Assembly (NCBI GenBank): GCA_017307285.1
Contig: JAFKFI010000060.1
Location: forward strand, 1-64,000
DNA: 64,000 nt
Reading direction: 5' to 3'
From: Alphaproteobacteria bacterium
GTDB taxonomy: Bacteria > Pseudomonadota > Alphaproteobacteria > Acetobacterales > Acetobacteraceae
Part shown: positions 1 through 64,000 of the stretch, in pieces
Position numbering within the stretch: the stretch's first letter is position 1
Layout of the letters: every line of letters begins with the position of its first letter
Program-made: the position numbers and the translations under genes
Notes under the pieces: model-generated
The model's input: only the letters and a program-made list of their open reading frames with translations
Database searches by the model: none
Told to the model about the DNA's origin: nothing

Positions 1-428
1 TCGTCGTCGTAGCGGTCCCGCCAGGCGGGATCGAGCGCCTCGCGCGACGGCAGGTCCCGCTGCCGCAGGCAGGGCACCACGAGGACGGGCGCATCGCCCA
101 TGTGGTCCCAGAGATGGGCGCTGCCCCGCAACATGCCCTGCCACTGCGCCTCGGTCAGGTGCGCCGGGCGATCTCGCGCCGCATAGACCGCGGCGGCGAT
201 GTCGGAGCCCTTGCGGTAGAGCGCCCCGACGGCGCGTCGCTGGTCCGCGTCACGGACGACGACGAAGCTCCAGTTCTGGGCGTTGCCGGCGGAGGGGGCG
301 CGGATGGCCGCGTCGAGCACGCGGTCGACCAGCTCCTCGGGGACGGGATCGGGACGGAACCGTCGCTGTGCGCGCGCCGTGTAGATGGCGTCGAACAGGT
401 CGATCGCCGGCAGGGCAGTGTCCGACAT
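1..428 (-). CDS. Nitroreductase family protein (partial, C-terminus off the window)
   Basis: About 142 residues are visible, beginning MSDTALPAIDLFDAIYTAR; the 3' part continues beyond position 1. The early ARAQRRFRPDPVP stretch, followed by APSAGNAQNW, is the FMN-binding start typical of NADH/FMN nitroreductases (two-electron reduction of nitro groups, quinones or similar acceptors, usually as dimers in the cytoplasm). The ATG at 428 is the first in-frame start before the fold begins. It lies downstream of, and on the same strand as, the solute-binding protein gene, with a gap of about 130 bases that shows no other gene. Substrate cannot be told from the sequence. Confidence 0.85.
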   Translation of the reverse strand, partial: MSDTALPAIDLFDAIYTARAQRRFRPDPVPEELVDRVLDAAIRAPSAGNAQNWSFVVVRDADQRRAVGALYRKGSDIAAAVYAARDRPAHLTEAQWQGMLRGSAHLWDHMGDAPVLVVPCLRQRDLPSREALDPAWRDRYDD

Positions 429-558
429 GAGGATCCTTCCATATCGCGCCCCACGCCGGCCGGGGGGCAGGCTCGGTTCGGCCGACGCTGCCGTCATCGT
501 CGCGTCTGCGCGCCCTCCGCGCCATCCCCTCCCGCCAGGGGAGGGGAGGCCCGCATGC

Positions 559-1902
559 CTACCGGACGAATCCCTCCAGCTCGCCCTTCGCCCAGGCGAT
601 CACCTGCGGGATCGACTGGCCGCTCTGCAGCTTGGAGAACATCGTGGCGGGCGTGCCGCGATTGTAGATCTGCACACCGATCTCGGGCGGCGCGGGGAAG
701 CAGGCGATGTGCGCCGTCGAGTGGTGGTGCGGGCGGAGGATGTAGTTGTAGACCGTGCCCTTGGGCGGCGAGACTTCTTCCCAGACCTTGAAGTCCGCCA
801 TGCTGAGGAAGGGCGGGATATCGTAGCCCTCGGCCACGGTGCAGCGCGGCTCCACCTGCTCGCGCTGCATCAGCCACTCGATCAACTCCTTCGCCGCGGT
901 CTGGTTCTTGCTGAACTGCCAGACGCCCCAGTGGAACGGCAGGAACGGCGTGAAGCTGCCCGCCGGGCCGCGCGGGGCAGGAAAGGTCCAGCAATCCGCG
1001 GCCACCTGTGGCGCGTCGCGCTTCGCCACCGCCCAGGCGGAGGGCGGGTTCCAGATCAGGGCGCTCTTGCCCGAGATCAGCGCGCGGTTGTTGGAGGCGT
1101 CGTCGTAGCTCACGCTGTCCGCCGGCAGGAACGGAATGAGCTTCTTGGCGTATTCGAGCGCGGCGTGGACGCCGTCGGAGTCGACGGTGATGTTGCCCTT
1201 GGCATCGACCAGCTGCGCGCCGTGGGCGGCGAAGATGGTGCCCCAGGTCTGCACCGAGTCGGTCATCGTGCCCATGCCGAGCCCGAACGGATAGCCGCCC
1301 TTGTGGCAGGCCTCGGCCGCCTTGAGGAAGGTGTCGTAGGTCCAGTTGGCGGCTTCCGGCGACGGCGTCTGGTGCGCCGGGTACATCGCCTGCACGTCGA
1401 TGTTGGCGAGCTTCTTCATCAGGCTGATCCGCGCGCACGGCACCAGCAGGGCGTGGCCGTTGGTGGTCGGCACCGCCATCCAATGCCCGTCGGTCATGCC
1501 GAGATAGCGCGTGCCCTTGCTTACCTCGCCGTATTTGCCGATGAGGTAGTTCACCACGTCGTCGACCGGCTCGAGCTTGGCCGCGTGGTTCTGCACGTTC
1601 CACATGTCGAACGCCATCACGTCATGGCCGGCGCCGGCCTGCGCCTCGGCGGCCATCGTCATCTGAATCTTGTTGCCGACCGAGGTGATGAAATCGACCG
1701 TCACGTCGACCTTGTTCTTCTCCGCCCAGGCCTGCACCTGCTCGCGCGTCTTGGCGCTGCCGGCGGGCACCCAATGATCCTCGAAGGCGGCGGTGAGCTT
1801 GCCGGCCGCACCCGCCGTGCGGATGTGGACGAGGGGCAAGGCGGCGGTCGCGGCCCCGATCTTCAACGCATTGCGGCGCGTGATCCGACGCGATCTCGGC
1901 AT
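559..1902 (-). CDS. Tat-exported ABC transporter solute-binding protein (family 1)
   Basis: 447 residues. The N-terminus (RRITRRNALKIGAATAALP) is a twin-arginine signal ending near AGAAGK, so the protein should be folded before export to the periplasm. The rest matches the extracellular solute-binding protein family 1 (sugar/polyol type binding proteins): repeated DHWVPAG, TYDTFLKAAEACHKGG and RQSIPQVIAWAKGELEG-like segments, and normal family length of about 430. No permease or ATPase gene is next to it, so it is an orphan in this window and its ligand is unknown. A ribosome-binding GGGAG sits nine bases before the ATG. A perfect 9-bp inverted repeat lies just upstream (see 1921-1942). Confidence 0.85.
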   Translation of the reverse strand: MPRSRRITRRNALKIGAATAALPLVHIRTAGAAGKLTAAFEDHWVPAGSAKTREQVQAWAEKNKVDVTVDFITSVGNKIQMTMAAEAQAGAGHDVMAFDMWNVQNHAAKLEPVDDVVNYLIGKYGEVSKGTRYLGMTDGHWMAVPTTNGHALLVPCARISLMKKLANIDVQAMYPAHQTPSPEAANWTYDTFLKAAEACHKGGYPFGLGMGTMTDSVQTWGTIFAAHGAQLVDAKGNITVDSDGVHAALEYAKKLIPFLPADSVSYDDASNNRALISGKSALIWNPPSAWAVAKRDAPQVAADCWTFPAPRGPAGSFTPFLPFHWGVWQFSKNQTAAKELIEWLMQREQVEPRCTVAEGYDIPPFLSMADFKVWEEVSPPKGTVYNYILRPHHHSTAHIACFPAPPEIGVQIYNRGTPATMFSKLQSGQSIPQVIAWAKGELEGFVR

Positions 1903-1920
1903 GGGCGTACACTCCCTGAC

Positions 1921-1942
1921 GGGCCGGAGTGATCTCCGGCCC
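1921..1942. promoter_or_regulatory. Perfect 9-bp inverted repeat in the leader of the solute-binding protein gene
   Basis: GGGCCGGAG and CTCCGGCCC flank a 4-base loop, ending about 18 bases before the ATG at 1902 on the minus strand. It could be an operator or an mRNA hairpin close to the ribosome-binding site. The structure is seen in the sequence; the role is inferred. No run of T follows on the minus strand, so a terminator for transcription in that direction is unlikely. Confidence 0.4.
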
Positions 1943-2054
1943 TTGTTGTCGTTCGGAGGTTCGCCGGCGAGGTCGCGAACCCCGGCTACTTGCGTGCGGT
2001 GGGACTATCGCGCGAAAGCAAACGAGGAATCTAGTTTTTTGCGGGATGCCGGGT

Positions 2055-2105
2055 GGCGGAATGAATTCCGCCCTACGACCGGTATCAGGCGGATTTCATT
2101 CCGCC
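2055..2105. repeat. Palindromic repeat, copy 1 (two arms)
   Basis: Arm 1 (2055-2072) is GGCGGAATGAATTCCGCC, an 8-bp stem (GGCGGAAT/ATTCCGCC) with a GA loop. Arm 2 (2088-2105) is a variant on the opposite strand. Arm 2 forms the last codons of the VOC gene (Gly-Gly-Met-Lys-Ser-Ala) and the stop follows at 2085-2087. CTACG follows arm 1 as in the other copies at 4488, 10039 and 36159. Confidence 0.8.
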
Positions 2106-2456
2106 ATCGAGGGGCCAGGCGAAACTGAGCTCGTGCCCGTCAGGGTCGGTGATGTGGAAGTAGCGTTCGCCCCAGGGCGCGTCGCGCGGTGTGGTGCTCG
2201 GCTGATAGCCGGCGGCGAGTGCCCGCGCATGCAGCGCATCGACGTCCGTGTCGTAGAAGATCGCCCGCCCCCACCAGGACCACTGGCGCTCCGCCGGCTG
2301 GGCGGTGAGGTTGAGGTAGCCGGTGCCGGCGCGGAAGCTGGTGAAGCTCGCGTCCTCGCCGCCGTAGAGTAGCTCGAAGCCCAACGCGCGGTAGAAGCGC
2401 ACGGCGCGGGCCATGTCGTGCGTGCCGAGCGTGACCGCGCTGATACTGTCGATCAT
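2085..2456 (-). CDS. VOC (glyoxalase/dioxygenase fold) family protein
   Basis: 123 residues starting MIDSISAVTLGTHDMARAVRF. The pattern ARAVRFYRALGFELL near the start, YFHITDPDGHELSFAW near the end, and two beta-alpha-beta-beta-beta modules fit the vicinal oxygen chelate superfamily, which includes glyoxalase I, ring-cleavage dioxygenases and antibiotic-binding proteins. The exact reaction is not predictable. The ATG at 2456 is preferred because GGGGGG lies just upstream and the fold begins at once; a start 23 codons earlier would add non-conserved residues. It is divergent from the luciferase-like gene. The 3' end is built from a palindromic repeat arm. Confidence 0.8.
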   Translation of the reverse strand: MIDSISAVTLGTHDMARAVRFYRALGFELLYGGEDASFTSFRAGTGYLNLTAQPAERQWSWWGRAIFYDTDVDALHARALAAGYQPSTTPRDAPWGERYFHITDPDGHELSFAWPLDGGMKSA

Positions 2457-2546
2457 TGGCCCCCCGAGTTGCCAACCGTTGCTTACCCTGGGAGCTGGCC
2501 TACTATCGCCCCCAAGGAATGGCAATTCGATACGGGAGAAGACGGC

Positions 2547-3737
2547 ATGATCACCAAGTTCGACAGCCTATTCGCCGGCCATATCGACCTCGACAATGTC
2601 GGCTACGGCGGTACACCCGTGAACGATCGGCGGTTCCCCAACGAGCAACTGGCAACGGTGTTCGACAAGACCGAGGCGATGGCCAAGCTCATGGACCGCA
2701 TGGGCTACAACACCTTCTGGATGGCCGAGCACCATTTCCAGCCCGAGGGCTATGAGTGCATTCCGAACGTGCTGATGATGGCGCTGCATCTGACGCACCT
2801 CACCGAGCGGCTGCGGATCGGCTGCGGCTTCAACATCGCCCCGATGTGGCATCCGCTCAGGCTCGCCGAGGACTACGCGACGGCCGACATCCTCAGCAAG
2901 GGTCGCATCACCTTCGGCCTCGGGCGCGGCTACCACACCCGCGAGGTAGAGACGTTCGGCGCCCCGCTGCTCGACCAGCCGGCCAACCGGGAGCTGTTCG
3001 AGGAGCAGGTCGAGGTCATTTTCAAGGCGTTCAACGAGGAGAGTTTTTCACATAAGGGCAAGCACTACACGCTGCCGCCCAACGTGCCGTATCGCGGCTA
3101 TGAGCTGAAGGAGCTGACCTTGGTGCCGCGCCCGCTGCGTCTTCCGGTGGAGACGTGGCAGCCGATTCAGGGCGGCTCGGCGCGGGCGCTCGAGTTCATG
3201 GCCAAGCATGGCATCCAGGGCATGATCGGCGGCGGCTCGGCCGACGGCGGCGCGATGCACAAGACGGTGCTCGCCTGGCAGGAGGCGCACGCCAAGCTCG
3301 GCAAGCATATCGAACTCGGCGAGCGTTTGGCGTTCGGCTTCCACTTCTTCATCGCCGAGAGCCGTGAGGCCGGGATGAAGGAGGCAGCGAAATACTACGA
3401 GGAGAACATGAAGATGTTCGGCGAGCTCAGGCTCGTGCGCGCGCTCACCGAGGAGCAGATCGAGATCATGCGCGACCCGAAGCGTGCGCCGACCGCGAAG
3501 CTGCCGCGCATCGAGGGGGCAGTGGCGAGCGGCGGCTTCCTGTGCGGCACGCCCGATGAGATCGTGGAGCATCTGAAGAAGCTGGAGGAGGCATATCCGG
3601 CGCTGGACCGCGTATCGGTGAGCCTGTCGGTCGGCGTGCCCAAGGCGGTGTGCCTGGAGCAGCTGGAGCGGTTCGCCAAGGAGGTGATGCCGGCGTTCAA
3701 GAAGGCGCAGGCGAAGGAGCCGGCGCTGGCGAAGTAG
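2547..3737 (+). CDS. LLM class flavin-dependent oxidoreductase (luciferase-like monooxygenase)
   Basis: 396 residues. The protein shows the luciferase-like TIM barrel hallmarks: FWMAEHHFQPEG (the EHH segment), IGCGFNIAPMWHPLRLAED, RITFGLGRGYHTREVETFG, and the C-terminal FLCGTPDEIVEHLKKLEE. Such enzymes use FMNH2 supplied by a partner reductase to oxidise aldehydes, sulfonates, nitrilotriacetate-type compounds and others. No flavin reductase gene is adjacent. GGGAGAAG ahead of the ATG at 2547 decides this start over an upstream in-frame codon. The methyltransferase gene follows after 16 bases on the same strand, so the two are probably cotranscribed. Confidence 0.88.
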   Translation: MITKFDSLFAGHIDLDNVGYGGTPVNDRRFPNEQLATVFDKTEAMAKLMDRMGYNTFWMAEHHFQPEGYECIPNVLMMALHLTHLTERLRIGCGFNIAPMWHPLRLAEDYATADILSKGRITFGLGRGYHTREVETFGAPLLDQPANRELFEEQVEVIFKAFNEESFSHKGKHYTLPPNVPYRGYELKELTLVPRPLRLPVETWQPIQGGSARALEFMAKHGIQGMIGGGSADGGAMHKTVLAWQEAHAKLGKHIELGERLAFGFHFFIAESREAGMKEAAKYYEENMKMFGELRLVRALTEEQIEIMRDPKRAPTAKLPRIEGAVASGGFLCGTPDEIVEHLKKLEEAYPALDRVSVSLSVGVPKAVCLEQLERFAKEVMPAFKKAQAKEPALAK

Positions 3738-3753
3738 CCGACCACGAGCGGGC

Positions 3754-4497
3754 ATGTCGCGCATCGAGAACTCCGACAAGTACTACTGGCATCGCTATCT
3801 CGACGCCTACCTGCCCGCATTCCGCCGGCTCGGCGACGTCTCACTTGTCGTCGAGTTCGGCGTTCTGCACGGCGATTCCGTTGCGTGGCTGGCCGAGTGC
3901 TTTCCGCGCGCGTCGGTGGTCGGGGTGGACATTCTGCCGACGCAGCCGGAATGGCCGGTCTCGCCGCGCATCGTCTATCGGCAAGCGGACCAAGGTGATC
4001 GCCGCGCGATCGGAGCGCTGCTCGACGCGCTGCCGGGCCGGCCGGACCTCATCGTCGAGGATGGTAGCCACGCGCCGCGCCATCAGGTGAATTGCCTGGT
4101 TGAAGGTTTTGCGCGGCTGCGGCCGGGCGGGCTTTACGTGCTGGAGGACATTGGCACCAGCCATCCGTCGCATCCGACCCGCGCGGGCGAGCCGCCGGCG
4201 CCCACCGCGCTGCATGTGCTGCTGGCGTTGCAGCATCGGCGGGAGGCGGGGCTTGGGCTCGATGACGCGGTTGCTCGCGGCCTGGCGCATCCCGATTTCC
4301 TTTCGCCGGCCGAGATTGCGAGCTTGTTTAAGAGCATAGGTCAGGTCGAGCTATTCCAGCGGACCAAGCTGCCGCTGCGTTGCTATTCTTGCGGGGGAAA
4401 CGAGTTCGATTACGTGGGTTGGCGCTGCCGCTGCGGCGCGGATTTGCTCGCCCCGGCGGATAGCATGAGCTGCTTGATCTGGAAGATGGCGGACTGA
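3754..4497 (+). CDS. SAM-dependent methyltransferase with C-terminal zinc ribbon
   Basis: 247 residues. Residues 32-62 (VVEFGVLHGDSVAWLAE ... VVGVDILP) form the glycine-rich SAM-binding motif and the acidic end of strand 2; DLIVEDGSHAPRHQ near residue 100 and GGLYVLEDIGTSH follow, as in the CmcI/MycE-type class I methyltransferases that act on sugars or small molecules. The last 40 residues carry four cysteines (about C210, C213, C225, C227; pattern CYSCGG ... CRCG), a likely zinc ribbon not usual for these enzymes. Substrate unknown. The stop codon lies inside a palindromic repeat arm. Confidence 0.75.
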   Translation: MSRIENSDKYYWHRYLDAYLPAFRRLGDVSLVVEFGVLHGDSVAWLAECFPRASVVGVDILPTQPEWPVSPRIVYRQADQGDRRAIGALLDALPGRPDLIVEDGSHAPRHQVNCLVEGFARLRPGGLYVLEDIGTSHPSHPTRAGEPPAPTALHVLLALQHRREAGLGLDDAVARGLAHPDFLSPAEIASLFKSIGQVELFQRTKLPLRCYSCGGNEFDYVGWRCRCGADLLAPADSMSCLIWKMAD

Positions 4498-4540
4498 AGT
4501 CCGCCCTACAGGAATGGCGTAGGGCGGACTTCAGTCCGCC
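4488..4540. repeat. Palindromic repeat, copy 2, shared by two convergent stop codons
   Basis: Arm 1 (4488-4505) is GGCGGACTGAAGTCCGCC and arm 2 (4523-4540) is its reverse complement; CTAC and GTAG extend the pairing to 22 bp around a loop of about nine bases. The methyltransferase on the plus strand and the phytochelatin-synthase-family gene on the minus strand each end GCG GAC TGA inside an arm. A hairpin here would act as a bidirectional terminator or mRNA end, although no long T run follows. Confidence 0.85.
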
Positions 4541-5397
4541 TTCTTGTTGGCGTCGTAACCGACCACGACGAAGCCGCGCGTGCGGCCCTCGTTGTCGGCA
4601 TCCGGCGTGTTCATCGCGGCGAACAGATCGGCCGCCGTCACCCACACCGGGGGATATTTGTAGCGGGCGACATCGAGGATGAGGAAACGGTCCGCCGTCG
4701 CGTCATAGGCGGCGAGCGGCGAGATATGCCCGCCGCGCTCCTGCCCCATCGCACGACGAAGATAGTTCACGATGACGTACTGGTCCTTGGCGGCCAGCGC
4801 CTGCTGGGCGATGGCGCGGAACTGCGCGAGGTCCATGTCGGCCGCGTGATGCACCTCGGCACGCACGCCGAAGGTGCGCAGCAGCGCGCCGAGCTGATCG
4901 AGGGTCATGCCCTGCCGCGCGATCACCGCTTGCGGCAGCACCGCCTCGGTGCGGGCATCGAGCACATTGTCTTGCGTGTAGACGTGATACGGCTCGTACG
5001 CGGGCGTCGACGGCGCCGGCACGCCGAGCGCGTTCAGCACCATCACCGTCGAGGCGACGCCGCAGAAGGATTGCGTCTTCTGCGTGACGAACTGGATGCT
5101 GAGGTTCCAATACGATTGCCGCGCCGGCGCTTCCAGCAGCATCTTCGCCCCGGCATCGCTGTTGAGGCCGACGAGGCTGTCGGGTAGCGGCAGGGTGCGG
5201 GAGAGCGCTGGGGTGGCAAGCAGGGCCAGCGCAGCAACGAGATAGGCAAGGAGGCGGGTGGCGAGCGAGGCCGACCCGTTGCATCCGGACTGGATCGTGC
5301 TCGACCTCGATCCCAGCGAAGGCGTCGCCGCCAGCGAGGTGATCCAGGTGCCGCATGACGTCCACGACCGGCTCAGGGCTAGGCTTCGCGATGGCAT
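4531..5397 (-). CDS. Phytochelatin synthase family cysteine protease-like protein, secreted; start uncertain
   Basis: The domain is clear from about position 5210 downward: QKTQSFCGVASTVMVLNAL holds the catalytic Cys, GGHISPLAAYD the His, and FLILDVARYKYPPVWV the Asp, the triad of papain-like phytochelatin synthases, which cut the Gly from glutathione (bacterial members are mostly peptidases). A hydrophobic stretch (LLAYLVAALALLATPALS) is a likely signal peptide, so it works in the periplasm. There is no ATG, GTG or TTG close to the signal peptide; the nearest in-frame start is the ATG at 5397, which adds about 45 non-conserved residues read opposite a LigD relic. The original start may have been lost by the rearrangement. 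Confidence 0.7.
   Translation of the reverse strand: MPSRSLALSRSWTSCGTWITSLAATPSLGSRSSTIQSGCNGSASLATRLLAYLVAALALLATPALSRTLPLPDSLVGLNSDAGAKMLLEAPARQSYWNLSIQFVTQKTQSFCGVASTVMVLNALGVPAPSTPAYEPYHVYTQDNVLDARTEAVLPQAVIARQGMTLDQLGALLRTFGVRAEVHHAADMDLAQFRAIAQQALAAKDQYVIVNYLRRAMGQERGGHISPLAAYDATADRFLILDVARYKYPPVWVTAADLFAAMNTPDADNEGRTRGFVVVGYDANKKAD
5264..5386 (+). pseudogene. Relic of the LigD polymerase (primase-like) domain
   Basis: A reading frame of about 40 codons encodes HPDWIVLDLDPSEGVAASEV followed by a DVHDRLRA segment. This matches the conserved metal-binding DLDP core of the polymerase domain of ATP-dependent DNA ligase D, used in non-homologous end joining. Nothing of the rest of LigD is seen; a shift to the next frame gives GLGFA, suggesting a small indel beyond which homology fades. 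It is wedged between the 5' end of the phytochelatin-synthase-like gene and the 3' end of the MFS gene, on the opposite strand, and cannot encode a working protein. Confidence 0.55.
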
Positions 5398-5452
5398 GGC
5401 GGAGGTGGAGCGGTCGTGGTCCCGCTTACTACGATCGGCCCCCACCGACGCG

Positions 5453-6664
5453 CTACGCCGGCTCGAGGCGCTCGGCCCCCGTCCGGGGCACCGGCGAGAA
5501 GGTGAGGGCGATCGCCACGGCCCCGAGCGCGACAGCGAGTGAGGCGAGGTGCATCCCCGCGTAGTCGCCGAAACGGTCGAAGATCCAGCCGCCGACCGGC
5601 GGCCCCGCCGCCATGCCGACGCAGGAGGCCAGGGTCGCGGCACCGAACACCGTGCCCATGATGCGGGTGCCGAAACAGTCGCGCACGAGGACCGCGTAGA
5701 GCGGCATCACCCCGCCATAGGCCAGGCCGAAGACCGCGGCGACGGCATAGAACTGCCCGAGGTTGCGGGCCGGGAGGAAGGCACCGATCGCGAGCGCCTG
5801 CAGCAGCAGCCCGCCGATCAGCACGGGCTTGGCGCCGTGGCGGTCGGCGAGGACGCCCAGGAGCAGGCGCCCTCCGAGTCCCGCCAAGCCCTGCAGGCTG
5901 TAGACGCTGACGGCGGCCAAGGCGGACAGGCCGCAGACCATCGCGTAGCTCACCACGTGGAAAATCGGGCCTGAATGCGCCAGGCAGCAGGCGAAGAAGG
6001 TCGCCGCGAGCACCACGAATTGGCGGCTGCCCAGGGCCTGGCGTACGGTGAAGCCCCCGCCCGCCGGCCCAGCCGCAGCGGTGGCGGCAGAGGCCATCGC
6101 CGGTGGACGGCGCAGGAGCAGCGCGGCTGGCAGCAAGATGGCCCAGGCGAGGAGCCCGATCACGAGCTGGGCGGTGCGCCAGTCATAGCCAGAGAGCAGC
6201 AGCCACTGCGCGAAAGGCGCGACCGTCACCGGTGCCATGCCGAGCCCGGCGGAGACGAGGGAGACGGCGAGCGCGTGGTTGCGGTCGCACCAGGCGCTGG
6301 CCGTCGCCATCATCGGCGCGAAGAAGGCGCCGACCGCCGTCCCGATGAACAGGCCGTAGGCGAGCTGAAAGGCAAGCAGGCTCGTCGCCCGGCTGGCCAG
6401 TACCAGCCCGGTGCCGAGCAGCAGCCCGCCTGCGATACCGACAATCCGCGGGCCGTGGCGGTCGCTGACCCAGCCCCAGCCGAAGGCGCCGACCCCCATG
6501 GCGAGGAAGGCGATCGTCATGGAGGCGGAGATGCTGGCGTGCGACCAGCCCGTCCCGGCGGCGATGGGGTCGAGGAACACGGCGAGCGAGAACATCGACC
6601 CCATGCCGATGCAGCCCATCAGCGCGCCGACAGCGACGATAACCCAGCCGTAGTGTCGTTCCAT
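5453..6664 (-). CDS. MFS transporter (monocarboxylate/oxalate-type fold)
   Basis: 403 residues with about 12 hydrophobic segments. The loop after TM2 reads GWVSDRHGPRIVG, the MFS motif A, and it recurs in the second half as LGVLADRHGAKPVLIGG. The N-terminus MERHYGWVIVAVGALMGCIG is typical of the oxalate:formate antiporter/monocarboxylate porter branch, so an organic anion is a likely substrate, but this is only family-level inference. The ATG at 6664 is supported by GGAGGA seven bases upstream. No adjacent metabolic gene suggests the cargo. Confidence 0.85.
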   Translation of the reverse strand: MERHYGWVIVAVGALMGCIGMGSMFSLAVFLDPIAAGTGWSHASISASMTIAFLAMGVGAFGWGWVSDRHGPRIVGIAGGLLLGTGLVLASRATSLLAFQLAYGLFIGTAVGAFFAPMMATASAWCDRNHALAVSLVSAGLGMAPVTVAPFAQWLLLSGYDWRTAQLVIGLLAWAILLPAALLLRRPPAMASAATAAAGPAGGGFTVRQALGSRQFVVLAATFFACCLAHSGPIFHVVSYAMVCGLSALAAVSVYSLQGLAGLGGRLLLGVLADRHGAKPVLIGGLLLQALAIGAFLPARNLGQFYAVAAVFGLAYGGVMPLYAVLVRDCFGTRIMGTVFGAATLASCVGMAAGPPVGGWIFDRFGDYAGMHLASLAVALGAVAIALTFSPVPRTGAERLEPA

Positions 6665-7070
6665 TCGCGTCTTCCTCCGGCGAAGCCCGTGCCGACCAGC
6701 ATCGGGGCTTTGCTCTGGTCCCCATCCTCCCAGATCATGGCCGCGATGCAAACGGCTGTGCCGCAGGCGCCGGCCTGCCCGCGTAGGACAGGAACCTGCT
6801 TCCGAAAGAGGCAGAGCTGACGACAGCCGCCGCGGCCGACCGCGACCGTGCTGTTGCCGTTCTTCTCTATGGCGACGGGACTGGGGGCGCTGATCGAGCC
6901 CGACTCGGCAGCCTTCCTGGGCGTGTTCATCGCGGGGACGGTGGCGACGATGTTGGGCAAGGTCGCGGGCGGGCGATACCGGCGTGAGAAGCCGGCAAAC
7001 GGTGGTCGTTGGCGCTCGCGTCGGGATCGCTGATGCAATCAAGGGGCTGATGGGGGGCATTGTGCTGGTC
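6665..7070. other. 406-base gap with a possible membrane-protein relic
   Basis: No complete gene is recognised. On the plus strand at 6848-7033 a frame opens with GTG and encodes a hydrophobic stretch (FFSMATGLGALIEPD, then FLGVFIAGTVATMLGK) ending in basic residues. It looks like one or two transmembrane helices of a lost protein but no family is recognised and there is no clear ribosome-binding site. The rest shows nothing clear beyond the leader of the MFS gene and the 3' flank of tRNA-Leu. Confidence 0.25.
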
Positions 7071-7150
7071 TGCCCGCCGGGGGACTCGAACCCCCACGCC
7101 ATTGGCCGCGAATTTTAAGTCCGCTGCGTCTACCGTTCCGCCAGGCGGGC
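7071..7150 (-). tRNA. tRNA-Leu (anticodon UAA)
   Basis: On the minus strand the acceptor GCCCGCC pairs with GGCGGGC, the D arm is GCG...CGC, the anticodon stem GCGGA/TTCGC encloses CTTAAAA (anticodon TAA, reading UUA), a short class II variable arm GCC-AAT-GGC follows, and the T arm is GGGGG TTCGAGT CCCCC. CCA is not encoded (GAC follows), so it must be added after transcription. UUA is a rare codon in such GC-rich DNA, so this tRNA would serve few codons. Confidence 0.95.
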
Positions 7151-7159
7151 CAAGCGTTG

Positions 7160-7248
7160 TTCGTCATGGTCCGCGCAGGCGGACCATCCACGACTTTGCG
7201 GGTCCGCAAGGAAGGCGTGGATGGTCGGCCTGCGCCGACCATGACGAA
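7160..7248. repeat. Three-hairpin (cruciform-like) inverted repeat element
   Basis: Two 33-base arms (7160-7192 and 7216-7248) are near-perfect inverted copies. Each arm also folds alone: ATGGTCCGC-GCAG-GCGGACCAT in the first, ATGGTCGGC-CTGC-GCCGACCAT in the second, and the centre contains TTGCGG/CCGCAA. The stem differences between the arms are compensated (C-G against G-C), which argues that base pairing is kept. It fills the gap between tRNA-Leu and the stop codon of the hydroxyacid dehydrogenase gene. Confidence 0.75.
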
Positions 7249-7251
7249 GTG

Positions 7252-8166
7252 CTACGAGCCTTGCGCAATGTCGCGCGCGATGTCCAGCGCCCGGCGGAGC
7301 AGGGTCTCGCTTGCCTCGGGGGTGCGGAAGGCGCTGTGGGCGGAGAGGGTGACGTTCTCGAGCTCGGTCAATGGGTGGCCAGGAGGTAGGGGCTCGGTGT
7401 CGAACACGTCGAGCCCGGCATGGCCGATCTGGCCGGAGCGTAGCGCCGCGATCATCGCGGCCTCGTCAACCAGCGCGCCGCGCGCCGTGTTCACCAGGAT
7501 CACGCCGGGGCGCAGCTGCGCGATGCGCTCGGCGGAGAGGAAGCCGCGCGTCTCGTCGGTGAGCAGCAGGTGCAGCGACAGCACGTGGCTCTCGGCGAGC
7601 AGGCGGTCGAGCGGGACGAACTCGACGCCGGGGGTGGTGCGCGGCGTGCGGTTCCAGGCCAGCACGCGCATCCCGGAGCCGCCGGCGATGCGCGCGACCT
7701 CGGCCGCGATGCCGCCGAAGCCGAGTAGGCCGATGGTCTTGCCACCGAGCTGCGCGCCCTCGGTGCGCGGCCAGCCGCCGGTGCGGATGACGCGGTCCAT
7801 CGCCGCAAGGTCCCGCGCCGCCGACCACATCAGGGCGATGGCGTGCTCGGCCACCGCGACGTCGCCGTAGCCCTTGATGGTATGGACGGTGATGCCCGCC
7901 TCGGCCAGCTCCTCGGGGTGCATGTAGCTGCGGGCACCGGTGCCGAGAAAGATCACGTGCTTGAGGCCGGCGCAGCGCCGCAGCACCTCCGTCGGCATCT
8001 GGGTGCGGTCGTCGAGCACCGTGTCATAGCCGGCGAGCAGGCGCGGCAAGTCCTCGGGGCCGACATGGTCCTGCTGGTGAACGTCCACCGGCGGATCGTC
8101 CGGGCGGACGACGCAGCGGAAGATTACGTCCAGTTCGGCCGTGGCGTCGACGAAGAGTGCTTTCAT
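7252..8166 (-). CDS. D-isomer-specific 2-hydroxyacid dehydrogenase
   Basis: 304 residues. The NAD-binding core reads GKTIGLLGFGGIAAEVARIA (GxGxxG-type with GFGGIA), followed by the family signatures VLSLHLLLTDETRGFLSAERI and ILVNTARGALVDEAAMIAAL; the catalytic His lies in NVTLSAHSAFRT and the Arg in NTARG. Such enzymes reduce 2-keto acids to D-2-hydroxy acids, or the reverse, with NAD(P)H in the cytoplasm. Substrate is not predictable. The ATG at 8166 begins MKALFVDATAELD; upstream in-frame residues belong to the divergent penicillin-binding protein leader. The usual His pair site reads SAHSAFRT rather than TPHxA, a mild variation. Confidence 0.85.
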   Translation of the reverse strand: MKALFVDATAELDVIFRCVVRPDDPPVDVHQQDHVGPEDLPRLLAGYDTVLDDRTQMPTEVLRRCAGLKHVIFLGTGARSYMHPEELAEAGITVHTIKGYGDVAVAEHAIALMWSAARDLAAMDRVIRTGGWPRTEGAQLGGKTIGLLGFGGIAAEVARIAGGSGMRVLAWNRTPRTTPGVEFVPLDRLLAESHVLSLHLLLTDETRGFLSAERIAQLRPGVILVNTARGALVDEAAMIAALRSGQIGHAGLDVFDTEPLPPGHPLTELENVTLSAHSAFRTPEASETLLRRALDIARDIAQGS

Positions 8167-8245
8167 CCGAACCCCCCTGATCCGGCGCAGTCTGCGCAAG
8201 GCCGATTGCCTCGGCAACCGGCCGCCCGGTATCACGGCGGTTCCG

Positions 8246-10048
8246 ATGGCCCGCACCTCCCGCCTGGCAGTTCCCGAGCCGCGTCGCGTGCCCGTGCGCC
8301 GGCGCGGTGGCGTGCGGCTGCTGCGCTGGGGGGTGATCGGCACGATCTGGGGCGCGCTCGCGCTGGCGGCGGGCTTGCTGTGGTTCGCCTGGGATCTGCC
8401 GCGACCCGAGGCGGCGCTCGACGCGGCCCGGCGGCCGGGCATGACGCTGGAGGACCGCTCCGGGCGCGTGTTCGCGACATTCGGCGATCTGGTCGGCGAA
8501 TCGCTGCGGCTGCCCGCCGTGCCGCACTATCTGCCCGCGGCGGTGGTTGCGGTGGAGGACCGGCGGTTCTGGTCGCATCCCGGCATCGACGTATTCGGCG
8601 TGGCGCGGGCGATGCTGACCAATATTGGGGCCGGGCGCGTGGTGCAGGGCGGCTCGACGATCACGCAGCAGGTCGCCAAGACGCTGTTCCTGACCAACGC
8701 GCGGACCTTGCGGCGCAAGGTGCAGGAGGTGCTGCTGTCGCTCTGGCTCGAGCATAGTTTCAGCAAGCAGGAAATTCTCGAGATCTGGCTGAACCGAGTC
8801 TATCTCGGCTCCGGCGCCTGGGGCGTGGACGCCGCCGCGCGGCTCTATTTCGGGGTCTCGGCGCGGCACGTGAGCTTATGGCAGGCGGCGGTGATCGCCG
8901 GGCTGCCGCGCGCGCCGTCGCGCTTCAATCCCCGCGTCAACCCGTCGGCCGCCGCCGCCCGGGCGACGGAGGTGTTGGCCGCGATGGTTGAGAACGGTGC
9001 CATCAGCGCCGCGCAGGCGGAGCGCGCCGCCTCCGAGGTCGCCTTCCCGCCGCACCCGTCCACCGCGGCGGCCTGGTATGCCGATTGGGCGGCCGAGCAG
9101 GCCGCGAGGGTGTTGCCGCAGGATCAGGACGCGGTGCTGCGGACCACGCTCGATCAGCGCATCCAGGGCGTCGTCGAGGCGCGGCTTGACGCGATGCTGG
9201 TCGGCCCCGGCGCGGCGGCGGGGGTGGGTCAGGGCGCGGTGGTGGTGCTCGACGCGACGAGCGGGGCGGTGCGGGCGATGGTGGGTGGCCGCGACGCGCG
9301 GGAGAGCGGCTTCAACCGCGCGGTGCAGGCCCGAAGGCAGCCCGGCTCGTCGTTCAAGCCGTTTGTCTGGCTCGCCGCCCTGGAGAAGGGCGTGCGGCCG
9401 GATGACATGGTGCTCGACGCGCCGGTGCGGGTCGGCGGCTACAGCCCGGCGAATTTCGAGCATCGCTATCTCGGTGAGATCACCGTCGAGGAGGCACTGG
9501 CGCAGTCGATCAACACCGCCGCCGTGCGGCTGATGATCGAGGCGGGAGGCCCGCGCGCGGTGGGCGCGGTGGCGCGACGACTGGGCCTGAGCGAGCAGTT
9601 TCCCAACAACGCCTCGCTGGCGCTGGGCACCTCCGAGGTTGGGCTGTTGGAGCTTACGGCGGCCTATGCCGCGTTCTTCAACGGCGGGGTCCGTGTGGCG
9701 CCCTACGCGATCGAGAGTTTTCGCAGCGGCCGGCATACTGTGGCCACCGGCCATGCCCTGCCCGAGCAGGTGGTCGATCCCGCGGACGCGGCGATGATGG
9801 CGCGGATGCTGGCTGCCGTGGTGCGCAGCGGAAGCGGCCGCGCGGCTGCCATGCCGGGCGCATCGGTCGCCGGCAAGACCGGCACCACGCAGGATTATCG
9901 CGATGCCTGGTTCATCGGAGCGGTGAACGGCACGGTGATCGGCGTGTGGCTCGGCAACGACGACAACCGGCCCATGCGGGGCGTGACCGGCGGGAGTTTG
10001 CCGGCACGGTTGTTCGGCGAAATAGCGAGGGCCGTGAAGGCGGAATGA
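8246..10048 (+). CDS. Class A penicillin-binding protein (transglycosylase/transpeptidase, PBP1A family)
   Basis: 600 residues. A basic N-terminal tail and one membrane helix (about 28-50) anchor it. The GT51 glycosyltransferase domain shows EDRRFWSHPGID near 102 and GGSTITQQVAK near 135; the transpeptidase domain has the SxxK active site in GSSFKPF (about S368), SIN near 421 and KTGTT near 545. It polymerises glycan strands from lipid II and cross-links peptides in the periplasm. It is shorter than the usual 750-850-residue PBP1A and lacks an OB-fold insertion, close to the small PBP1 form. Divergent from the hydroxyacid dehydrogenase. Its stop codon is supplied by a palindromic repeat. Confidence 0.9.
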   Translation: MARTSRLAVPEPRRVPVRRRGGVRLLRWGVIGTIWGALALAAGLLWFAWDLPRPEAALDAARRPGMTLEDRSGRVFATFGDLVGESLRLPAVPHYLPAAVVAVEDRRFWSHPGIDVFGVARAMLTNIGAGRVVQGGSTITQQVAKTLFLTNARTLRRKVQEVLLSLWLEHSFSKQEILEIWLNRVYLGSGAWGVDAAARLYFGVSARHVSLWQAAVIAGLPRAPSRFNPRVNPSAAAARATEVLAAMVENGAISAAQAERAASEVAFPPHPSTAAAWYADWAAEQAARVLPQDQDAVLRTTLDQRIQGVVEARLDAMLVGPGAAAGVGQGAVVVLDATSGAVRAMVGGRDARESGFNRAVQARRQPGSSFKPFVWLAALEKGVRPDDMVLDAPVRVGGYSPANFEHRYLGEITVEEALAQSINTAAVRLMIEAGGPRAVGAVARRLGLSEQFPNNASLALGTSEVGLLELTAAYAAFFNGGVRVAPYAIESFRSGRHTVATGHALPEQVVDPADAAMMARMLAAVVRSGSGRAAAMPGASVAGKTGTTQDYRDAWFIGAVNGTVIGVWLGNDDNRPMRGVTGGSLPARLFGEIARAVKAE

Positions 10049-10092
10049 ATTCCGCCCTACGAGGCCTGGCGTAGGGCGGAATTCATTCCGCA
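10039..10092. repeat. Palindromic repeat, copy 3, shared by two convergent stop codons
   Basis: Arm 1 (10039-10056) GGCGGAATGAATTCCGCC plus CTAC, a ten-base centre, then GTAG and arm 2 (10075-10092). The penicillin-binding protein ends AAG GCG GAA TGA in arm 1 and the GNAT gene ends GCG GAA TGA in arm 2, exactly as in the copy at 4488. The A-T pair here replaces the C-G pair of copy 2, keeping the stem. Confidence 0.85.
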
Positions 10093-10631
10093 ATCCTGCT
10101 CCGCGGCGGGGTGTCCTTGCCTGGGCCAAGGGTGCGTTGCAGGAGCACGCTGTCGAGCCAGCGGCCATGTTTGTAGCCAACTGCCTCCAGTATGCCGATG
10201 AGGCGGAAACCGCATCGCTCGTGCAGGCGGATGGAGGCTGTGTTGCCGTTGTCCCCCACGACGGCCACCATCTGGCGCAGCCCGAGGGACTCGCACTCGG
10301 CGATCAGCGCGCGCAGCAGGAGGGTGCCGATACCGTGGCCGATCGTGTCGGGATGCACGTAGACCGAGTTTTCCACCGTGTCGCGATAGGCCGCGCGTGG
10401 CCGATACGGTCCGGCATAAGCATAGCCGAGCACCGCGCCGTCCGCCTCCGCGACCAGGTAGGGAAAACCGCGCGACAGAAGCTCCGCGCGGCGGCGGCGC
10501 ATTTCCTCGATCGGAGGGGATTCTGTCTCGAAGGACGCCGTGCCGTGCCGGACGTGATGGCCGTAGATCGCCGTAATCGCTTCGAGGTCGGCTTCGCGGC
10601 TGGGGCGGATCGTAACGGTGCTGGTGCTCAT
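10083..10631 (-). CDS. GNAT family N-acetyltransferase (phosphinothricin acetyltransferase-like)
   Basis: 182 residues. VTIRPSREADLEAITAIYGHHV at the start, ETESPPIEEMRRRRAELLSRG, SVYVHPDTIGHGIGTLLLRAL (the acetyl-CoA pyrophosphate loop, GxGxG/A type) and NGNTASIRLHERCGFRLIG are those of the PAT/BAR and methionine sulfone acetyltransferase group, which acetylate the amino group of phosphinothricin, methionine sulfoximine or related amino acids. True substrate unknown. The ATG overlaps the stop of the DUF1127 gene upstream (ATGA), so translation of the two is coupled. Confidence 0.88.
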   Translation of the reverse strand: MSTSTVTIRPSREADLEAITAIYGHHVRHGTASFETESPPIEEMRRRRAELLSRGFPYLVAEADGAVLGYAYAGPYRPRAAYRDTVENSVYVHPDTIGHGIGTLLLRALIAECESLGLRQMVAVVGDNGNTASIRLHERCGFRLIGILEAVGYKHGRWLDSVLLQRTLGPGKDTPPRSRIAE

Positions 10632-10861
10632 GGATTGTCCCGTTGCGTGCCGCGGGGATCGAGGCCGATGTCGCGTAGCAGCCGGTCGTCGAGCTCGCAA
10701 AGGCGTCTGCGCTGGCGGATTCGGGAATGCTCTGAGCCGGCGAGATAGAGGCAGAGTTCGCGCAGAATGCCAACCGCTGCTGGCCGACAGCGCGCGCGAG
10801 GCATCCGCGCCGAAGGGACAGCGAGGCGGGTCGTGACGGGATGATGCGCGGCAAAATTCAT
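10628..10861 (-). CDS. DUF1127 domain protein
   Basis: 77 residues starting MNFAAHHPVTTRLA. The C-terminal half reads RQRRRLCELDDRLLRDIGL, the arginine-rich DUF1127 (YjiS-like) motif; small DUF1127 proteins in alphaproteobacteria are linked to RNA turnover and phosphate or stress responses. It is followed by the GNAT gene with a 4-base ATGA overlap. It is divergent from the LysR gene; the 76-base gap between them holds AT-rich DNA (GGAAGAAAAAATTTCC) that could contain both promoters and a LysR site. Confidence 0.75.
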   Translation of the reverse strand: MNFAAHHPVTTRLAVPSARMPRARCRPAAVGILRELCLYLAGSEHSRIRQRRRLCELDDRLLRDIGLDPRGTQRDNP

Positions 10862-10937
10862 ATCCGCAGGCTCGACAATCGTGGGACGAGGCGGAAGAAA
10901 AAATTTCCGATGTGCCGCATCAGAATAAGATTGCCTT
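10862..10937. promoter_or_regulatory. Divergent promoter region between DUF1127 and LysR genes
   Basis: This 76-base gap separates two divergent starts, the usual place for a LysR-type regulator to bind. It includes a partial dyad GGAAGAAAAAATTTCC at about 10890-10905, much richer in A and T than the surroundings. No exact -35/-10 pair is assigned. Autoregulation and control of the DUF1127-GNAT pair by the LysR protein are inferences from position only. Confidence 0.35.
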
Positions 10938-11837
10938 ATGTCCCTCCCTTCCTTGCGCCAGCTCCGCACCTTCCTTGCCGCCGTCGAGACGGGGAGCGTG
11001 ACGACGGCGGCCCGGTCGCTCGGCCTCACCCAGCCGGCCGCCAGCCAGCAGCTGCGCGAATTGGAACGGGCGCTCGGCGCGCGGCTGCTCGAGCGGGCGG
11101 GTGGGAAGCTGCTGCCGACCGCCGCCGGCCAGGCGCTGCTGGAGCCGGCGCGGCGGGCGCAAGCGGCGGCCGAGGATGCGGCCTCGGCGGTGGCAGCGTA
11201 CCGCTCAGGCGAGGTCGGGAGGGTGCGGCTCGGCACGGGCGCGACGGCCTGCATCCATTTGCTGCCGCCGATCCTGGCCGCCGCGCGCCAAGGTATGCCG
11301 GGCCTCGAGATCACCGTCGCGATCGGCAACAGCGAGGAGGTGGTGCGGCTGGTGGAGGTCGGCGAGCTCGACATCGCCCTGGTGACGTTGCCGGTGCCAG
11401 TGGCACGATCGATGCGCGTCACGCGGCTGTTGCGCGACCCGTTGGTCGCGCTGCTGCCCGACGGGATGGCGGCCACCGCGGGCGTTCTGGGGCCGTCGCA
11501 GCTTGGGCGCTTGCCGCTCATCCTCTACGAACAGCGGGGGGCAACGCGCGCCATCGTGGACGCCTGGTTCCGCCGCGCCGGGTTCGAGGCGCGGCCGATC
11601 ATGGAGCTGGGCAGCGTGGAGGCGATCAAGGTGCTGGTCGCGAGCGGCCTCGGCGTCTCGGTCCTGCCGGAGCTGGCCGTCCGGGAGCCGGTGCGCGGCG
11701 CCGTGACGCGGCGATTGCGACCGGCGCTGTCGCGCGAGCTCGGCTACGTCGTGCGGAGCGAGAAAGTGCGGGAGCGCGGGCTGCGGGTGTTCACCGACGA
11801 GCTCGAAAAGCTCGGTGCTGCGGCGCTCAGTCCCTGA
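10938..11837 (+). CDS. LysR family transcriptional regulator
   Basis: 299 residues. Residues 4-63 form the winged helix-turn-helix (LRQLRTFLAAVETGSVTTAA, then SLGLTQPAASQQLRELERAL), and the rest is the two-lobed periplasmic-binding-like effector domain. It is likely a tetrameric DNA-binding activator or repressor. Neighbours: DUF1127-GNAT divergent upstream, and a nitroreductase convergent downstream with an 11-base overlap of coding ends. The effector is not predictable. Confidence 0.9.
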   Translation: MSLPSLRQLRTFLAAVETGSVTTAARSLGLTQPAASQQLRELERALGARLLERAGGKLLPTAAGQALLEPARRAQAAAEDAASAVAAYRSGEVGRVRLGTGATACIHLLPPILAAARQGMPGLEITVAIGNSEEVVRLVEVGELDIALVTLPVPVARSMRVTRLLRDPLVALLPDGMAATAGVLGPSQLGRLPLILYEQRGATRAIVDAWFRRAGFEARPIMELGSVEAIKVLVASGLGVSVLPELAVREPVRGAVTRRLRPALSRELGYVVRSEKVRERGLRVFTDELEKLGAAALSP

Positions 11838-12546
11838 CCCAGGTGACGGCTTCCGCGAGATCCGCGCGGCGGGTGCGGAAGCCGTTCGCGGGGTGCGTGT
11901 GGTCGGCATAGCCGAATGAGATGCCGCAAACGACGCTGCGCGAATCCGGGATGTCGAAGTAGCTATGTAGGAAGGGTGAGCAGCGGGCGAGTGCTGCCTG
12001 CGCGATGGTGGCGATCCCCAAGCTCTGTGCCGCCAGCATGAGGTTGCCGACATAGAGCCCACAATCCACCGCGCCGTAGACGCCGAGGTCGCGCTCCGAG
12101 GTGATGATCATGACGTGCGGCGCGCCGAACAGCCGGAAATTCTCCCGCGCTTGCACGGCCGACGCCGCCCGATCGCCCGGCTTCACGCCGACGCTGTCAT
12201 AGAGCTGCCAGCCACATTCGCGCCGGCGGTCGCGATAGACGCCGAAATAGCCCAGCGGGTACGGCAGGTCCGGTTGCTCGGGCTGGCCCGTCGCGCCGAC
12301 ATGCTCGAGCAGCGCCGCGCGGAACCGGTCCGTGGCGGGCGGCTCGGTGACGATGACCTGCCAGGGCTGTGAGTTGCACCAGGACGCCGAGCGCTGCGCC
12401 ATCGTCAGCATCCGCTCGATCGTTGCCGTTGGCACCGGGTCCGGCCGGAACGCGCGACAACTGAACCGGCCGGCGAGCAGTTCCGCCAGCGTCTCGGCGG
12501 CTCGCGTATCGCTCGGCGATGCGGTCAGGGTTTTGCTCAGTTGCAC
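11827..12546 (-). CDS. Nitroreductase family protein
   Basis: 239 residues from a GTG start. The FMN-binding motif RFSCRAFRPDPVP and the QRSASWCNSQPW segment near residue 55 are typical of NfnB/RutE-like nitroreductases; AQSLGIATIAQAALA near residue 185 and VVCGISFGYAD close the fold. Expected to reduce nitroaromatics, quinones or enoyl compounds using NAD(P)H. The GTG overlaps the end of the hydrolase gene by ten bases and is preceded by GAGG, so the hydrolase and nitroreductase form a coupled two-gene unit. It differs from the partial nitroreductase at the left window edge. Confidence 0.85.
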   Translation of the reverse strand: MQLSKTLTASPSDTRAAETLAELLAGRFSCRAFRPDPVPTATIERMLTMAQRSASWCNSQPWQVIVTEPPATDRFRAALLEHVGATGQPEQPDLPYPLGYFGVYRDRRRECGWQLYDSVGVKPGDRAASAVQARENFRLFGAPHVMIITSERDLGVYGAVDCGLYVGNLMLAAQSLGIATIAQAALARCSPFLHSYFDIPDSRSVVCGISFGYADHTHPANGFRTRRADLAEAVTWVRD

Positions 12547-13526
12547 TCGTCACCTCGTCGTTGCGGCAGGCCGTCTTCCAGGAACAGCTGCACCTGCTCG
12601 AACAATTCCATGCGGTTCCGTTCCATCAGCACGGTGTGCGTCGCTTCGCCGATCATCGCCAGGCGCTTGCGCGGCGTGTTGACCAGTCGGGCGAATAGGG
12701 CCTGTGCCATCGTGGGCGGCGTGTCGTGGTCCCATTCGCCGACCACGATCATCGTAGGCGCGGTGATGCGAGCGGGATCGTAGAGTGGGCGCCCCGCCGC
12801 CCAGAACTCGCGCGAGTCCTGCACCACGCCGTTCGGCGCGCGGAGAACGGGGGGCGTTTGGGCGGCGCCGATCGGATCGGTCGCGAATGTCGCATCCGCC
12901 CATGCATCGAACCATCCCGCCGGGATCAGGTCATTCCGCTTGCTCTCGGGTACGCCGTTCAGCCATCGCTTGCGGGCGTCCTCTCGCGTGACGGCACGCC
13001 AGGCTCCGAGCCGGCCGCCTTGGTCGGTGGGCGAGGGCGCCTCGCGCAGCCATCCCGGCGCGAACTGCACCAGTTTCTCCACCTTGTCGGGGTGGGCCGC
13101 GGCGTAGCTGCCCATGATGGCGCAGCCCCATGACCAACTGATCAGCACGACGCGCGACACGCTGCGCTCGCGTCGGATGTGCTCGACCACCACATCGACG
13201 TCGCGCCGCGCGCTCGCGGTGTCGGCGAATGGCGGGTTGGCCTCCGCTGGCGCATCCATTGCCGACGGTCGTGTGGAACGGCCGTAGCCGCGCACGTCGA
13301 GCAGGTACACGTCGAAACCGCGCCGCGCGATGAACTCCATCCAGGAGATGCCATCCAGCCGCAGATCGAATGCCGTCTCCGCCGGGTAGGTCGCGCCGTG
13401 CACGAACAGCACGGTGCGCTCGGGCGGAAAGGTGGACGTGGCGGCGGGGCGCTTGTTGCGGACGTAGATGGAGATGCCGGGATCGGCCGACGGCACCATC
13501 GTCTCTCGCGTGATCAGCTCGTCCAT
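12537..13526 (-). CDS. Alpha/beta hydrolase
   Basis: 329 residues from the ATG at 13526 (a GTG 13 codons upstream is also possible). The oxyanion region is LFVHGATYPAETAFD, the nucleophile elbow ISWSWGCAIMG (S-x-S-x-G instead of G-x-S-x-G), the acid VVGEWDHDTPP and the His GEATHTVLME, giving a complete Ser-Asp-His triad. FDVYLLDVRGYGRSTRP is the usual strand after the oxyanion loop. An esterase, lactonase or similar cytoplasmic hydrolase; substrate unknown. Cotranscribed with the nitroreductase that follows. Confidence 0.82.
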   Translation of the reverse strand: MDELITRETMVPSADPGISIYVRNKRPAATSTFPPERTVLFVHGATYPAETAFDLRLDGISWMEFIARRGFDVYLLDVRGYGRSTRPSAMDAPAEANPPFADTASARRDVDVVVEHIRRERSVSRVVLISWSWGCAIMGSYAAAHPDKVEKLVQFAPGWLREAPSPTDQGGRLGAWRAVTREDARKRWLNGVPESKRNDLIPAGWFDAWADATFATDPIGAAQTPPVLRAPNGVVQDSREFWAAGRPLYDPARITAPTMIVVGEWDHDTPPTMAQALFARLVNTPRKRLAMIGEATHTVLMERNRMELFEQVQLFLEDGLPQRRGDECN

Positions 13527-13607
13527 GCGGGCGAGCTTGGGTGAGCCCTGCCGGAGGGTCAACACCGCCCGCTCATTCCGCGACGGAGATAACTAGGAAA
13601 GAATTCC

Positions 13608-13636
13608 TTGACAGGCTCTGGCCCGGCCCATAAAAC
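13608..13636 (+). promoter_or_regulatory. Sigma-70-type promoter ahead of a short terminated RNA
   Basis: TTGACA at 13608-13613 is a perfect -35 and TAAAAC at 13631-13636 a fair -10, with 17 bases between. A start of transcription near 13643 would give an RNA running into the terminator at 13689-13725. It is one of the best promoter matches I noticed in the window. Confidence 0.55.
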
Positions 13637-13642
13637 CGCCTT

Positions 13643-13725
13643 GTCAACGGGCGAGGTGCGCCCTGCGACGGAGCTTCGAGCCGACCCGGCCGCCGGTGTG
13701 GACCATTCCACGCGGCGGCTTTTTT
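13643..13725 (+). ncRNA. Candidate ~83-nt terminated RNA or leader
   Basis: The stretch between a strong promoter and a strong intrinsic terminator has no ORF. It could be an independent small RNA or an attenuator leader of the 77-residue ORF that begins 43 bases after the terminator. I do not recognise it as a known RNA family. Seen: promoter, hairpin and T run. Inferred: that a stable RNA is made. Confidence 0.4.
13689..13725 (+). terminator. Intrinsic terminator
   Basis: GCCGCCG at 13689 pairs with CGGCGGC, with an inner stem GTGGA/TCCAC around a short loop, followed by six T at 13720-13725. It is the clearest rho-independent terminator in the window and lies between the promoter at 13608 and the ORF at 13768. 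Confidence 0.8.
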
Positions 13726-13767
13726 GCGTCCTTCCACGTGTTGTTTCGTTTGCAAGGAACCTTCATC

Positions 13768-14001
13768 ATGGCATTCGCCGTCCGCGATCTTTCCGTGCTT
13801 GCCTACGCCAACGGCTTTACCCTTTGGCACTACAAGGCCGGCGACGACGCGCTGGCGTCGGTGGGCGCCTCCGGGTTCTTCGATGGCGCGGCGGACATGC
13901 TGGCGTCCGGCGACATCATGATGGTGTCGGCGGCCGAGGGCGCGCGGGTGCTGGCGATGGCGCAGGTGGATGGGAAAATAGTCGCCGCACCGATGGGCTA
14001 A
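13768..14001 (+). CDS. Small protein of unknown function (77 aa)
   Basis: Starts MAFAVRDLSVLAYANGFTLW and ends KIVAAPMG. AAGGAAC lies nine bases before the ATG. The protein is compact, with alternating hydrophobic residues and GDIMMVSAAEGARVLAMAQV near the end, suggesting a small beta-rich fold. Similar short proteins occur in phage and prophage genomes as I recall, but no phage genes are nearby. Function unknown. A promoter and terminator lie upstream, so expression would need read-through or another promoter. Confidence 0.65.
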   Translation: MAFAVRDLSVLAYANGFTLWHYKAGDDALASVGASGFFDGAADMLASGDIMMVSAAEGARVLAMAQVDGKIVAAPMG

Positions 14002-14005
14002 GCAG

Positions 14006-14215
14006 TCAGGCGCCCACCAGCGCGCGGTGGGCCTGCTCGCCGGCCTCGGTGATCTCGAACCGGCTGTCGGGCCTCGCTTGCGCCAATCCCATCCGGGCGA
14101 GGCGCTCTAGGCACGGCCCGTCCTTCAGGGCGGGCGGGCGGCCGATCGGGCCGGCGAGGCTGAGGCGATGCAGCGCCGAGCGGCAGCAGGTCTCGAGATA
14201 GGGGTCGCTCCACAT
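14006..14215 (-). CDS. Small hypothetical protein (69 aa), possible winged-helix-like
   Basis: MWSDPYLETCCRSALHRLSL at the start and DSRFEITEAGEQAHRALVGA at the end. The ending (FEITEAGEQAH) resembles the wing and last helix of small DNA-binding winged-helix proteins, but at 69 residues this is only a hint. Divergent from pyrD, with 31 bases between starts, and convergent with the 77-residue ORF. The ATG at 14215 is the first start in a sensible place; longer forms run antisense into pyrD. Confidence 0.55.
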   Translation of the reverse strand: MWSDPYLETCCRSALHRLSLAGPIGRPPALKDGPCLERLARMGLAQARPDSRFEITEAGEQAHRALVGA

Positions 14216-14246
14216 TCGGCGCAGTGTAGGGCATAAGCGGCCCCGA

Positions 14247-15184
14247 ATGTCCCCCGCCCTTGCGTCCGCCCTCCTCCCCGTGCTGCGTCGAATCGACCCC
14301 GAGCGGGCGCACCGTGCCGGGCTTGCGGGCCTGCGCTGGGGGCTGGCGGGTCGCGCCGCTGCCGAGGACGACCCGGCGCTCGCCACAACCGCATTCGGGC
14401 TCGCATTCAAGAATCCGATCGGGCTCGCGGCCGGGTTCGACAAGGACGCGGTCGCGGTCGCGGGGCTCAGCCGGCTCGGCTTCGGCTTCGTCGAGACGGG
14501 CACGGTCACGCCCCGGCCGCAGCCCGGCAATCCGCGCCCGCGTCTGTTCCGGCTGGAGGCGGACCGGGCGGTGATCAACCGGATGGGCTTCAACAATGGC
14601 GGGCTGGACGCCTATCTCGGCCGGCTCGACGCGATCCCGCGCAGCGCTGTGCCGGTGGGCGCCAATGTCGGCATCAACAAGGAGGGTGCCGATCCGGAGC
14701 GGGACTATCCCGCGCTCGTTGCCGCCGTGGCGCGGCGGGCCGATTATGTGGTGATCAACGTCTCCTCGCCGAACACGCCGGGCCTGCGCGACCTGCAGGG
14801 CGAGGCGCGGCTGAGATCGATCCTCAGCGCCGTCGCCGCGCACGTGCCGCAGCGCCCGCCGTTGCTGGTGAAGCTCGCCCCCGATCTGTCGGGGGACCGC
14901 CACTGTTCGCGCGCTCCACCGCCATGCTGGCCCGCGCCTATCTCCTCGCGCGCGGACGCCTGGCGCTGATCGGCGCGGGCGGCGTGTCGTCCGGCCGGGA
15001 TGTGCTGACAAAAATCCAGGCGGGCGCGCGGCTGGTGCAACTCTACACCGCCTTCGCCTATGACGGCCCCGCGCTACTCCCGCGCCTCAAGGCTGACCTT
15101 ATCGCCGCGATGCGCGAGGCCGGGTTTGCGCGCGTCGAGGACGCGGTCGGCACCGACGCCTCCCACCTCGCAGGACTGACTTGA
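14247..15184 (+). pseudogene. pyrD: Dihydroorotate dehydrogenase (quinone), disrupted by an internal deletion
   Basis: The first frame (14247 to about 14895) encodes a normal class 2 PyrD N-terminal half: FGLAFKNPIGLAAGFDKDA, FGFVETGTVTPRPQPGNPRP, NRMGFNNGG and VVINVSSPNTPGLRDLQ. After KLAPDLSG it breaks and runs to a stop at 14969. The second frame resumes with LFARSTAMLARAYL and IGAGGVSSGRDVLTKIQAGA, ending at 15184. About 130-140 bases, which normally encode the NTT segment before the GGLSG loop, are missing and the frame is shifted. The junction (CTGTCGGGGGACCGCCACTG) looks like a fusion of two similar CTGTCGGGG stretches. The product would normally oxidise dihydroorotate at the inner membrane in pyrimidine synthesis. 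Confidence 0.85.
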
Positions 15185-16035
15185 TGGAATTCCTCACCGG
15201 CTTCGCCCCGCTCGCCGCGCGTTTCGACGGGCTGATCCTCGACCTCTGGGGCGTGGTGCATGACGGCGTGCGGCCCTATCCGGGCGCGGTCGATTGCCTG
15301 GCCCGGCTGCGCGATGCGGGCAAACGAGTGGTGATGCTGTCGAACGCGCCGCGGCGGGCCGCGCCCGCGCAGGCAGCGATGCGCCGCATGGGTATCGACG
15401 ATGCGCTTTACACCGGCATCATGACCAGCGGCGAGGCGGTGCATCTTGCGTTGCGCGAAAGGCCCGACGCCTGGTGGGCCTCGCTCGGCTCCCGGGTGTT
15501 CCATCTCGGGCCGGAGCGCGACCTCAACGTGCTCGACGGACTGGCGCTGGAGCGCGTGGCGCGTCCGGCGGAGGCGGATTTCGTGCTCAACACCGGCCCC
15601 GACGATCACCGCAATCCGACCGAGATGGCCGAGTTCGAGCCGGTGTTGCGCGAGTGCGGGGCCGCGGGGCTCAAGATGATCTGCGCCAACCCCGATCTTG
15701 AAGTGATCCGCGATGGTCGCCGCGTGCTGTGCGCGGGTGCGCTGGCGGTTCGCTATAGCGAGTTGGGCGGCGACGTGCGTTCCCTGGGCAAGCCCGATCC
15801 GGCGATCTACGGCCCTGTGCTCGACTGTCTCGATCTGCCGAGGGAGCGGGTGCTGGCGGTGGGCGACGCCTTACGCACCGATATTGCCGGCGCGGCGGCA
15901 ATCGGCGTCGCGTCCTGCTGGGTGCTCGGCGGCCTGCATGGCGATGCGCTGGACTCGGGGCCGGACGCCGCACGCGAGGCGGTGCGGGCGGCTGGCTTGT
16001 CGCCGATTGCCTGCATTCCGGGCTTCGCCTGGTAG
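15184..16035 (+). CDS. HAD-IIA superfamily hydrolase (TIGR01459-like)
   Basis: 283 residues. DGLILDLWGVVHDGVRPYPG is HAD motif I (DxWGVxHDG), VVMLSNAPRR is motif II, and LGKPDPAIYGPVLDCL with VLAVGDALRTDIAGAAAIG give motifs III and IV. The spacing suits the class IIA cap family of NagD-like phosphatases; the natural substrate is unknown. Its ATG overlaps the pyrD stop (TGATG), so the two were translationally coupled before pyrD was damaged. The same pair order is common in related bacteria by my recollection. Confidence 0.88.
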   Translation: MEFLTGFAPLAARFDGLILDLWGVVHDGVRPYPGAVDCLARLRDAGKRVVMLSNAPRRAAPAQAAMRRMGIDDALYTGIMTSGEAVHLALRERPDAWWASLGSRVFHLGPERDLNVLDGLALERVARPAEADFVLNTGPDDHRNPTEMAEFEPVLRECGAAGLKMICANPDLEVIRDGRRVLCAGALAVRYSELGGDVRSLGKPDPAIYGPVLDCLDLPRERVLAVGDALRTDIAGAAAIGVASCWVLGGLHGDALDSGPDAAREAVRAAGLSPIACIPGFAW

Positions 16036-16043
16036 ACACGAGG

Positions 16044-16068
16044 CGGGCGGCGCCAGCGACGCCGCCCG
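16044..16068. terminator. GC hairpin between convergent genes
   Basis: CGGGCGGCG pairs with CGCCGCCCG around a short loop between the ends of the HAD and glycine-rich genes. No long T run follows on either side, so it may be a factor-assisted or bidirectional terminator. Confidence 0.45.
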
Positions 16069-16097
16069 GACTTGTCGTATCAGTGGTTGCGGTTCGA

Positions 16098-16454
16098 TCA
16101 GCGTGTGGTGCCGGTCGTGTTCGAGTTGGTGGTCGCGCCCGAACCGGTCATGCCGCCGGCGGTGCCGCTCATGCCGTGCGTGGCGCTGCCGGGGCCGCTC
16201 GACGGAGCCGGACGGGTGCTGTTCATGCTGCTGCTGGAGCCGAGACTCTTGGCGCTGCCGCCGTAGGTTCCGCCCATGCTGGTGCCATTCGTGCCGGTCG
16301 GGCCGGGCATGTTCGCCCCGCCGCCTCCGGCGCCGCCGCCATTGCCACCGCTGGAACCGCCGCCAGCTCCGCCGCCCGCGCCGCCACCCTGAGCGAAAGC
16401 CGCGCCCGACAGACCGAAGGCAAGGGCGGCGGCGAGAAGAACGGTTTTCTTCAT
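16098..16454 (-). CDS. Secreted glycine/serine-rich low-complexity protein
   Basis: 118 residues. MKKTVLLAAALAFGLSGAAF ending AQ is a signal peptide cleaved after about residue 22. The rest is glycine-rich (GGGAGGGAGGGSSGGNGGG) then rich in Ser, Thr and Gly, with no domain; such proteins are common, unassigned envelope proteins in this group. Function unknown. The composition could drift by repeat slippage. Confidence 0.6.
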   Translation of the reverse strand: MKKTVLLAAALAFGLSGAAFAQGGGAGGGAGGGSSGGNGGGAGGGGANMPGPTGTNGTSMGGTYGGSAKSLGSSSSMNSTRPAPSSGPGSATHGMSGTAGGMTGSGATTNSNTTGTTR

Positions 16455-16585
16455 GCGTGATCTCCTGTCATGCCGACCTGAAAGGTCAGGCCGCCGGCCG
16501 AATCCGGCCGAGACGGGTGCAACGGCGGGCTTCCCCGAGGGTTCGGGAAAGTTTGGTAACGAATGAGGTATGGGCGCGCGGGCGC

Positions 16586-17161
16586 TCAGGCGTGCCCGGC
16601 GGCGCTCGACAGCTGCAGCGGGTCGATATGCAGCATGGCCAGGGCACGCAGCCATTTGGTGTCGTGCTCGGCGTCGAACACCAGCGTCTCGTCCGAAGGG
16701 GCGGAGAGCCAGATATTGTTGGTCAGCTCGGCGTCGAGCTGACCGGGACCCCACCCGGCGTAGCCGAGGGCGAGAATTCCCTCGCGCGGGCCGCCGCCAC
16801 TGGCGATCGCCTTCAGCACGTCGAGGCTGGCGGTCAGCGCCAGGCCGTCATCGACCAGCAGGCTGGCATCGCTGGTCCAATCCGCGGTGTGCAGCACGAA
16901 GCCGCGCGCCTTCTCCACCGGGCCGCCCGCGCACAGCGCAATCTGGCGGGTCGGCGGGTTGGGTGCGATTTCCAGCTGCTTCAGCAGATCCTCGAAGGTC
17001 GGCGCGCCAAGCGGGCGGTTGACCACAATGCCCATCGCGCCGTCTGGCGTATGCGCGCAGAGATAGATCACGCATTGAGCGAAACGGTCGTCGCCGATCG
17101 CGGGCATCGCGATCAGCAGCTTGCCGGTCAGGAACGGGTCCACGGGATCTGTCTTGGCCAT
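16586..17161 (-). CDS. YqgE/AlgH family protein (UPF0301)
   Basis: 191 residues. FLTGKLLIAMPAIGDDRFAQ at the start, HTPDGAMGIVVNRPLG, ALCAGGPVEKARGFVLH and ALGYAGWGPGQLDAELTNN are the family's conserved blocks. The molecular role of YqgE is unresolved; it is a cytoplasmic alpha/beta protein. Divergent from the peroxiredoxin gene. Confidence 0.93.
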   Translation of the reverse strand: MAKTDPVDPFLTGKLLIAMPAIGDDRFAQCVIYLCAHTPDGAMGIVVNRPLGAPTFEDLLKQLEIAPNPPTRQIALCAGGPVEKARGFVLHTADWTSDASLLVDDGLALTASLDVLKAIASGGGPREGILALGYAGWGPGQLDAELTNNIWLSAPSDETLVFDAEHDTKWLRALAMLHIDPLQLSSAAGHA

Positions 17162-17277
17162 CGTGGGAATCTGGGGTGGTCTCGCCCGCTGCGCAAGCGC
17201 CGCCGGGAGGCAGGCGTGACAGTTGCCGTCGGGGAGGCTAGGAGTCCTCGCATCGGCAACGAGAAGCGAGGCGGCCC

Positions 17278-17760
17278 ATGACGATCAAGGTTGGCGACAC
17301 CATCCCGTCCATGAAGCTGATGCAGGGCACGGCGGAGGGCCCGAAGGAGATTTCGACGGACGAGATCTTCAAGGGCAAGAAGGTGGTGATGTTCGCCGTG
17401 CCCGGCGCCTTCACTCCGACATGCAGCGCCAAGCACCTGCCGGGCTTCGTGCAGAACGCAGCGGCGATCAAGGCGAAGGGCGTCGACAAGGTGGTCTGCC
17501 TCGCGGTGAACGACGCATTCGTCATGGCTGCCTGGGCCAAGGACCAGGGCGTGGACGACAACATCATCATGCTGGCCGACGGCGCCGGGCAGTTCACCAA
17601 GGCGCTCGGCCTGGAGCTCGACCTGATGGGCCGGGGCATGGGCATCCGGGCGCAGCGCTTCGCGCTGGTGGCGCAGGACGGCAAGGTGACGCATCTCGCG
17701 GTGGAGCCGCCGGGCGGGTTCGACGTGAGCAAGGCCGAGTCGATCCTGGCGAACCTATAA
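17278..17760 (+). CDS. Peroxiredoxin (Prx5 subfamily)
   Basis: 160 residues. VVMFAVPGAFTPTCSAKHLP carries the peroxidatic Cys in the PxxxTxxC motif (about residue 49), with the conserved Arg near RGMGIRAQRFALV. A second cysteine lies in VVCLAVNDAF. It reduces hydrogen peroxide and organic peroxides with glutathione or thioredoxin. GAGG stands eight bases before the ATG. No glutaredoxin fusion is seen, unlike some bacterial Prx5 proteins. Confidence 0.92.
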   Translation: MTIKVGDTIPSMKLMQGTAEGPKEISTDEIFKGKKVVMFAVPGAFTPTCSAKHLPGFVQNAAAIKAKGVDKVVCLAVNDAFVMAAWAKDQGVDDNIIMLADGAGQFTKALGLELDLMGRGMGIRAQRFALVAQDGKVTHLAVEPPGGFDVSKAESILANL

Positions 17761-17784
17761 GCCCGCCTGCCGGCCGCGCGCGGG

Positions 17785-19262
17785 TCAGGCCCGCAGGAGC
17801 ACGTCGAGCAAGCGCGCGGCCGCAGGCAGCCGGACGCAAGCGTCGCCATCCGTCCAGCGTGACAGCCCCGGCTCGATCGGCCACCAACCGCGGCCGATGG
17901 CGTCGCTGTCCAACGGTAGCGCGTCGCCAGCGTCCATCCTGAGATTTCGCACGTTCAAGCCGAGCAGGCGGCGGTCCTCGAGCCAGGGGCGCGCCTCGGT
18001 CGGTCTGGCGGCGGGCGACAGCAGCCGGATCTCCGAACAGGCGCGCGGCAGGGCAAACGTGATCCGGTCGTTGCGATGCACGGTCGGCCTGATCCGGCGC
18101 TTGCCGGCGATGAGCGTCACGTCCGGCCGTGGCGCTAGACGGGCTTCGGGCGTGCTCACTCCGGCCCGCTGGGCCACCGCGCGCCACGCCCTTTCAGCGA
18201 AGCCATCATCGGGTGCCGAAGGAGCGCAGGCCGCTTGCCGAACCTTGTCGCGCCGATGATCGGGCCGCGCGTACCTGCTCGGGAAGAAACTCGCACAATC
18301 TTCTTCCAGGTAGGTTTCGACCGCCAGGCCCTCGGCAAAGACAAGGCCATGTCTTTCGGTTTCGATATGATAGTAATTGATCGCCCGTGGGAATTCCTGC
18401 ACGACGCTCGCGCCGTTGATCAATCGATATGCCCGCAGCAGGTGTCCGTCGACATGGATGCAATGGTCCGGCGAGAGAATCAGGTCGCGACTGGGACGGC
18501 TGGGACCGATCGCTCCCGCTCGAATCCGCACCGGTGCGTTGAGCACGGCGTCGGAACGTGAGGATAGGTGCATTCTCCGATGTCCGACCCAGCGGATCGT
18601 CTCGAGGCTGCGTGCCGCGCCGGGACGCTCGACGAGGACGAGATCGCCTACACGCAGCGCCTCCACCGGTCGCGTGCCGAGGCTCGTCGCGATCAGCGTG
18701 CCTTTGCCGAAACAGGAAGCATTTGGTTCGGTCACGGTCCCGGAGAACGTTCCGTCCGACGCGAAGCTGACGAAGAAGCTGAAGTCGGTCAGAGTGGCGA
18801 TCGGAGCGCCGTTCGCGTCAAGTAGCGTGACCTGAATCGCATTGACGTTCTGGGAGAAGCTGATTTCCTGCAGCGGGCTGGCAAGTTGCGGCGCTGACCA
18901 AGTCCCCCCGAACTCGTACTGAACGCGGTAGCTCTCTGCATCCTCGGCAGGGAGAATCATGGATGCGAGAAACGGCGACCCGGCATCCAGGGAGCAGCGT
19001 CGTCGCGGTCAGATGGCCGTTGATGAACCAGCCGGACGGCGGGGTGTTGCTTACTTGATCGAACTCGATCTCGTCGACCGTTGCCGTTCCCGTTATATTT
19101 CCAGACGGAGTTCCTGGGAACTGAAACGCCGGGTTCCCGAAGATGACGAGGTCGCTTGCTCCAGGGGGAGAAGCCGCCGGGGGCCCAATTAGCAACATTG
19201 TTGAAATCGTCGGGTTCCGGGTTGTTGCTGAAAAACCACGGCATCCACCGGTATTCGGTCAT
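17785..19262 (-). pseudogene. Hint-domain protein, split by two frameshifts
   Basis: The longest open part (17785-18960) encodes the Hint fold: NASCFGKGTLIATSLGTRPV with the nucleophilic Cys, then LSPDHCIHVDGHLLRAYRLI and HIETERHGLVFAEGLAVETY. Upstream coding continues in two other frames: MTEYRWMPWFFSNNPEPDDF up to a C run near 19165, then ASPPGASDLVIFGNPAFQF to near 18985, then back into the Hint frame through LDAGSPFLASM. Both breaks lie at short C runs (CCCCC, CCC), so they may be real mutations or sequencing errors. Intact homologues are repeated-leader plus Hint proteins common in Acetobacteraceae; function unknown. Confidence 0.7.
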
Positions 19263-19339
19263 CTCCAGGCGCCTTCTTCAAGCTGTTGCAGGGCCGGCTG
19301 ATTTGTCTTGGCCCGCGCGCGCGCTCGGGATATGAGGTC

Positions 19340-19421
19340 ACGGGCGCAGCTGCGCCCCAAGACCGTTACGGAACGGTCCGTTCGTGTCAACCCCGGATCG
19401 GTTGCCGATGCAATCCGATCC
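19340..19421. other. Cluster of three inverted repeats downstream of the MetX-like gene
   Basis: Within 82 bases are a perfect 16-bp palindrome (GGGCGCAGCTGCGCCC, 19340-19355), a hairpin GACCGTT-ACGG-AACGGTC (19359-19376) and GGATCGG/CCGATCC around 13 bases (19395-19421). They lie between the stop of the MetX-like gene and the Hint gene start. Terminators or protein sites are possible; none has a T run. Confidence 0.4.
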
Positions 19422-19438
19422 GTGCGACCCGCGTTCGG

Positions 19439-20491
19439 CTAGACCTTCGCCGCTAGCAGCTCCGTCAGGTTCTTGTCGAGCTGACCCATCGCAGCGGGGT
19501 CGGCGCCGAACAGCGCGAGGTGCCCGTCGAGCGTTTCGACCGGGCGGAATTCGGCGTCGGGAATGAGCCGCCACTCGGCTTGGCAATCGGCCGGCGGGAA
19601 CAACAGGTCCGTCGACATCGGCATCACGAACGTCTTGGCCTTGATGCGGCCGAGCGCTGCCCGCAAGTCGCCGCCAGTGTGCCGGCTGACATCGCCGCGC
19701 TGCCATTTCCATGCCATGCACAAGAGATCGTTCGGGTCCATCACGCCGAAATAGGCGAACATGAAGTTGGTGATGAAGTCATCCATCGAGGAGAAGCCCA
19801 GCAGTTTGTGCCGGCCGGCCTCGAAGAACGCCGAGCCCCACCCCACGACGGCCCACAGCTTCGCGTGGCGTAGCAGCCCCTCGCGGACATCTTCGGCCGA
19901 TTTGTAGAAGCCCTTGTTGAAACCGGGGTCGGAGGTGATCGCGTCGACCAGGGTTTCGGCGAGCAGGAAATCATGGATCGTGTTCCGCGCCGTGCCGGCG
20001 ATGGGGGCGGCGCGTTTCACCATGTCGGGATAGCGCACCGCCCATTCGTAGGTCTGCTGCGCGCCCATCGAGCCGCCGACCACGAGGGCAAGCTGCTCGA
20101 TGCCGAATTTTTCCGTTACCAGCTTGTGCTGCGCGCGAACGTCGTCGCCGATCCGCACATGCGGGAAATTCGCCATCCCGGCGGGTGCCGGCGTGTTGTG
20201 CGGCGAGGATGACAGCCCGCTGCCGATTTGGTTGATCGCGACGATGAAATATTTGTCGGGATCGAGTGCGCGGCCCTGGCCGATATACACCTGCTCCATG
20301 ATCTTGTGGGTGCCGGAATACCAGGTCGGGATCAGGATGGCGTTGTCGCGGGCCGCGTTGAGCGCGCCGTAGGTCCCGTAGGCGAGCTTGCAGCCGCGGA
20401 TCGTGCCGCCTTCCTCCAATTCGAGATTGCCGATGTCGTGCAGCTCGTAGGGGCCATGCACATCCTGCGAGTAGTACGCGTTTTCGATCAT
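19439..20491 (-). CDS. Alpha/beta hydrolase of the homoserine O-acetyltransferase (MetX-like) family
   Basis: 350 residues. KLAYGTYGALNAARDNAILIP, the nucleophile elbow VVGGSMGAQQTYEWAVRYP (GGSMG), AKTFVMPMSTDLLFPP with the acid, and ETLDGHLALFG with the His match the MetX-like clan. Length is close to true MetX (about 370), but the N-terminal motif differs and the gene is next to a Baeyer-Villiger-type monooxygenase rather than methionine genes, so ester hydrolysis seems as likely as acetyl transfer. GAGGGAA precedes the ATG. Confidence 0.8.
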   Translation of the reverse strand: MIENAYYSQDVHGPYELHDIGNLELEEGGTIRGCKLAYGTYGALNAARDNAILIPTWYSGTHKIMEQVYIGQGRALDPDKYFIVAINQIGSGLSSSPHNTPAPAGMANFPHVRIGDDVRAQHKLVTEKFGIEQLALVVGGSMGAQQTYEWAVRYPDMVKRAAPIAGTARNTIHDFLLAETLVDAITSDPGFNKGFYKSAEDVREGLLRHAKLWAVVGWGSAFFEAGRHKLLGFSSMDDFITNFMFAYFGVMDPNDLLCMAWKWQRGDVSRHTGGDLRAALGRIKAKTFVMPMSTDLLFPPADCQAEWRLIPDAEFRPVETLDGHLALFGADPAAMGQLDKNLTELLAAKV

Positions 20492-20563
20492 CGTTCCCTC
20501 GGGTTCGGTCAGTCGGGCAGGAATCGGGACGGCTGCCCGTCCCGATCGCCCGTGCGGCAGATG

Positions 20564-22180
20564 TCAGGCGAGCGCGAAGCCCTCGTAGCCCTTGGCGGCG
20601 ACCTCGTCGCATTTCTTGCGGTAGCCCCCGACGCCTTCCGGTCCGAGATAGGGCAGGAAGGCGCGCGGCTTGCCCTGGATGTTGGCGCTCATGTACCAGG
20701 AGTTGGTGGCTGTCATCAGCGTTCCGCTGACCACCTCGTTGACGTGCTCGACCCACTCCTGCTGCGCGTCCGGTTTCGCCTCGATAGTGGTCTGGCCGGC
20801 CTTGCGCATCGCCTCGATGCAGTCGGTGATCCACTCGACGTGCTGCTCGATCGAGACCGGCATGTTCGACAGCACCGACGGGCTCTGCGGGCCGGTGATG
20901 GCGAACAAATTGGGGAAGCCGGCGACTGCGATGCCGAGATAGGTGTGGGGCCCGTCGACCCACTCCTGATCCAGCGTGCGGCCGCCACGTCCCTTGAGGT
21001 GCAAGGCCTTGAGCGCGCCGGTCATGGCATCGAAGCCAGTGGCGAACACGATGATGTCGGCCTCGTATTCCTTGCCGCCGGCGCGGATGCCGTGCTCGGT
21101 GATCTCCTCGATCGCACCGTCTGTCGCGGCATCCACCAGCCGCACGTTGCTCTTGTTGAAGGTCTCGAAATAGTTGGTGTCGAGCGGCTGGCGCTTGGTG
21201 CCGTAGGCGTAGCCCTTGGGAATCAGCCTCTCGGCCACCGCCGGGTCCTTCACCGTGTCGCGGATCTTGCGCTTGAGATAGTCGGCGCAAAGATCGTTGG
21301 CTTTCTGGTCGAAGAACATGTCCTGATAGTTGGAGAGCCAGTAGGCGAAGCCGCCTTCGTCCCACATCCGGTCGAACTCGCGCTCGCGCTCCTCGGGCGT
21401 GGTTTCGAGCACCGATTTCGGAATGAAGTAGTGCTCCTGGCCGAAGAACGATTCACGGATGCGCTGGACGATGGCGTCATAATCCGCCTTCCGCGCCTTC
21501 ACGCGCTCGGGGTCCACCTTGCCGTTGCGCGCCGGCACGCAGTAGTTGGCAGTGCGCTGAAACACGGTGAGCTGCTTGGCTTGCTGCGCGATCTCGGGGA
21601 TAGCCTGCACCGCAGTCGCGCCGGTGCCGACCACCGCCACGCGCTTGCCCGTGAAGTCGACTCCCTCGTGCGGGAAGCGACTGGTGTGGTACCATTTGCC
21701 CTTGAAATTCTCGATGCCCTTGAAGGGCGGCAGGTTGGTGTCGGAGAGGCAACCCACCGCCGCGATGACATAGCGTGCCGTAACCGTCTCGCCGGTCGCG
21801 GTGTGGACCGTCCACAGATTGTTCGCCTCGTCGAACTCGCCGCCGGTCACGCGCGTGTTGAACTGGATGTCGCGTTTGAGGTCGTGGCGCTTGGCGACAT
21901 GCTCGAGGTAGCGCAGGATCTCGGGCTGTTCGGGATAGCGTTCCGACCACTCCCACTCCTGCAAGAGCTGTTTGTCAAAAGTGAAACAATATATGTAGGA
22001 GTCGGAATCGCAGCGCGCGCCGGGGTAGCGGTTCCAGTACCAGGTGCCGCCCACGGTGCCGCCGGCCTCGTAGACTCGCACCTTGAGCCCGAGCCTGTCC
22101 CGCAGCGATTTCAGCATGTACATGCCGGAAAAGCCCGCGCCGATCACGACCGCGTCGAAGTGCTGCGTTGCGGTGGCCAT
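20564..22180 (-). CDS. FAD/NADPH-dependent Baeyer-Villiger-type monooxygenase
   Basis: 538 residues. FDAVVIGAGFSGMYMLKSLR is the first GxGxxG FAD-binding motif, VAVVGTGATAVQAIPEIA the second, NADPH-binding, motif, and FKGKWYHTSRFP near residue 160 is the BVMO fingerprint FxGxxxHxxxW with Phe in place of the last Trp. Such enzymes insert oxygen into ketones to give esters, or oxidise N/S atoms. The downstream MetX-like hydrolase, 72 bases away, could open the product ester. GGAGGGAA ahead of the ATG at 22180 fixes the start. Confidence 0.88.
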   Translation of the reverse strand: MATATQHFDAVVIGAGFSGMYMLKSLRDRLGLKVRVYEAGGTVGGTWYWNRYPGARCDSDSYIYCFTFDKQLLQEWEWSERYPEQPEILRYLEHVAKRHDLKRDIQFNTRVTGGEFDEANNLWTVHTATGETVTARYVIAAVGCLSDTNLPPFKGIENFKGKWYHTSRFPHEGVDFTGKRVAVVGTGATAVQAIPEIAQQAKQLTVFQRTANYCVPARNGKVDPERVKARKADYDAIVQRIRESFFGQEHYFIPKSVLETTPEEREREFDRMWDEGGFAYWLSNYQDMFFDQKANDLCADYLKRKIRDTVKDPAVAERLIPKGYAYGTKRQPLDTNYFETFNKSNVRLVDAATDGAIEEITEHGIRAGGKEYEADIIVFATGFDAMTGALKALHLKGRGGRTLDQEWVDGPHTYLGIAVAGFPNLFAITGPQSPSVLSNMPVSIEQHVEWITDCIEAMRKAGQTTIEAKPDAQQEWVEHVNEVVSGTLMTATNSWYMSANIQGKPRAFLPYLGPEGVGGYRKKCDEVAAKGYEGFALA

Positions 22181-22316
22181 GCTTCCCTCCCATCGCTCTT
22201 GTTGTTCTGGAAGGTAGACTAGCTCGGCTCTCCGAGCTTTGAACATGGCTTGCGGCGCGCTCGCCCAAAACTTACCGCCGGCGCCCAACCGCAGACTGAA
22301 TAACGGTCGCGGTTAT

Positions 22317-25184
22317 TCACTCCGCGGCTTGGGCGTAGGCCTCTAGCGGCGCGCAGGTGCAAACCAGGTTGCGATCGCCGTAGACATTGTCCACGCGCTT
22401 GACCGGCGGCCAGTATTTGGCCGCCGCGACCCAGGGCAGCGGGAAGGCGGCGAGCTGGCGCGGATAGGCGTGGTCCCACGTATCCGCCATCACCTCCGCT
22501 GCCGTGTGCGGCGCGTTCTTCAGCGGATTGTCCGCGCGGTCCAGCCGGCCGGCGGCGATGTCGGCGATCTCGCGGCGAATGGCGATCATCGCGTCGCAGA
22601 ACCGGTCGAGCTCGGCGCGGCTCTCGCTCTCGGTCGGCTCGATCATCAGCGTGCCGGCGACTGGCCAGGACATCGTCGGCGCGTGATAGCCGTAGTCCTG
22701 CAGCCGCTTGGCGATGTCCTCCACCATCACGCCTGCCTCGCGCTGGAAGTCGCGGCAGTCGATGATGCACTCATGCGCCACCATGCCGTTCTGACCCGCG
22801 TACAGCACCGGATAGTGTCCGCGCAGCCGGGCGGCGACATAATTGGCGTTGAGGATGGCGACCTCGGTGGCGCGCGTCAGGCCCGCCGCACCCATCATGC
22901 GGATATAGGCGTAGCTGATCGGCAGGATCAGCGCGCTGCCGAACGGGGCGGCGGCGACCGGCCCGATGCCCGTCGCCGGGCCGGCATCCGCGCGCAGCGG
23001 ATGGTTGGGCAGGAAGGGCGCGAGATGCGCCGCGACACCGATCGGCCCGACGCCCGGGCCGCCACCGCCATGCGGGATGCAGAACGTCTTGTGCAGGTTG
23101 AGATGGCAGACGTCCGCGCCGATCGCGGCGGGGCTCGTTAGCCCGGTCTGCGCGTTCATGTTGGCGCCGTCCATGTAGACCTGCCCGCCATGCGTATGCA
23201 CGAGGGCGCAGATGTCGCGAATCTCCGCCTCGAACACGCCGTGCGTGCTGGGGTAGGTCACCATCAGCGCGGCGAGACGATCGGCATGCTTCTCCGCCTT
23301 GGCGCTGAGGTCCGCTAGATCGACGTTGCCGTCGCGATCGCAGCCGACCACCACGACGCGCAGACCCGCCATCGTGGCGCTGGCCGGGTTGGTGCCGTGC
23401 GCGCTCGACGGGATCAGGCAGATGTCGCGATGCGCTTCGCCGCGCGATTCATGATACGCGCGGATCGCCAGCAATCCCGAGTATTCGCCTTGCGAGCCCG
23501 CATTGGGTTGCAGCGACATGGCGGCAAAGCCCGTGGCTTCGCGCAGCCAATCCGACAGACGCCCGATCAGCGTCGTGTAGCCGTCCGTCTGATCGGCGGG
23601 CGCGAACGGATGGATGTCGGCGAAGCCCGGCAGCGAAATCGGGATCATCTCGGCGGTGGCGTTCAGCTTCATCGTGCAGGAGCCGAGCGGGATCATGCCG
23701 CGGTTCAGCGCGACGTCCTTGTCCTCCAGCCGCTTGAGATAGCGAAGCATCTCGTGCTCGGAGTGATGGCTGCTGAACACGGCCTGTTCGAGGAACTCGC
23801 TGCCGCGCAGCAGCGGCGCGGGAATGCTCGCCGGCGCCCCGGCGAGAGGTGCTCCGAGCACCCCGGCAAGCCGCTCCAGCTCGGATCGCGTGACCGTCTC
23901 GTCGAGCGCGATGCCGACGCAAGTGGCGTCGATCCGCCGCAGGTTGAAGCCGGCCGCCAGCGCCGCCGCCATCACCGCCTCGGCGGAATCGGTTTCGATC
24001 GCAACCGTGTCGAAGAATGCCTCGTGGCGCAGCCGCATCCCGGCGCGCACGGCGCAATCGGCCAGCAGGCGGGCCTGGAGATTGACCCGGCGGGCGATGC
24101 GCTTCAGCCCCTCCGGCCCGTGCCACACCGCATACATCGACGCCATCACCGCCAGCAGCACCTGCGCGGTGCAGATGTTGGAGGTCGCCTTCTCGCGGCG
24201 GATGTGCTGCTCGCGCGTTTGCAAGGCGAGGCGCATGGCGGGCTGGCCGGCGGCATCGACGCTGACACCGACGAGGCGGCCCGGCATCGCCCGGCGGAAC
24301 GCGTCGCGCGTGGCGAAGAAGCCGGCGTGCGGGCCGCCGAAGCCCATCGGCACGCCAAAGCGCTGCGCCGACCCGACCACCACGTCGGCGCCCATCTCGC
24401 CGGGCGGCGTCAGCAGCGCGAGCGCCAGCGGATCGGCGGCGACGATGGCGAGCGCGCCGGCCTCGTGCGCCACGCGGATTTCCTCCGCCAGCGGCCGGAT
24501 GGCCCCCGTGGTGCCGGGATATTGCAGCAGCACCGCGAAGGGATTGGCGGCCCCGATTGCGGCAATATCGCCCGGAGAAAAATCCACCAGCCGCCAGCCG
24601 AGCGGGCGCGCCCGCGTCGCCAGCACGGCGCGGGTCTGCGGGTGCACGTCCGCGCACACCGCGATCACGTCGGACTTTGACTTGGCGAGCGCGTGCGCCA
24701 TCGCCATCGCTTCCGCCGCCGCGGTTGCCTCGTCGAGCAGCGAGGCGTTGGCGATGGGCATTCCGGTGAGCTCGGAAATCATCGTCTGGAAGTTGAGCAG
24801 CGCCTCCAGCCGCCCCTGCGCGATCTCCGCCTGGTAGGGCGTGTAGGCGGTGTACCAGCCGGGCGCCTCCAGCACGTTGCGCTGGATCACCGGCGGGGTG
24901 TGCGTGCCGTGATAGCCGAGACCGATCAGCGATTTCTTCACCGTGTTGCGCGCCGCGAGCTCGCGCAGTTCGGCGATCACGCCGGCCTCGTCGAGCGGCG
25001 GCGGTAGGTCGAGGGCGCGGTTGGCGCGGATGGCGCCGGGCACCGTCTTTGCGGCGAGGTCGTCGAGCGTCGCCGCGCCGACCACCGGCAGCATCCCGGC
25101 GATGTCCGCCTCGGAGGGGCCGATATGGCGTGCGACGAAGCTGTCCGGCGCCTCCAGCGCCGCGAGTTCGGCGAGCGCGTCCAT
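22317..25184 (-). CDS. gcvP: Glycine dehydrogenase (decarboxylating), P protein
   Basis: 955 residues, the normal length for the single-chain P protein. [20 protein letters not shown] at the start, [17 protein letters not shown], then the PLP-binding lysine in [21 protein letters not shown] (about residue 697) and the closing [14 protein letters not shown] are diagnostic. It decarboxylates glycine, passing the methylamine to lipoyl-GcvH. The start ATG overlaps the gcvH stop (TGATG), so this is the third gene of a gcvT-gcvH-gcvP operon led by a glycine riboswitch. Confidence 0.98.
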
Positions 25185-25570
25185 CACAGCGTCTCCAGAT
25201 GCGCCTGATATGCCGCGTGATCCATCAGCGCGTCGAACTCCGCCTCTTTCACGTCCTCCATGCGGAAGAACCAGCCGCCGCCCGCCGCCTCGCGGTTGAC
25301 CAGCGAGGGATCGTCGACGACCGCCTGGTTGACGTCGCTGATGCGGCCACTGATCGGGGCGTAGACGTCGCTCGCCGCCTTGACGCTCTCCACCACGGCG
25401 CACGCCTCGCCGGCCTCGACCTGACGGCCCGGTTCGGGGAGCTCGACGAACACCACGTCGCCGAGCGCCTCCTGCGCATGGTCGGTGATGCCGACCGTCA
25501 CCACGCCGCCGTCCAGCGTCACCCATTCATGGTCGCTGGTGTAGCGGGTCTCGGCGTTCAGCTTGGGCAT
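25184..25570 (-). CDS. gcvH: Glycine cleavage system H protein
   Basis: 128 residues, the usual length. The lipoyl-lysine lies in [20 protein letters not shown] (ESVKA), with [20 protein letters not shown] near the start. It carries the aminomethyl group from GcvP to GcvT on a swinging lipoyl arm. It starts 12 bases after gcvT and has AAGGAC as ribosome-binding site. Confidence 0.98.
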
Positions 25571-25582
25571 GGGTTGCGTCCT

Positions 25583-26728
25583 TCAGCGGGCGTAACGGTG
25601 GGGAACGAAGGGGAGCGGGGCGACGTGGGCGGGCAGCGGCTTGCCGCGCACGGTGAGGTGCAACGGCGTTCCGTCGTCGGCGAGGTCGCGGCGGACGTAG
25701 CCCATCGCGATTGGCGCATTCAGGCTGGGCGAGAAGCCGCCCGAGGTGATGGTGCCGGCACCGGTGCCGTCCCCGGCGACGATCAAGGTGCCGGCGCGTG
25801 CCGGCGCGCGTCCGTCGGGGCGGATGCCGACGCGGTGGCGATGCGGGCCGTTCTCGAGCTGGTCGCGGATGACGGCGGCGCCGGGGAAATCCCCCGCCAT
25901 CCGGCGGCGCTTTCCCAAGGTCCAGGTGAGCCCGGCCTCGACCGGCGAGGTGAGTTCGTCGATGTCATTGCCGTAGAGCGGCAGCCCGGCCTCGAGCCGC
26001 AGGGAATCGCGCGCGCCGAGTCCAGCCGGCTTCACCTCGGCCTCCGCCAGCAGGCGGCGGGCGAGCGCCTCGGCGTGCTCGGCCGGGACGGAAATCTCGA
26101 ACCCGTCCTCGCCGGTGTAACCGGATCGGCTGACGATGCAGGGGATGCCGTCTAGGTGCGCCTCCAGGACGCCCATGAAGGCCAGCGCCCCCGCTTCCCG
26201 GCTCAGCCGCGCGATCACCGCAGCCGCGTCGGGGCCTTGCAGCGCCAGCAGGGCGCGGTCCTCATTCGGGAGGAGCCGCACCCCGGCGGGCAGCGCCGCC
26301 TCGATGTGCGGGAGATCGGTTGCCTTGCGCGAGGCGTTCACCACGAGAAACAGGCGGTTCGCGGCCAGGCGCGCGACCATGAGGTCGTCGAGGATGCCGC
26401 CCGCTTCGTTGGTCAGCAGCGTGTAGCGCTGGCGGCCCGGCTTGAGGCCGACGATCTCGCCCGGCACCAGACGTTCCAGCGCCGCGGCCGCATCTGCCCC
26501 CTGCAAGGTCGCCTGTCCCATGTGCGAGACGTCGAACAAGGCGGCGTGCTGGCGGCAGTGCTGATGCTCGGCGATGATGCCGGCGGAGTACTGCACTGGC
26601 ATGGCGTAGCCGGCGAACGGCACCATGCGGGCGCCGAGCTCGCGATGCAGCGCGTCGAGTGGCGTGGTCGCCAGCGGGCGCGATTCCGGGTTCGCCGTGG
26701 GATCGTCGGGCAGGGCATTCTCGACCAT
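25583..26728 (-). CDS. gcvT: Glycine cleavage system T protein (aminomethyltransferase)
   Basis: 381 residues. ARMVPFAGYAMPVQYSAGII, HAALFDVSHMGQATLQGAD, SRSGYTGEDGFEISVP and ARDSLRLEAGLPLYGND are the T-protein signature blocks. It moves the methylene group to tetrahydrofolate and frees ammonia. An unusual N-terminal extension of about 18 residues (MVENALPDDPTANPESRPLA) precedes the family start LDALHRELG. GGAG stands six bases before the ATG. First gene of the gcvTHP operon. Confidence 0.97.
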   Translation of the reverse strand: MVENALPDDPTANPESRPLATTPLDALHRELGARMVPFAGYAMPVQYSAGIIAEHQHCRQHAALFDVSHMGQATLQGADAAAALERLVPGEIVGLKPGRQRYTLLTNEAGGILDDLMVARLAANRLFLVVNASRKATDLPHIEAALPAGVRLLPNEDRALLALQGPDAAAVIARLSREAGALAFMGVLEAHLDGIPCIVSRSGYTGEDGFEISVPAEHAEALARRLLAEAEVKPAGLGARDSLRLEAGLPLYGNDIDELTSPVEAGLTWTLGKRRRMAGDFPGAAVIRDQLENGPHRHRVGIRPDGRAPARAGTLIVAGDGTGAGTITSGGFSPSLNAPIAMGYVRRDLADDGTPLHLTVRGKPLPAHVAPLPFVPHRYAR

Positions 26729-26809
26729 CGGCAGCTCCGCAACAGGGTCGCCTTCCGGCCTAACGCCGGCAGGTGGGTTCCACCGAAACGCTCGATGTCA
26801 CCCATCGAC

Positions 26810-27033
26810 CCCCCTCTGTCGCGGAACCTGAGAGATTCGAGCCACGGTGCCGCCGGACCACTGGGCCGGGCGGGCGTGTCCCTTACTCCGTCGGTGCGGC
26901 GGGGCCGTGTAGCAGCCCCTCCGGCTTTCCAGAGGTCCTCGATCCCGGCGCGGTCCTTTTGCCTGAGCGTTTCCGGGGGCCGGTTGCGCCTTCGGCGGCG
27001 AGCCCGAATCGGACCCGCTCTCTCCCGCGCCGG
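26810..27033 (-). promoter_or_regulatory. Tandem glycine riboswitch
   Basis: On the minus strand two aptamers stand in series. The first (about 27033-26945) has GGCGCGGGAGAGAGC, CGCCGAAGGCGCAACC and GGAAACGCTCAGGCAAAAGG; the second (about 26940-26810) has GACCTCTGGAAAGCCGG, CGCACCGACGGAGTAAGG and AATCTCTCAGGTTCCG ending GACAGAGGGG. These are the conserved cores of the two glycine-binding domains. The switch ends about 80 bases before gcvT and is expected to raise expression of the cleavage operon when glycine is high. Confidence 0.95.
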
Positions 27034-27097
27034 ATGCACGGGACCAGCCCAGCATGCCGCAGCGCGGCAGGCCGCGCAACGGAAACAGATCAGGCCG

Positions 27098-27706
27098 TTA
27101 CCGAGGCCCGCGGCGGCGGTTGAGCGCGACCTCGTCGGGGGTGAGCTGGAATCCCACCACGAGGTCGTAGGCCGAGCCGGTCTTCTCGACGCTGATCGGC
27201 AGGGTGAGGCTCACCGGGTCGCTGGTCAGTCGCACGGTGTCGGAATTGGCGGCGAAGTCGGGCGTGATGTGATAAACCTGCTTGTCCAGAACCTGCCCGT
27301 TCTGCGTCACCGCGACAAAGAACGGTACGCTGCCGACCGGCCCGCGCGCCGCCGGGCCACGTGTCAGCCGCATCGACACCGCGACACTCACATCGAGTTC
27401 GCGTCGGGAGGCGCGGGTGCAATCGCCCGAGACGCCTGTGATCTGGCCGTCGAGCACCATATCGGTGAGGTCGTGCCCCGCGGCACCGGCCGAGCGGTAG
27501 CGGGTGAGATCGGCGGCGTCGGCGAGCACGCCGGCGTGGGGGCATTCCGGCGGGAAGGTGCTCGTCACCGGCCCGCTGCATCCGGCCAGCGTGGCCAACA
27601 GGACGGCGGTGGGAGCGATGCGCCGCGCCCTCGGGAGGAACGGTGTGCGGGAAACGGAGGTGAGGGGCGGAATGAGGGGTGAGACGGCTGGCATCGCTGC
27701 GGGCAT
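27098..27706 (-). CDS. Putative lipoprotein of unknown function
   Basis: 202 residues from the ATG at 27706. An N-terminal hydrophobic run ends [17 protein letters not shown], a lipobox (LAGC) that would be lipid-modified at the Cys, so the protein is membrane-anchored in the envelope. The rest is a beta-rich stretch ([57 protein letters not shown]) with no family I can name. GGAG six bases upstream supports the start. It is divergent from ispH and convergent towards the riboswitch side. Confidence 0.65.
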
Positions 27707-27836
27707 GGGAGACTCCGGGGGCGAGGGTCGGGGCATATCGGCTGCGTCCGGAATGGACAACCGGACGGCAGGCCATCGGTCAAGCTTGACGCCGCCGGCG
27801 AAAGGGGCGATGCGGCCTGACGCCACGGTCAAACCC

Positions 27837-28799
27837 ATGCAAGCCAACTCCTCCATCGAAATGCCCGAACTCCGGGTCCTGCTCGCCGGGCCGCGCGGCT
27901 TCTGCGCCGGGGTGGACCGCGCCATCCGGGTGGTGGAGGAGTCGCTGCGACGCTACGGCGCGCCGGTCTATGTGCGCCACGAGATCGTCCACAACCGCAC
28001 CGTGGTGGAGCAGCTCGAGGCGCAGGGTGCGATTTTTGTCGAGAGCCTCGACGAGGTGCCGCCGGACGCCCCGGTGGTGTTCTCCGCCCACGGCGTGCCC
28101 AAATCCGTCCCCACCGAGGCGCAGCGGCGCAACCTCACCTATCTGGACGCGACCTGTCCCCTGGTCAGCAAGGTGCACCGCGAGGCGGAGCGTCATTTCG
28201 GCGCGGGCCGGCACATCCTGATGATCGGCCATGCCGGACACCCGGAGGTCGAGGGCACGATGGGCCAGCTGCCGCCGGGCGCGATGACCTTGGTGCAGGA
28301 CGCCAAGGAGGCCCGCGTCGTCGCGCCGCCAGACCCCGGCACGAGGCTCGCCTTCATCACCCAGACCACGCTCTCGGTGGACGACACGGCCGAGATCGTC
28401 GCTATCCTGCGCGAGCGCTTTCCCGAGATCGTCGGCCCGGCGCGGGAGGACATCTGCTATGCCACCACCAACCGCCAGGCGGCGGTGAAGGCGGTGGCGC
28501 CTGATAGCGACCTGGTGATCGTGATCGGCAGCCCGAACTCCTCCAACTCCCAGCGGCTGCGCGAGGTCGCCGAGCGGGCCGGGGCGCGCGCGGCGGTGCT
28601 GCTGCCGCGGGTCGAGGACCTCGACTGGGCGAAGCTCGCGGGCGTGCGGACCCTGGGCGTGACGGCGGGCGCCTCGGCCCCGGAGTGGCTGGTCGAGCAG
28701 CTGATCGCCCGGCTGCGCGATCGCTTCGTGCTCTCGGTGGAGGAGCGGCGGGTGACGCAGGAGAACTTGGTGTTCAAGCTGCCCGCCCCGCTCGCCTGA
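27837..28799 (+). CDS. ispH: 4-hydroxy-3-methylbut-2-enyl diphosphate reductase
   Basis: 320 residues from the ATG at 27837; ATGs at 27810 and 27861 are also possible. The three iron-sulfur Cys ligands lie in [23 protein letters not shown] and [34 protein letters not shown] and [16 protein letters not shown] are the other family blocks. It makes IPP and DMAPP in the last step of the MEP isoprenoid pathway. It leads an ispH-thrB-rnhA operon, a conserved alphaproteobacterial order, with thrB starting 19 bases later. Confidence 0.95.
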
Positions 28800-28818
28800 G
28801 CCGGCCACGAGAGGCGCG

Positions 28819-29723
28819 ATGGCGGTCTACACCGAGGTTTCCGACGAGGCGCTCGCGGCCTTCCTGGCGGATTACGAGATCGGCGGCCTGGTCGCCTTTC
28901 GCGGCATCGCCGAGGGGGTGGAGAACAGCAATTTCTCTCTCCGCACCACTGGCGGCGACTTCATCCTGACGCTCTACGAGAAGCGGGTCGATCCGGCGGA
29001 GCTGCCCTGGTTTCTCGGGCTGATGGAGCACTTGGCGCGGCACGGCATCGACTGCCCGCTGCCGGTGCGCGGGTGCGACGGGCAGGCGTTGCGCCAGCTC
29101 TGCGGCCGGCACGCCGCGATCACCACCTTCCTCCCAGGCATCTGGCCGCGCCGGGTGCGTCCGGAGCACTGCGCTCCGCTCGGCGCGGCACTCGCCGGCC
29201 TGCACGTCGCCGGCGAGGGCTACGCGCCGATACGGCCCAACGCGCTCGGCCCGGACGGCTGGCCCCCGCTGCTGGAGCGGGCCTGGGGGCGCGCCGACGA
29301 GGTGCAGCACGGCCTCGCCGCCGAGCTCGACGCGGCGCTGGGCGCGATCCAGCGCGGCTGGCCCACTTCGAGGGCCGTGTCTCGGGGCTCATCGACTTCT
29401 ATTTCGCCGCGACCGACCTGCTGGCCTACGACCTCGCCGTCTGCCTCAATGCGTGGTGCTTCGAGCCGGATTTTTCGCTGAACGTCACCAAGGCGAAGCT
29501 GCTGCTGCGAGCCTACGACGCGGTGCGGCCGCTCTCGGCCGAGGAGCGCGCGGCCCTGCCCGTACTGTGCCAGGGGGCGGCGCTGCGCTTCCTGCTGACT
29601 CGGCTGTTCGATTGGCTGAACACCTCGCCGGGGGCGCTGGTCACGCGCAAGGACCCTCTCGAATTCCTGCGCCGCCTGCGCTTCCACATGGCCGCCCGCG
29701 ACGAACACGCCTATGGCCTCTGA
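28819..29723 (+). pseudogene. thrB: Homoserine kinase (type II), disrupted by an internal deletion
   Basis: Frame 1 (28819 to about 29357) gives [40 protein letters not shown] and [14 protein letters not shown], a normal start. Near GAIQRGWP the sequence jumps into another frame that reads [18 protein letters not shown] and continues with normal C-terminal blocks ([37 protein letters not shown]) to the stop at 29723. About 60-70 bases are missing, and these encode the catalytic H-x-D-x(4)-N loop (HADLFPDN in relatives). As it stands no active kinase, which would phosphorylate homoserine for threonine synthesis, can be made. The last codons overlap the rnhA start by 11 bases. Confidence 0.85.
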
Positions 29724-30177
29724 AACTCTCCTCGAAGGGGAAGCGCCGGTCGAGATCTGGACCGATGGCGGCTGCAAGCCGAACCCCGGCCCCGGCGGCT
29801 GGGGGGCCGTACTGCGCTTCCGGGGCCGAGAGCGCGAGCTGTCCGGTGCCGAGCCCGCCACCACCAACAACCGCATGGAACTCACGGCCGCCGCCGCGGC
29901 GCTCGAGGCGCTGACCCGGCGGTGCCGCGTGAGCCTGCACACCGACAGCGAATACGTCCGTAACGGCATCACCCGCTGGCACACCGGCTGGGTGCGCCGC
30001 AACTGGCGCAACGCGGCGGGCGATCCGGTGGCCAATATGGACCTCTGGCGCCGGCTGCTGGATGCCAGCGCGAAGCACGAAGTGGAGTGGCACTGGGTGC
30101 GCGGCCATTCCGGCGACCCGATGAACGAGCGCGCCGACCGGCTAGCGACGGCGGCGCGGGAGCGACTTTCGCGTTAG
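29713..30177 (+). CDS. rnhA: Ribonuclease HI
   Basis: 154 residues. The four catalytic acids are visible: Asp in [17 protein letters not shown], Glu in [15 protein letters not shown], Asp in SLHTDSEYV and Asp in [14 protein letters not shown]. It cuts RNA in RNA-DNA hybrids. Third gene of the ispH-thrB-rnhA block, overlapping thrB. Confidence 0.97.
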
Positions 30178-30203
30178 CAGCGTACTCCCAGCGAGAAGCG
30201 CTC

Positions 30204-32195
30204 ATGCCCGTGTCCCTCGCCAAGCTGTTCATCGGCCGGCCTGTCGCTAACCGGGAGGCGGAGGACCTCAAGCTCGGCGTCATTTCGGGGCTGCCCGCGA
30301 TGGGTCTCGACGGGCTCGGCTCTGCCTCCTACGGCCCCGAGGCGGCGCTTACCATCCTCGCCGCAACCGGGGCCGCGGGGCTTGGCGCGATCGAGCCGAT
30401 CACCTGGGTGATCCTGATCCTGCTGGTCATCCTGTTCCTTTCGTACTGGCAGACGATCGCCGCCTATCCGAACAATGGCGGCTCGTACATCGTCGCAAAG
30501 CAGAATCTTGGGACCAATGCGGGCCTGCTCGCGGCGGCTGCGCTGATGGTCGACTATCTCCTGAATGTCGCGGTCGGCATCTCCGCGGGCGTGGGCGCCT
30601 TGACCTCGGCCATTCCAGCCTTGCACCCTCTCACGCTCTGGCTCTGCCTCGGGATTCTGATCGTCATAACGGTGACGAACCTTCGCGGCACCCGCGAGTC
30701 GGGGCTGGCCTGGGCGGTGCCGACTTATCTCTTCGTCGCCAGCCTGGGTTTCGTCCTGGCATGGGGCAGCTACAAGATCATGTCGTCCGGCGGCCAGCCC
30801 CAGCCCGTTGTCGCTCCTCCGGAGCTTCCCAAGGCCGCCGCCGGCCTGACGCTGTGGCTTTTGCTGCGCGCCTTCGCCAGCGGCTGCACGGCGATGACCG
30901 GAGTGGAAGCCGTGAGCAACGGGGTCGGCGCCTTCCGCGAGCCGCGGGTGCGGCACGCGCACGGCACGCTGGCGGCGATCGTGGGCATCCTCGGCCTGCT
31001 GCTGTTCGGGATCGCCCATGTGGCGCAGGCTTATGGTGTCATGGCGATGGACCAGACGCAGACAGGGTACCAGAGCGTGCTGTCGCAACTGGTCGGTGCG
31101 GTGTATGGCCGCGGCTGGTTCTATTACGTGACGATCGGCAGCGTGCTTGCGGTGCTCTGCCTTTCGGCAAACACCTCCTTCGTCGGTTTCCCGCGGCTTT
31201 GCCATCTGGTCGCCGAGGACGGTTTCTTGCCGCGGCCCTTCGCGGTGCCGGGGCGGCGGCTGGTCTACTCGGTCGGCATCCTGTTCCTCGCGACCGGCGC
31301 CGGCGGCCTGCTGATCATCTTTGGCGGGATCACCGATCGTCTGATCCCGCTCTTCGCCGTCGGTGCGTTCCTCTCCTTCACGCTTTCCCAAGCCGGCATG
31401 GCCGCGCACTGGCGGCGCGCCTTGCGCGACGGGCCGGCGAGTTCGCTCACGGGCAGGCACACTGACCGGGCGAAGCTCGCGATCAACGGGCTCGGCGCGC
31501 TTGCCACGGGGATTGCGCTGGCGGTGATCCTGGCCGCGAAGTTCGTGGAGGGCGCGTGGCTGACCGTGATCGTCATCCCGTGCGCGATCGTGCTGCTGCG
31601 AGCAATCCGGCGCTACTACGACGACGTAGACCGGCATGTTCTCCGTGGCAGCCACCGGCGGATCGATCTCGCCACCCACGGCTCGCCGGTCGTCATCGTT
31701 CCGATCAAGCGGTGGGATCGGCTCGCCCGCAAGGCGGTGGAATACGCCGTGCGGCTGTCTCCCGACGTAACGGCGCTGCATGTAATGTCGGTGGGAGGGC
31801 CGGATGCCGAGGACCGTCAGGATGCGCTGCGGCGGGAATGGCGGGCCCTGGTCGAGCAGCCCGCGATCCGGGCGGGCGTGGCGCCGCCGCGTCTGCAGTT
31901 CGTCACCTCCGAGTTCCGCAGCGTCGTCGCCCCGCTGCTGCGCGCGGTGGAGGAGGTGCAGCGTCGCTATCCCGGCGGCCAGGTCATGGTCGTCCTGCCG
32001 GAACTGGTCGAGGGCCGTTGGTGGGGGTATGTCATGCACACGAATCGGGAGCGCCGGTTGCGGGCGCGGCTGCTGCGCTACGGTGGCCCGCGCCTCGCCG
32101 TCACTTCCGTTCCTTGGCAGCTGCGGGAAGCGGATCCGGCGGAGGGCATCGCCGAGGAAGAACCGCCGGCCGCACCGGAAGGAACGCCAGCTTGA
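30204..32195 (+). CDS. KimA-like APC family potassium transporter with cytosolic domain
   Basis: 663 residues. SLAKLFIGRPVANREAEDLK leads into an APC core of about 12 helices with GSASYGPEAALTILAATGA, SYWQTIAAYPNNGGSYIVAK and TAMTGVEAVSNGVGAFREP, matching the pattern of Bacillus KimA, a high-affinity K+/H+ symporter. The final 170 residues form a universal-stress-like cytosolic domain (PVVIVPIKRWDRLARKAVEY, VTALHVMSVGG). Potassium uptake is inferred by family; amino acid transport remains possible. GAGAAG before the ATG. Translationally coupled to the DUF4239 gene. Confidence 0.82.
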   Translation: MPVSLAKLFIGRPVANREAEDLKLGVISGLPAMGLDGLGSASYGPEAALTILAATGAAGLGAIEPITWVILILLVILFLSYWQTIAAYPNNGGSYIVAKQNLGTNAGLLAAAALMVDYLLNVAVGISAGVGALTSAIPALHPLTLWLCLGILIVITVTNLRGTRESGLAWAVPTYLFVASLGFVLAWGSYKIMSSGGQPQPVVAPPELPKAAAGLTLWLLLRAFASGCTAMTGVEAVSNGVGAFREPRVRHAHGTLAAIVGILGLLLFGIAHVAQAYGVMAMDQTQTGYQSVLSQLVGAVYGRGWFYYVTIGSVLAVLCLSANTSFVGFPRLCHLVAEDGFLPRPFAVPGRRLVYSVGILFLATGAGGLLIIFGGITDRLIPLFAVGAFLSFTLSQAGMAAHWRRALRDGPASSLTGRHTDRAKLAINGLGALATGIALAVILAAKFVEGAWLTVIVIPCAIVLLRAIRRYYDDVDRHVLRGSHRRIDLATHGSPVVIVPIKRWDRLARKAVEYAVRLSPDVTALHVMSVGGPDAEDRQDALRREWRALVEQPAIRAGVAPPRLQFVTSEFRSVVAPLLRAVEEVQRRYPGGQVMVVLPELVEGRWWGYVMHTNRERRLRARLLRYGGPRLAVTSVPWQLREADPAEGIAEEEPPAAPEGTPA

Positions 32196-32956
32196 CTGCT
32201 ATCGTCGTCGCCCTCGTCGTCTCCGGCTGCATCTTCGCGGGCGGGGTGCTCGGGCTACTGCTGCACCGGGTGCTGCCCGAGCGGCATCTGACCAAGGAGA
32301 CGGCGGATGTCGTGCGGCTCGCTACGGGGATGCTGTCGGTGCTGGCATCCCTTGTGCTCGGCCTGCTCGTTGCGACGGTGAAGACCTCGTACGACAGCAC
32401 CGATCACTCGATTCGCAGCTACGCGGCCAATCTGATTTTGCTGCATGAGACGCTGCGGGACTATGGGAAGGATGCCGCCGCGCAGCCGCTCGACTTGCTG
32501 CGCCGCTATACCGAGCAGGTGATGGCCGACAACTGGCCGAAGTCGGGAGAGCGCCCGCCATTCCATGAGGACCGCGCGGCGGGCACGATCCTGGAGCATG
32601 TGCGGGAGTCCATCCGAGCGCTGCACCCTGTCGATGCTGGGCAGAAATGGCTGCAGGATCAGGCGCTGCAGATCAATAACTCCTTGCTGCAGCAGCGCTG
32701 GCTGCTGATCGAGCAGGCGGGGCCGACCATTCACCCGGTCGTCGTGGTGATCCTGGTCTGCTGGATCGTCCTGATCTTCATCAGCTTCGGCCTCAACGCG
32801 CCGCAGAACGCCTTGGTGGTCGTGTCGCTGCTGGTAAGCGCATTGGCGATCGGCGGCGCGTTGTTCCTGATCATCGAGATGGACAGGCCATTCAATGGAA
32901 TTCTGAAGATCTCGAGCCGACCGATGACGACCGCGCTCGAACATATGAACGAGTAG
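32192..32956 (+). CDS. DUF4239 (bestrophin-like) membrane protein
   Basis: 254 residues from a TTG that overlaps the previous stop as TTGA, with AAGGAA upstream. Two helices at the N-terminus (IVVALVVSGCIFAGGVLGLL and GMLSVLASLVLGLLVATVKT) and two at the C-terminus (VVVVILVCWIVLIFISFGL, then LVVVSLLVSALAIGGALFLI) bracket a helical cytosolic part; SYDSTDHSIRSYAANLILL is the DUF4239 core. The function of the family is unknown; the tight coupling to a KimA-like transporter suggests a partner or an ion-balance role. Confidence 0.8.
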   Translation: MTAIVVALVVSGCIFAGGVLGLLLHRVLPERHLTKETADVVRLATGMLSVLASLVLGLLVATVKTSYDSTDHSIRSYAANLILLHETLRDYGKDAAAQPLDLLRRYTEQVMADNWPKSGERPPFHEDRAAGTILEHVRESIRALHPVDAGQKWLQDQALQINNSLLQQRWLLIEQAGPTIHPVVVVILVCWIVLIFISFGLNAPQNALVVVSLLVSALAIGGALFLIIEMDRPFNGILKISSRPMTTALEHMNE

Positions 32957-32965
32957 CCCGCAAGC

Positions 32966-34333
32966 TCAGAAGATCAGCCACGCGAAGGCATAGAGCGTAT
33001 TGTTGCCGCCCGCGTTGCGGCCGAAGCCATCGTAATTGCGCGTGCCGCCATTGAAGCGGGTGTAGAGCGTGTACTGCAGGCCGAGCTTCAGGTTGACCCA
33101 GGGAGCGGCCCAAGAATCCTGCTTGCCGAACGGTATCCAATCCGCCTCGACGATGAAGGCGTTGCTGTTGGGCTTGCCGTTGGCGCTGCCTGTGACTGGC
33201 GCTGGCGCGTACAGCACCGGGTCCGGCGTGCCCCAAGTGTTCTCGATCCCCAGGGTCAGCCCGTAGGTGTCCTTGTAGAAGAAGGACAGGCTGGCGCGCG
33301 CCTGGTTGAGCGAATGTCCGGTCCTTGCCGCGCCACCCATGCCGAAGGTGCCGCGGAGGTTCTGATCCTCATGCACAAGGATCGCGTCGGTGGTCACGAC
33401 GTAGGTGCGGTTGCCGAGGAACTGGTAACCGGCGTCGATCGCATAGTCGGTGAAACTGTCGTGGCCGAACGATCCGTCCGAGCTGAAGGGTCCGACCGCC
33501 GGATTGAAATTGGAATGCAGGAACAGCCCGCCGACATGCGCGGACTGGCCGGACCAGTTCCACTCGTACGCAACGCGGACATAAGGGGCGGGGTTGGCGG
33601 TGCTGCCGGGCCCGTATGCCTGGCCGGTGGCGCTCAGCAAGCTGGGGCCGTAGGTGTTGTAGAGCCCGGCTTCGAGATAGAGGCTGCGATCGTACCACCC
33701 ATAGACGGTGGTGCCGATGGAGTTGCCGATCAGCCCGCCCGCGAGCAGGGGTTGCGCCGTGGGTGTGACGGTCAGGGCGGATGAAGCAAAGGGAAAGATC
33801 CAGGCGTAGGTGGAGTTGTATGGGTCCTGCACCGTGGGGCCATTGTTGACCGACAGACCAAGCCGCAGGTCGGTGTCGCCGAGGTCGAGCGGCGTTGTCA
33901 GCCGAAGGTCAGTGTTGTCGAGCTTGAAACTGCCGTCTATGCCCGAATACGTGCCCTGGACGAACCCACCCGCGTAATCGGTCACTCGTCCGGCGAGGAA
34001 CAAGCTGATCTGGTCCGCGGCGAAATTGTTGTTTCGTCCGAAATGAACGGCGGCGGGATCGGGCTGGCTCTGGCCGGTGTTGGTGAAGGAGCCAAGGAAC
34101 ATCGCGGCGAGCGGAAAATGCGACTGCCAGCCCTGGCCCCCGGTCTGCGTGTATCCACCGATCTTGAACGCTCGGCCGAGCGGCGTGAGTTGCGGTCCGA
34201 AGGCTCCGATGTGGCAGGCGGTGCAGGGCTGCCCGGTCTGCATGGCGAACGGCGGCACCGCATGGGCCTTGTCGCCGAGCAGCAGCACCACCACGAACAC
34301 GATGATGCCAGGCGTGTAAGCGAGGCGACGCAT
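32966..34333 (-). CDS. Fused monoheme cytochrome c and outer-membrane beta-barrel (Cyc2-like architecture)
   Basis: 455 residues. Signal peptide to about A25 (ending KAHA), then PPFAMQTGQPCTACH with a heme c site at C37-x-x-C40-H41, followed by LTPLGRAFKIGGYTQTGG. From about residue 60 on the sequence is amphipathic beta strands with many aromatic residues and ends in Phe (YAFAWLIF), as outer-membrane barrels do. A short N-terminal cytochrome plus a barrel of about 400 residues is the layout of the Cyc2 iron oxidase family; the layout also occurs in non-iron oxidisers, so electron transfer is likely but the donor is unknown. AAGGAT precedes the ATG; the cytochrome c gene lies 11 bases upstream. 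Confidence 0.8.
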   Translation of the reverse strand: MRRLAYTPGIIVFVVVLLLGDKAHAVPPFAMQTGQPCTACHIGAFGPQLTPLGRAFKIGGYTQTGGQGWQSHFPLAAMFLGSFTNTGQSQPDPAAVHFGRNNNFAADQISLFLAGRVTDYAGGFVQGTYSGIDGSFKLDNTDLRLTTPLDLGDTDLRLGLSVNNGPTVQDPYNSTYAWIFPFASSALTVTPTAQPLLAGGLIGNSIGTTVYGWYDRSLYLEAGLYNTYGPSLLSATGQAYGPGSTANPAPYVRVAYEWNWSGQSAHVGGLFLHSNFNPAVGPFSSDGSFGHDSFTDYAIDAGYQFLGNRTYVVTTDAILVHEDQNLRGTFGMGGAARTGHSLNQARASLSFFYKDTYGLTLGIENTWGTPDPVLYAPAPVTGSANGKPNSNAFIVEADWIPFGKQDSWAAPWVNLKLGLQYTLYTRFNGGTRNYDGFGRNAGGNNTLYAFAWLIF

Positions 34334-34344
34334 CTTGGCATCCT

Positions 34345-34836
34345 TCAATGCAGGCCTTTGAGGAACGCGATCACGTTGGCGCGCTGCTTCGGGTCGTGCA
34401 GGCCGGGGAAGGTCATGAGCGTCCCCGGAACCACTTGCTGCGGGCTTGTGAGATAGCGGTCGAGCGTCGAAGGGTCCCAGGTCAGGCCGGACTGCCGGTT
34501 GGCATTGGAGTAGTGAAATCCCGGCACCGATCCCGAATGCCGCCCCACCACGCCGAACAGGCTCGGCCCGACGATGGTGCGGCCGGGCTGCGCCGAATGG
34601 CAGATGCTGCACTGAGAGCGAAAGACCTGCTTCCCGGCATCCGCATCCTGTGCATGGGCCGGCGGGCTAGACGCGAAAACGACAATCGCAGCCAGCGCCG
34701 TTCGGCCAACATGTTGTAAATACGCAACGCATGGCGTTGCGACGAGTCCGTTGCTGCCGCCCGTGGGCGACGCGATGGTGCGTTCGGTCCGAGGCAAGAT
34801 GTCCCCCTCGCTGCGGTGATGATGCCCTTGCTGCAT
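34345..34836 (-). CDS. Periplasmic class I cytochrome c
   Basis: 163 residues from the ATG at 34836, a tentative start. A hydrophobic stretch (TALAAIVVFASSPPAHA) is the likely signal peptide; the heme site is SQCSICHSAQPG (C76, C79, H80) and the sixth ligand Met is in PGTLMTFPGL, so this is a small soluble c2-like electron carrier. The region upstream of the signal peptide is poorly conserved and no strong ribosome-binding site decides the start. It ends 11 bases before the barrel-cytochrome gene, so the two form an operon. Confidence 0.78.
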   Translation of the reverse strand: MQQGHHHRSEGDILPRTERTIASPTGGSNGLVATPCVAYLQHVGRTALAAIVVFASSPPAHAQDADAGKQVFRSQCSICHSAQPGRTIVGPSLFGVVGRHSGSVPGFHYSNANRQSGLTWDPSTLDRYLTSPQQVVPGTLMTFPGLHDPKQRANVIAFLKGLH

Positions 34837-34914
34837 ATCCGGGTAAGGGCGCCGGTCGCTTGCTTGGACGCACGCCGGGAGCGGATATTCCGAGGGCAAC
34901 GGGAGATGTGGCGC

Positions 34915-36168
34915 ATGGGCTGTTGTGGCGCCGGCGAGCCGCCCGATGAGGCGAGTACGAGCGCCGTAAAGACGGTCGCGAAACCGGCGACGCAGCGTCC
35001 GCGGCTGGTGGTCGTCTCCAGCATCGGGGTCGGGCAGGTCCTGGTCTGGGGATCGTCCTATTACCTTCCCGCGGTTCTGGCGCGGCCGATCAGTGCGAAT
35101 ACCGGGTGGCCGCTGGCGTGGGTGATCGGGTCGTTGTCGCTTGGGCTGCTGGTCTCCGGCATGGTCTCGCCGCTGGTCGGGCGGCTGATCGAGCGCTACG
35201 GGGGTCGTCCGGTGCTGGCGAGCAGTGCTGTGCTGCTCGCTGTCGGGCTGCTGGTGGCCGGCTTCGCGCCGAATTTGCCGGTGTTCGTCGCGGGCTGGTT
35301 GGTGATCGGCCTGGCGATGGGTGCTGGGTTGTACGATCCAGCCTTCTCAGCGCTGGGTCGGATTTATGGCGAGCAGGCGCGTGGAGCGATCACCCAGGTT
35401 ACGCTGTTCGGTGGTTTCGCGAGCACGATTTGCTGGCCGCTCAGCGCCGCCCTCGTGGCCCATGCGGGGTGGCGGGGCGCGTGCTTCTCCTACGCCGCGA
35501 TCGGCCTGCTGATCGTGCTGCCATTATACCTGTTCGGATTGCCTCGGGAGGAGGCGCGGCAGCCCGTGCCTGTCGCGGGTCGGCGCCCCGGTCGGGTGCG
35601 GGCCGACCAACGCGTCGCGTTCCTGCTCCTCGCCGCCGGATTGACGCTCGCCTCGATGATCATGACGGTGATCGCCGTGCAGCTGCTATCGCTGTTGCAG
35701 ACGCGCGGGTTGACCCTCGCCGCCGCGGTGGGGCTCGGCGCCTTGATCGGGCCAAGCCAAGTCGGCGCCCGTGTGCTGGAGGCAGCGCTCGGGCGGGGAC
35801 GCCACCCGATCTGGAGCCTGGTTGCTTCGGCGGCGCTGGTCGCGATCGGCCTTGGAATGCTGGCGGCGGAGCCGGGCGCGATCGCCGTCGGACTGATCCT
35901 TTATGGTGCCGGCAGCGGCGTGCGTTCCATCGCGCAGGGCACCGTGCCGCTCGCCCTGTTTGGGCGCGAGGGCTATGCGGCGCTGATGGGCCGGCTCGCC
36001 CTTCCGAAGCTGATTGCTCAGGCGGCGTCGCCGTCGATCGGCGCATGGCTGCTGCACGGGTTCGGGCCGGACGCCACCATCGCGATCGTTTGCGCCGCCG
36101 CCGTGGTCAATCTCGGACTCGCCTTGGCGCTGGTGCCGATCGCGCTGCGGCCGGATGTGGCGGAATGA
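34915..36168 (+). CDS. MFS transporter
   Basis: 417 residues. About 12 helices; motif-A-like SPLVGRLIERYGGRPVLASS lies in the loop after TM2, and WRGACFSYAAIGLLIVLPLYL spans the middle of the carrier. QVLVWGSSYYLPAVLARPI in helix 1 and GMVSPLVGRLIERYGG resemble the MFS group of small organic anion or drug porters; cargo unknown. GGGAG nine bases before the ATG supports this start over ones upstream. Divergent from the cytochrome operon. Ends GTG GCG GAA TGA inside a palindromic repeat. Confidence 0.82.
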   Translation: MGCCGAGEPPDEASTSAVKTVAKPATQRPRLVVVSSIGVGQVLVWGSSYYLPAVLARPISANTGWPLAWVIGSLSLGLLVSGMVSPLVGRLIERYGGRPVLASSAVLLAVGLLVAGFAPNLPVFVAGWLVIGLAMGAGLYDPAFSALGRIYGEQARGAITQVTLFGGFASTICWPLSAALVAHAGWRGACFSYAAIGLLIVLPLYLFGLPREEARQPVPVAGRRPGRVRADQRVAFLLLAAGLTLASMIMTVIAVQLLSLLQTRGLTLAAAVGLGALIGPSQVGARVLEAALGRGRHPIWSLVASAALVAIGLGMLAAEPGAIAVGLILYGAGSGVRSIAQGTVPLALFGREGYAALMGRLALPKLIAQAASPSIGAWLLHGFGPDATIAIVCAAAVVNLGLALALVPIALRPDVAE

Positions 36169-36181
36169 ATTCCGCCCTACG
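36159..36181. repeat. Palindromic repeat, copy 4 (single hairpin)
   Basis: GGCGGAATGAATTCCGCC followed by CTACG, the same arm as in copies 1 and 3, but without a second arm. It provides the stop codon of the MFS gene (GCG GAA TGA). The convergent quinoprotein gene ends at 36196, so it is a likely 3'-end hairpin for the plus-strand transcript. Confidence 0.8.
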
Positions 36182-36195
36182 GGGTCGCCATAGGA

Positions 36196-37821
36196 TTACT
36201 CGACGCCGTAGACAATGACCGTCGCGTTCACCTTCGAGGTCGGCCAGATGGGCGAGACCATGCCGCTGGCGACCGCGATCCGCTGCTTGCCGCCCGCGTC
36301 GTAGCTGATGACGCCGCCGCCGATCGCGCCACCGGTGTCGGTGGACCACACTTGCTTTCCGGATGTGGCATCGAGGGCGACGAGGGTGCCCGCCATGTCG
36401 CCGGCGAAGACCAGGCCGCCCTCCGTCGCGGTGACGGCGCCGAGGATGGGCGCCTTGGTTTTGTGGCGCCAGCGCGTCTGCCCGCTATCGGCGTCGTTCG
36501 CATAGATCCACCCGGCCCATTGCTCGGGAGGATCGAATTTTCCGAACGGCTTCTGGGTGGTGTCGGCGGCACCGGACCATGACTGGCCGAGCGCAACGCT
36601 CCTGACCTGATCCGCCGGCGCGACGCGCACCGTCGAGCACCAATCGACCGCGCCCGTGTAGATCAGATTGGTGGCCGGCGAGTAGGCGGGACCGTTCCAT
36701 TCGGTGCCGCCTTGCGTTCCTGGGCAGAAATGCGTGCCTGCTGCGGTGAGCGGCTTGGTCGGGTTCTCGATCGTGGTGACTGGCGTGCGGTGCAGCTGCC
36801 GGCCGTCATCCTGGCTGTTGACGTAGAGATGGCCGTCTTTGCCGGCAGTCGCTAGCAGTTTCGCCCCCGCCTTGCTGGTGAACAGCGCCGGCGTGGCCGA
36901 AACGTCCCAGTCATGATAGTCGTGCAGCGCCATTGGCATGTGGCGCTTGTAGGCTCCTGTGCGTGCGTCGAGCACGACCACCGAATTGGCGAACAGATTG
37001 CTGCCCGGCCGCAATTCGGCAACGAAGTCGGGCGCCGGGTTGCCGCCCGGCACGTAGAGCAGGCCGGTCGCGGGATCGAGCGTGTAGCTCGTCCATGTCG
37101 CACCGCCGCTCACCGGAACGCCTTCGGCATTCCCCCAGGTCTCGGCGAGCCGGTGCTCCAGTTCCGGCGTCGCCGGGGCGGCCGGCCCGCGGGCGACATC
37201 GTTGGGGTCTTTTGGGACCAGGAAGAACTCCCAGCGAATGTCCCCCGTCTTGGCGTCGAGCGCGTACATGCGGCCCTTGACGCCCTTGATGTCGCCCCCG
37301 GCGTTGCCGACGAAGACCAGCCCGTCCCAGGCTATCGGCGCGGCCGGGACCGTCTCGCCGAGCTTCGGGTCGGCGATGGCGCGCTCCCAGATCGGCTTTC
37401 CGCTGGCCGCGTCGTAGGCGAGCACGCGGCCATCCTGGGTGCCACGGAAGATGCGACCGTCGAGGAACGCGGCGCCGCGATTGACCTGGAGCGGACCGGC
37501 CGGCTTGTAGGTTTCGGTGCGCCGCCATTTCACCGAGCAATTCCCGGCATCGAGCGCGATGGTGTCAAAGTCGGTCGTGACATACATCGTGCCGCCGACC
37601 ACGATCGGCCCGGTCTGGAAGCTCGTCTGCCGACCGAGATCGTAGGAGCAAACCTTGTGCATCCGGGCGGCGTTGGCGGGCGTGATCGCCGTCAGGGGCG
37701 AGAACCGCTCGCTCGTCAAGGTCCGGTTGTAGCTTGGCCAATCGCCATCACTCATCTGCGCGAAGGCTGGTATGACCGCGGTGCTGGCGAGCAGCGCGGC
37801 CACATACATCGCGTATCGCAT
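36196..37821 (-). CDS. PQQ-type quinoprotein dehydrogenase (beta-propeller), periplasmic
   Basis: 541 residues. MRYAMYVAALLASTAVIPAF is a signal peptide (cleaved near AFA). Repeated Trp-docking propeller motifs (ALDAKTGDIRWEF, VLDARTGAYKRH, YDAASGKPIWERA, ALDATSGKQVWSTD) mark an eight-bladed PQQ propeller; FCPGTQGGTEWNGPAYSPAT is the conserved core of the methanol/alcohol dehydrogenase class. No fused heme, so electrons would go to a separate cytochrome such as the one at 34345. Substrate unknown. It lies 158 bases from the acyl-CoA dehydrogenase end. Confidence 0.85.
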   Translation of the reverse strand: MRYAMYVAALLASTAVIPAFAQMSDGDWPSYNRTLTSERFSPLTAITPANAARMHKVCSYDLGRQTSFQTGPIVVGGTMYVTTDFDTIALDAGNCSVKWRRTETYKPAGPLQVNRGAAFLDGRIFRGTQDGRVLAYDAASGKPIWERAIADPKLGETVPAAPIAWDGLVFVGNAGGDIKGVKGRMYALDAKTGDIRWEFFLVPKDPNDVARGPAAPATPELEHRLAETWGNAEGVPVSGGATWTSYTLDPATGLLYVPGGNPAPDFVAELRPGSNLFANSVVVLDARTGAYKRHMPMALHDYHDWDVSATPALFTSKAGAKLLATAGKDGHLYVNSQDDGRQLHRTPVTTIENPTKPLTAAGTHFCPGTQGGTEWNGPAYSPATNLIYTGAVDWCSTVRVAPADQVRSVALGQSWSGAADTTQKPFGKFDPPEQWAGWIYANDADSGQTRWRHKTKAPILGAVTATEGGLVFAGDMAGTLVALDATSGKQVWSTDTGGAIGGGVISYDAGGKQRIAVASGMVSPIWPTSKVNATVIVYGVE

Positions 37822-37979
37822 GGCAGACCTCGCGATCGGGGCCGCCACGGAACGCGCGGCGGGTGCGCCGGTTGCGCCGGCCAGGTGGGGGGCTGCGCTC
37901 GCTCTACCTGCATTCGCCGGCCCCGGACGGCCGTTCATTGCAGCTGCACAGAGCCTGCCCCGGTGGGTATGAGGGCTTC

Positions 37980-39722
37980 TCAGCTCGCGAACCAGGAATC
38001 CTCGGCCATCGCGAGGGCTCTGGCCCCGTGCAGCACCGCGTGCGCAAGGCCGCTCGCCTGCGGCAGCACGTGGTCGGCATAGAAGCCGGCCGTGCCGAGC
38101 TTTGCCATGAGGAAGTCCCGCTCCGCGTTGTCGCCCTCCGCGAGCTTGCGCCGCGCGATGATTGCCGCACGCGCCATCTGCCATCCGCCGGCGGCGATGC
38201 CGAATAGTTTCAGTAACGGCACAGCTCCCGCAGCCGTGGCGCGCGGATCTGCGGCGTGGGTTGCGACCACCCAGTCCACGCAGCGGGACAGGGCACTGAG
38301 CGCATCCTCGAGCGCGGCGCGCAATGCCGTGGCTTCCTCGCCGTCCAGCCGCGAAGCGACTGCCCGCATTTCGGCGATTGCCGCGCGCGCGGCGCGTCCG
38401 CCGTCACGGGCAATCTTGCGGCCGACGAGATCGTTCGCCTGGATGCCCGTTGTTCCTTCATAGATCGTGGTGATGCGCGCGTCGCGCAGATGCTGCGCCG
38501 CTCCGGTCTCCTCGATGAAGCCCATCCCGCCATGCACCTGCACCCCGGTCGACGCGATCTCGACGGCGTTCTCGGTGCACCAACCCTTGACCACCGGGAT
38601 CAGCAGATCGGCCGTCGCCTGCGCCGCCGCATCGCCGGCCCGCGCCGCGTCGAGCTTCGCCGCGACGAAATACGCCAGCGCCCGCCCCGCCTCGGTGCGC
38701 GCCTTCATGTCCATCAGCATCCGGCGAACGTCCGGGTGGCGGATGATCGGCACGCGCCCGCCGCCGCGCACACCCGTCTCGGTGCCCTGGACGCGTTCGG
38801 AGGCATAGGAAATCGCCGCCTGCAGCGCGCGCTCACCGATCGCGACACCTTCGAGGCCGACGCCGAAACGCGCCAGGTTCATCATGATGAACATGTATTC
38901 GAGACCGCGATTCTCCTCGCCGACCAGATAGCCGATCGCGCCGCCGGCATCGCCATAGGCCAGCACCGCGGTCGGGCTGGCGTGGATGCCGAGCTTGTGC
39001 TCGAGCGAGACGCAGCGCACATCATTGCGCGCTCCGAGAGTGCCATCCGGGTTGACCAGATATTTCGGCACGACGAACAGCGAAATTCCCTTCACGCCCT
39101 CCGGCGCGTCCGGTGTGCGTGCGAGCACGAGATGGACGATGTTCTCGGCGAGATCGTGCTCGCCATAGGTGATGAAGATCTTCTGGCCGAAGACGCGGTA
39201 ATGGTCGCCGTCGGGGACCGCGCGCGTCCGCACGGCGGACAGATCGGAGCCGGCTTGCGGCTCCGTCAGGTTCATGGTGCCGGTCCAGACACCTTCGACC
39301 ATTTTTGGCAGATAGAGCGCCTTCTGCGCCTCGGTGCCGCACAAGGACAGCGCCTCGATGGCGCCGCGCGTCAGCAGCGGGCACAGCGCGAACGCCATGT
39401 TCGAGGCGTGCCACATCTCGTCGACCGCGGCCGCGACGACGGTGGGAAGTCCTTGGCCGCCATGCGCCGGGTCGCAAGCCAGTGCGTTCCATCCGCCGGC
39501 AACGAATTTGTCGTACGCGTCGCGGAACCCGTCCGGCACGCTGACCGATCCCTCCCGCCAGCGCGCGCCCTCGGCATCGCCGCTCTGATTGAGCGGCGCC
39601 AGCACCTCGGCCGCGAACCGCGCCGCCTCGTCGAGGATCGCGTCCACCAGCGCAGCCTCCTCGACGCCGATCATCTCATGGAGAACGAAACGGATATCGC
39701 GCTGCGGCGCGGCATAGGTCAT
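37980..39722 (-). CDS. Acyl-CoA dehydrogenase
   Basis: 580 residues, the long type. TYAAPQRDIRFVLHEMIGVE and a helical N-terminal domain precede the FAD site (GTMNLTEPQAGSDLSAVRTR), IFITYGEHDLAENIVHLVLA and the catalytic region near NLARFGVGLEGVAIGER; the C-terminal extension AAGGWQMARAAIIARRKLAE is that of the long family that includes DmdC (3-methylmercaptopropionyl-CoA dehydrogenase). It desaturates an acyl-CoA, passing electrons to ETF. Downstream on the same strand as the acyl-CoA synthetase, though 745 bases apart with relics in between. Confidence 0.88.
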   Translation of the reverse strand: MTYAAPQRDIRFVLHEMIGVEEAALVDAILDEAARFAAEVLAPLNQSGDAEGARWREGSVSVPDGFRDAYDKFVAGGWNALACDPAHGGQGLPTVVAAAVDEMWHASNMAFALCPLLTRGAIEALSLCGTEAQKALYLPKMVEGVWTGTMNLTEPQAGSDLSAVRTRAVPDGDHYRVFGQKIFITYGEHDLAENIVHLVLARTPDAPEGVKGISLFVVPKYLVNPDGTLGARNDVRCVSLEHKLGIHASPTAVLAYGDAGGAIGYLVGEENRGLEYMFIMMNLARFGVGLEGVAIGERALQAAISYASERVQGTETGVRGGGRVPIIRHPDVRRMLMDMKARTEAGRALAYFVAAKLDAARAGDAAAQATADLLIPVVKGWCTENAVEIASTGVQVHGGMGFIEETGAAQHLRDARITTIYEGTTGIQANDLVGRKIARDGGRAARAAIAEMRAVASRLDGEEATALRAALEDALSALSRCVDWVVATHAADPRATAAGAVPLLKLFGIAAGGWQMARAAIIARRKLAEGDNAERDFLMAKLGTAGFYADHVLPQASGLAHAVLHGARALAMAEDSWFAS

Positions 39723-40100
39723 CTCGTCTGTCTCCTCGTTTCCGCGACGAGCGTCTTCGCATCATGATGCGGTTTGGCAAAGCGTGGTCCGCTCAGATCC
39801 GATCTGTCGTGCGATCGCGGGCGCGCAGGCATTGGTGCCCGCACTCGCTTTGTCAGCAATTCAGCGGCTTGGCCCAGAACTTCCGATCCGGCACCCTCAT
39901 CATCGGGGCGGGCCGACCACCCACTCCTGCATGCCCGACCGCCCGGAGCACCCGGCGGGACGTCGAGGCCAACACAGTCGCGAAGGCAGAGTTCCGGTGG
40001 ACGGTCAGAACGGAACGCAGTCATGCAGACCGGGCTTGTCGGGCGGGGTCGCCCGAAAGGCCGCACGGCCGCGCGGCCCTGGCCTGCGTCCGGCCGTATT

Positions 40101-40183
40101 GAGCCCGGATAGGGGCAAAACACTGAGTGGTAGGAGCCCGGATCCGGGGAAAACACTGGGCAGTAGGAGCCCGGATCCGGGCG
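40101..40183. repeat. 33-bp tandem repeat, 2.5 copies
   Basis: Units start GAGCCCGGAT at 40101, 40134 and 40167; the first two are 33 bases and close with the GTAG that precedes each next unit, and the third is cut after 17 bases. The units differ at a handful of positions. As 33 is a multiple of three the repeats leave any frame open. They follow directly on the end of the SDR relic. Confidence 0.75.
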
Positions 40184-40189
40184 TACCGC

Positions 40190-40371
40190 TGCAGGGTCAA
40201 TCCGCCATCCACCACAATGGTCTGTCCCGTCACCATCGCCGCACCAAAGCCGAGGAGCACGACGACCTCGGCCCGTTCCTCCGGGGTGCAGCGCCGCCTC
40301 AGCACCGTGCGATTGATCGTGTTGCGACGGTCCTCCTCGGTCCATTCCAGCATCCAGGGGATATCCACGCA
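40190..40371 (-). pseudogene. C-terminal relic of a short-chain dehydrogenase/reductase
   Basis: About 60 residues read WMLEWTEEDRRNTINR, then TPEERAEVVVLLGFGAAMVT and GQTIVVDGGLTL, the C-terminal SDR signature around VTGQTIVVDGG. The N-terminal two thirds, with the NAD site and Tyr-Lys pair, is absent. It cannot be a working enzyme. The relic runs into the 33-bp tandem repeats. Confidence 0.65.
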
Positions 40372-40467
40372 TGCCGAGCGGCCGCCCGCTTGCGAGCGCG
40401 GTCATTCGACGCAGGATTGCGCTGCTCGCGATGGCGGAACTTGGTCGACTCAAGGTAATCCCGCCGG

Positions 40468-42096
40468 CTAATCCACCAGTTCCTTCGCCGCCTCGCGCAG
40501 CGCGAATTTCTGTATCTTTCCTGTGGAGGTCTTGGGGATGTCGCGGAACACGAAGCGGCTCGGAACCTTGTAGCGCGCCATGTGCTCGCGGCAGAACGCG
40601 CGCAGCTCTTCCTCCGTCGCCTTCGCGCCCGGCTTGAGCTCGATGAACGCGCACGGCGTCTCGCCCCATTTCTTGTCAGGCCGCGCGACGACGGCGGCGC
40701 TCATGACGGCGGGATGGCGGTATAGCGCCTCCTCCACCTCGATGGAGGAAATATTCTCCCCACCGCTGATGATGATGTCCTTAGAGCGGTCGCGGATCTT
40801 TACGTAGCCATCGGGGTACATGACGGCGAGATCGCCGGTGTGGAACCAGCCGCCGGCGAAGGACGCTTCCGTTGCCGTCGGGTTCTTGAGATAGCCTTTC
40901 ATGGTGACGTTGCCGCGGAACATGATCTCGCCCATCGTCTCGCCGTCCCACGGCACGGGCTGCATCGTGTCGGGGTCGAGCACCGTCATGGCCTCCTGCA
41001 TCGGCACCCGAACGCCCTGCCGACTGTTGAGGTCGGCGCGTTGTTCGAGCGGCAGCTCCGACCATTCGGCGTGCTTGGCGCAGACCGAGGCGGGACCGTA
41101 CACCTCGGTCAGCCCGTAGACATGCGTGAGCTCGATCCCAGCCTGCTCGGCGCCCTCGATCAGCGAGGCAGGCGGCGCCGCCCCCGCCACCTGCCCGAGA
41201 AGCGTGTGGCTCACGCCTTGCCGCATCGCCTCGGGCGCGTTGATCAGCGTCGCGTAGACGATCGGCGCACCGCAGAGATGGGTCACACCCTCGCTGCGGA
41301 TGGCGTCCCAGCACGCTTGCGGCTCCACCTTGCGCAGGCACACATTGACCCCGGCGCGTTCGGCGACGGACCACGGAAAGCACCAGCCGTTGCAATGGAA
41401 CATCGGCAGCGTCCACAGATAGACGGGATGCTGCTTCATGCCCCAGTTGACGATGTTGGAGACGGCGTTCAGGTAGGCGCCGCGATGGTGATACACGACG
41501 CCCTTGGGATCGCCGGTGGTGCCCGAGGTGTAGTTGAGTGAGATCGCGTCCCACTCGTCCGCCGGGTTCTCCCAGGCGAATTCGGGGTCGCCCTCCTCAA
41601 GGAATTCCTCGTAGGTCTTCTCGCCGAGCAGCGCGCCGCCAGGCGCCGCCGGATCGTCGATGTCGATGACCAGCGGCTTCTCGTTGAGCATCGACAGCGC
41701 CTCCGCCATCGTTGCGGAATACTCGCGGTCGGTGAACAGCACGCGGGCACCGCCGTGGCGCAGCATGAAGGCGAGCGTCGGCGCGTCAAGCCTGGTGTTC
41801 AGCGTGTTGAGCACGGCTCCGCACATCGGCACGCCGAAATGCGCCTCGTAGATCGCCGGGATATTGGGCGCCATCACCGCCACGGTATCGTTCTTGCCGA
41901 TCCCCCGCCGGGTGAGCGCCGAGGCGAGCCGGCGGCATCGCGCGTAGGTCTCCTTCCAGGTGGTACGCCACTCGCCATGTACCACCGCGAGGCAGTCGGG
42001 GTAGACGGCGGCGGCGCGTTCCAGGAACGTGATTGGCGTCAGCGGCGTATAGTTCGCCTGGTTGCGGTCGAGGCCGGTGAGATAGGCGCTGTTCAT
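40468..42096 (-). CDS. Acyl-CoA synthetase (AMP-binding)
   Basis: 542 residues. The AMP-binding motif SLNYTSGTTGDPKGVVYHHR, the A5 motif HVYGLTEVYGPASVC, WFHTGDLAVMYPDGYVKIRD and the catalytic Lys in PKTSTGKIQKFALR mark a full adenylate-forming ligase that turns a fatty or short carboxylic acid into its CoA thioester with ATP. The family resembles DmdB-like methylmercaptopropionate ligases and medium-chain synthetases; substrate not decided. Divergent from the DUF72 gene. Confidence 0.92.
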   Translation of the reverse strand: MNSAYLTGLDRNQANYTPLTPITFLERAAAVYPDCLAVVHGEWRTTWKETYARCRRLASALTRRGIGKNDTVAVMAPNIPAIYEAHFGVPMCGAVLNTLNTRLDAPTLAFMLRHGGARVLFTDREYSATMAEALSMLNEKPLVIDIDDPAAPGGALLGEKTYEEFLEEGDPEFAWENPADEWDAISLNYTSGTTGDPKGVVYHHRGAYLNAVSNIVNWGMKQHPVYLWTLPMFHCNGWCFPWSVAERAGVNVCLRKVEPQACWDAIRSEGVTHLCGAPIVYATLINAPEAMRQGVSHTLLGQVAGAAPPASLIEGAEQAGIELTHVYGLTEVYGPASVCAKHAEWSELPLEQRADLNSRQGVRVPMQEAMTVLDPDTMQPVPWDGETMGEIMFRGNVTMKGYLKNPTATEASFAGGWFHTGDLAVMYPDGYVKIRDRSKDIIISGGENISSIEVEEALYRHPAVMSAAVVARPDKKWGETPCAFIELKPGAKATEEELRAFCREHMARYKVPSRFVFRDIPKTSTGKIQKFALREAAKELVD

Positions 42097-42158
42097 GATG
42101 TACGCTTCCCCGTGGCACCCGCGGCGGGACGCACCCCGACCGGCAGGAAGGAGACACT

Positions 42159-42935
42159 ATGCCAGCGCCGTCGCGGAAAATCAGGCCCGCTCGATCCGAT
42201 TCCCGCGCGATCCGCGTCGGCATCGGCGGCTGGGTGTTCGCGCCCTGGCGAGAGACCTTCTATCCGCCCAGCCTGCGCGCCAGCGAGTTCCTCTCCCATG
42301 CCAGCCGGCAGCTCACCTCCATCGAGGTCAACGCCACCTTCTACCGGACGCAGAACCCGGCGACCTTCCGCGCCTGGCACGAGGCGACGCCCGAGGGGTT
42401 CATCTTCTCGATCAAGGGACCGCGCGCCGCCACCCAGCCGCGCGACGCAGCGCGTGCCGGCGTTGCCGTCGAACGGTTCCTTGGCTCCGGAGTGACCGAG
42501 CTCGGCGCCAAGCTCGGGCCGATCGCCTGGCAGTTCCCCCCGACCCGCCGCTTCGATCCCGCCGAGCTCGCGGCGTTCCTCGACCTGTTGCCGGACGAGC
42601 GCGACGGCTGCCAGCTGCGGCACGCCATCGAGGCGGCGCATGAGAGCTTCCGGTTGCCCGAGTGCCTGGAATTGCTGCGGGCACATGGCGTCGCCCACGT
42701 GCTGCTCGGCTTGGAGGGCGACACGGAGCCGCACGACACGGCCGACTTCGTGTACGCGCGGCTCAAGGGAACCGCGCCCGACGAGCCGGCCGGCTACAGC
42801 ACCGCCGAGCTCGATGCCTGGGCCGACCGCATCCGCGGCTGGAGCGCGGGGCGGGACTGCTATGTCTACGTGATCGCCGGCGCCAAGGCCCGCAACCCGG
42901 CCGCGGCACGGGGGCTCATCGAGCGGCTGAGCTGA
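42159..42935 (+). CDS. DUF72 family protein
   Basis: 258 residues. RVGIGGWVFAPWRETFYPPS at the start, LTSIEVNATFYRTQNPATFR, EGFIFSIKGPRAATQPRDA, GPIAWQFPPTRRFDPAEL and the final KARNPAAARGLIERL are the family blocks of the TIM-barrel DUF72 (YecE-like) proteins, whose reaction is unknown. AGGAAGGAG lies seven bases before the ATG, the strongest ribosome-binding site nearby. Confidence 0.92.
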   Translation: MPAPSRKIRPARSDSRAIRVGIGGWVFAPWRETFYPPSLRASEFLSHASRQLTSIEVNATFYRTQNPATFRAWHEATPEGFIFSIKGPRAATQPRDAARAGVAVERFLGSGVTELGAKLGPIAWQFPPTRRFDPAELAAFLDLLPDERDGCQLRHAIEAAHESFRLPECLELLRAHGVAHVLLGLEGDTEPHDTADFVYARLKGTAPDEPAGYSTAELDAWADRIRGWSAGRDCYVYVIAGAKARNPAAARGLIERLS

Positions 42936-42947
42936 GGTGCACAAGTC

Positions 42948-43931
42948 TCAGCCTGCGGGCCCCGCCGTCCCCGATCCGACGCTCGTATCGCCGAGCACAT
43001 CGCGGACGTAGCCCTCGCGGACGATGACCAGCAGGGCCGCCATCAACGGGGTGGCGATGATGATTCCAAGGACACCGTAGATCGTTCCGAAGATCGCCAT
43101 CGACAGCACCGTGAGCGCCGGGGGCAGCTCCACGGTGCGTCGCTGGACATAGGGCGCGACCAAATAGCCCTCGACGCCGTGGCAGACGATATAGAGGCCA
43201 ACCACCCAAAACGCCTTATGCCAGCTGATCGTGAGCGCCACGACGACCGCCGGGATGCCGGAGACGATCGGGCCGAAATACGGCACGAAGGTCAGCAGGG
43301 CGGCGACCACCGCGAGGGCCAGCGCAAGCGGAATGCCGAGCAGCACCAAGCCGACGCCGGAGAGCACGCCGACCACCAGCATGTCGACGGCCTGGCCGAG
43401 CAGCCACCACTGCAACGTGTGTCCGATGTCGTTCATGATGGCCAGCACGCGCGGCCGCAATCGGAGTGGAAACAGGCTCACCACGCCGTCGCGATACATC
43501 TCGGGCGCGATCGCGAAATAGACGGCCGCCGCCAGGACGACGAACGCGCTGCCGATGACCCCGAGGGTCGAGCTCAGCACGCCTTGCGCCGAGCCCAGCA
43601 GGCCGCCGCCGCCGGACATCAGGTGCCCGGTGCCGGAGCCGAAGCGCTGGGTCAGGGTGTCGATCTCGCCCGACATCTGGTTCCAGAGCTGCTTGCCCTC
43701 GTCGGCGAAGCGCGGTCCGACCCAGTAAGCGAGGCCGCACGCCAGGACCACGATCGCCACCGTGACGATGGCAAGCGCGGCGTGCTCCGGCAGTCGGGTC
43801 TTGTGGTGCAGCCAGCTCGAGATGCCGTCGAGCATCGCGGCAAGCAGGATCGCGAAAAAGATCAGGAGAACGACGTCGGACAGGACCCAGATGAGAAGGA
43901 TCACCACCGCGCCGACCAGCGCCACGCGCAA
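42948..43931 (-). CDS. AI-2E family transporter (PerM-type permease)
   Basis: 327 residues from a TTG. About eight helices. DVVLLIFFAILLAAMLDGIS at the N-terminus, GILGIPLALALAVVAALLTF-type central segment, FVPYFGPIVSGIPAVVVALT and YGVLGIIIATPLMAALLVI are the AI-2E/PerM blocks. Members export autoinducer-2 or, in some bacteria, act as sodium or ion antiporters, so the true role is open. Runs convergent to the DUF72 gene with 12 bases between stops. Confidence 0.85.
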   Translation of the reverse strand: MRVALVGAVVILLIWVLSDVVLLIFFAILLAAMLDGISSWLHHKTRLPEHAALAIVTVAIVVLACGLAYWVGPRFADEGKQLWNQMSGEIDTLTQRFGSGTGHLMSGGGGLLGSAQGVLSSTLGVIGSAFVVLAAAVYFAIAPEMYRDGVVSLFPLRLRPRVLAIMNDIGHTLQWWLLGQAVDMLVVGVLSGVGLVLLGIPLALALAVVAALLTFVPYFGPIVSGIPAVVVALTISWHKAFWVVGLYIVCHGVEGYLVAPYVQRRTVELPPALTVLSMAIFGTIYGVLGIIIATPLMAALLVIVREGYVRDVLGDTSVGSGTAGPAG

Positions 43932-44063
43932 CGCGGCCGCTATCGGCCCGTCCCATCTCCCCGCAGTCGCGTGACGATCATCTAGAATATCCGTGCCCCC
44001 GCTGGGCCGCCGCCGGCTGCACAGGCTACGATCCAGAGGACGCGCGGTTTCAGATGTGGCGGA

Positions 44064-44780
44064 TCACGACCCCTCCAGGCCGAAATATGCCCGGTGCAGC
44101 GCGTCGTCGGCGTGCAGCGCCTCGACCGTGCCCTCGAACCCGACGCGGCCGGCTTCGAGGGTGAACACCCGGTCGGCGAGGTCGAGAAAAGCGACATTCT
44201 GCTCGGCGATCAGCAGCGCGAGGCCGCTCTCGCGGAAGCGGCCCAGCACCTCGATCACCTGCGAGACGAACAGCGGCGAGAGACCGGCGGAGGGCTCGTC
44301 CATCACCAAGAGTCGCGGGCCGGCGGCGAGCGCCTTGGCGATGCCGAGCATCTTGCGCTGGCCGCCCGACAGCGCTCCGGCCAGCGCGGATTTGCGCTCG
44401 GCGAGGGCGGGGAAGATACCGTACAGCTCCTCGGTGCGCGCCCGCAGGGTGGCGCGCTCGACGAACTGGCCGCCGATTCGGAGATTCTCCTCGATGGAGA
44501 GGCCGGTGAACACGCCGATCTCCGACATGTAGGCGAGGCCCCGCCGCACCCGGTGATCTGTCCGCATCCGCGTGATGTCGTCGCCCGCGAAACGCACCGC
44601 GCCGCGCCATGCCGGCATCAGGCCGAGCAGCACCTTGAGGAACGTCGTCTTGCCCGCGCCGTTGGGGCCGAGCAGGACCACGCTCTCCCGCTCGTTCACC
44701 GCCACGCCGGCGCCCCACAGCACCTGCACCTTGCCGTAGCCCGCCTCGATGCCGGAGGCGGTGAGCAGGTCGCCGGTCAT
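44064..44780 (-). CDS. livF: Branched-chain amino acid-type ABC transporter ATP-binding protein LivF
   Basis: 238 residues. Walker A in LLGPNGAGKTTFLKVLLG, signature LSGGQRKMLGIAKAL, Walker B LLVMDEPSAGLSPLF and the His switch region LLIAEQNVAF. Last gene of the SBP-livHMGF operon; its ATG overlaps the livG stop by four bases. With LivG it drives uptake of amino acids or related compounds through LivH/LivM. Confidence 0.93.
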   Translation of the reverse strand: MTGDLLTASGIEAGYGKVQVLWGAGVAVNERESVVLLGPNGAGKTTFLKVLLGLMPAWRGAVRFAGDDITRMRTDHRVRRGLAYMSEIGVFTGLSIEENLRIGGQFVERATLRARTEELYGIFPALAERKSALAGALSGGQRKMLGIAKALAAGPRLLVMDEPSAGLSPLFVSQVIEVLGRFRESGLALLIAEQNVAFLDLADRVFTLEAGRVGFEGTVEALHADDALHRAYFGLEGS

Positions 44781-45499
44781 GCCGGGACGTGCCCGCCGAG
44801 GAACACTTGCACGACGGTCGGATCGCGGGTCGCCTCGCCCAAGGTGCCCTCGAATATCTCGCGGCCGGCGTTCATCACGATGACGCGGTCCGTCACCTTG
44901 TCGATGAAGCCCATCAGATGCTCGACGACCAGCAACGCCATGCCGTCGTCAGCCAGCCCGCGCAGCCGGTCGGCCATGCGGCCAAGCTCGGCCGGATTGA
45001 GCCCGGCGGCGAGCTCGTCCACCAGCAACAGACGCGGCCGTGTGGCGAGCGCGCGGGCGAGGTCGAGCGTCTTTTGCTGCGCGCTGTTGAGATCGCCCGC
45101 CGGATGCTCGGCGTGCCGGTCAAGTTCGAGCGAGGCGAGGAGGGTCGGCAGGTCCACCGGCTCGCCGGTGTTGCCGTAGGTCGCCGCGATCTCCACATTC
45201 TCCCGCACGCTGAGCGACAGGAACGGCTTGGGCGACTGGAACGTCCGGTTGATCCCGCCGCGCGCCAGCAGATGCGAGCGAGTGCCGCCGATCGAGCGGC
45301 CCTCGAACACCACCGCTCCGCCATCGGGAGCGTATAGGCCGGAGATGACGTTGATGCAGGTGGTCTTGCCGGAGCCGTTCGGCCCGACCAGCCCCAGCAC
45401 CTCCCCGGAAGCGAGATGGAACGACACGCCGTCGAGGGCGCGGAAGCCGCCGAAGCGCTTCACCAGCCCGCGCACTTCGAGCAGCGGCTCAGGGGACAC
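44777..45499 (-). CDS. livG: Branched-chain amino acid-type ABC transporter ATP-binding protein LivG
   Basis: 240 residues from a GTG. Walker A is LVGPNGSGKTTCINVISG and Walker B LLLVDELAAGLNPAE. The signature motif is LNSAQQKTLDLARAL, lacking the usual SGGQ core (normally LSYGQQRRLEIARAL in LivG), which may weaken ATPase action on this side. LVVEHLMGFIDKV holds the switch His. Overlaps livM by 11 bases. Confidence 0.9.
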   Translation of the reverse strand: MSPEPLLEVRGLVKRFGGFRALDGVSFHLASGEVLGLVGPNGSGKTTCINVISGLYAPDGGAVVFEGRSIGGTRSHLLARGGINRTFQSPKPFLSLSVRENVEIAATYGNTGEPVDLPTLLASLELDRHAEHPAGDLNSAQQKTLDLARALATRPRLLLVDELAAGLNPAELGRMADRLRGLADDGMALLVVEHLMGFIDKVTDRVIVMNAGREIFEGTLGEATRDPTVVQVFLGGHVPA

Positions 45500-46421
45500 G
45501 GATGCCCCTCCTGGTGGCCAGGGACACGAGGCCGTTGGGCAGGAACAGCACGAGGGCGACGATCAGCACGCCATAGATCAGCTGGAAATACTGCGGCACG
45601 GTGATGCCGATGGTGTTGTAGACGCCGTAGAGGATCACCACGCCGAGGATCGGCCCGATCAGCGTCGTGGCGCCGCCGAACAGCACGAACACGGTGGCGA
45701 AAATGCTGAATTGGATGTTGAACGCGGTATCTGGGTAGAACACCGAGATGTGCCAGGCGTAGACACCGCCGACCAATCCCGCGATCAGCGCCGACAGCAG
45801 CCAGGCGATGGTGCGTCCTCGCACGACCGACACGCCGGCCATCGCGGCGCTCACCGTGTCCTCGCGGATCGCCTGCAAGGCAAGGCCGAACCGCGAGTTG
45901 CGCAGCCAGACCACCACGACGAGCGAGAATAACAGCACCGCGACACCGACCTGGTAGCTGAACATCGGCGCGAACACGCCCGACAGCGACACGCCGTAGG
46001 GGCCTTTGGTGACGTCTTCCAGTGCGGGATTGGCGACGATCTCGTAAACCGACTGCGCGGCGGCGAGGCTGGCGATGGCGAAATAGGCACCGGAGAGGCG
46101 CAGGAGCGGCGTGAGGATCGCCGCGAGGATGAGCGCGGCGACGCCGGCGGCCGCCATAGCGGCGAGCGGCGGCCAATTGAGGTGCATCACCGTCAGCGCG
46201 AAGCCGTAGGCGCCCGCGCCGAAGAAGCCGACATACCCGAACGGCAGATAACCGGTGAAGCCGTACAGCACGTTGAGCCCCTGCGACAGAGCGAGGAACG
46301 TCACGAAGTTGAACAACAACAGCTCGTTCGAGTAGCCGAACGGCAGCGCCGCCATGATCGCGGTGACGACCAGCGCGATCAGGAGGTCGCCCGTCCCTCG
46401 GCGTCCGACGGTTCTACGCAC
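45489..46421 (-). CDS. livM: Branched-chain amino acid-type ABC transporter permease LivM
   Basis: 310 residues from a GTG start, overlapping livH by eight bases. Around nine helices; NELLLFNFVTFLALSQGLNV at the N-terminus and SRFGLALQAIREDTVSAAMA, the conserved coupling loop with the EAA-like sequence that docks on LivG/LivF. Inner-membrane subunit. Confidence 0.93.
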   Translation of the reverse strand: MRRTVGRRGTGDLLIALVVTAIMAALPFGYSNELLLFNFVTFLALSQGLNVLYGFTGYLPFGYVGFFGAGAYGFALTVMHLNWPPLAAMAAAGVAALILAAILTPLLRLSGAYFAIASLAAAQSVYEIVANPALEDVTKGPYGVSLSGVFAPMFSYQVGVAVLLFSLVVVVWLRNSRFGLALQAIREDTVSAAMAGVSVVRGRTIAWLLSALIAGLVGGVYAWHISVFYPDTAFNIQFSIFATVFVLFGGATTLIGPILGVVILYGVYNTIGITVPQYFQLIYGVLIVALVLFLPNGLVSLATRRGIRVP

Positions 46422-47289
46422 GCCGCACCTGCCGCCCCAACAGCCCCTCCGGCCGGATGAGCAGGACGCCGATCAGCAGGAGATTGGGCAGCAAATTGGC
46501 CCAGGAGCTGAGATAGGTCTGCATCAAGAGCAACGATACGCCGTAGACGATGCCGCCGAGCACGGTGCCGAGTGGGTTGCCCAGGGTGCCGACCACGATC
46601 ACCGCGAAGGCAGCGATGGTGATGTCGCCGCCGATCGCCGGCGTCACGCTGCCCAGCATGAACGGCTCGAACACCCCGGCGATGCCCGCCAGCGCGATGC
46701 CGATACCGAAGGCGATGGCCGAGACGCGATGCACGTCGATGCCGGTCGCCAGTGCCTCGTCGCGCGACACCATCACCGCGCGCGTCAGGGTGCCGAGCCG
46801 GGTGCGGTAGAGATAGAGGTAGACGAGGATCACCGCGACGGCGCTCACCGCCGCTCCGAACGCCCAGGCGGACGGGACCGACTGGCCGAGGATGCGGACC
46901 GGACCGGTGCCGAGCACGCGGCCGGGGATCGAGCGCTCGGTGGTGCCGAAGAAGATCGATGCCAGCGCCTCGATGATCTGCGACAGGCCGAAGAACAGGA
47001 TGATCGACAGCATCTCGGAATCGCGCGAGACCAGCAGGCGCGGCACGATCAGGTAGTAGATCGGCAGCCCCACCAGCACGAACACGACGAGCACCGCGAC
47101 GGCGGCGACCAGCGGGTGCAGGCCGAACAGGGTGAACAGCCAGTATGCCGCGAAGGCACCCAGCATCAGGAAGTCGCCATGCGCCAAATTGACGATGCGC
47201 ATGACGCCGAAAATCAGGTTCAGCCCGAGGCCGACCAGGGTGAAGTAGAGCCCGAACAGCAGGCCGCCGAAGAGGGCGTGGGTTAGCAT
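46414..47289 (-). CDS. livH: Branched-chain amino acid-type ABC transporter permease LivH
   Basis: 291 residues. About eight helices; GLFGLYFTLVGLGLNLIFGV-type start and TRLGTLTRAVMVSRDEALAT, the cytosolic coupling loop. Partner of LivM. Weak ribosome-binding site upstream of the ATG; the gene follows the binding-protein gene after a 136-base gap that carries a hairpin. Confidence 0.93.
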   Translation of the reverse strand: MLTHALFGGLLFGLYFTLVGLGLNLIFGVMRIVNLAHGDFLMLGAFAAYWLFTLFGLHPLVAAVAVLVVFVLVGLPIYYLIVPRLLVSRDSEMLSIILFFGLSQIIEALASIFFGTTERSIPGRVLGTGPVRILGQSVPSAWAFGAAVSAVAVILVYLYLYRTRLGTLTRAVMVSRDEALATGIDVHRVSAIAFGIGIALAGIAGVFEPFMLGSVTPAIGGDITIAAFAVIVVGTLGNPLGTVLGGIVYGVSLLLMQTYLSSWANLLPNLLLIGVLLIRPEGLLGRQVRRA

Positions 47290-47345
47290 TCGCGCTTGGC
47301 TTGGCTCGGACCCTCGCCGGTGTCACGAGACCCCTCACCCCGGCC

Positions 47346-47370
47346 CTTGGTCCGCTCTTCGCGGCCCAAG
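47346..47370. repeat. Hairpin in the SBP-livH gap
   Basis: CTTGG-T-CCGC at 47346-47355 pairs with GCGG-C-CCAAG around TCTTC. Flanking stretches (CCCCTCACCCC on one side and GGGGAGAGGG on the other) can also pair partly. It resembles widespread repetitive intergenic hairpins. Placed between binding protein and permease genes, it could lower downstream expression, so that more binding protein than membrane subunits is made. Confidence 0.45.
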
Positions 47371-47425
47371 CCCACAAGGGGAGAGGGAGAAGTTGGCGCG
47401 GCCGCTTGCCGGGAGGGAGTGCTCC

Positions 47426-48673
47426 TCAAGGCTTGCCGAACACTGGCTTGCCGGTCGCCAGATCGTGCGGGTAGACCACGGTGATCTTCACGCCCTTGCC
47501 CTCGGGATGGACTTGCCCGAGCGGCGTGATCTCGCCGATCTGGGCGCCGTGCTCGTCGAGCTCGAAGGTGCCGTCCAGTGTCTTGAGCTTGCCCGAGAGC
47601 CCGAACACCGCCTTGCGCAGATCGGCCTGACTCAGGCTGTCGGCGTGCGCCAGCGTCTCCTGCAGCACCAGTGCCGTCGTGTAGCCGGCGATCGCATTGA
47701 ACCCATACGCGACGCCGCTGCCGGCGTTGGCCTTCTCGAACATCTTGCGGAACTCGGCCTCGGTCGGGCCGACCTCCGGCTTGTAGGCGATCGCGGCCGA
47801 GGTGACATAGGTAAACACGCCGTCGAGCCCCTGCGGGCCGACATTCTTGACCAGTTCGTCGGTCTCGATGCCGGGATAGATCGCGAACAGGAAGCGGAAC
47901 TTGTTGCCGGAATCCTGCAAATTGCGCAGGAAGGCGATGTCGTTGCCGGTGTAGCCGAGCGCGATCACCGCGTCCGGATCGGCGGCGGCGATGTTGTTGA
48001 TGAGCACCGTGTAGCTCGACGTGTTGGTCGGCACGCCTTGGTCGTAGACGATCTCCAGCCCGGAGTCCGGCGTCTTGAGGAAGCCGCGCAGCGCGGTCGC
48101 CTGGGTGCCGGTGAAGTCGTTGGTGGAGTACAGCAGCGCCACCTTCTTGATGCCGGCCTTCACGCCGTCATCCTTGAGGAAGTCGGCGATGTATTTCGGC
48201 CAGATCGTCGACACCGGATCGGCCAGCAGCGCGATGTATGGATTGTTCTGAAAGAACGTCGCCCCGGTGCCGGTCGGGTCGAACAGGAATTGCTTGTGCT
48301 CGCGCGCGATCGGCACCGCGACGGAGGTGAGTACCGAGCCGGAATCGGCGACCAGCAGGTCCACCTTGTCCTGCGTGATGAGCTGATTGTACAGCGTCGC
48401 GGCCGTGGCGGTGGAGCTCTGGTCGTCGTAGGAAATCAGTTTCAGCGGGATCTTCTTGTTGAATGCCTTGACGAAGGCGCCGCCGCTCGCGTTGGTCTGA
48501 TCGACCCATAGCTTGAGCCCGAGATAGACCGGCATCGAGATGCTGGCGTACGGGCCGGAGCCGGCGTGCAGGTGGCCGATCTTGATCTCCGAGGGCGCCT
48601 CGGCGGCAAGCACTGGGCGCGCGAGTGCCAGGGGCACCAATGCAACTAGGCCCAGCAAAGCGCGGCGCAGCAT
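47426..48673 (-). CDS. ABC transporter substrate-binding protein (Leu/Ile/Val-type)
   Basis: 415 residues. MLRRALLGLVALVPLALARP ending LAAEAP is a signal peptide. EIKIGHLHAGSGPYASISMP, DLLVADSGSVLTSVAVPIAR and AGYTTALVLQETLAHADSLS fit type 1 periplasmic binding proteins of the branched-chain amino acid family. First gene of the operon with livHMGF; GGGAG six bases before the ATG. Ligand may be an amino acid, amide or aromatic acid. Confidence 0.93.
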   Translation of the reverse strand: MLRRALLGLVALVPLALARPVLAAEAPSEIKIGHLHAGSGPYASISMPVYLGLKLWVDQTNASGGAFVKAFNKKIPLKLISYDDQSSTATAATLYNQLITQDKVDLLVADSGSVLTSVAVPIAREHKQFLFDPTGTGATFFQNNPYIALLADPVSTIWPKYIADFLKDDGVKAGIKKVALLYSTNDFTGTQATALRGFLKTPDSGLEIVYDQGVPTNTSSYTVLINNIAAADPDAVIALGYTGNDIAFLRNLQDSGNKFRFLFAIYPGIETDELVKNVGPQGLDGVFTYVTSAAIAYKPEVGPTEAEFRKMFEKANAGSGVAYGFNAIAGYTTALVLQETLAHADSLSQADLRKAVFGLSGKLKTLDGTFELDEHGAQIGEITPLGQVHPEGKGVKITVVYPHDLATGKPVFGKP

Positions 48674-48833
48674 GGGCGGCTCCCTTCGTTCTGTCGGCGT
48701 GCGATATGACGGGCAGTTAGCCCGCGTCCGCTGCCTCGTCAAATTCGGGCGAGGGCGTGAACAAGGAACCGCTGGGCGTCGGTTTGGGTTTCCTTCCCCA
48801 GCCGGCGAGATCGCCGCGCGCGCAGGACACGCC

Positions 48834-50114
48834 ATGATGCGCCATCGCTCGCTTCCAACCCTGGTACTGAGCCGGCTTCAGCGCCGTCTCGGGGACTCGT
48901 CGCTGCCGCTGCGGCTGGTGTTCTGGGATGGTGCGGCGCTCGCTTTCGGTCCCACGCCGACGGTGACGATCACACTCCGCTCGCCGCGCGTGCTGCGGAT
49001 GTTCCTTACCGGCAATATCGGCCGGCTCGGGCAGGCCTATGTCGAGGGCGAGATCGGCGTCGAGGGGCGGTTGCAGGACGTGCTGCAGGTCGGCGTTGCC
49101 ATCGCCGAGCGCGTCGGGCGCGTCCCGCTTCTCCGTCACACCGCGCCGTTGCTCGCGCGCCTGCGGCCACGCCACACGCGCCGGCGCGACGCAGCGGCGA
49201 TCGGCTACCATTACGACGTCTCGAACGAGTTCTACGGGCTCTGGCTCGATCGACACATGGTGTACTCCTGTGCCTATTATCGGACCGGCAGCGAGACGCT
49301 CGATGCGGCGCAGGAGCAGAAGCTCGACCATATCTGCCGCAAGCTGCGTCTCGCGCCTGGCCTCACGCTGCTCGACATCGGCTGCGGTTGGGGCGGGCTG
49401 CTGCATTGGGCGGCGGCGCGCTACGGCATCAGCGGCGTCGGGGTGACGCTCAGCGAGCGGCAATACGAATACGCCCGGGCGCGGATCGCCGCGGCGGGGC
49501 TCGCCGACCGGGTTGAGATCCGGCTGCAGGATTATCGCGACGTGCCGGGCGAGGCGCGCTTCGATCGGATCGTTTCAGTGGGCATGTACGAGCATGTCGG
49601 GATCGCCAATCTCCCGACCTATTTCGGCGGCATTGCGCGCCTGCTGAAGCCGGGCGGCGTCGCGCTCAATCACGGCATCACGATGAGCGACCGCGACGGG
49701 CACGCCGGCGGGCCTCCCGGCGGCGAGTTCATCGACCGCTACGTCTTTCCCGGCGGCGAATTGCCGCACATCTCGCGCGTGCTCTACGAAATCGCCGGCA
49801 GCGGGCTGGAGATCATCGACGTCGAGGATCTGCGGCCGCACTACCCGCCGACCCTGCTGCATTGGCTGCGCCGGCTCGAGGCCTCGCGGGGCGAGGTCAT
49901 CCGCATCGCCGGCGAGCAGCGTTACCGCATCTGGCGTATGTATCTGGCCGGAATGGCCTATGCGTTCGACCGCGGCTTGCTCTCGGTGGCGCAGGTGCTG
50001 GTGTGCAAGCGGGACGAAACCGGTTGGGCGGCGCGGCCGTGGACGCGAGAGCATCAGTATGGCGGTGGCGCCCCGGCGGCGCTCATCGCGTCGCCGGACT
50101 GGGGGGAATTGTAG
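48834..50114 (+). CDS. cfa: Cyclopropane-fatty-acyl-phospholipid synthase
   Basis: 426 residues. LLDIGCGWGGLLHWAAARYG is the SAM-binding loop, with the YHYDVSNEFYGLWLDRHMVY segment, YEHVGIANLPTYFGGIARLL and FIDRYVFPGGELPHIS typical of the CFA synthase family. N-terminal lipid-binding domain is present (GRLGQAYVEGEIGVEGRLQD). It methylenates unsaturated acyl chains in membrane phospholipids. Divergent from the liv operon; AGGA lies before the ATG. Confidence 0.9.
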   Translation: MMRHRSLPTLVLSRLQRRLGDSSLPLRLVFWDGAALAFGPTPTVTITLRSPRVLRMFLTGNIGRLGQAYVEGEIGVEGRLQDVLQVGVAIAERVGRVPLLRHTAPLLARLRPRHTRRRDAAAIGYHYDVSNEFYGLWLDRHMVYSCAYYRTGSETLDAAQEQKLDHICRKLRLAPGLTLLDIGCGWGGLLHWAAARYGISGVGVTLSERQYEYARARIAAAGLADRVEIRLQDYRDVPGEARFDRIVSVGMYEHVGIANLPTYFGGIARLLKPGGVALNHGITMSDRDGHAGGPPGGEFIDRYVFPGGELPHISRVLYEIAGSGLEIIDVEDLRPHYPPTLLHWLRRLEASRGEVIRIAGEQRYRIWRMYLAGMAYAFDRGLLSVAQVLVCKRDETGWAARPWTREHQYGGGAPAALIASPDWGEL

Positions 50115-50219
50115 CGGCTGGCGAATGTCGTTGGCGCCTTGGCTTCCACCACCTTAGTCTGCGGCGCAAGCTGGTCGGATGCCGCACCTGACTGCGAGGC
50201 CATAGCGAAGGCGAAGGAT

Positions 50220-50846
50220 ATGATCGTCGTCCATCACCTGAACGACAGCCGCTCGCAGCGTATCCTCTGGCTGCTGGATGAGTTGGGCCTGCCGTACGAG
50301 GTGAAGAAATACCAGCGCAACGCGGAGACCCGGCTGGCACCTCCCGAGTTGAAGGCGGTGCATCCGCTCGGCAAGTCGCCGGTGATCACCGATAACGGAC
50401 GCACCATCGCCGAGTCGGGCGCGATCATCGACTATGTGATCCGGCGGCATGGCGGCGGCCGGCTGCAGCCCGATCCGACGAGCCCGGCCTATGACGAGTA
50501 CGTGCAGTGGCTGCATTTCGCCGAAGGCTCAGCCATGCTGCCGCTGCTCCTCAAGCTCTATGTCTCGCGCCTGGGCGAGGCGGGGGCGCCGCTGGCGCCG
50601 CGCATCGAGAGCGAGATTGCCAACCATCTCGGCTATGTCGACCGCGCCTTGCAGGGACGGGACTATCTGCTGGGGCCCGAGCTCACCGGGGCGGATGTCC
50701 AGCTGAGCTTCGTTGGCGAGATCGCCGGGTCGCGGGCGGATCGCGCGACCTATCCTGCGCTCGACGCCTGGGTGAAGCGGTTCCAAGCCCGGCCGGCGTA
50801 CCGCCGTGCCCTCGAACGCGGCGGGCCGTACGCCTTCGCGGGCTGA
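50220..50846 (+). CDS. Glutathione S-transferase
   Basis: 208 residues. MIVVHHLNDSRSQRILWLLD and EDELGLPYEVKKY-like segment form the thioredoxin-fold domain; KSPVITDNGRTIAESGAIID is the glutathione-binding loop with the ESxAI motif, followed by a helical C-terminal domain. Likely detoxifying or redox role. Starts at 50220 after GCGAAGGAT; a start 27 codons upstream is less likely. Confidence 0.9.
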   Translation: MIVVHHLNDSRSQRILWLLDELGLPYEVKKYQRNAETRLAPPELKAVHPLGKSPVITDNGRTIAESGAIIDYVIRRHGGGRLQPDPTSPAYDEYVQWLHFAEGSAMLPLLLKLYVSRLGEAGAPLAPRIESEIANHLGYVDRALQGRDYLLGPELTGADVQLSFVGEIAGSRADRATYPALDAWVKRFQARPAYRRALERGGPYAFAG

Positions 50847-50850
50847 TCCC

Positions 50851-51030
50851 TCACGGCCCCCTGATCCGCTCGAACCCCCAGAGCAGGAAGGCCATGCCGG
50901 CGCTGCCCACGACGAAGCCGCCGCCGATCCCCCACCAGATCGGCGCCTGGGTGCCGCCGCCCAGCCACGCGCCGAACAGCCCACCCACGACCATCAGCAC
51001 CAGCGGCAGAAGGCAGCCGATCGCCAGCAT
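50851..51030 (-). CDS. Small membrane protein (59 aa)
   Basis: Not conserved to my knowledge beyond this type: MLAIGCLLPLVLMVVGGLFG, then GGGTQAPIWWGIGGGFVVGS and a second helix up to WGFERIRGP. Two transmembrane segments are separated by a Gly-rich turn. GGGAG seven bases before the ATG. Convergent with the GST gene and divergent from grpE. Function unknown. Confidence 0.65.
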   Translation of the reverse strand: MLAIGCLLPLVLMVVGGLFGAWLGGGTQAPIWWGIGGGFVVGSAGMAFLLWGFERIRGP

Positions 51031-51150
51031 CGCATCGCTCCCGAATTTTCCCGCCGATCGTTAGCCATTTCGATCCGGCCCTAGAGTATAAACCGGTATA
51101 AGCCGGTCGCGGCTTGTCCGCCGCATCCGTCCGCCCTAACTGAACCCGCC

Positions 51151-51771
51151 ATGAACAGCGACACCGACAAGCCCCCCTTTTTCTCCGATATCCCAGCCGG
51201 CGAGGCGCAGGACAACGAGGTTCCCCGCACGCCGGAGCAGCTCATGCAGGCCGCCAGCGCCCGCATCGCCGCCCTGGAGGCGGAGCGCGACGAGATGCGC
51301 GATCGCTGGATGCGCTCGGAGGCCGAGATCGCCAATGTCCGCGCCCGCGGCAAGCGCGAGGTGGACGAGACCCGCCAATACGCGGTGCAGAAATTTGCCA
51401 CCGACGTGGTCGAGGCGGCCGAGAACCTGCGGCGCGGCCTCGACAGCCTGCCCCAGCCCGCGGCTGGCGAGCCAGAGATGGTCGCCCGCCTGCGCGATGG
51501 CTTCGAGGGGGTGGAGCGGGGCTTCATGGGGGTCCTGGAGCGCAACGGCATCAAGCGCGAGGACCCCACCGGCGCCCCCTTCGACCCCAACCTGCACCAG
51601 GCAATGGCCGAGCAGGAGACCACCGCTCAGCCGCCCGGCACCGTGCTGCAGGCCTGGACCCCGGCCTGGACCCTCAACGGCCGGTTGATTCGCCCGGCGA
51701 TGGTAGTGGTCGCCAAGGCACCGGCGCCGGAACAACCGGCCGGGGCTACTCGGTTCAACCAGACGGTGTAG
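51151..51771 (+). CDS. grpE: Nucleotide exchange factor GrpE
   Basis: 206 residues. An N-terminal tail leads to a coiled coil (AARIAALEAERDEMRDRWMR-like stretch), then RGKREVDETRQYAVQKFATD and the beta-rich DnaK-contact region ending GTVLQAWTPAWTLNGRLIRP. It releases ADP from DnaK. First of a grpE-dnaK-dnaJ cluster; hrcA is not in front of it. Confidence 0.95.
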   Translation: MNSDTDKPPFFSDIPAGEAQDNEVPRTPEQLMQAASARIAALEAERDEMRDRWMRSEAEIANVRARGKREVDETRQYAVQKFATDVVEAAENLRRGLDSLPQPAAGEPEMVARLRDGFEGVERGFMGVLERNGIKREDPTGAPFDPNLHQAMAEQETTAQPPGTVLQAWTPAWTLNGRLIRPAMVVVAKAPAPEQPAGATRFNQTV

Positions 51772-51918
51772 TGGGTCGGGCGGGATGACATTTTCTGCCC
51801 AACAAACATGCAGCCCGCCCTTGCCGTGGCGCAAGGCGGTCAATACATCCAGTCCATCTCACCGTAGGGACGCGGGCGGTGCTTCGGGCCGCGCGCATCC
51901 GCTGATAGGAGCGTCTTC
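51772..51918 (+). promoter_or_regulatory. Intergenic region between grpE and dnaK with a hairpin
   Basis: CGGGCGGG near 51778 can pair with CCCGCCC near 51813 to make a stem with a large loop. I see no CIRCE dyad and no clear sigma-32 pair here, though 147 bases leave room for a dnaK promoter. AGGAG seven bases ahead of the dnaK ATG is its ribosome-binding site. Confidence 0.35.
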
Positions 51919-53856
<1,938 letters not shown>

Positions 53857-53884
53857 TATTGATAGGCGGAGTGACTTGACCGAG

Positions 53885-53917
53885 TCGCGCCCGCGCTTCG
53901 AGAGAAGGCGGGCGCGA
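53885..53917. terminator. Perfect 10-bp hairpin between dnaK and dnaJ
   Basis: TCGCGCCCGC (53885-53894) pairs exactly with GCGGGCGCGA (53908-53917) with a 13-base loop, 28 bases after the dnaK stop. No T run. Probably reduces read-through from dnaK to dnaJ or shields the dnaK mRNA end. Confidence 0.55.
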
Positions 53918-53981
53918 TCTCATGTTGGCGGTGTGGTTTCATTGAGTCGCGCGGCGACTGCCACCCAGGTGAAAGACTGAG

Positions 53982-55139
53982 ATGGCGAAGCAGGATTATT
54001 ATGCCACCCTCGGCGTGGCGCGGGACGCGGGGGCGGACGACCTCAAGAAGGCGTATCGCAAGCTCGCGATGCAGTTCCACCCCGACCGCAACCCGAACGA
54101 CAAGAAGGCCGAGGCGCGGTTCAAGGAGGTCAGCGAGGCCTACGAGGTCCTCAAGGACGAGCAGAAGCGCGCTGCCTACGACCGGTTCGGCCACGCCGCG
54201 TTCGAGAACGGTGGCGGCGGCCCGGGCGGTTTCTCCGGCGGCTTCGACTTCTCGGGCGGCGGCGCCGGCGGTCTCGGCGACATTTTCGACCAGATGTTCG
54301 GCGACTTCATGGGCAATCGGCGTGGCGGCGGCGGCCGCACGCGCGCCGGCGCCGATCTCCGTCAGGCCGTCGAGATCGAACTCGCGGAGGCTTTCACCGG
54401 CACGAAGGTCAACCTGCGCATGCCGACGCGCGTCGCGTGCGAGGCCTGTTCCGGCACCGGCTCGGAGGACAAGAAGGCCTCGGCCGATGCCTGCGCGACC
54501 TGCGGCGGCTCCGGCAGGGTGCGCGCCCAGCAGGGCTTCTTCCTCGTCGAGCGCACCTGTCCGACCTGCGGCGGCGCCGGCCGGATCATCCGCAATCCCT
54601 GTCGCGTTTGTCACGGCGCCGGGACGGTGCAGCGCGAGCGCTCGCTGCAAGTCGCCATCCCGGCGGGTGTCGAGGACGGCACGCGCATCCGCCTCGCCGG
54701 CGAGGGCGAGGCCGGCGGTCAAGGCGCGGCGGCGGGCGATCTCTACGTGCATGTCGGCATTCGCCCGCACCCTATCTTCCAGCGCGACGGCGCCAATCTG
54801 CTGATGCGCGTGCCGCTGCGCATGTCGCAGGCCGCACTCGGCGGCGATGTCGAGGTGCCGTCGATCGACGGCAGCAAGGCGCGGGTGAAGATCCCGCCCG
54901 GCACCCAGACCGGCGACCAGTTCCGCCTACGCGGGAAAGGCTTCTCCGTGCTCCGCAGCACCGCGCGCGGCGATCTCTACATCCAGGTCGCCGTCGAGAC
55001 GCCGCAGAACCTCACCCGGCGGCAGCGCGAGTTGCTGGAGGAATTCGAGGCCGAAGCGGTCTCCAACGACAAGGGCCATCCGGACAGTGAGGGCTTCTTC
55101 GCCAAGGTGAAGGAGTTCTTCGAGGGGACACGGGGCTAG
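53982..55139 (+). CDS. dnaJ: Molecular chaperone DnaJ (Hsp40)
   Basis: 385 residues. J domain to about residue 70 with the HPD motif ([20 protein letters not shown]), a Gly/Phe region, four CxxCxGxG zinc motifs ([32 protein letters not shown]) and a C-terminal substrate domain. Last gene of the chaperone cluster. Confidence 0.99.
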
Positions 55140-55251
55140 CGCGATCGCTTCACGCTGAACGACCGTCATCAACTCGGATAATGGTGGGGTCTGCGACGGC
55201 TGAGCCCTGCGGCCCTGCGCACGGCCGGAGCTGGCAGGGCGGCTTGGCGAC

Positions 55252-56700
55252 TCACTTGGGGCTATCGGGATTAAGTGCAGTGTCGCTCGTCCCCTCCCCG
55301 CAATAGCACTGCCGGAACGCATCCGTCCCCACCGCTGACTCGGTGCAGAAATAGTCCCGGAAGACCGGTTCCGGCGGGCTCTGCTCGCCGTGCTCCAGGT
55401 GCCAGAGAGAAGGGTTGGCGACCGGGAAGATCGAGGTCCATAGGGCTCGGTCGGCGGCGCTGGTGGCGAGGCGGTGGTTCAGCTCGCTGAGGCTCAGCAA
55501 GTCGATGCCGCGCAGGTTCCATCTCGCATCGAAGGCGTACTCGATCTTCCACTCCGGCCGTTCCTTGACGCCGGCCGTCGCGAGGTTCGCGAGGTAGTAG
55601 GTATTCCGGTCGAGCAGCCGGCCGGCGGCGTTGTGCTCGATGACCTGGAAGCCCGGGTTCTGGCTGAAGATCGGACTGATCGCCGGGGTTATCAGAACGA
55701 ACCCCTCATAGGCGTCGGTCGGGCCGGTCAGGCGGAATTCGTCCATGTGCGTGTGCCCGGCAAAGCTCGCCAGCACGGTTGCGGCATGGCTGCGCATCAG
55801 CTTGTCGAACGCCGCCTGGTATTCCGGGCGCCACATCATCACCGGGGCGGCCGGGCAGGTGCCATTGTGCAAGGTCGCGTAGGCGTCGGCGCCGGGCGGG
55901 ATGTGATAGACCACCCAGACCTTGTCGCCCGCCGCTTGCGCCGCGTCGAGTTGCTCGGAGAGAAAGCGCATGGTCGCCGCGCCCGGGTCGGCATCGGCCT
56001 TGCCGCACGCGTTCTTGTAGTTGCGCGAGAAATAGACCGAGTTGACGACCACGATCCGCACGTCCGGCACCGTGGGATGCCGCACGCTGTAGTTTCCGGT
56101 CGCCGTCCATGATGCGTCGAACCCGTCCGGCGCCCGATTGCCGAGCATCCGGCGCACCGTCGGCAGCGTGTCCTTGAGGAACGGGCCGCCTGGCTCGAGC
56201 TGGTAGTCGCCGCAAACGTCGTCGTCATTGCCGATGGCGGGAATGATCGGCGTCGCCGGGAAGCGGCGCATGATCTCCTGGCCCATAAAGGCCATCGTCT
56301 TGCGCACGAAGTCGTGGAACGCGGCGTCGGAATGGTCGGTGGCGCTGGCGTCGAACTGGGGGCGGAAGTCATGGCCGAGGAAATCGCCCATGATCATGAC
56401 GAGCGTGGGATGCGGCTCGGCATCGCGCATCGCGTCGAGCGCCGAGCGGATCAGCGCCCAACCAGGGTCCTTGCCGTAGTGACCCGTCATACGGTCGCTC
56501 GTCCGTGCAAAGATCGCCGGCCATTGCTCGGGTTCGGCATGCGCCAGCGCATCGACCAGCTTCGGATCGTCCATCGGATTGAAATGCGGGTCGCTGAACA
56601 GGACGACACGGGACACGGCCCGAAATTCCTGCGCACGCACCGCCGCGTTCGGCAACAGGGTCGCGAGCAGCGCGCATGCCAGAACCGCCAGCCATCGCAT
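55252..56700 (-). CDS. Secreted metallophosphoesterase (sphingomyelinase-like)
   Basis: 482 residues from ATG 56700 with GAGG before it. MRWLAVLACALLATLLPNAA is a signal peptide. Metal-binding motifs in order: VLFSDPHFNP (DxH), MIMGDFLGHDFRP (GDxxG), AIGNDDDVCGDY (GN[D/H]), VVYHIPPG and SFAGHTHMDEFRL (GHxH). The spacing and Cys pattern resemble acid sphingomyelinase-like phosphodiesterases. The upstream ABC gene stop is 6 bases after its ATG, so the two are an operon. Substrate unknown. Confidence 0.82.
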   Translation of the reverse strand: MRWLAVLACALLATLLPNAAVRAQEFRAVSRVVLFSDPHFNPMDDPKLVDALAHAEPEQWPAIFARTSDRMTGHYGKDPGWALIRSALDAMRDAEPHPTLVMIMGDFLGHDFRPQFDASATDHSDAAFHDFVRKTMAFMGQEIMRRFPATPIIPAIGNDDDVCGDYQLEPGGPFLKDTLPTVRRMLGNRAPDGFDASWTATGNYSVRHPTVPDVRIVVVNSVYFSRNYKNACGKADADPGAATMRFLSEQLDAAQAAGDKVWVVYHIPPGADAYATLHNGTCPAAPVMMWRPEYQAAFDKLMRSHAATVLASFAGHTHMDEFRLTGPTDAYEGFVLITPAISPIFSQNPGFQVIEHNAAGRLLDRNTYYLANLATAGVKERPEWKIEYAFDARWNLRGIDLLSLSELNHRLATSAADRALWTSIFPVANPSLWHLEHGEQSPPEPVFRDYFCTESAVGTDAFRQCYCGEGTSDTALNPDSPK

Positions 56701-56705
56701 CGGCC

Positions 56706-59700
56706 TCAATCTCCCGTCAGTGCATGCGGCCTCGTCTGCTGCCCGACGAGACGCGCGTAGGCGCCCCGACGCGCCAGCAGCTCGGCGTGGCTGCCGCGCT
56801 CGACGATGCGGCCGCGGTCGAGCACCAGAATGACATCGGCGTCGCGGATGGTCGACAAGCGGTGCGCGATCACCAGCGTCGTGCGCTGCCGCATGAGCTG
56901 GTCGAGGGCCGCGCGCACCTGCGCCTCGCTGATCGCGTCGAGATGCGAGGTCGCCTCGTCGAGCACCAGCACCGGCGCGTCCTTGAGGAAGGCACGGGCG
57001 ATGGCGACGCGTTGGCGTTGGCCGCCCGAGAGCTGCACACCGCGCTCGCCAACGCGGGTCGCGAGCCCGTCCGGCAGGGCGGCGATGAAATCGGCCAGCG
57101 CCGCCTGCTCGACGGCGCGCGCCAGCGCCGCGGGCGCGGCATCGGGATGCGCGAGGCGGATGTTGGCCTCCAGCGTGTCATTGAACAGGTAGGTGTCCTG
57201 TGCAACCAGGGCGACGCGGCTGCGCAGCGCGTCGAGCTGCAAGCGGCGCAAATCGGTCCCGTCGAGCGTCACGGTGCCGTCGTCGGGGTCCCAAAAGCGC
57301 AGAAGCAGGCTGGCGACGGTGCTCTTGCCGGCGCCCGAGGCACCGACCAGGGCCACGGTGGCGCCCGCTGGGGCGTGGAACGTGAGGCCGTCGAGCGCGC
57401 GCGCTGTGCTGCCGGAATAGGCAAAGCGCACCGCGTCGAAGCGGATTTCCGAGCCGCCGCGAGGCGCGGGCGGGGCGAGCGGGCCATCGGCGATCCGCAC
57501 CGGCTCGCTCTCCACCACGTGCAGCCGGCGGGTCGAGGCGATGGTGTCGGCCAGCTGGCGGCTCACCTGGGCGATCTCCGACACCGGCAGGAACGCCGCG
57601 ATGCCGACCAGCACGAGAAGCGGAAGCATCCCGGCGGCGAGCTGGCCGGACAGCACGAGCTGCGCGCCCACCGCCGCGATGGCGAGCCCGCCGAGGCTGG
57701 TCGCGGCCTCCAACGCGACGGATTGCCGCGACAGGTCGGCGAGCAGCGCCAGCCGCGCGGCACCGGCGCGGCGGGCAACGTCCATGAAGGCGGTGGCGCG
57801 GCGCCCGGCCGCCTGAAAGGCAAGTAGCTCGGAGAGACCCTGGATGGTCTCAGTGACATGGGCGCCGAGCTGCCCGAGTGCGCCGCGCGCCTCCGCGCCC
57901 AGCCGGTCGATCCGCGCCCGGCCACGCAGCGGCGCCAGCAGCGCATACGCCAGGAAGGGCAACAGCACGAGGGCGAGCGGCCAGGAGATCGCCGCGAGCA
58001 CGCCGAGCACGGAGAGCGGCACCAGCACCGCGACGAAGGCCGGGGCGACGGTGTGGGCGTAGAAATACTCGATCGTCTCGATGTCCTGCGTCGCCAGCGC
58101 CACCAGGTCGCCGGAGCGGCGGCGCAGCAGATAGGCGGGTGCCAGCCGGTCCAAGGTTGCGAACAGCGCGATCCGCATTTCCGCCAGCAGCCGGTACGCC
58201 ATGTCGTGCGCCAGCCAGGATTCCAGCCAATGGCACAGCGCGGCGAGCGGCGCGGCGACGAGCAGTGCCGCGGCGAGCCCGCCGAACGGGTGCGCTGCAC
58301 GGATCGCGGCGACGATCAGCGCACCAAGCGCGCCGACGCCGATGAACGCGGCCACCCGCCCGATGCCGAGCCCGACAACGAGCGCCAGCCGGCCGCGCCA
58401 GGGACGGATGAAGCCGGCCAAGGTGGCGATGGTCTGCCGCCAGCCAACGGTGGCGGCGTCGGTATCGATCTCCTGTCGCGGCGGCCCGGTCTCCGCTGTG
58501 TCCGGCTCCGGACGCGAACCGAACGTCGCGCCGGCGGGCACCGTAGTCGTGGCGGCGGATTCGAGGCTCTGCGCGCCCATGAGGCGGCGGTAGAGTCCGC
58601 CCGCGCGCATCAGCTCGGCGTGGCGGCCGCTCTCGGCAACGCGGCCGCGATCCAGCACCAGGATGCGGTCGGCGCCGATCACGCTGGACAGCCGATGGGC
58701 CAGGATCAGCGTCGTGCGGCCCTGCATCAGCCGGTCGAGCGCCTGCTGGATCGCCGCCTCGTTCTCCGCATCGACCGCCGACAGCGCCTCGTCGAGAACC
58801 AGGATCGGCGCGTCGCGCAGCAGGGCGCGGGCGATGGCGAGGCGCTGGCGCTGGCCGCCCGAGAGACGCGCGCCGCGTTCTCCAATCACGGTGCAATAGC
58901 CCTCGGGCAACGCCATGATGAACTCGTGCGCGTTCGCGGCACGGGCGGCTTCGTGCAGCTCGGCCTCGCTGGCGTCGGGGCGGCCGAGGCGCAGATTCTC
59001 TTCCACTGTGCCGTGAAACAGCGTGGAGTCCTGAGCCACGACGGCGATGCGGGCGCGCAGCGCGTTGGGGTCGAGCGCGCCGATCTCGACGCCGCCGATA
59101 CGGATGGCCCCCGATTGCGCCGCGTGCTCGCGCAGCAACAGCCGCACGATAGAGGACTTGCCCGCGCCGCTCGCGCCAACGACGCCGACCTGCTCGCCGG
59201 CCGCCAGGGAAAAACTCAGCCCCTCATGCGCCGGGCGGCGGGTACCGGGATAGGCGAAGCGGACGTTCTCGAAGGCGATGGTCGGGGCTAGCTCCGCCGG
59301 GCTCGCCGTCCCGCCGGCGGGCAGCGACGGCGTGGCGTCGAGCAGCGCATGGATGCCAGCCGCCGCCGATTGGCCGAGCATTCCCTGGTGCAGGATGCCC
59401 CTGAGATCGCGCAATGGCCGGAAAATCTCCGTCCCGGCCATCAGCACGATCAGCAACGCAGCCAGGCTCATCTCGCCATGCGTCACCCGCCAGGCGCCGA
59501 GCAGCAGGGCAAGCGCCGCGCCCAAGGCGGTGCCGAGATCGACGATCCCGCGGGTCGCCACGCTGGTCGCGAGCACCCAGAAGGTCTGGTCGGACAGCGC
59601 CCGTGCGCGCGCCGCGAGCCGCCGACCATAGGCGCCGCTCTGGCCGAACGCCTTCAAGGTCGGCAGGCCCTGCACCGCGTCGAGGAACTCCTCGCCGAAC

Positions 59701-60278
59701 GCCTTGAAGGCGCCGGAGCGGGCAAGGCTGGCGCGGCGCTCGCGCATCTGCACCGCCATCGGCCCGACCAGCGCCAGCAGCGCCGCGGCGAGCAGGACGA
59801 AGGCGACCGGCCAGTCCCAGATCGCGACGAAGGCGAAGATGGCGAAAGGCGCACACAACGAGATTGCGAGCTGCGGCACATACTGGCCGAAGAAGCTTTG
59901 CAGCTGCTCGACGCCGTCCACCATCGACAGCATCACGCCACCGGTGCGCTCGGCGGCGAACCAGGCCGGGCCGAGGGCGACAACCCGCTCGTGCAGCCGC
60001 GCCCGCAGCACCGCCTGCACCCGCGTCGCAGTGCGATGCGCGATCAGAGTGCGCGCGTGGTCGAGGGCGGCGCGCAGCAGGATGCTGCCGATCGCGCCCA
60101 GGATCGGCGGCAGCTGCTCGCCGAACGGGGCGCCGCGAAACGCCAGTGCCAGGACCAGGCCGAGAAAGGCGAAGCGCGCGATCCCCGCAGCGAGCGCCAG
60201 CAGCCCGAGCACCACGCCCAGCGCCATCCGACCGCGCAGGCCCCGCGTCAGCTCCCAGAGGCGGCGATCAAAATACAT
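56706..60278 (-). CDS. Fused double ABC exporter (CydDC-like), 1190 aa
   Basis: Two complete TMD-NBD exporters joined in one chain. Half 1: six helices in 1-320, Walker A GASGAGKSS near residue 370, LSGGQRQRLAIARALLRD and ILVLDEALSAVDAENE. Half 2: helices about 640-930, Walker A GASGAGKST near 981, LSGGQRQRVAIARAFLKD and VLVLDEATSHLD. A polar linker joins them (SLESAATTTVPAGATFGSRP). The pattern and length fit the CydD/CydC pair that exports cysteine and glutathione for cytochrome assembly and redox balance, here fused; a lipid or drug exporter cannot be excluded. The gene ends at the metallophosphoesterase start. Confidence 0.82.
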   Translation of the reverse strand: MYFDRRLWELTRGLRGRMALGVVLGLLALAAGIARFAFLGLVLALAFRGAPFGEQLPPILGAIGSILLRAALDHARTLIAHRTATRVQAVLRARLHERVVALGPAWFAAERTGGVMLSMVDGVEQLQSFFGQYVPQLAISLCAPFAIFAFVAIWDWPVAFVLLAAALLALVGPMAVQMRERRASLARSGAFKAFGEEFLDAVQGLPTLKAFGQSGAYGRRLAARARALSDQTFWVLATSVATRGIVDLGTALGAALALLLGAWRVTHGEMSLAALLIVLMAGTEIFRPLRDLRGILHQGMLGQSAAAGIHALLDATPSLPAGGTASPAELAPTIAFENVRFAYPGTRRPAHEGLSFSLAAGEQVGVVGASGAGKSSIVRLLLREHAAQSGAIRIGGVEIGALDPNALRARIAVVAQDSTLFHGTVEENLRLGRPDASEAELHEAARAANAHEFIMALPEGYCTVIGERGARLSGGQRQRLAIARALLRDAPILVLDEALSAVDAENEAAIQQALDRLMQGRTTLILAHRLSSVIGADRILVLDRGRVAESGRHAELMRAGGLYRRLMGAQSLESAATTTVPAGATFGSRPEPDTAETGPPRQEIDTDAATVGWRQTIATLAGFIRPWRGRLALVVGLGIGRVAAFIGVGALGALIVAAIRAAHPFGGLAAALLVAAPLAALCHWLESWLAHDMAYRLLAEMRIALFATLDRLAPAYLLRRRSGDLVALATQDIETIEYFYAHTVAPAFVAVLVPLSVLGVLAAISWPLALVLLPFLAYALLAPLRGRARIDRLGAEARGALGQLGAHVTETIQGLSELLAFQAAGRRATAFMDVARRAGAARLALLADLSRQSVALEAATSLGGLAIAAVGAQLVLSGQLAAGMLPLLVLVGIAAFLPVSEIAQVSRQLADTIASTRRLHVVESEPVRIADGPLAPPAPRGGSEIRFDAVRFAYSGSTARALDGLTFHAPAGATVALVGASGAGKSTVASLLLRFWDPDDGTVTLDGTDLRRLQLDALRSRVALVAQDTYLFNDTLEANIRLAHPDAAPAALARAVEQAALADFIAALPDGLATRVGERGVQLSGGQRQRVAIARAFLKDAPVLVLDEATSHLDAISEAQVRAALDQLMRQRTTLVIAHRLSTIRDADVILVLDRGRIVERGSHAELLARRGAYARLVGQQTRPHALTGD

Positions 60279-60334
60279 CCACTCGCTCCCGGCCGTCGGG
60301 AGGGATCATCCACGCTTGTCGGCGGTTGGGGAAC

Positions 60335-61339
60335 CTACCCGTGCACCGGCTGCTCGCTATCGAGATGCGCCATCTGGGCCGCGTCGTAGCGGTCCCCGGC
60401 GGCGGCGCCCTTGGGAACGGCGCGCTCGATTTCCACCAGCTCCGGCGGGGCCAGCGCTACATCGAGCGCGCCGAGGGCCTCCATCAACCGATCGCGCCGG
60501 CGCGCGCCCACGAGCGGCACGATGTCCTCACCCCGCCCCGCCACCCAGGCGATGGCGAGCTGTGCGACGCTGACGCCCTTGGCTTCGGCGATCCGCCGCA
60601 GCGCCGAGACGAGGGCGAGGTTGCGGTCGACGTTCTCAGACTGGAAGCGGGGGCTCAGCGCGCGGAAATCCCCGGGACCGGCCGCCTCCTTGCGCCAATG
60701 CCCGCTGATCAGCCCCCGAGACAGGACCCCATACGCCGTTATGCCGATACCGAGTTCCCGGCAGGTTGCCAAAATCCCGTCCTCGATGCCGCGTGAGATC
60801 AGCGAGTACTCGATCTGCAGATCGCAGATCGGGTGCACGGCAGCGGCCCGGCGGATCGTCTCGGAGCCGACCTCCGACAGCCCGATGTGGCGCACATAAC
60901 CCGCCCGGACCATCTCGGCGATCGCGCCGATGGTCTCCTCGATGGGCACAGCCGGATCGAGGCGGGCGGGGCGATAGATGTCGATATGGTCGAGCCCAAG
61001 CCGTTGCAGCGAATAGGCGAGGAAGTTCCTCATCGCGGCGGGCCGAGTATCGCTGCCCGACCAGCCGCCGGCCGGGTCGCGCAGCGCGCCGAACTTGACG
61101 CTGACGAGAACGCCGTCCCGCTTGGCGCCCTTCAACGCCTCGGCGATCAGCAGTTCGTTGTGACCCATGCCGTAGAAATCGCCGGTGTCGAGCAACGTGA
61201 TTCCGGCGTCGAGGGCGGCGTGGATCGTCGCGATGCTCTCCGCCCGGTCCGCCGGCCCGTACATGCCCGACATGCCCATGCAGCCGAGGCCGATGGCCGA
61301 GACGCGCGGCCCCGTCGTGCCAAGCTGACGATGCTGCAT
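60335..61339 (-). CDS. Aldo/keto reductase
   Basis: 334 residues from ATG 61339; GTG 61348 is possible. [20 protein letters not shown] holds the catalytic Asp and Tyr, [13 protein letters not shown] the Lys; the place of the His of the tetrad reads [14 protein letters not shown], the YRPARLDP variant of this subgroup. [19 protein letters not shown] is the start of the family. It reduces aldehydes or ketones with NADPH in the cytoplasm; substrate unknown. Confidence 0.88.
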
Positions 61340-61413
61340 ATGCCCCACTCCCTCTCACCGATAACCGCAGCCGAATATGGGCGGGGATTGCGCGTGCGAT
61401 AGGCTCCGCCCGA

Positions 61414-62475
61414 TCAGACCGTCACCTCGCGCGACGCGATCTCGTAGCGGAAACGCGCCGGGTCGAGGCAGTTCGGCTCGCCCGTTGCGGTGAAGGCGCA
61501 CGGATACATCAGGAACGCGAAATTCGTTCTCTGGTGCTCCCCGGCGCCGGGCAGCACGATGTCGGTGGCGCTGTTGTAGCCGACCCAGTTCATCTCCCAC
61601 GCGCCGAACAGATCGTCGCGCAGGGCGCGAACCTCTGGGCTGTCCAAGGCCAGCTTCTGCTCGAGAACGACCTTCCGCACGTCGGCGGGATCGACCGGGA
61701 ACCAGCCGACGCCATCGAGATAGACCTCCGACCGGCAATGTTGCGCCTTGGAGATGGTGCCGCTCGCGCCAAGTGACGGGAACCGCCGGGAGGCGGCGAC
61801 GCGGATGCCGTAGACGTCGCGCGCCGGAAAGCCCGCCGCGCGGGCAAGGCCGGTCATCAGCCCGTTGATGTCGGCGCACTTGCCGGAGAGATGGCCACTC
61901 TCCAGCATCGCCTTGATGTCGCCGAGCCCGCAGCCCGGTGTTGCCGGATCGCGCGAGGTGTTGTCCACCACCCAGTCATAGATCGCCCGCAGCCGGGCGC
62001 GCGGATCGGACTTGCCAGCGACGATACGCTCCGCGGTGGCGTGCACGATGCCGTCGGTCGGCGCGCTCTCGGTCGGCTGCAGCCAGAATCGCCGCTCCGC
62101 CTGGGTGACGGGCAACACGCGGTCGGCGCCGTCGCGATCGCGCGTGGCGACGGTCTGCACGACTTCCACCGTCTTGGGTACGTCGGATGCGCAATTCCAA
62201 TCGACCCGCAGGATGTCCGCGCCATATGTCGCATCGGCCACGACGGCAGTCTGCCCCGTGCTCCCCGAACGCAGACCGAGCCCGGCCTGATAGCCGCCCG
62301 CGGTCTGCGCCAGCGGCAGCCAGAGCTGCGCCGCGCCCGGCGCATCCAACAGCGTGACGCGGGTGGTGATCTCGAAACGGCGCCATCCCGGCGGCGTCTC
62401 GCCGCGCGCGGCACGGGGTAGCACGCCGCCGGCCAGGGATAGGGCGGCGGCGGACAGGAATGCACGTCGGTCCAT
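61414..62475 (-). CDS. Exported transglutaminase-like protein
   Basis: 353 residues. MDRRAFLSAAALSLAGGVLP is a Tat-type signal peptide. The triad is Cys in SGHLSGKCADINGLMTGLAR, His in KAQHCRSEVYLDG and Asp in WFPVDPADVRKVV, as in the transglutaminase/protease core family. Cleavage or cross-linking of peptides in the periplasm is possible, but most such bacterial proteins have no known substrate. Transcribed in the same direction as the amidohydrolase upstream. Confidence 0.85.
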   Translation of the reverse strand: MDRRAFLSAAALSLAGGVLPRAARGETPPGWRRFEITTRVTLLDAPGAAQLWLPLAQTAGGYQAGLGLRSGSTGQTAVVADATYGADILRVDWNCASDVPKTVEVVQTVATRDRDGADRVLPVTQAERRFWLQPTESAPTDGIVHATAERIVAGKSDPRARLRAIYDWVVDNTSRDPATPGCGLGDIKAMLESGHLSGKCADINGLMTGLARAAGFPARDVYGIRVAASRRFPSLGASGTISKAQHCRSEVYLDGVGWFPVDPADVRKVVLEQKLALDSPEVRALRDDLFGAWEMNWVGYNSATDIVLPGAGEHQRTNFAFLMYPCAFTATGEPNCLDPARFRYEIASREVTV

Positions 62476-62495
62476 GTGGGTGACTCGTCGGAGAG

Positions 62496-62522
62496 CCGGG
62501 CGACGCGCACGGCGCCGCCCGG
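62496..62522. terminator. Hairpin between amidohydrolase and transglutaminase-like genes
   Basis: CCGGGCG (62496-62502) and CGCCCGG (62516-62522) pair with a 13-base loop in the 55-base gap. No T run. May be a processing or pause site rather than a true terminator. Confidence 0.35.
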
Positions 62523-62530
62523 ACAGGCGC

Positions 62531-63679
62531 TCAGTTGGTCAGATTGTAGAATTTCGCCGCGTTGTCGCAGGTGATCTTGCGAACATCGTCGGCCGACAAT
62601 CCCTTGAACTGCTCGTCGATATACTTGCTCGATTCCGGCCAGATCCCGTCGGTATGCGGGTAGTCGGAGCCCCACATCAGCGTATCGACCGTCATCAGGT
62701 TGTTGACGTTGAGCAGCTTCGGCCCGATCGGGTCGAACTGGAAGGTCGCCTTGCACTGGCGCTGCCAATACTCGCTCGGCTTCAGCTTCATCAGGTCGCG
62801 GAAGCGGTCCTCGAACTCGAAATCCATGCGGTCGAGCGCATAGGGAATCCAGCCGATGCCGCTCTCGCCGAACGACACGCGCAGGCGCGGATAGCGCTCG
62901 AACACGCCCGCACCCATCATCGCCGCAAGAATGTGGATCAGCCCCATCTGGAACGCCGAGACGCCGGTGAACATCGCGGCGCGGCGCAGGCGCGGCTCGG
63001 TCATCTCCCGCGCGCGCGGCGGCGTCGTCGGGAAGGTGTGGAAATGCAGCGGCAGCTGCACGTCGTCCACCGCCTTCCACAGCGGCTCCCAGCACGGGTG
63101 CCACATCGGCTCCATGTCCCACGAGCAGGAGAGTTCGAGCCCGCGCAGCCCCATCTTGGCGCAGCGATAGATCTCCGCGACGGCCCAATCGACATCGCCA
63201 TACGGCAGGCAGGCGAGGCCGATATGGCGGTCGGGATAGTGGCTGCAGAAATCCTTCAGCCAATCGTTATAGATCCTGAACATCTCCGCCGCCGCCTCGT
63301 GGTCCTGCAGTTTCGAGGCGGAGCCGAGGATGCCGAAGATCACCTCGGCATCGACGCCGTCGCGGTCCATGTCCTTCGCGCGGAGATGCGGGTCGCTGAC
63401 CCGGCGGATGTCTTTCTGGCCGTCAGCGAAGAGGCCGGTCTCGGCCATGATGTCGACGCGGCGATTCTGCCCTGGCACCAGCTTGGCACCGCTCGGGCCG
63501 ACGCCGTTCTTGAGGCCGAAATTGGCGCCATTCTTTGTCACCCACATCGGCCCGTCCGGCCCGTCGGTGACGTAAGGCATGCGGTCCTTCAGCTCGCGCG
63601 ACGCTTGCGACGTGAAAAGGTCCGGCGGCATCCACGGCATATCGAGATGGCAGTCAGCCGAAATCCGGTTGTAGCGCAT
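62531..63679 (-). CDS. Amidohydrolase family 2 protein
   Basis: 382 residues. SADCHLDMPWMPPDLF at the N-terminus, then HFHTFPTTPPRAREMT, FGESGIGWIPYALDRMDFEF and MWGSDYPHTDGIWPESSKYI are the hallmarks of the PF04909 group (hydrolases and non-oxidative decarboxylases of aromatic acids). First metal ligand region is DCHLD instead of DxHxH, so metal use may differ from typical amidohydrolases. Substrate unknown. Confidence 0.85.
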   Translation of the reverse strand: MRYNRISADCHLDMPWMPPDLFTSQASRELKDRMPYVTDGPDGPMWVTKNGANFGLKNGVGPSGAKLVPGQNRRVDIMAETGLFADGQKDIRRVSDPHLRAKDMDRDGVDAEVIFGILGSASKLQDHEAAAEMFRIYNDWLKDFCSHYPDRHIGLACLPYGDVDWAVAEIYRCAKMGLRGLELSCSWDMEPMWHPCWEPLWKAVDDVQLPLHFHTFPTTPPRAREMTEPRLRRAAMFTGVSAFQMGLIHILAAMMGAGVFERYPRLRVSFGESGIGWIPYALDRMDFEFEDRFRDLMKLKPSEYWQRQCKATFQFDPIGPKLLNVNNLMTVDTLMWGSDYPHTDGIWPESSKYIDEQFKGLSADDVRKITCDNAAKFYNLTN

Positions 63680-63790
63680 GGAAGTTTCCCCTCTTGCGTC
63701 AGTCCACCTTCAGCCTGGTTCGCTTGAGGAGACAGCTTCCCCCCGCAATCCTCGGCTGGCAAGCGCGCGTCAGGGAAGCCCGGCGCGAGG

Positions 63791-64000
63791 TCAGAACACG
63801 ATATTGGTCCGCAACCCGAACACCGCCTCGTTACTCACCCGCCGCGTGGGTTCGTTCGGGTTGGGGATCCCTCCGGCCGGCGTGAAGAAATACTGGAAGT
63901 CGGGCTGCAGGGTCAGCCACGGCGCGGCCTGGTACTGATATGTGACTTCGATGAACGTCTCCGCCCCACGCTCCGGAAAAGGCACCCCCGTTTGGAACGC
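63791..64000 (-). CDS. Carbohydrate porin, OprB family (partial, N-terminus off the window)
   Basis: The last 69 residues are present: FPERGAETFIEVTYQYQAAP, WLTLQPDFQYFFTPAGG and VSNEAVFGLRTNIVF ending in Phe, the typical final strand of OprB-type outer-membrane barrels, which pass glucose and other sugars. It continues beyond 64000. Confidence 0.75.
   Translation of the reverse strand, partial: AFQTGVPFPERGAETFIEVTYQYQAAPWLTLQPDFQYFFTPAGGIPNPNEPTRRVSNEAVFGLRTNIVF

Follow-up and report, generated by a model that had tools for sequence, protein, structure and literature searches.

A Cyc2-like porin-cytochrome and its cytochrome c partner as a probable outer-membrane electron port in a member of the Acetobacteraceae

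Microbial iron oxidation is often traced by means of Cyc2 as a marker gene. The locus studied here, located in a stretch of 64,000 nucleotides from an acetobacteral genome (the window), carries a Cyc2-like gene next to a gene for a soluble cytochrome c. It raises the question of whether such a pair passes electrons across the outer membrane and, if so, from which donor.

RESULTS

A porin-cytochrome gene is preceded by a cytochrome c gene

The features of the locus, with their positions in the window, are as follows.

32966..34333, minus strand: Cyc2-like fused porin-cytochrome P0001, precursor of 455 aa, stop codon included (sequence, homology, AlphaFold2)
34259..34333, minus strand: predicted signal peptide of P0001, residues 1-25, with the site AHA at its end (sequence and 126 homologues)
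34118..34258, minus strand: cytochrome domain of P0001, residues 26-72, with VPPFAMQT (mature N-terminus), CTACH, PQL, and GRAFK
34211..34225, minus strand: heme c site of P0001, C37-T-A-C40-H41 (invariant in 126/126 homologues, which were chosen by CxxCH)
32969..34111, minus strand: predicted outer-membrane barrel of P0001, residues 75-455, 16 strands (AlphaFold2, Foldseek, VIA-align)
34341..34345, minus strand: AAGGA ribosome-binding site of P0001, overlapping the P0002 stop codon (sequence)
34345..34797, minus strand: soluble monoheme cytochrome c P0002, 150 aa, with CSICH and the Met of PGTLM (Pfam PF00034, E 1.8e-7)
34816-36168, plus strand: MFS transporter, divergent from the pair
36196-37821, minus strand: PQQ-propeller quinoprotein, 1.4 kb from the pair

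The initial annotation of a 455-residue protein with a signal peptide, a heme site at C37/C40/H41, and a terminal Phe was confirmed in the sequence. Without its stop codon, the open reading frame spans 32969-34333 (minus strand) and encodes 455 aa; its last residue is Phe. The cleavage site, between AHA and VPPF, is of the AxA type, and the first cysteine of the single CxxCH motif (CTACH, residues 37-41) is the 12th residue of the mature protein. The gene is present in a single copy in the source genome (5.7 Mb, 98% complete).

The P0002 gene lies upstream of that of P0001, from which it is separated by 11 nt, and the pair looks translationally coupled because the AAGGA sequence of P0001 overlaps the stop codon of P0002. 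The partner had initially been described as a cytochrome c of 163 residues; its identity as the operon partner holds, but that length depends on ATG 34836 as the start, whereas a good ribosome-binding site (GAGGGGG at 34803-34809) precedes TTG 34797, a start that gives 150 aa. P0002 is a generic class I cytochrome c; the Met of PGTLM occupies the usual axial-ligand position, and the match to the cytochrome c-550 CycA equivalog NF043008 reached 91 bits, under the curated cut-off of 240 bits. The operon consists of these two genes only and does not have the cyc2-cyc1-cup-cox-rus gene order. A same-strand cytochrome c neighbor was also observed in most acetobacteral relatives of P0001.

P0001 is predicted to form a 16-stranded porin-like barrel

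An AlphaFold2 model of P0001, computed with 26 homologues (pLDDT 82.6, pTM 0.82), contains 16 beta strands between residues 75 and 454 in a porin-like topology. The Cyc2-like barrel topology proposed initially was thereby borne out, since the prediction returned a 16-stranded porin-like barrel and not a fold devoid of one. Foldseek and VIA-align matched the model to 16-stranded porins at Z about 22 over ~300 residues. The Foldseek matches included OprO/OprP, the templates used for Mariprofundus Cyc2 (PMC8406198), and those of VIA-align included 5O78 (Z 21.9), reported as the entry nearest to A. ferrooxidans Cyc2 (PMC10654088). No solved structure related to the whole of P0001 was found by sequence search. 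The heme domain was modeled at low confidence (mean pLDDT about 30-65, residues 21-50), and it is therefore only from the porin topology that the heme may be placed at the periplasmic mouth. P0001 combines the two features of the superfamily, namely, a 16-stranded porin fold and a fused N-terminal monoheme domain, the latter at low model confidence.

P0001 is related to Cyc2 and groups with uncharacterized acetobacteral proteins

Across the phylum, homologues of P0001 were detected in 81 of the 397 genomes sampled. Among related genomes, 27 of 147 encoded one, and the species-genome collection contains relatives at 573 or more loci, which excludes a chance open reading frame. The closest relatives were mostly from Acetobacteraceae or Rhodospirillales, in line with an acetobacteral source of the window; among named relatives, the species-genome scan placed a protein from a Rhodopila metagenome genome nearest (70%).

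Two references were used for the comparison with known Cyc2 proteins. The f90 family contains many proteins with N-termini such as AIPAFARQTGAACLSCHFQTFPAINAFGRAFK, and we infer that it represents Zetaproteobacteria and that its proteins are zetaproteobacterial Cyc2 (Cluster 1, Cyc2PV-1), for which it served as a stand-in. A profile built from twelve f90 proteins matched P0001 at E 1.1e-13, as well as the other homologues. When the cytochrome domain was removed, the barrels alone gave 12 weak matches (best 1e-5), compared with 0 for reversed sequences; the barrel of P0001 itself was not among these 12. P0001 resembles the zetaproteobacterial stand-in in its N-terminal domain and 16-strand layout but is only ~20% identical to it, with weak barrel sequence similarity and a very long separating branch.

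The second reference, an acidophile anchor (L169), was obtained through a rusticyanin search, after which the surroundings of the rusticyanin gene were fetched. Its gene order is of the cyc2-cup-coxB-coxA-coxC-ctaA-ctaB-rus type, as read by eye from the open reading frames, except for rusticyanin itself. Genome G526, considered as an Acidithiobacillus source of the reference Cyc2, was ruled out, as it contained no rusticyanin. The rus-operon Cyc2 of L169, representing acidophilic iron oxidizers, aligned with P0001 over the full length at 31% identity (469 columns, E 2e-45). The two proteins share a signal peptide, an AxPxFAxQ start, a single CxxCH, the barrel, and an adjacent periplasmic electron carrier. 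They differ in that P0001 belongs to a separate subclade, has Met instead of Arg in the N-terminal motif, is paired with a monoheme instead of a diheme Cyc1-type cytochrome, and lacks a cox-rus operon. Because of the full-length match to L169 and the f90 profile match, P0001 is regarded as a real member of the Cyc2-like fused porin-cytochrome superfamily and, judged by its sequence, is a true Cyc2 homologue.

In the tree, P0001 and four further proteins, two or more of them from its own family, formed one group (98 SH-aLRT), and the L169 protein fell into another supported clade, together with several homologues that have a diheme cytochrome as neighbor. The root of this tree is unreliable because the zetaproteobacterial-type branch is very long. 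By its placement, P0001 is part of an uncharacterized acetobacteral subclade that is distant from every tested Cyc2. Of the initial description as Cyc2-like, the homology is retained, and a place inside the experimentally tested clades is not supported (31% and ~20% identity).

Keffer et al. (2021, PMC8406198) gave the motif AXPXFAR[Q/K][T/Y] as unique to Cyc2 and located PXL four residues after CXXCH. With its 455 residues and single CxxCH after the signal peptide, P0001 agrees with the length definition of Cyc2 sensu stricto (at least 365 aa; PMC8406198). Its sequence AVPPFAMQT fits the published motif at all specified positions except for the replacement of Arg by Met. Of the 126 homologues, 53 have the Arg of the "FAR" motif, among them the zetaproteobacterial-type proteins, and the L169 rus-operon Cyc2 has it as well. 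Most acetobacteral rows of the alignment lack this Arg, as do many rows from other Alphaproteobacteria, and the tree requires at least 8 changes at its position. PQL follows CxxCH after five residues in P0001, compared with three in the L169 protein, and this spacing is not diagnostic, since the rus-operon Cyc2 itself deviates. Given the Met in the motif, we filed P0001 in the wider family and not as a strict-sense Cyc2. No Pfam or NCBIfam model was above cut-off for P0001 or for seven other Cyc2-like proteins, zetaproteobacterial-type ones included, so that these collections are unable to test Cyc2 membership.

One relative (L027, 1423-1803) is truncated and has a decayed heme site, with QPGVAFH in place of CxxCH; parts of the domain are kept, and it looks like a dying copy.

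Conservation of the N-terminus and the sixth heme ligand

The alignment comprised 126 intact homologues, and as its rows were picked for carrying CxxCH, the invariance of the heme site is partly by construction. Only two of the invariant side chains could ligate heme, namely, His41 of CxxCH and that of Lys57; neither a Met nor a second His was conserved to 90% among the 126 sequences. Ala25 was invariant (126/126), only Ala, Ser, Val, or Gly occurred at position 23, and 124 sequences had Pro27. This N-terminal conservation can be read as a signal-peptidase site in a fixed position, after which comes x-P-x-F-A-x-Q.

Cytochrome f has the same opening of the mature protein directly after the signal-peptidase site, and its N-terminal amine is the sixth heme ligand. 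The resemblance is an analogy at most, as cytochrome f was not among the matches in a profile search of solved structures (PDB). Furthermore, 11 residues separate the N-terminus from the first heme Cys in P0001, compared with about 20 in cytochrome f, and P0001 is a porin, whereas cytochrome f is an anchored beta domain.

Because no Met is conserved, an amine was proposed as the sixth ligand. Across the whole Cyc2 superfamily, the heme iron might be ligated by His and an amine, either the N-terminus released by signal-peptide cleavage or Lys57, and the superfamily might constitute a generic outer-membrane electron port, found mostly in heterotrophs, with interchangeable periplasmic carriers. 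We advance this proposal tentatively and with considerable doubt. If it is true, the "AXPXFAR" signature would in part represent a signal-peptidase site and a ligating N-terminus, and the amine offers a direct spectroscopic test for the whole superfamily. The constant distance between signal site and heme was considered as proof of an N-terminal ligand; this argument was weakened by the fairly constant distance in many soluble partner cytochromes.

Different periplasmic carriers occupy the same position

The neighbor survey covered 104 deduplicated homologous loci whose flanks reached at least 1 kb in either direction. A periplasmic electron carrier was encoded within 1.5 kb in 78 of them, and the carrier density was 0.28 per kb near the gene versus 0.0097 per kb at 2.5-6 kb (about 29 times). 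These counts are descriptive, given that the loci are not independent of one another and that gene calling relied on a simple ORF scan. The commonest neighbor was a monoheme cytochrome c like P0002, and others were HiPIP, diheme c4-like cytochrome, plastocyanin-like cupredoxin, and azurin. The neighbors thus cover three protein folds, namely, cytochrome c (mono- or diheme), HiPIP, and cupredoxin, and Pfam bore out 9 of 10 sampled neighbors (HiPIP, Copper-bind, Cytochrom_C). On the tree, the carrier type changes at least 9 times. An exchange of electrons between the porin-cytochrome and a periplasmic carrier is suggested, since the presence of three unrelated folds at the same place is otherwise hard to explain. 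This carrier swapping supports a role as electron port, whatever the donor.

An annotated c-type cytochrome also adjoins all five plasmid-borne homologues of the annotated collection, which are from Acidiphilium, Caballeronia, Methylocystis, Polymorphobacter, and Ideonella. On the Methylocystis plasmid (L143, 7486-9594), three consecutive genes for c-type cytochromes come after that of the porin-cytochrome. A plasmid labeled Acidithiobacillus ferrooxidans (CP084173.1) gave match statistics identical to those of the Acidiphilium cryptum plasmid and is possibly shared or contaminating.

The P0001/P0002 type is already known. The second Cyc2 of A. ferrooxidans served to find homologues in Acetobacteraceae, and their adjacency to mono- or diheme cytochromes was published in 2023 (PMC10715153); those homologues share with P0001 the bacterial family and the pairing with a cytochrome c gene. 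In the literature searched, no paper naming Cyc2, HiPIP, and azurin together was found.

The genome fits a respiring heterotroph

In the source genome (98% complete), we found no rusticyanin, photosynthetic reaction center, MtrB/PioB, or carbon-fixing RuBisCO, which makes autotrophic iron oxidation unlikely. The only RuBisCO-family match was a RuBisCO-like protein (L146, contig C18 of the same genome, 1072-2244), encoded downstream of an ABC-type substrate-binding protein and judged not to be carbon-fixing because of its partial match and altered active-site region. Heme-copper oxidase subunit I scored above its family cut-off at seven loci; at one of these, on contig C119, it is split into two pieces that lie side by side. 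This gene content fits a respiring heterotroph.

The PQQ-type quinoprotein is located where the initial annotation had placed it, 1.4 kb from the pair and on the same strand, and these features, together with its propeller, had suggested a link to the electron path. That link was not upheld. The quinoprotein lies outside the P0001/P0002 operon, as the MFS gene on the opposite strand intervenes (best match ArsK-type arsenite efflux, 216 of 400 bits, well under cut-off). It has no vicinal Cys-Cys pair and is below the cut-offs of TIGR03075 and TIGR04528 (PQQ alcohol dehydrogenase, "acido-empty-quinoprotein"), and no quinoprotein-like gene was found in the flanks (up to 6 kb) of any homologous locus. 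It is thus extremely improbable that this protein feeds electrons into the P0001/P0002 pathway.

DISCUSSION

The pair is likely to be a minimal electron port across the outer membrane, in which electrons would pass from a small reductant to the P0001 heme, on to P0002, and finally to a heme-copper oxidase. Homology, barrel fold, heme site, and conserved operon pairing were computed; we infer the heme position, the direction of flow, the donor, and the oxidase. After export, P0001 would acquire one heme c close to its new N-terminus and form a 16-stranded barrel in the outer membrane, with its heme domain located at the periplasmic mouth. From the outside, a small soluble reductant, with Fe(II) as the leading candidate, would enter the barrel and reduce the heme, which would hand the electron to the soluble cytochrome c of the operon, and P0002 may then feed one of the heme-copper oxidases of the genome. 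P0001 most likely works like Cyc2, with a soluble cytochrome receiving the electrons from this outer-membrane port. Most likely, the organism is a heterotroph, for which the port would provide an accessory electron input or reduced-metal detoxification, not an autotrophic livelihood.

Fe(II) is a plausible donor to P0001, and the initial caution about a possible donor other than iron still applies. The port could be the same and its physiological reductant be a metal ion other than Fe(II), a phenol or humic compound in reduced form, or a reductant that neighboring organisms make, an alternative that deserves attention, even if we consider it the less probable one. It would be in line with the distance of the subclade from every tested Cyc2, the Met in place of the motif Arg, and the wide distribution of homologues, which are common in bacteria that, to our knowledge, are not iron oxidizers, such as Dyella, Lysobacter, and Phenylobacterium. 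Moreover, Keffer et al. rate the function of Cluster 3 as the most uncertain and allow for other functions (PMC8406198). In favor of iron, however, all three characterized Cyc2 proteins oxidize Fe(II) (PMC8406198), and many relatives were recovered from metagenomes with names that hint at a bog or lake, settings in which Fe(II) might be present.

Both the direction of flow and the role of the heme might also be different. The second A. ferrooxidans Cyc2 has been cited as involved in ferric iron reduction, and Acidiphilium species are stated to reduce ferric iron (PMC10715153); an Acidiphilium plasmid carries a homologue. The port might therefore release electrons that come from the periplasmic cytochrome to an external acceptor, for example Fe(III). 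This is unlikely in an organism whose seven loci for heme-copper oxidase subunit I indicate an aerobic lifestyle, and a single high-potential heme, as measured for Cyc2 proteins other than P0001 (PMC8406198), suits the acceptance of electrons from Fe(II). A structural or sensory function of the porin's heme, without a part in electron transfer, for which the loss of CxxCH in the truncated relative might speak, is very improbable in view of the heme site conserved in all 126 intact homologues (in part by their selection) and of the usual neighbors, which are carriers of three unrelated folds. An inward electron port remains the preferred reading.

The swapping of carriers shows that the conserved part is the port and the exchangeable part the periplasmic carrier. 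As the large branch to which P0001 belongs occurs in many bacteria not known to oxidize iron, the treatment of every Cyc2-like protein as an iron oxidase may overstate iron oxidation. If, on the other hand, the Cyc2-like proteins of this branch do oxidize iron, iron oxidation would be far commoner than thought.
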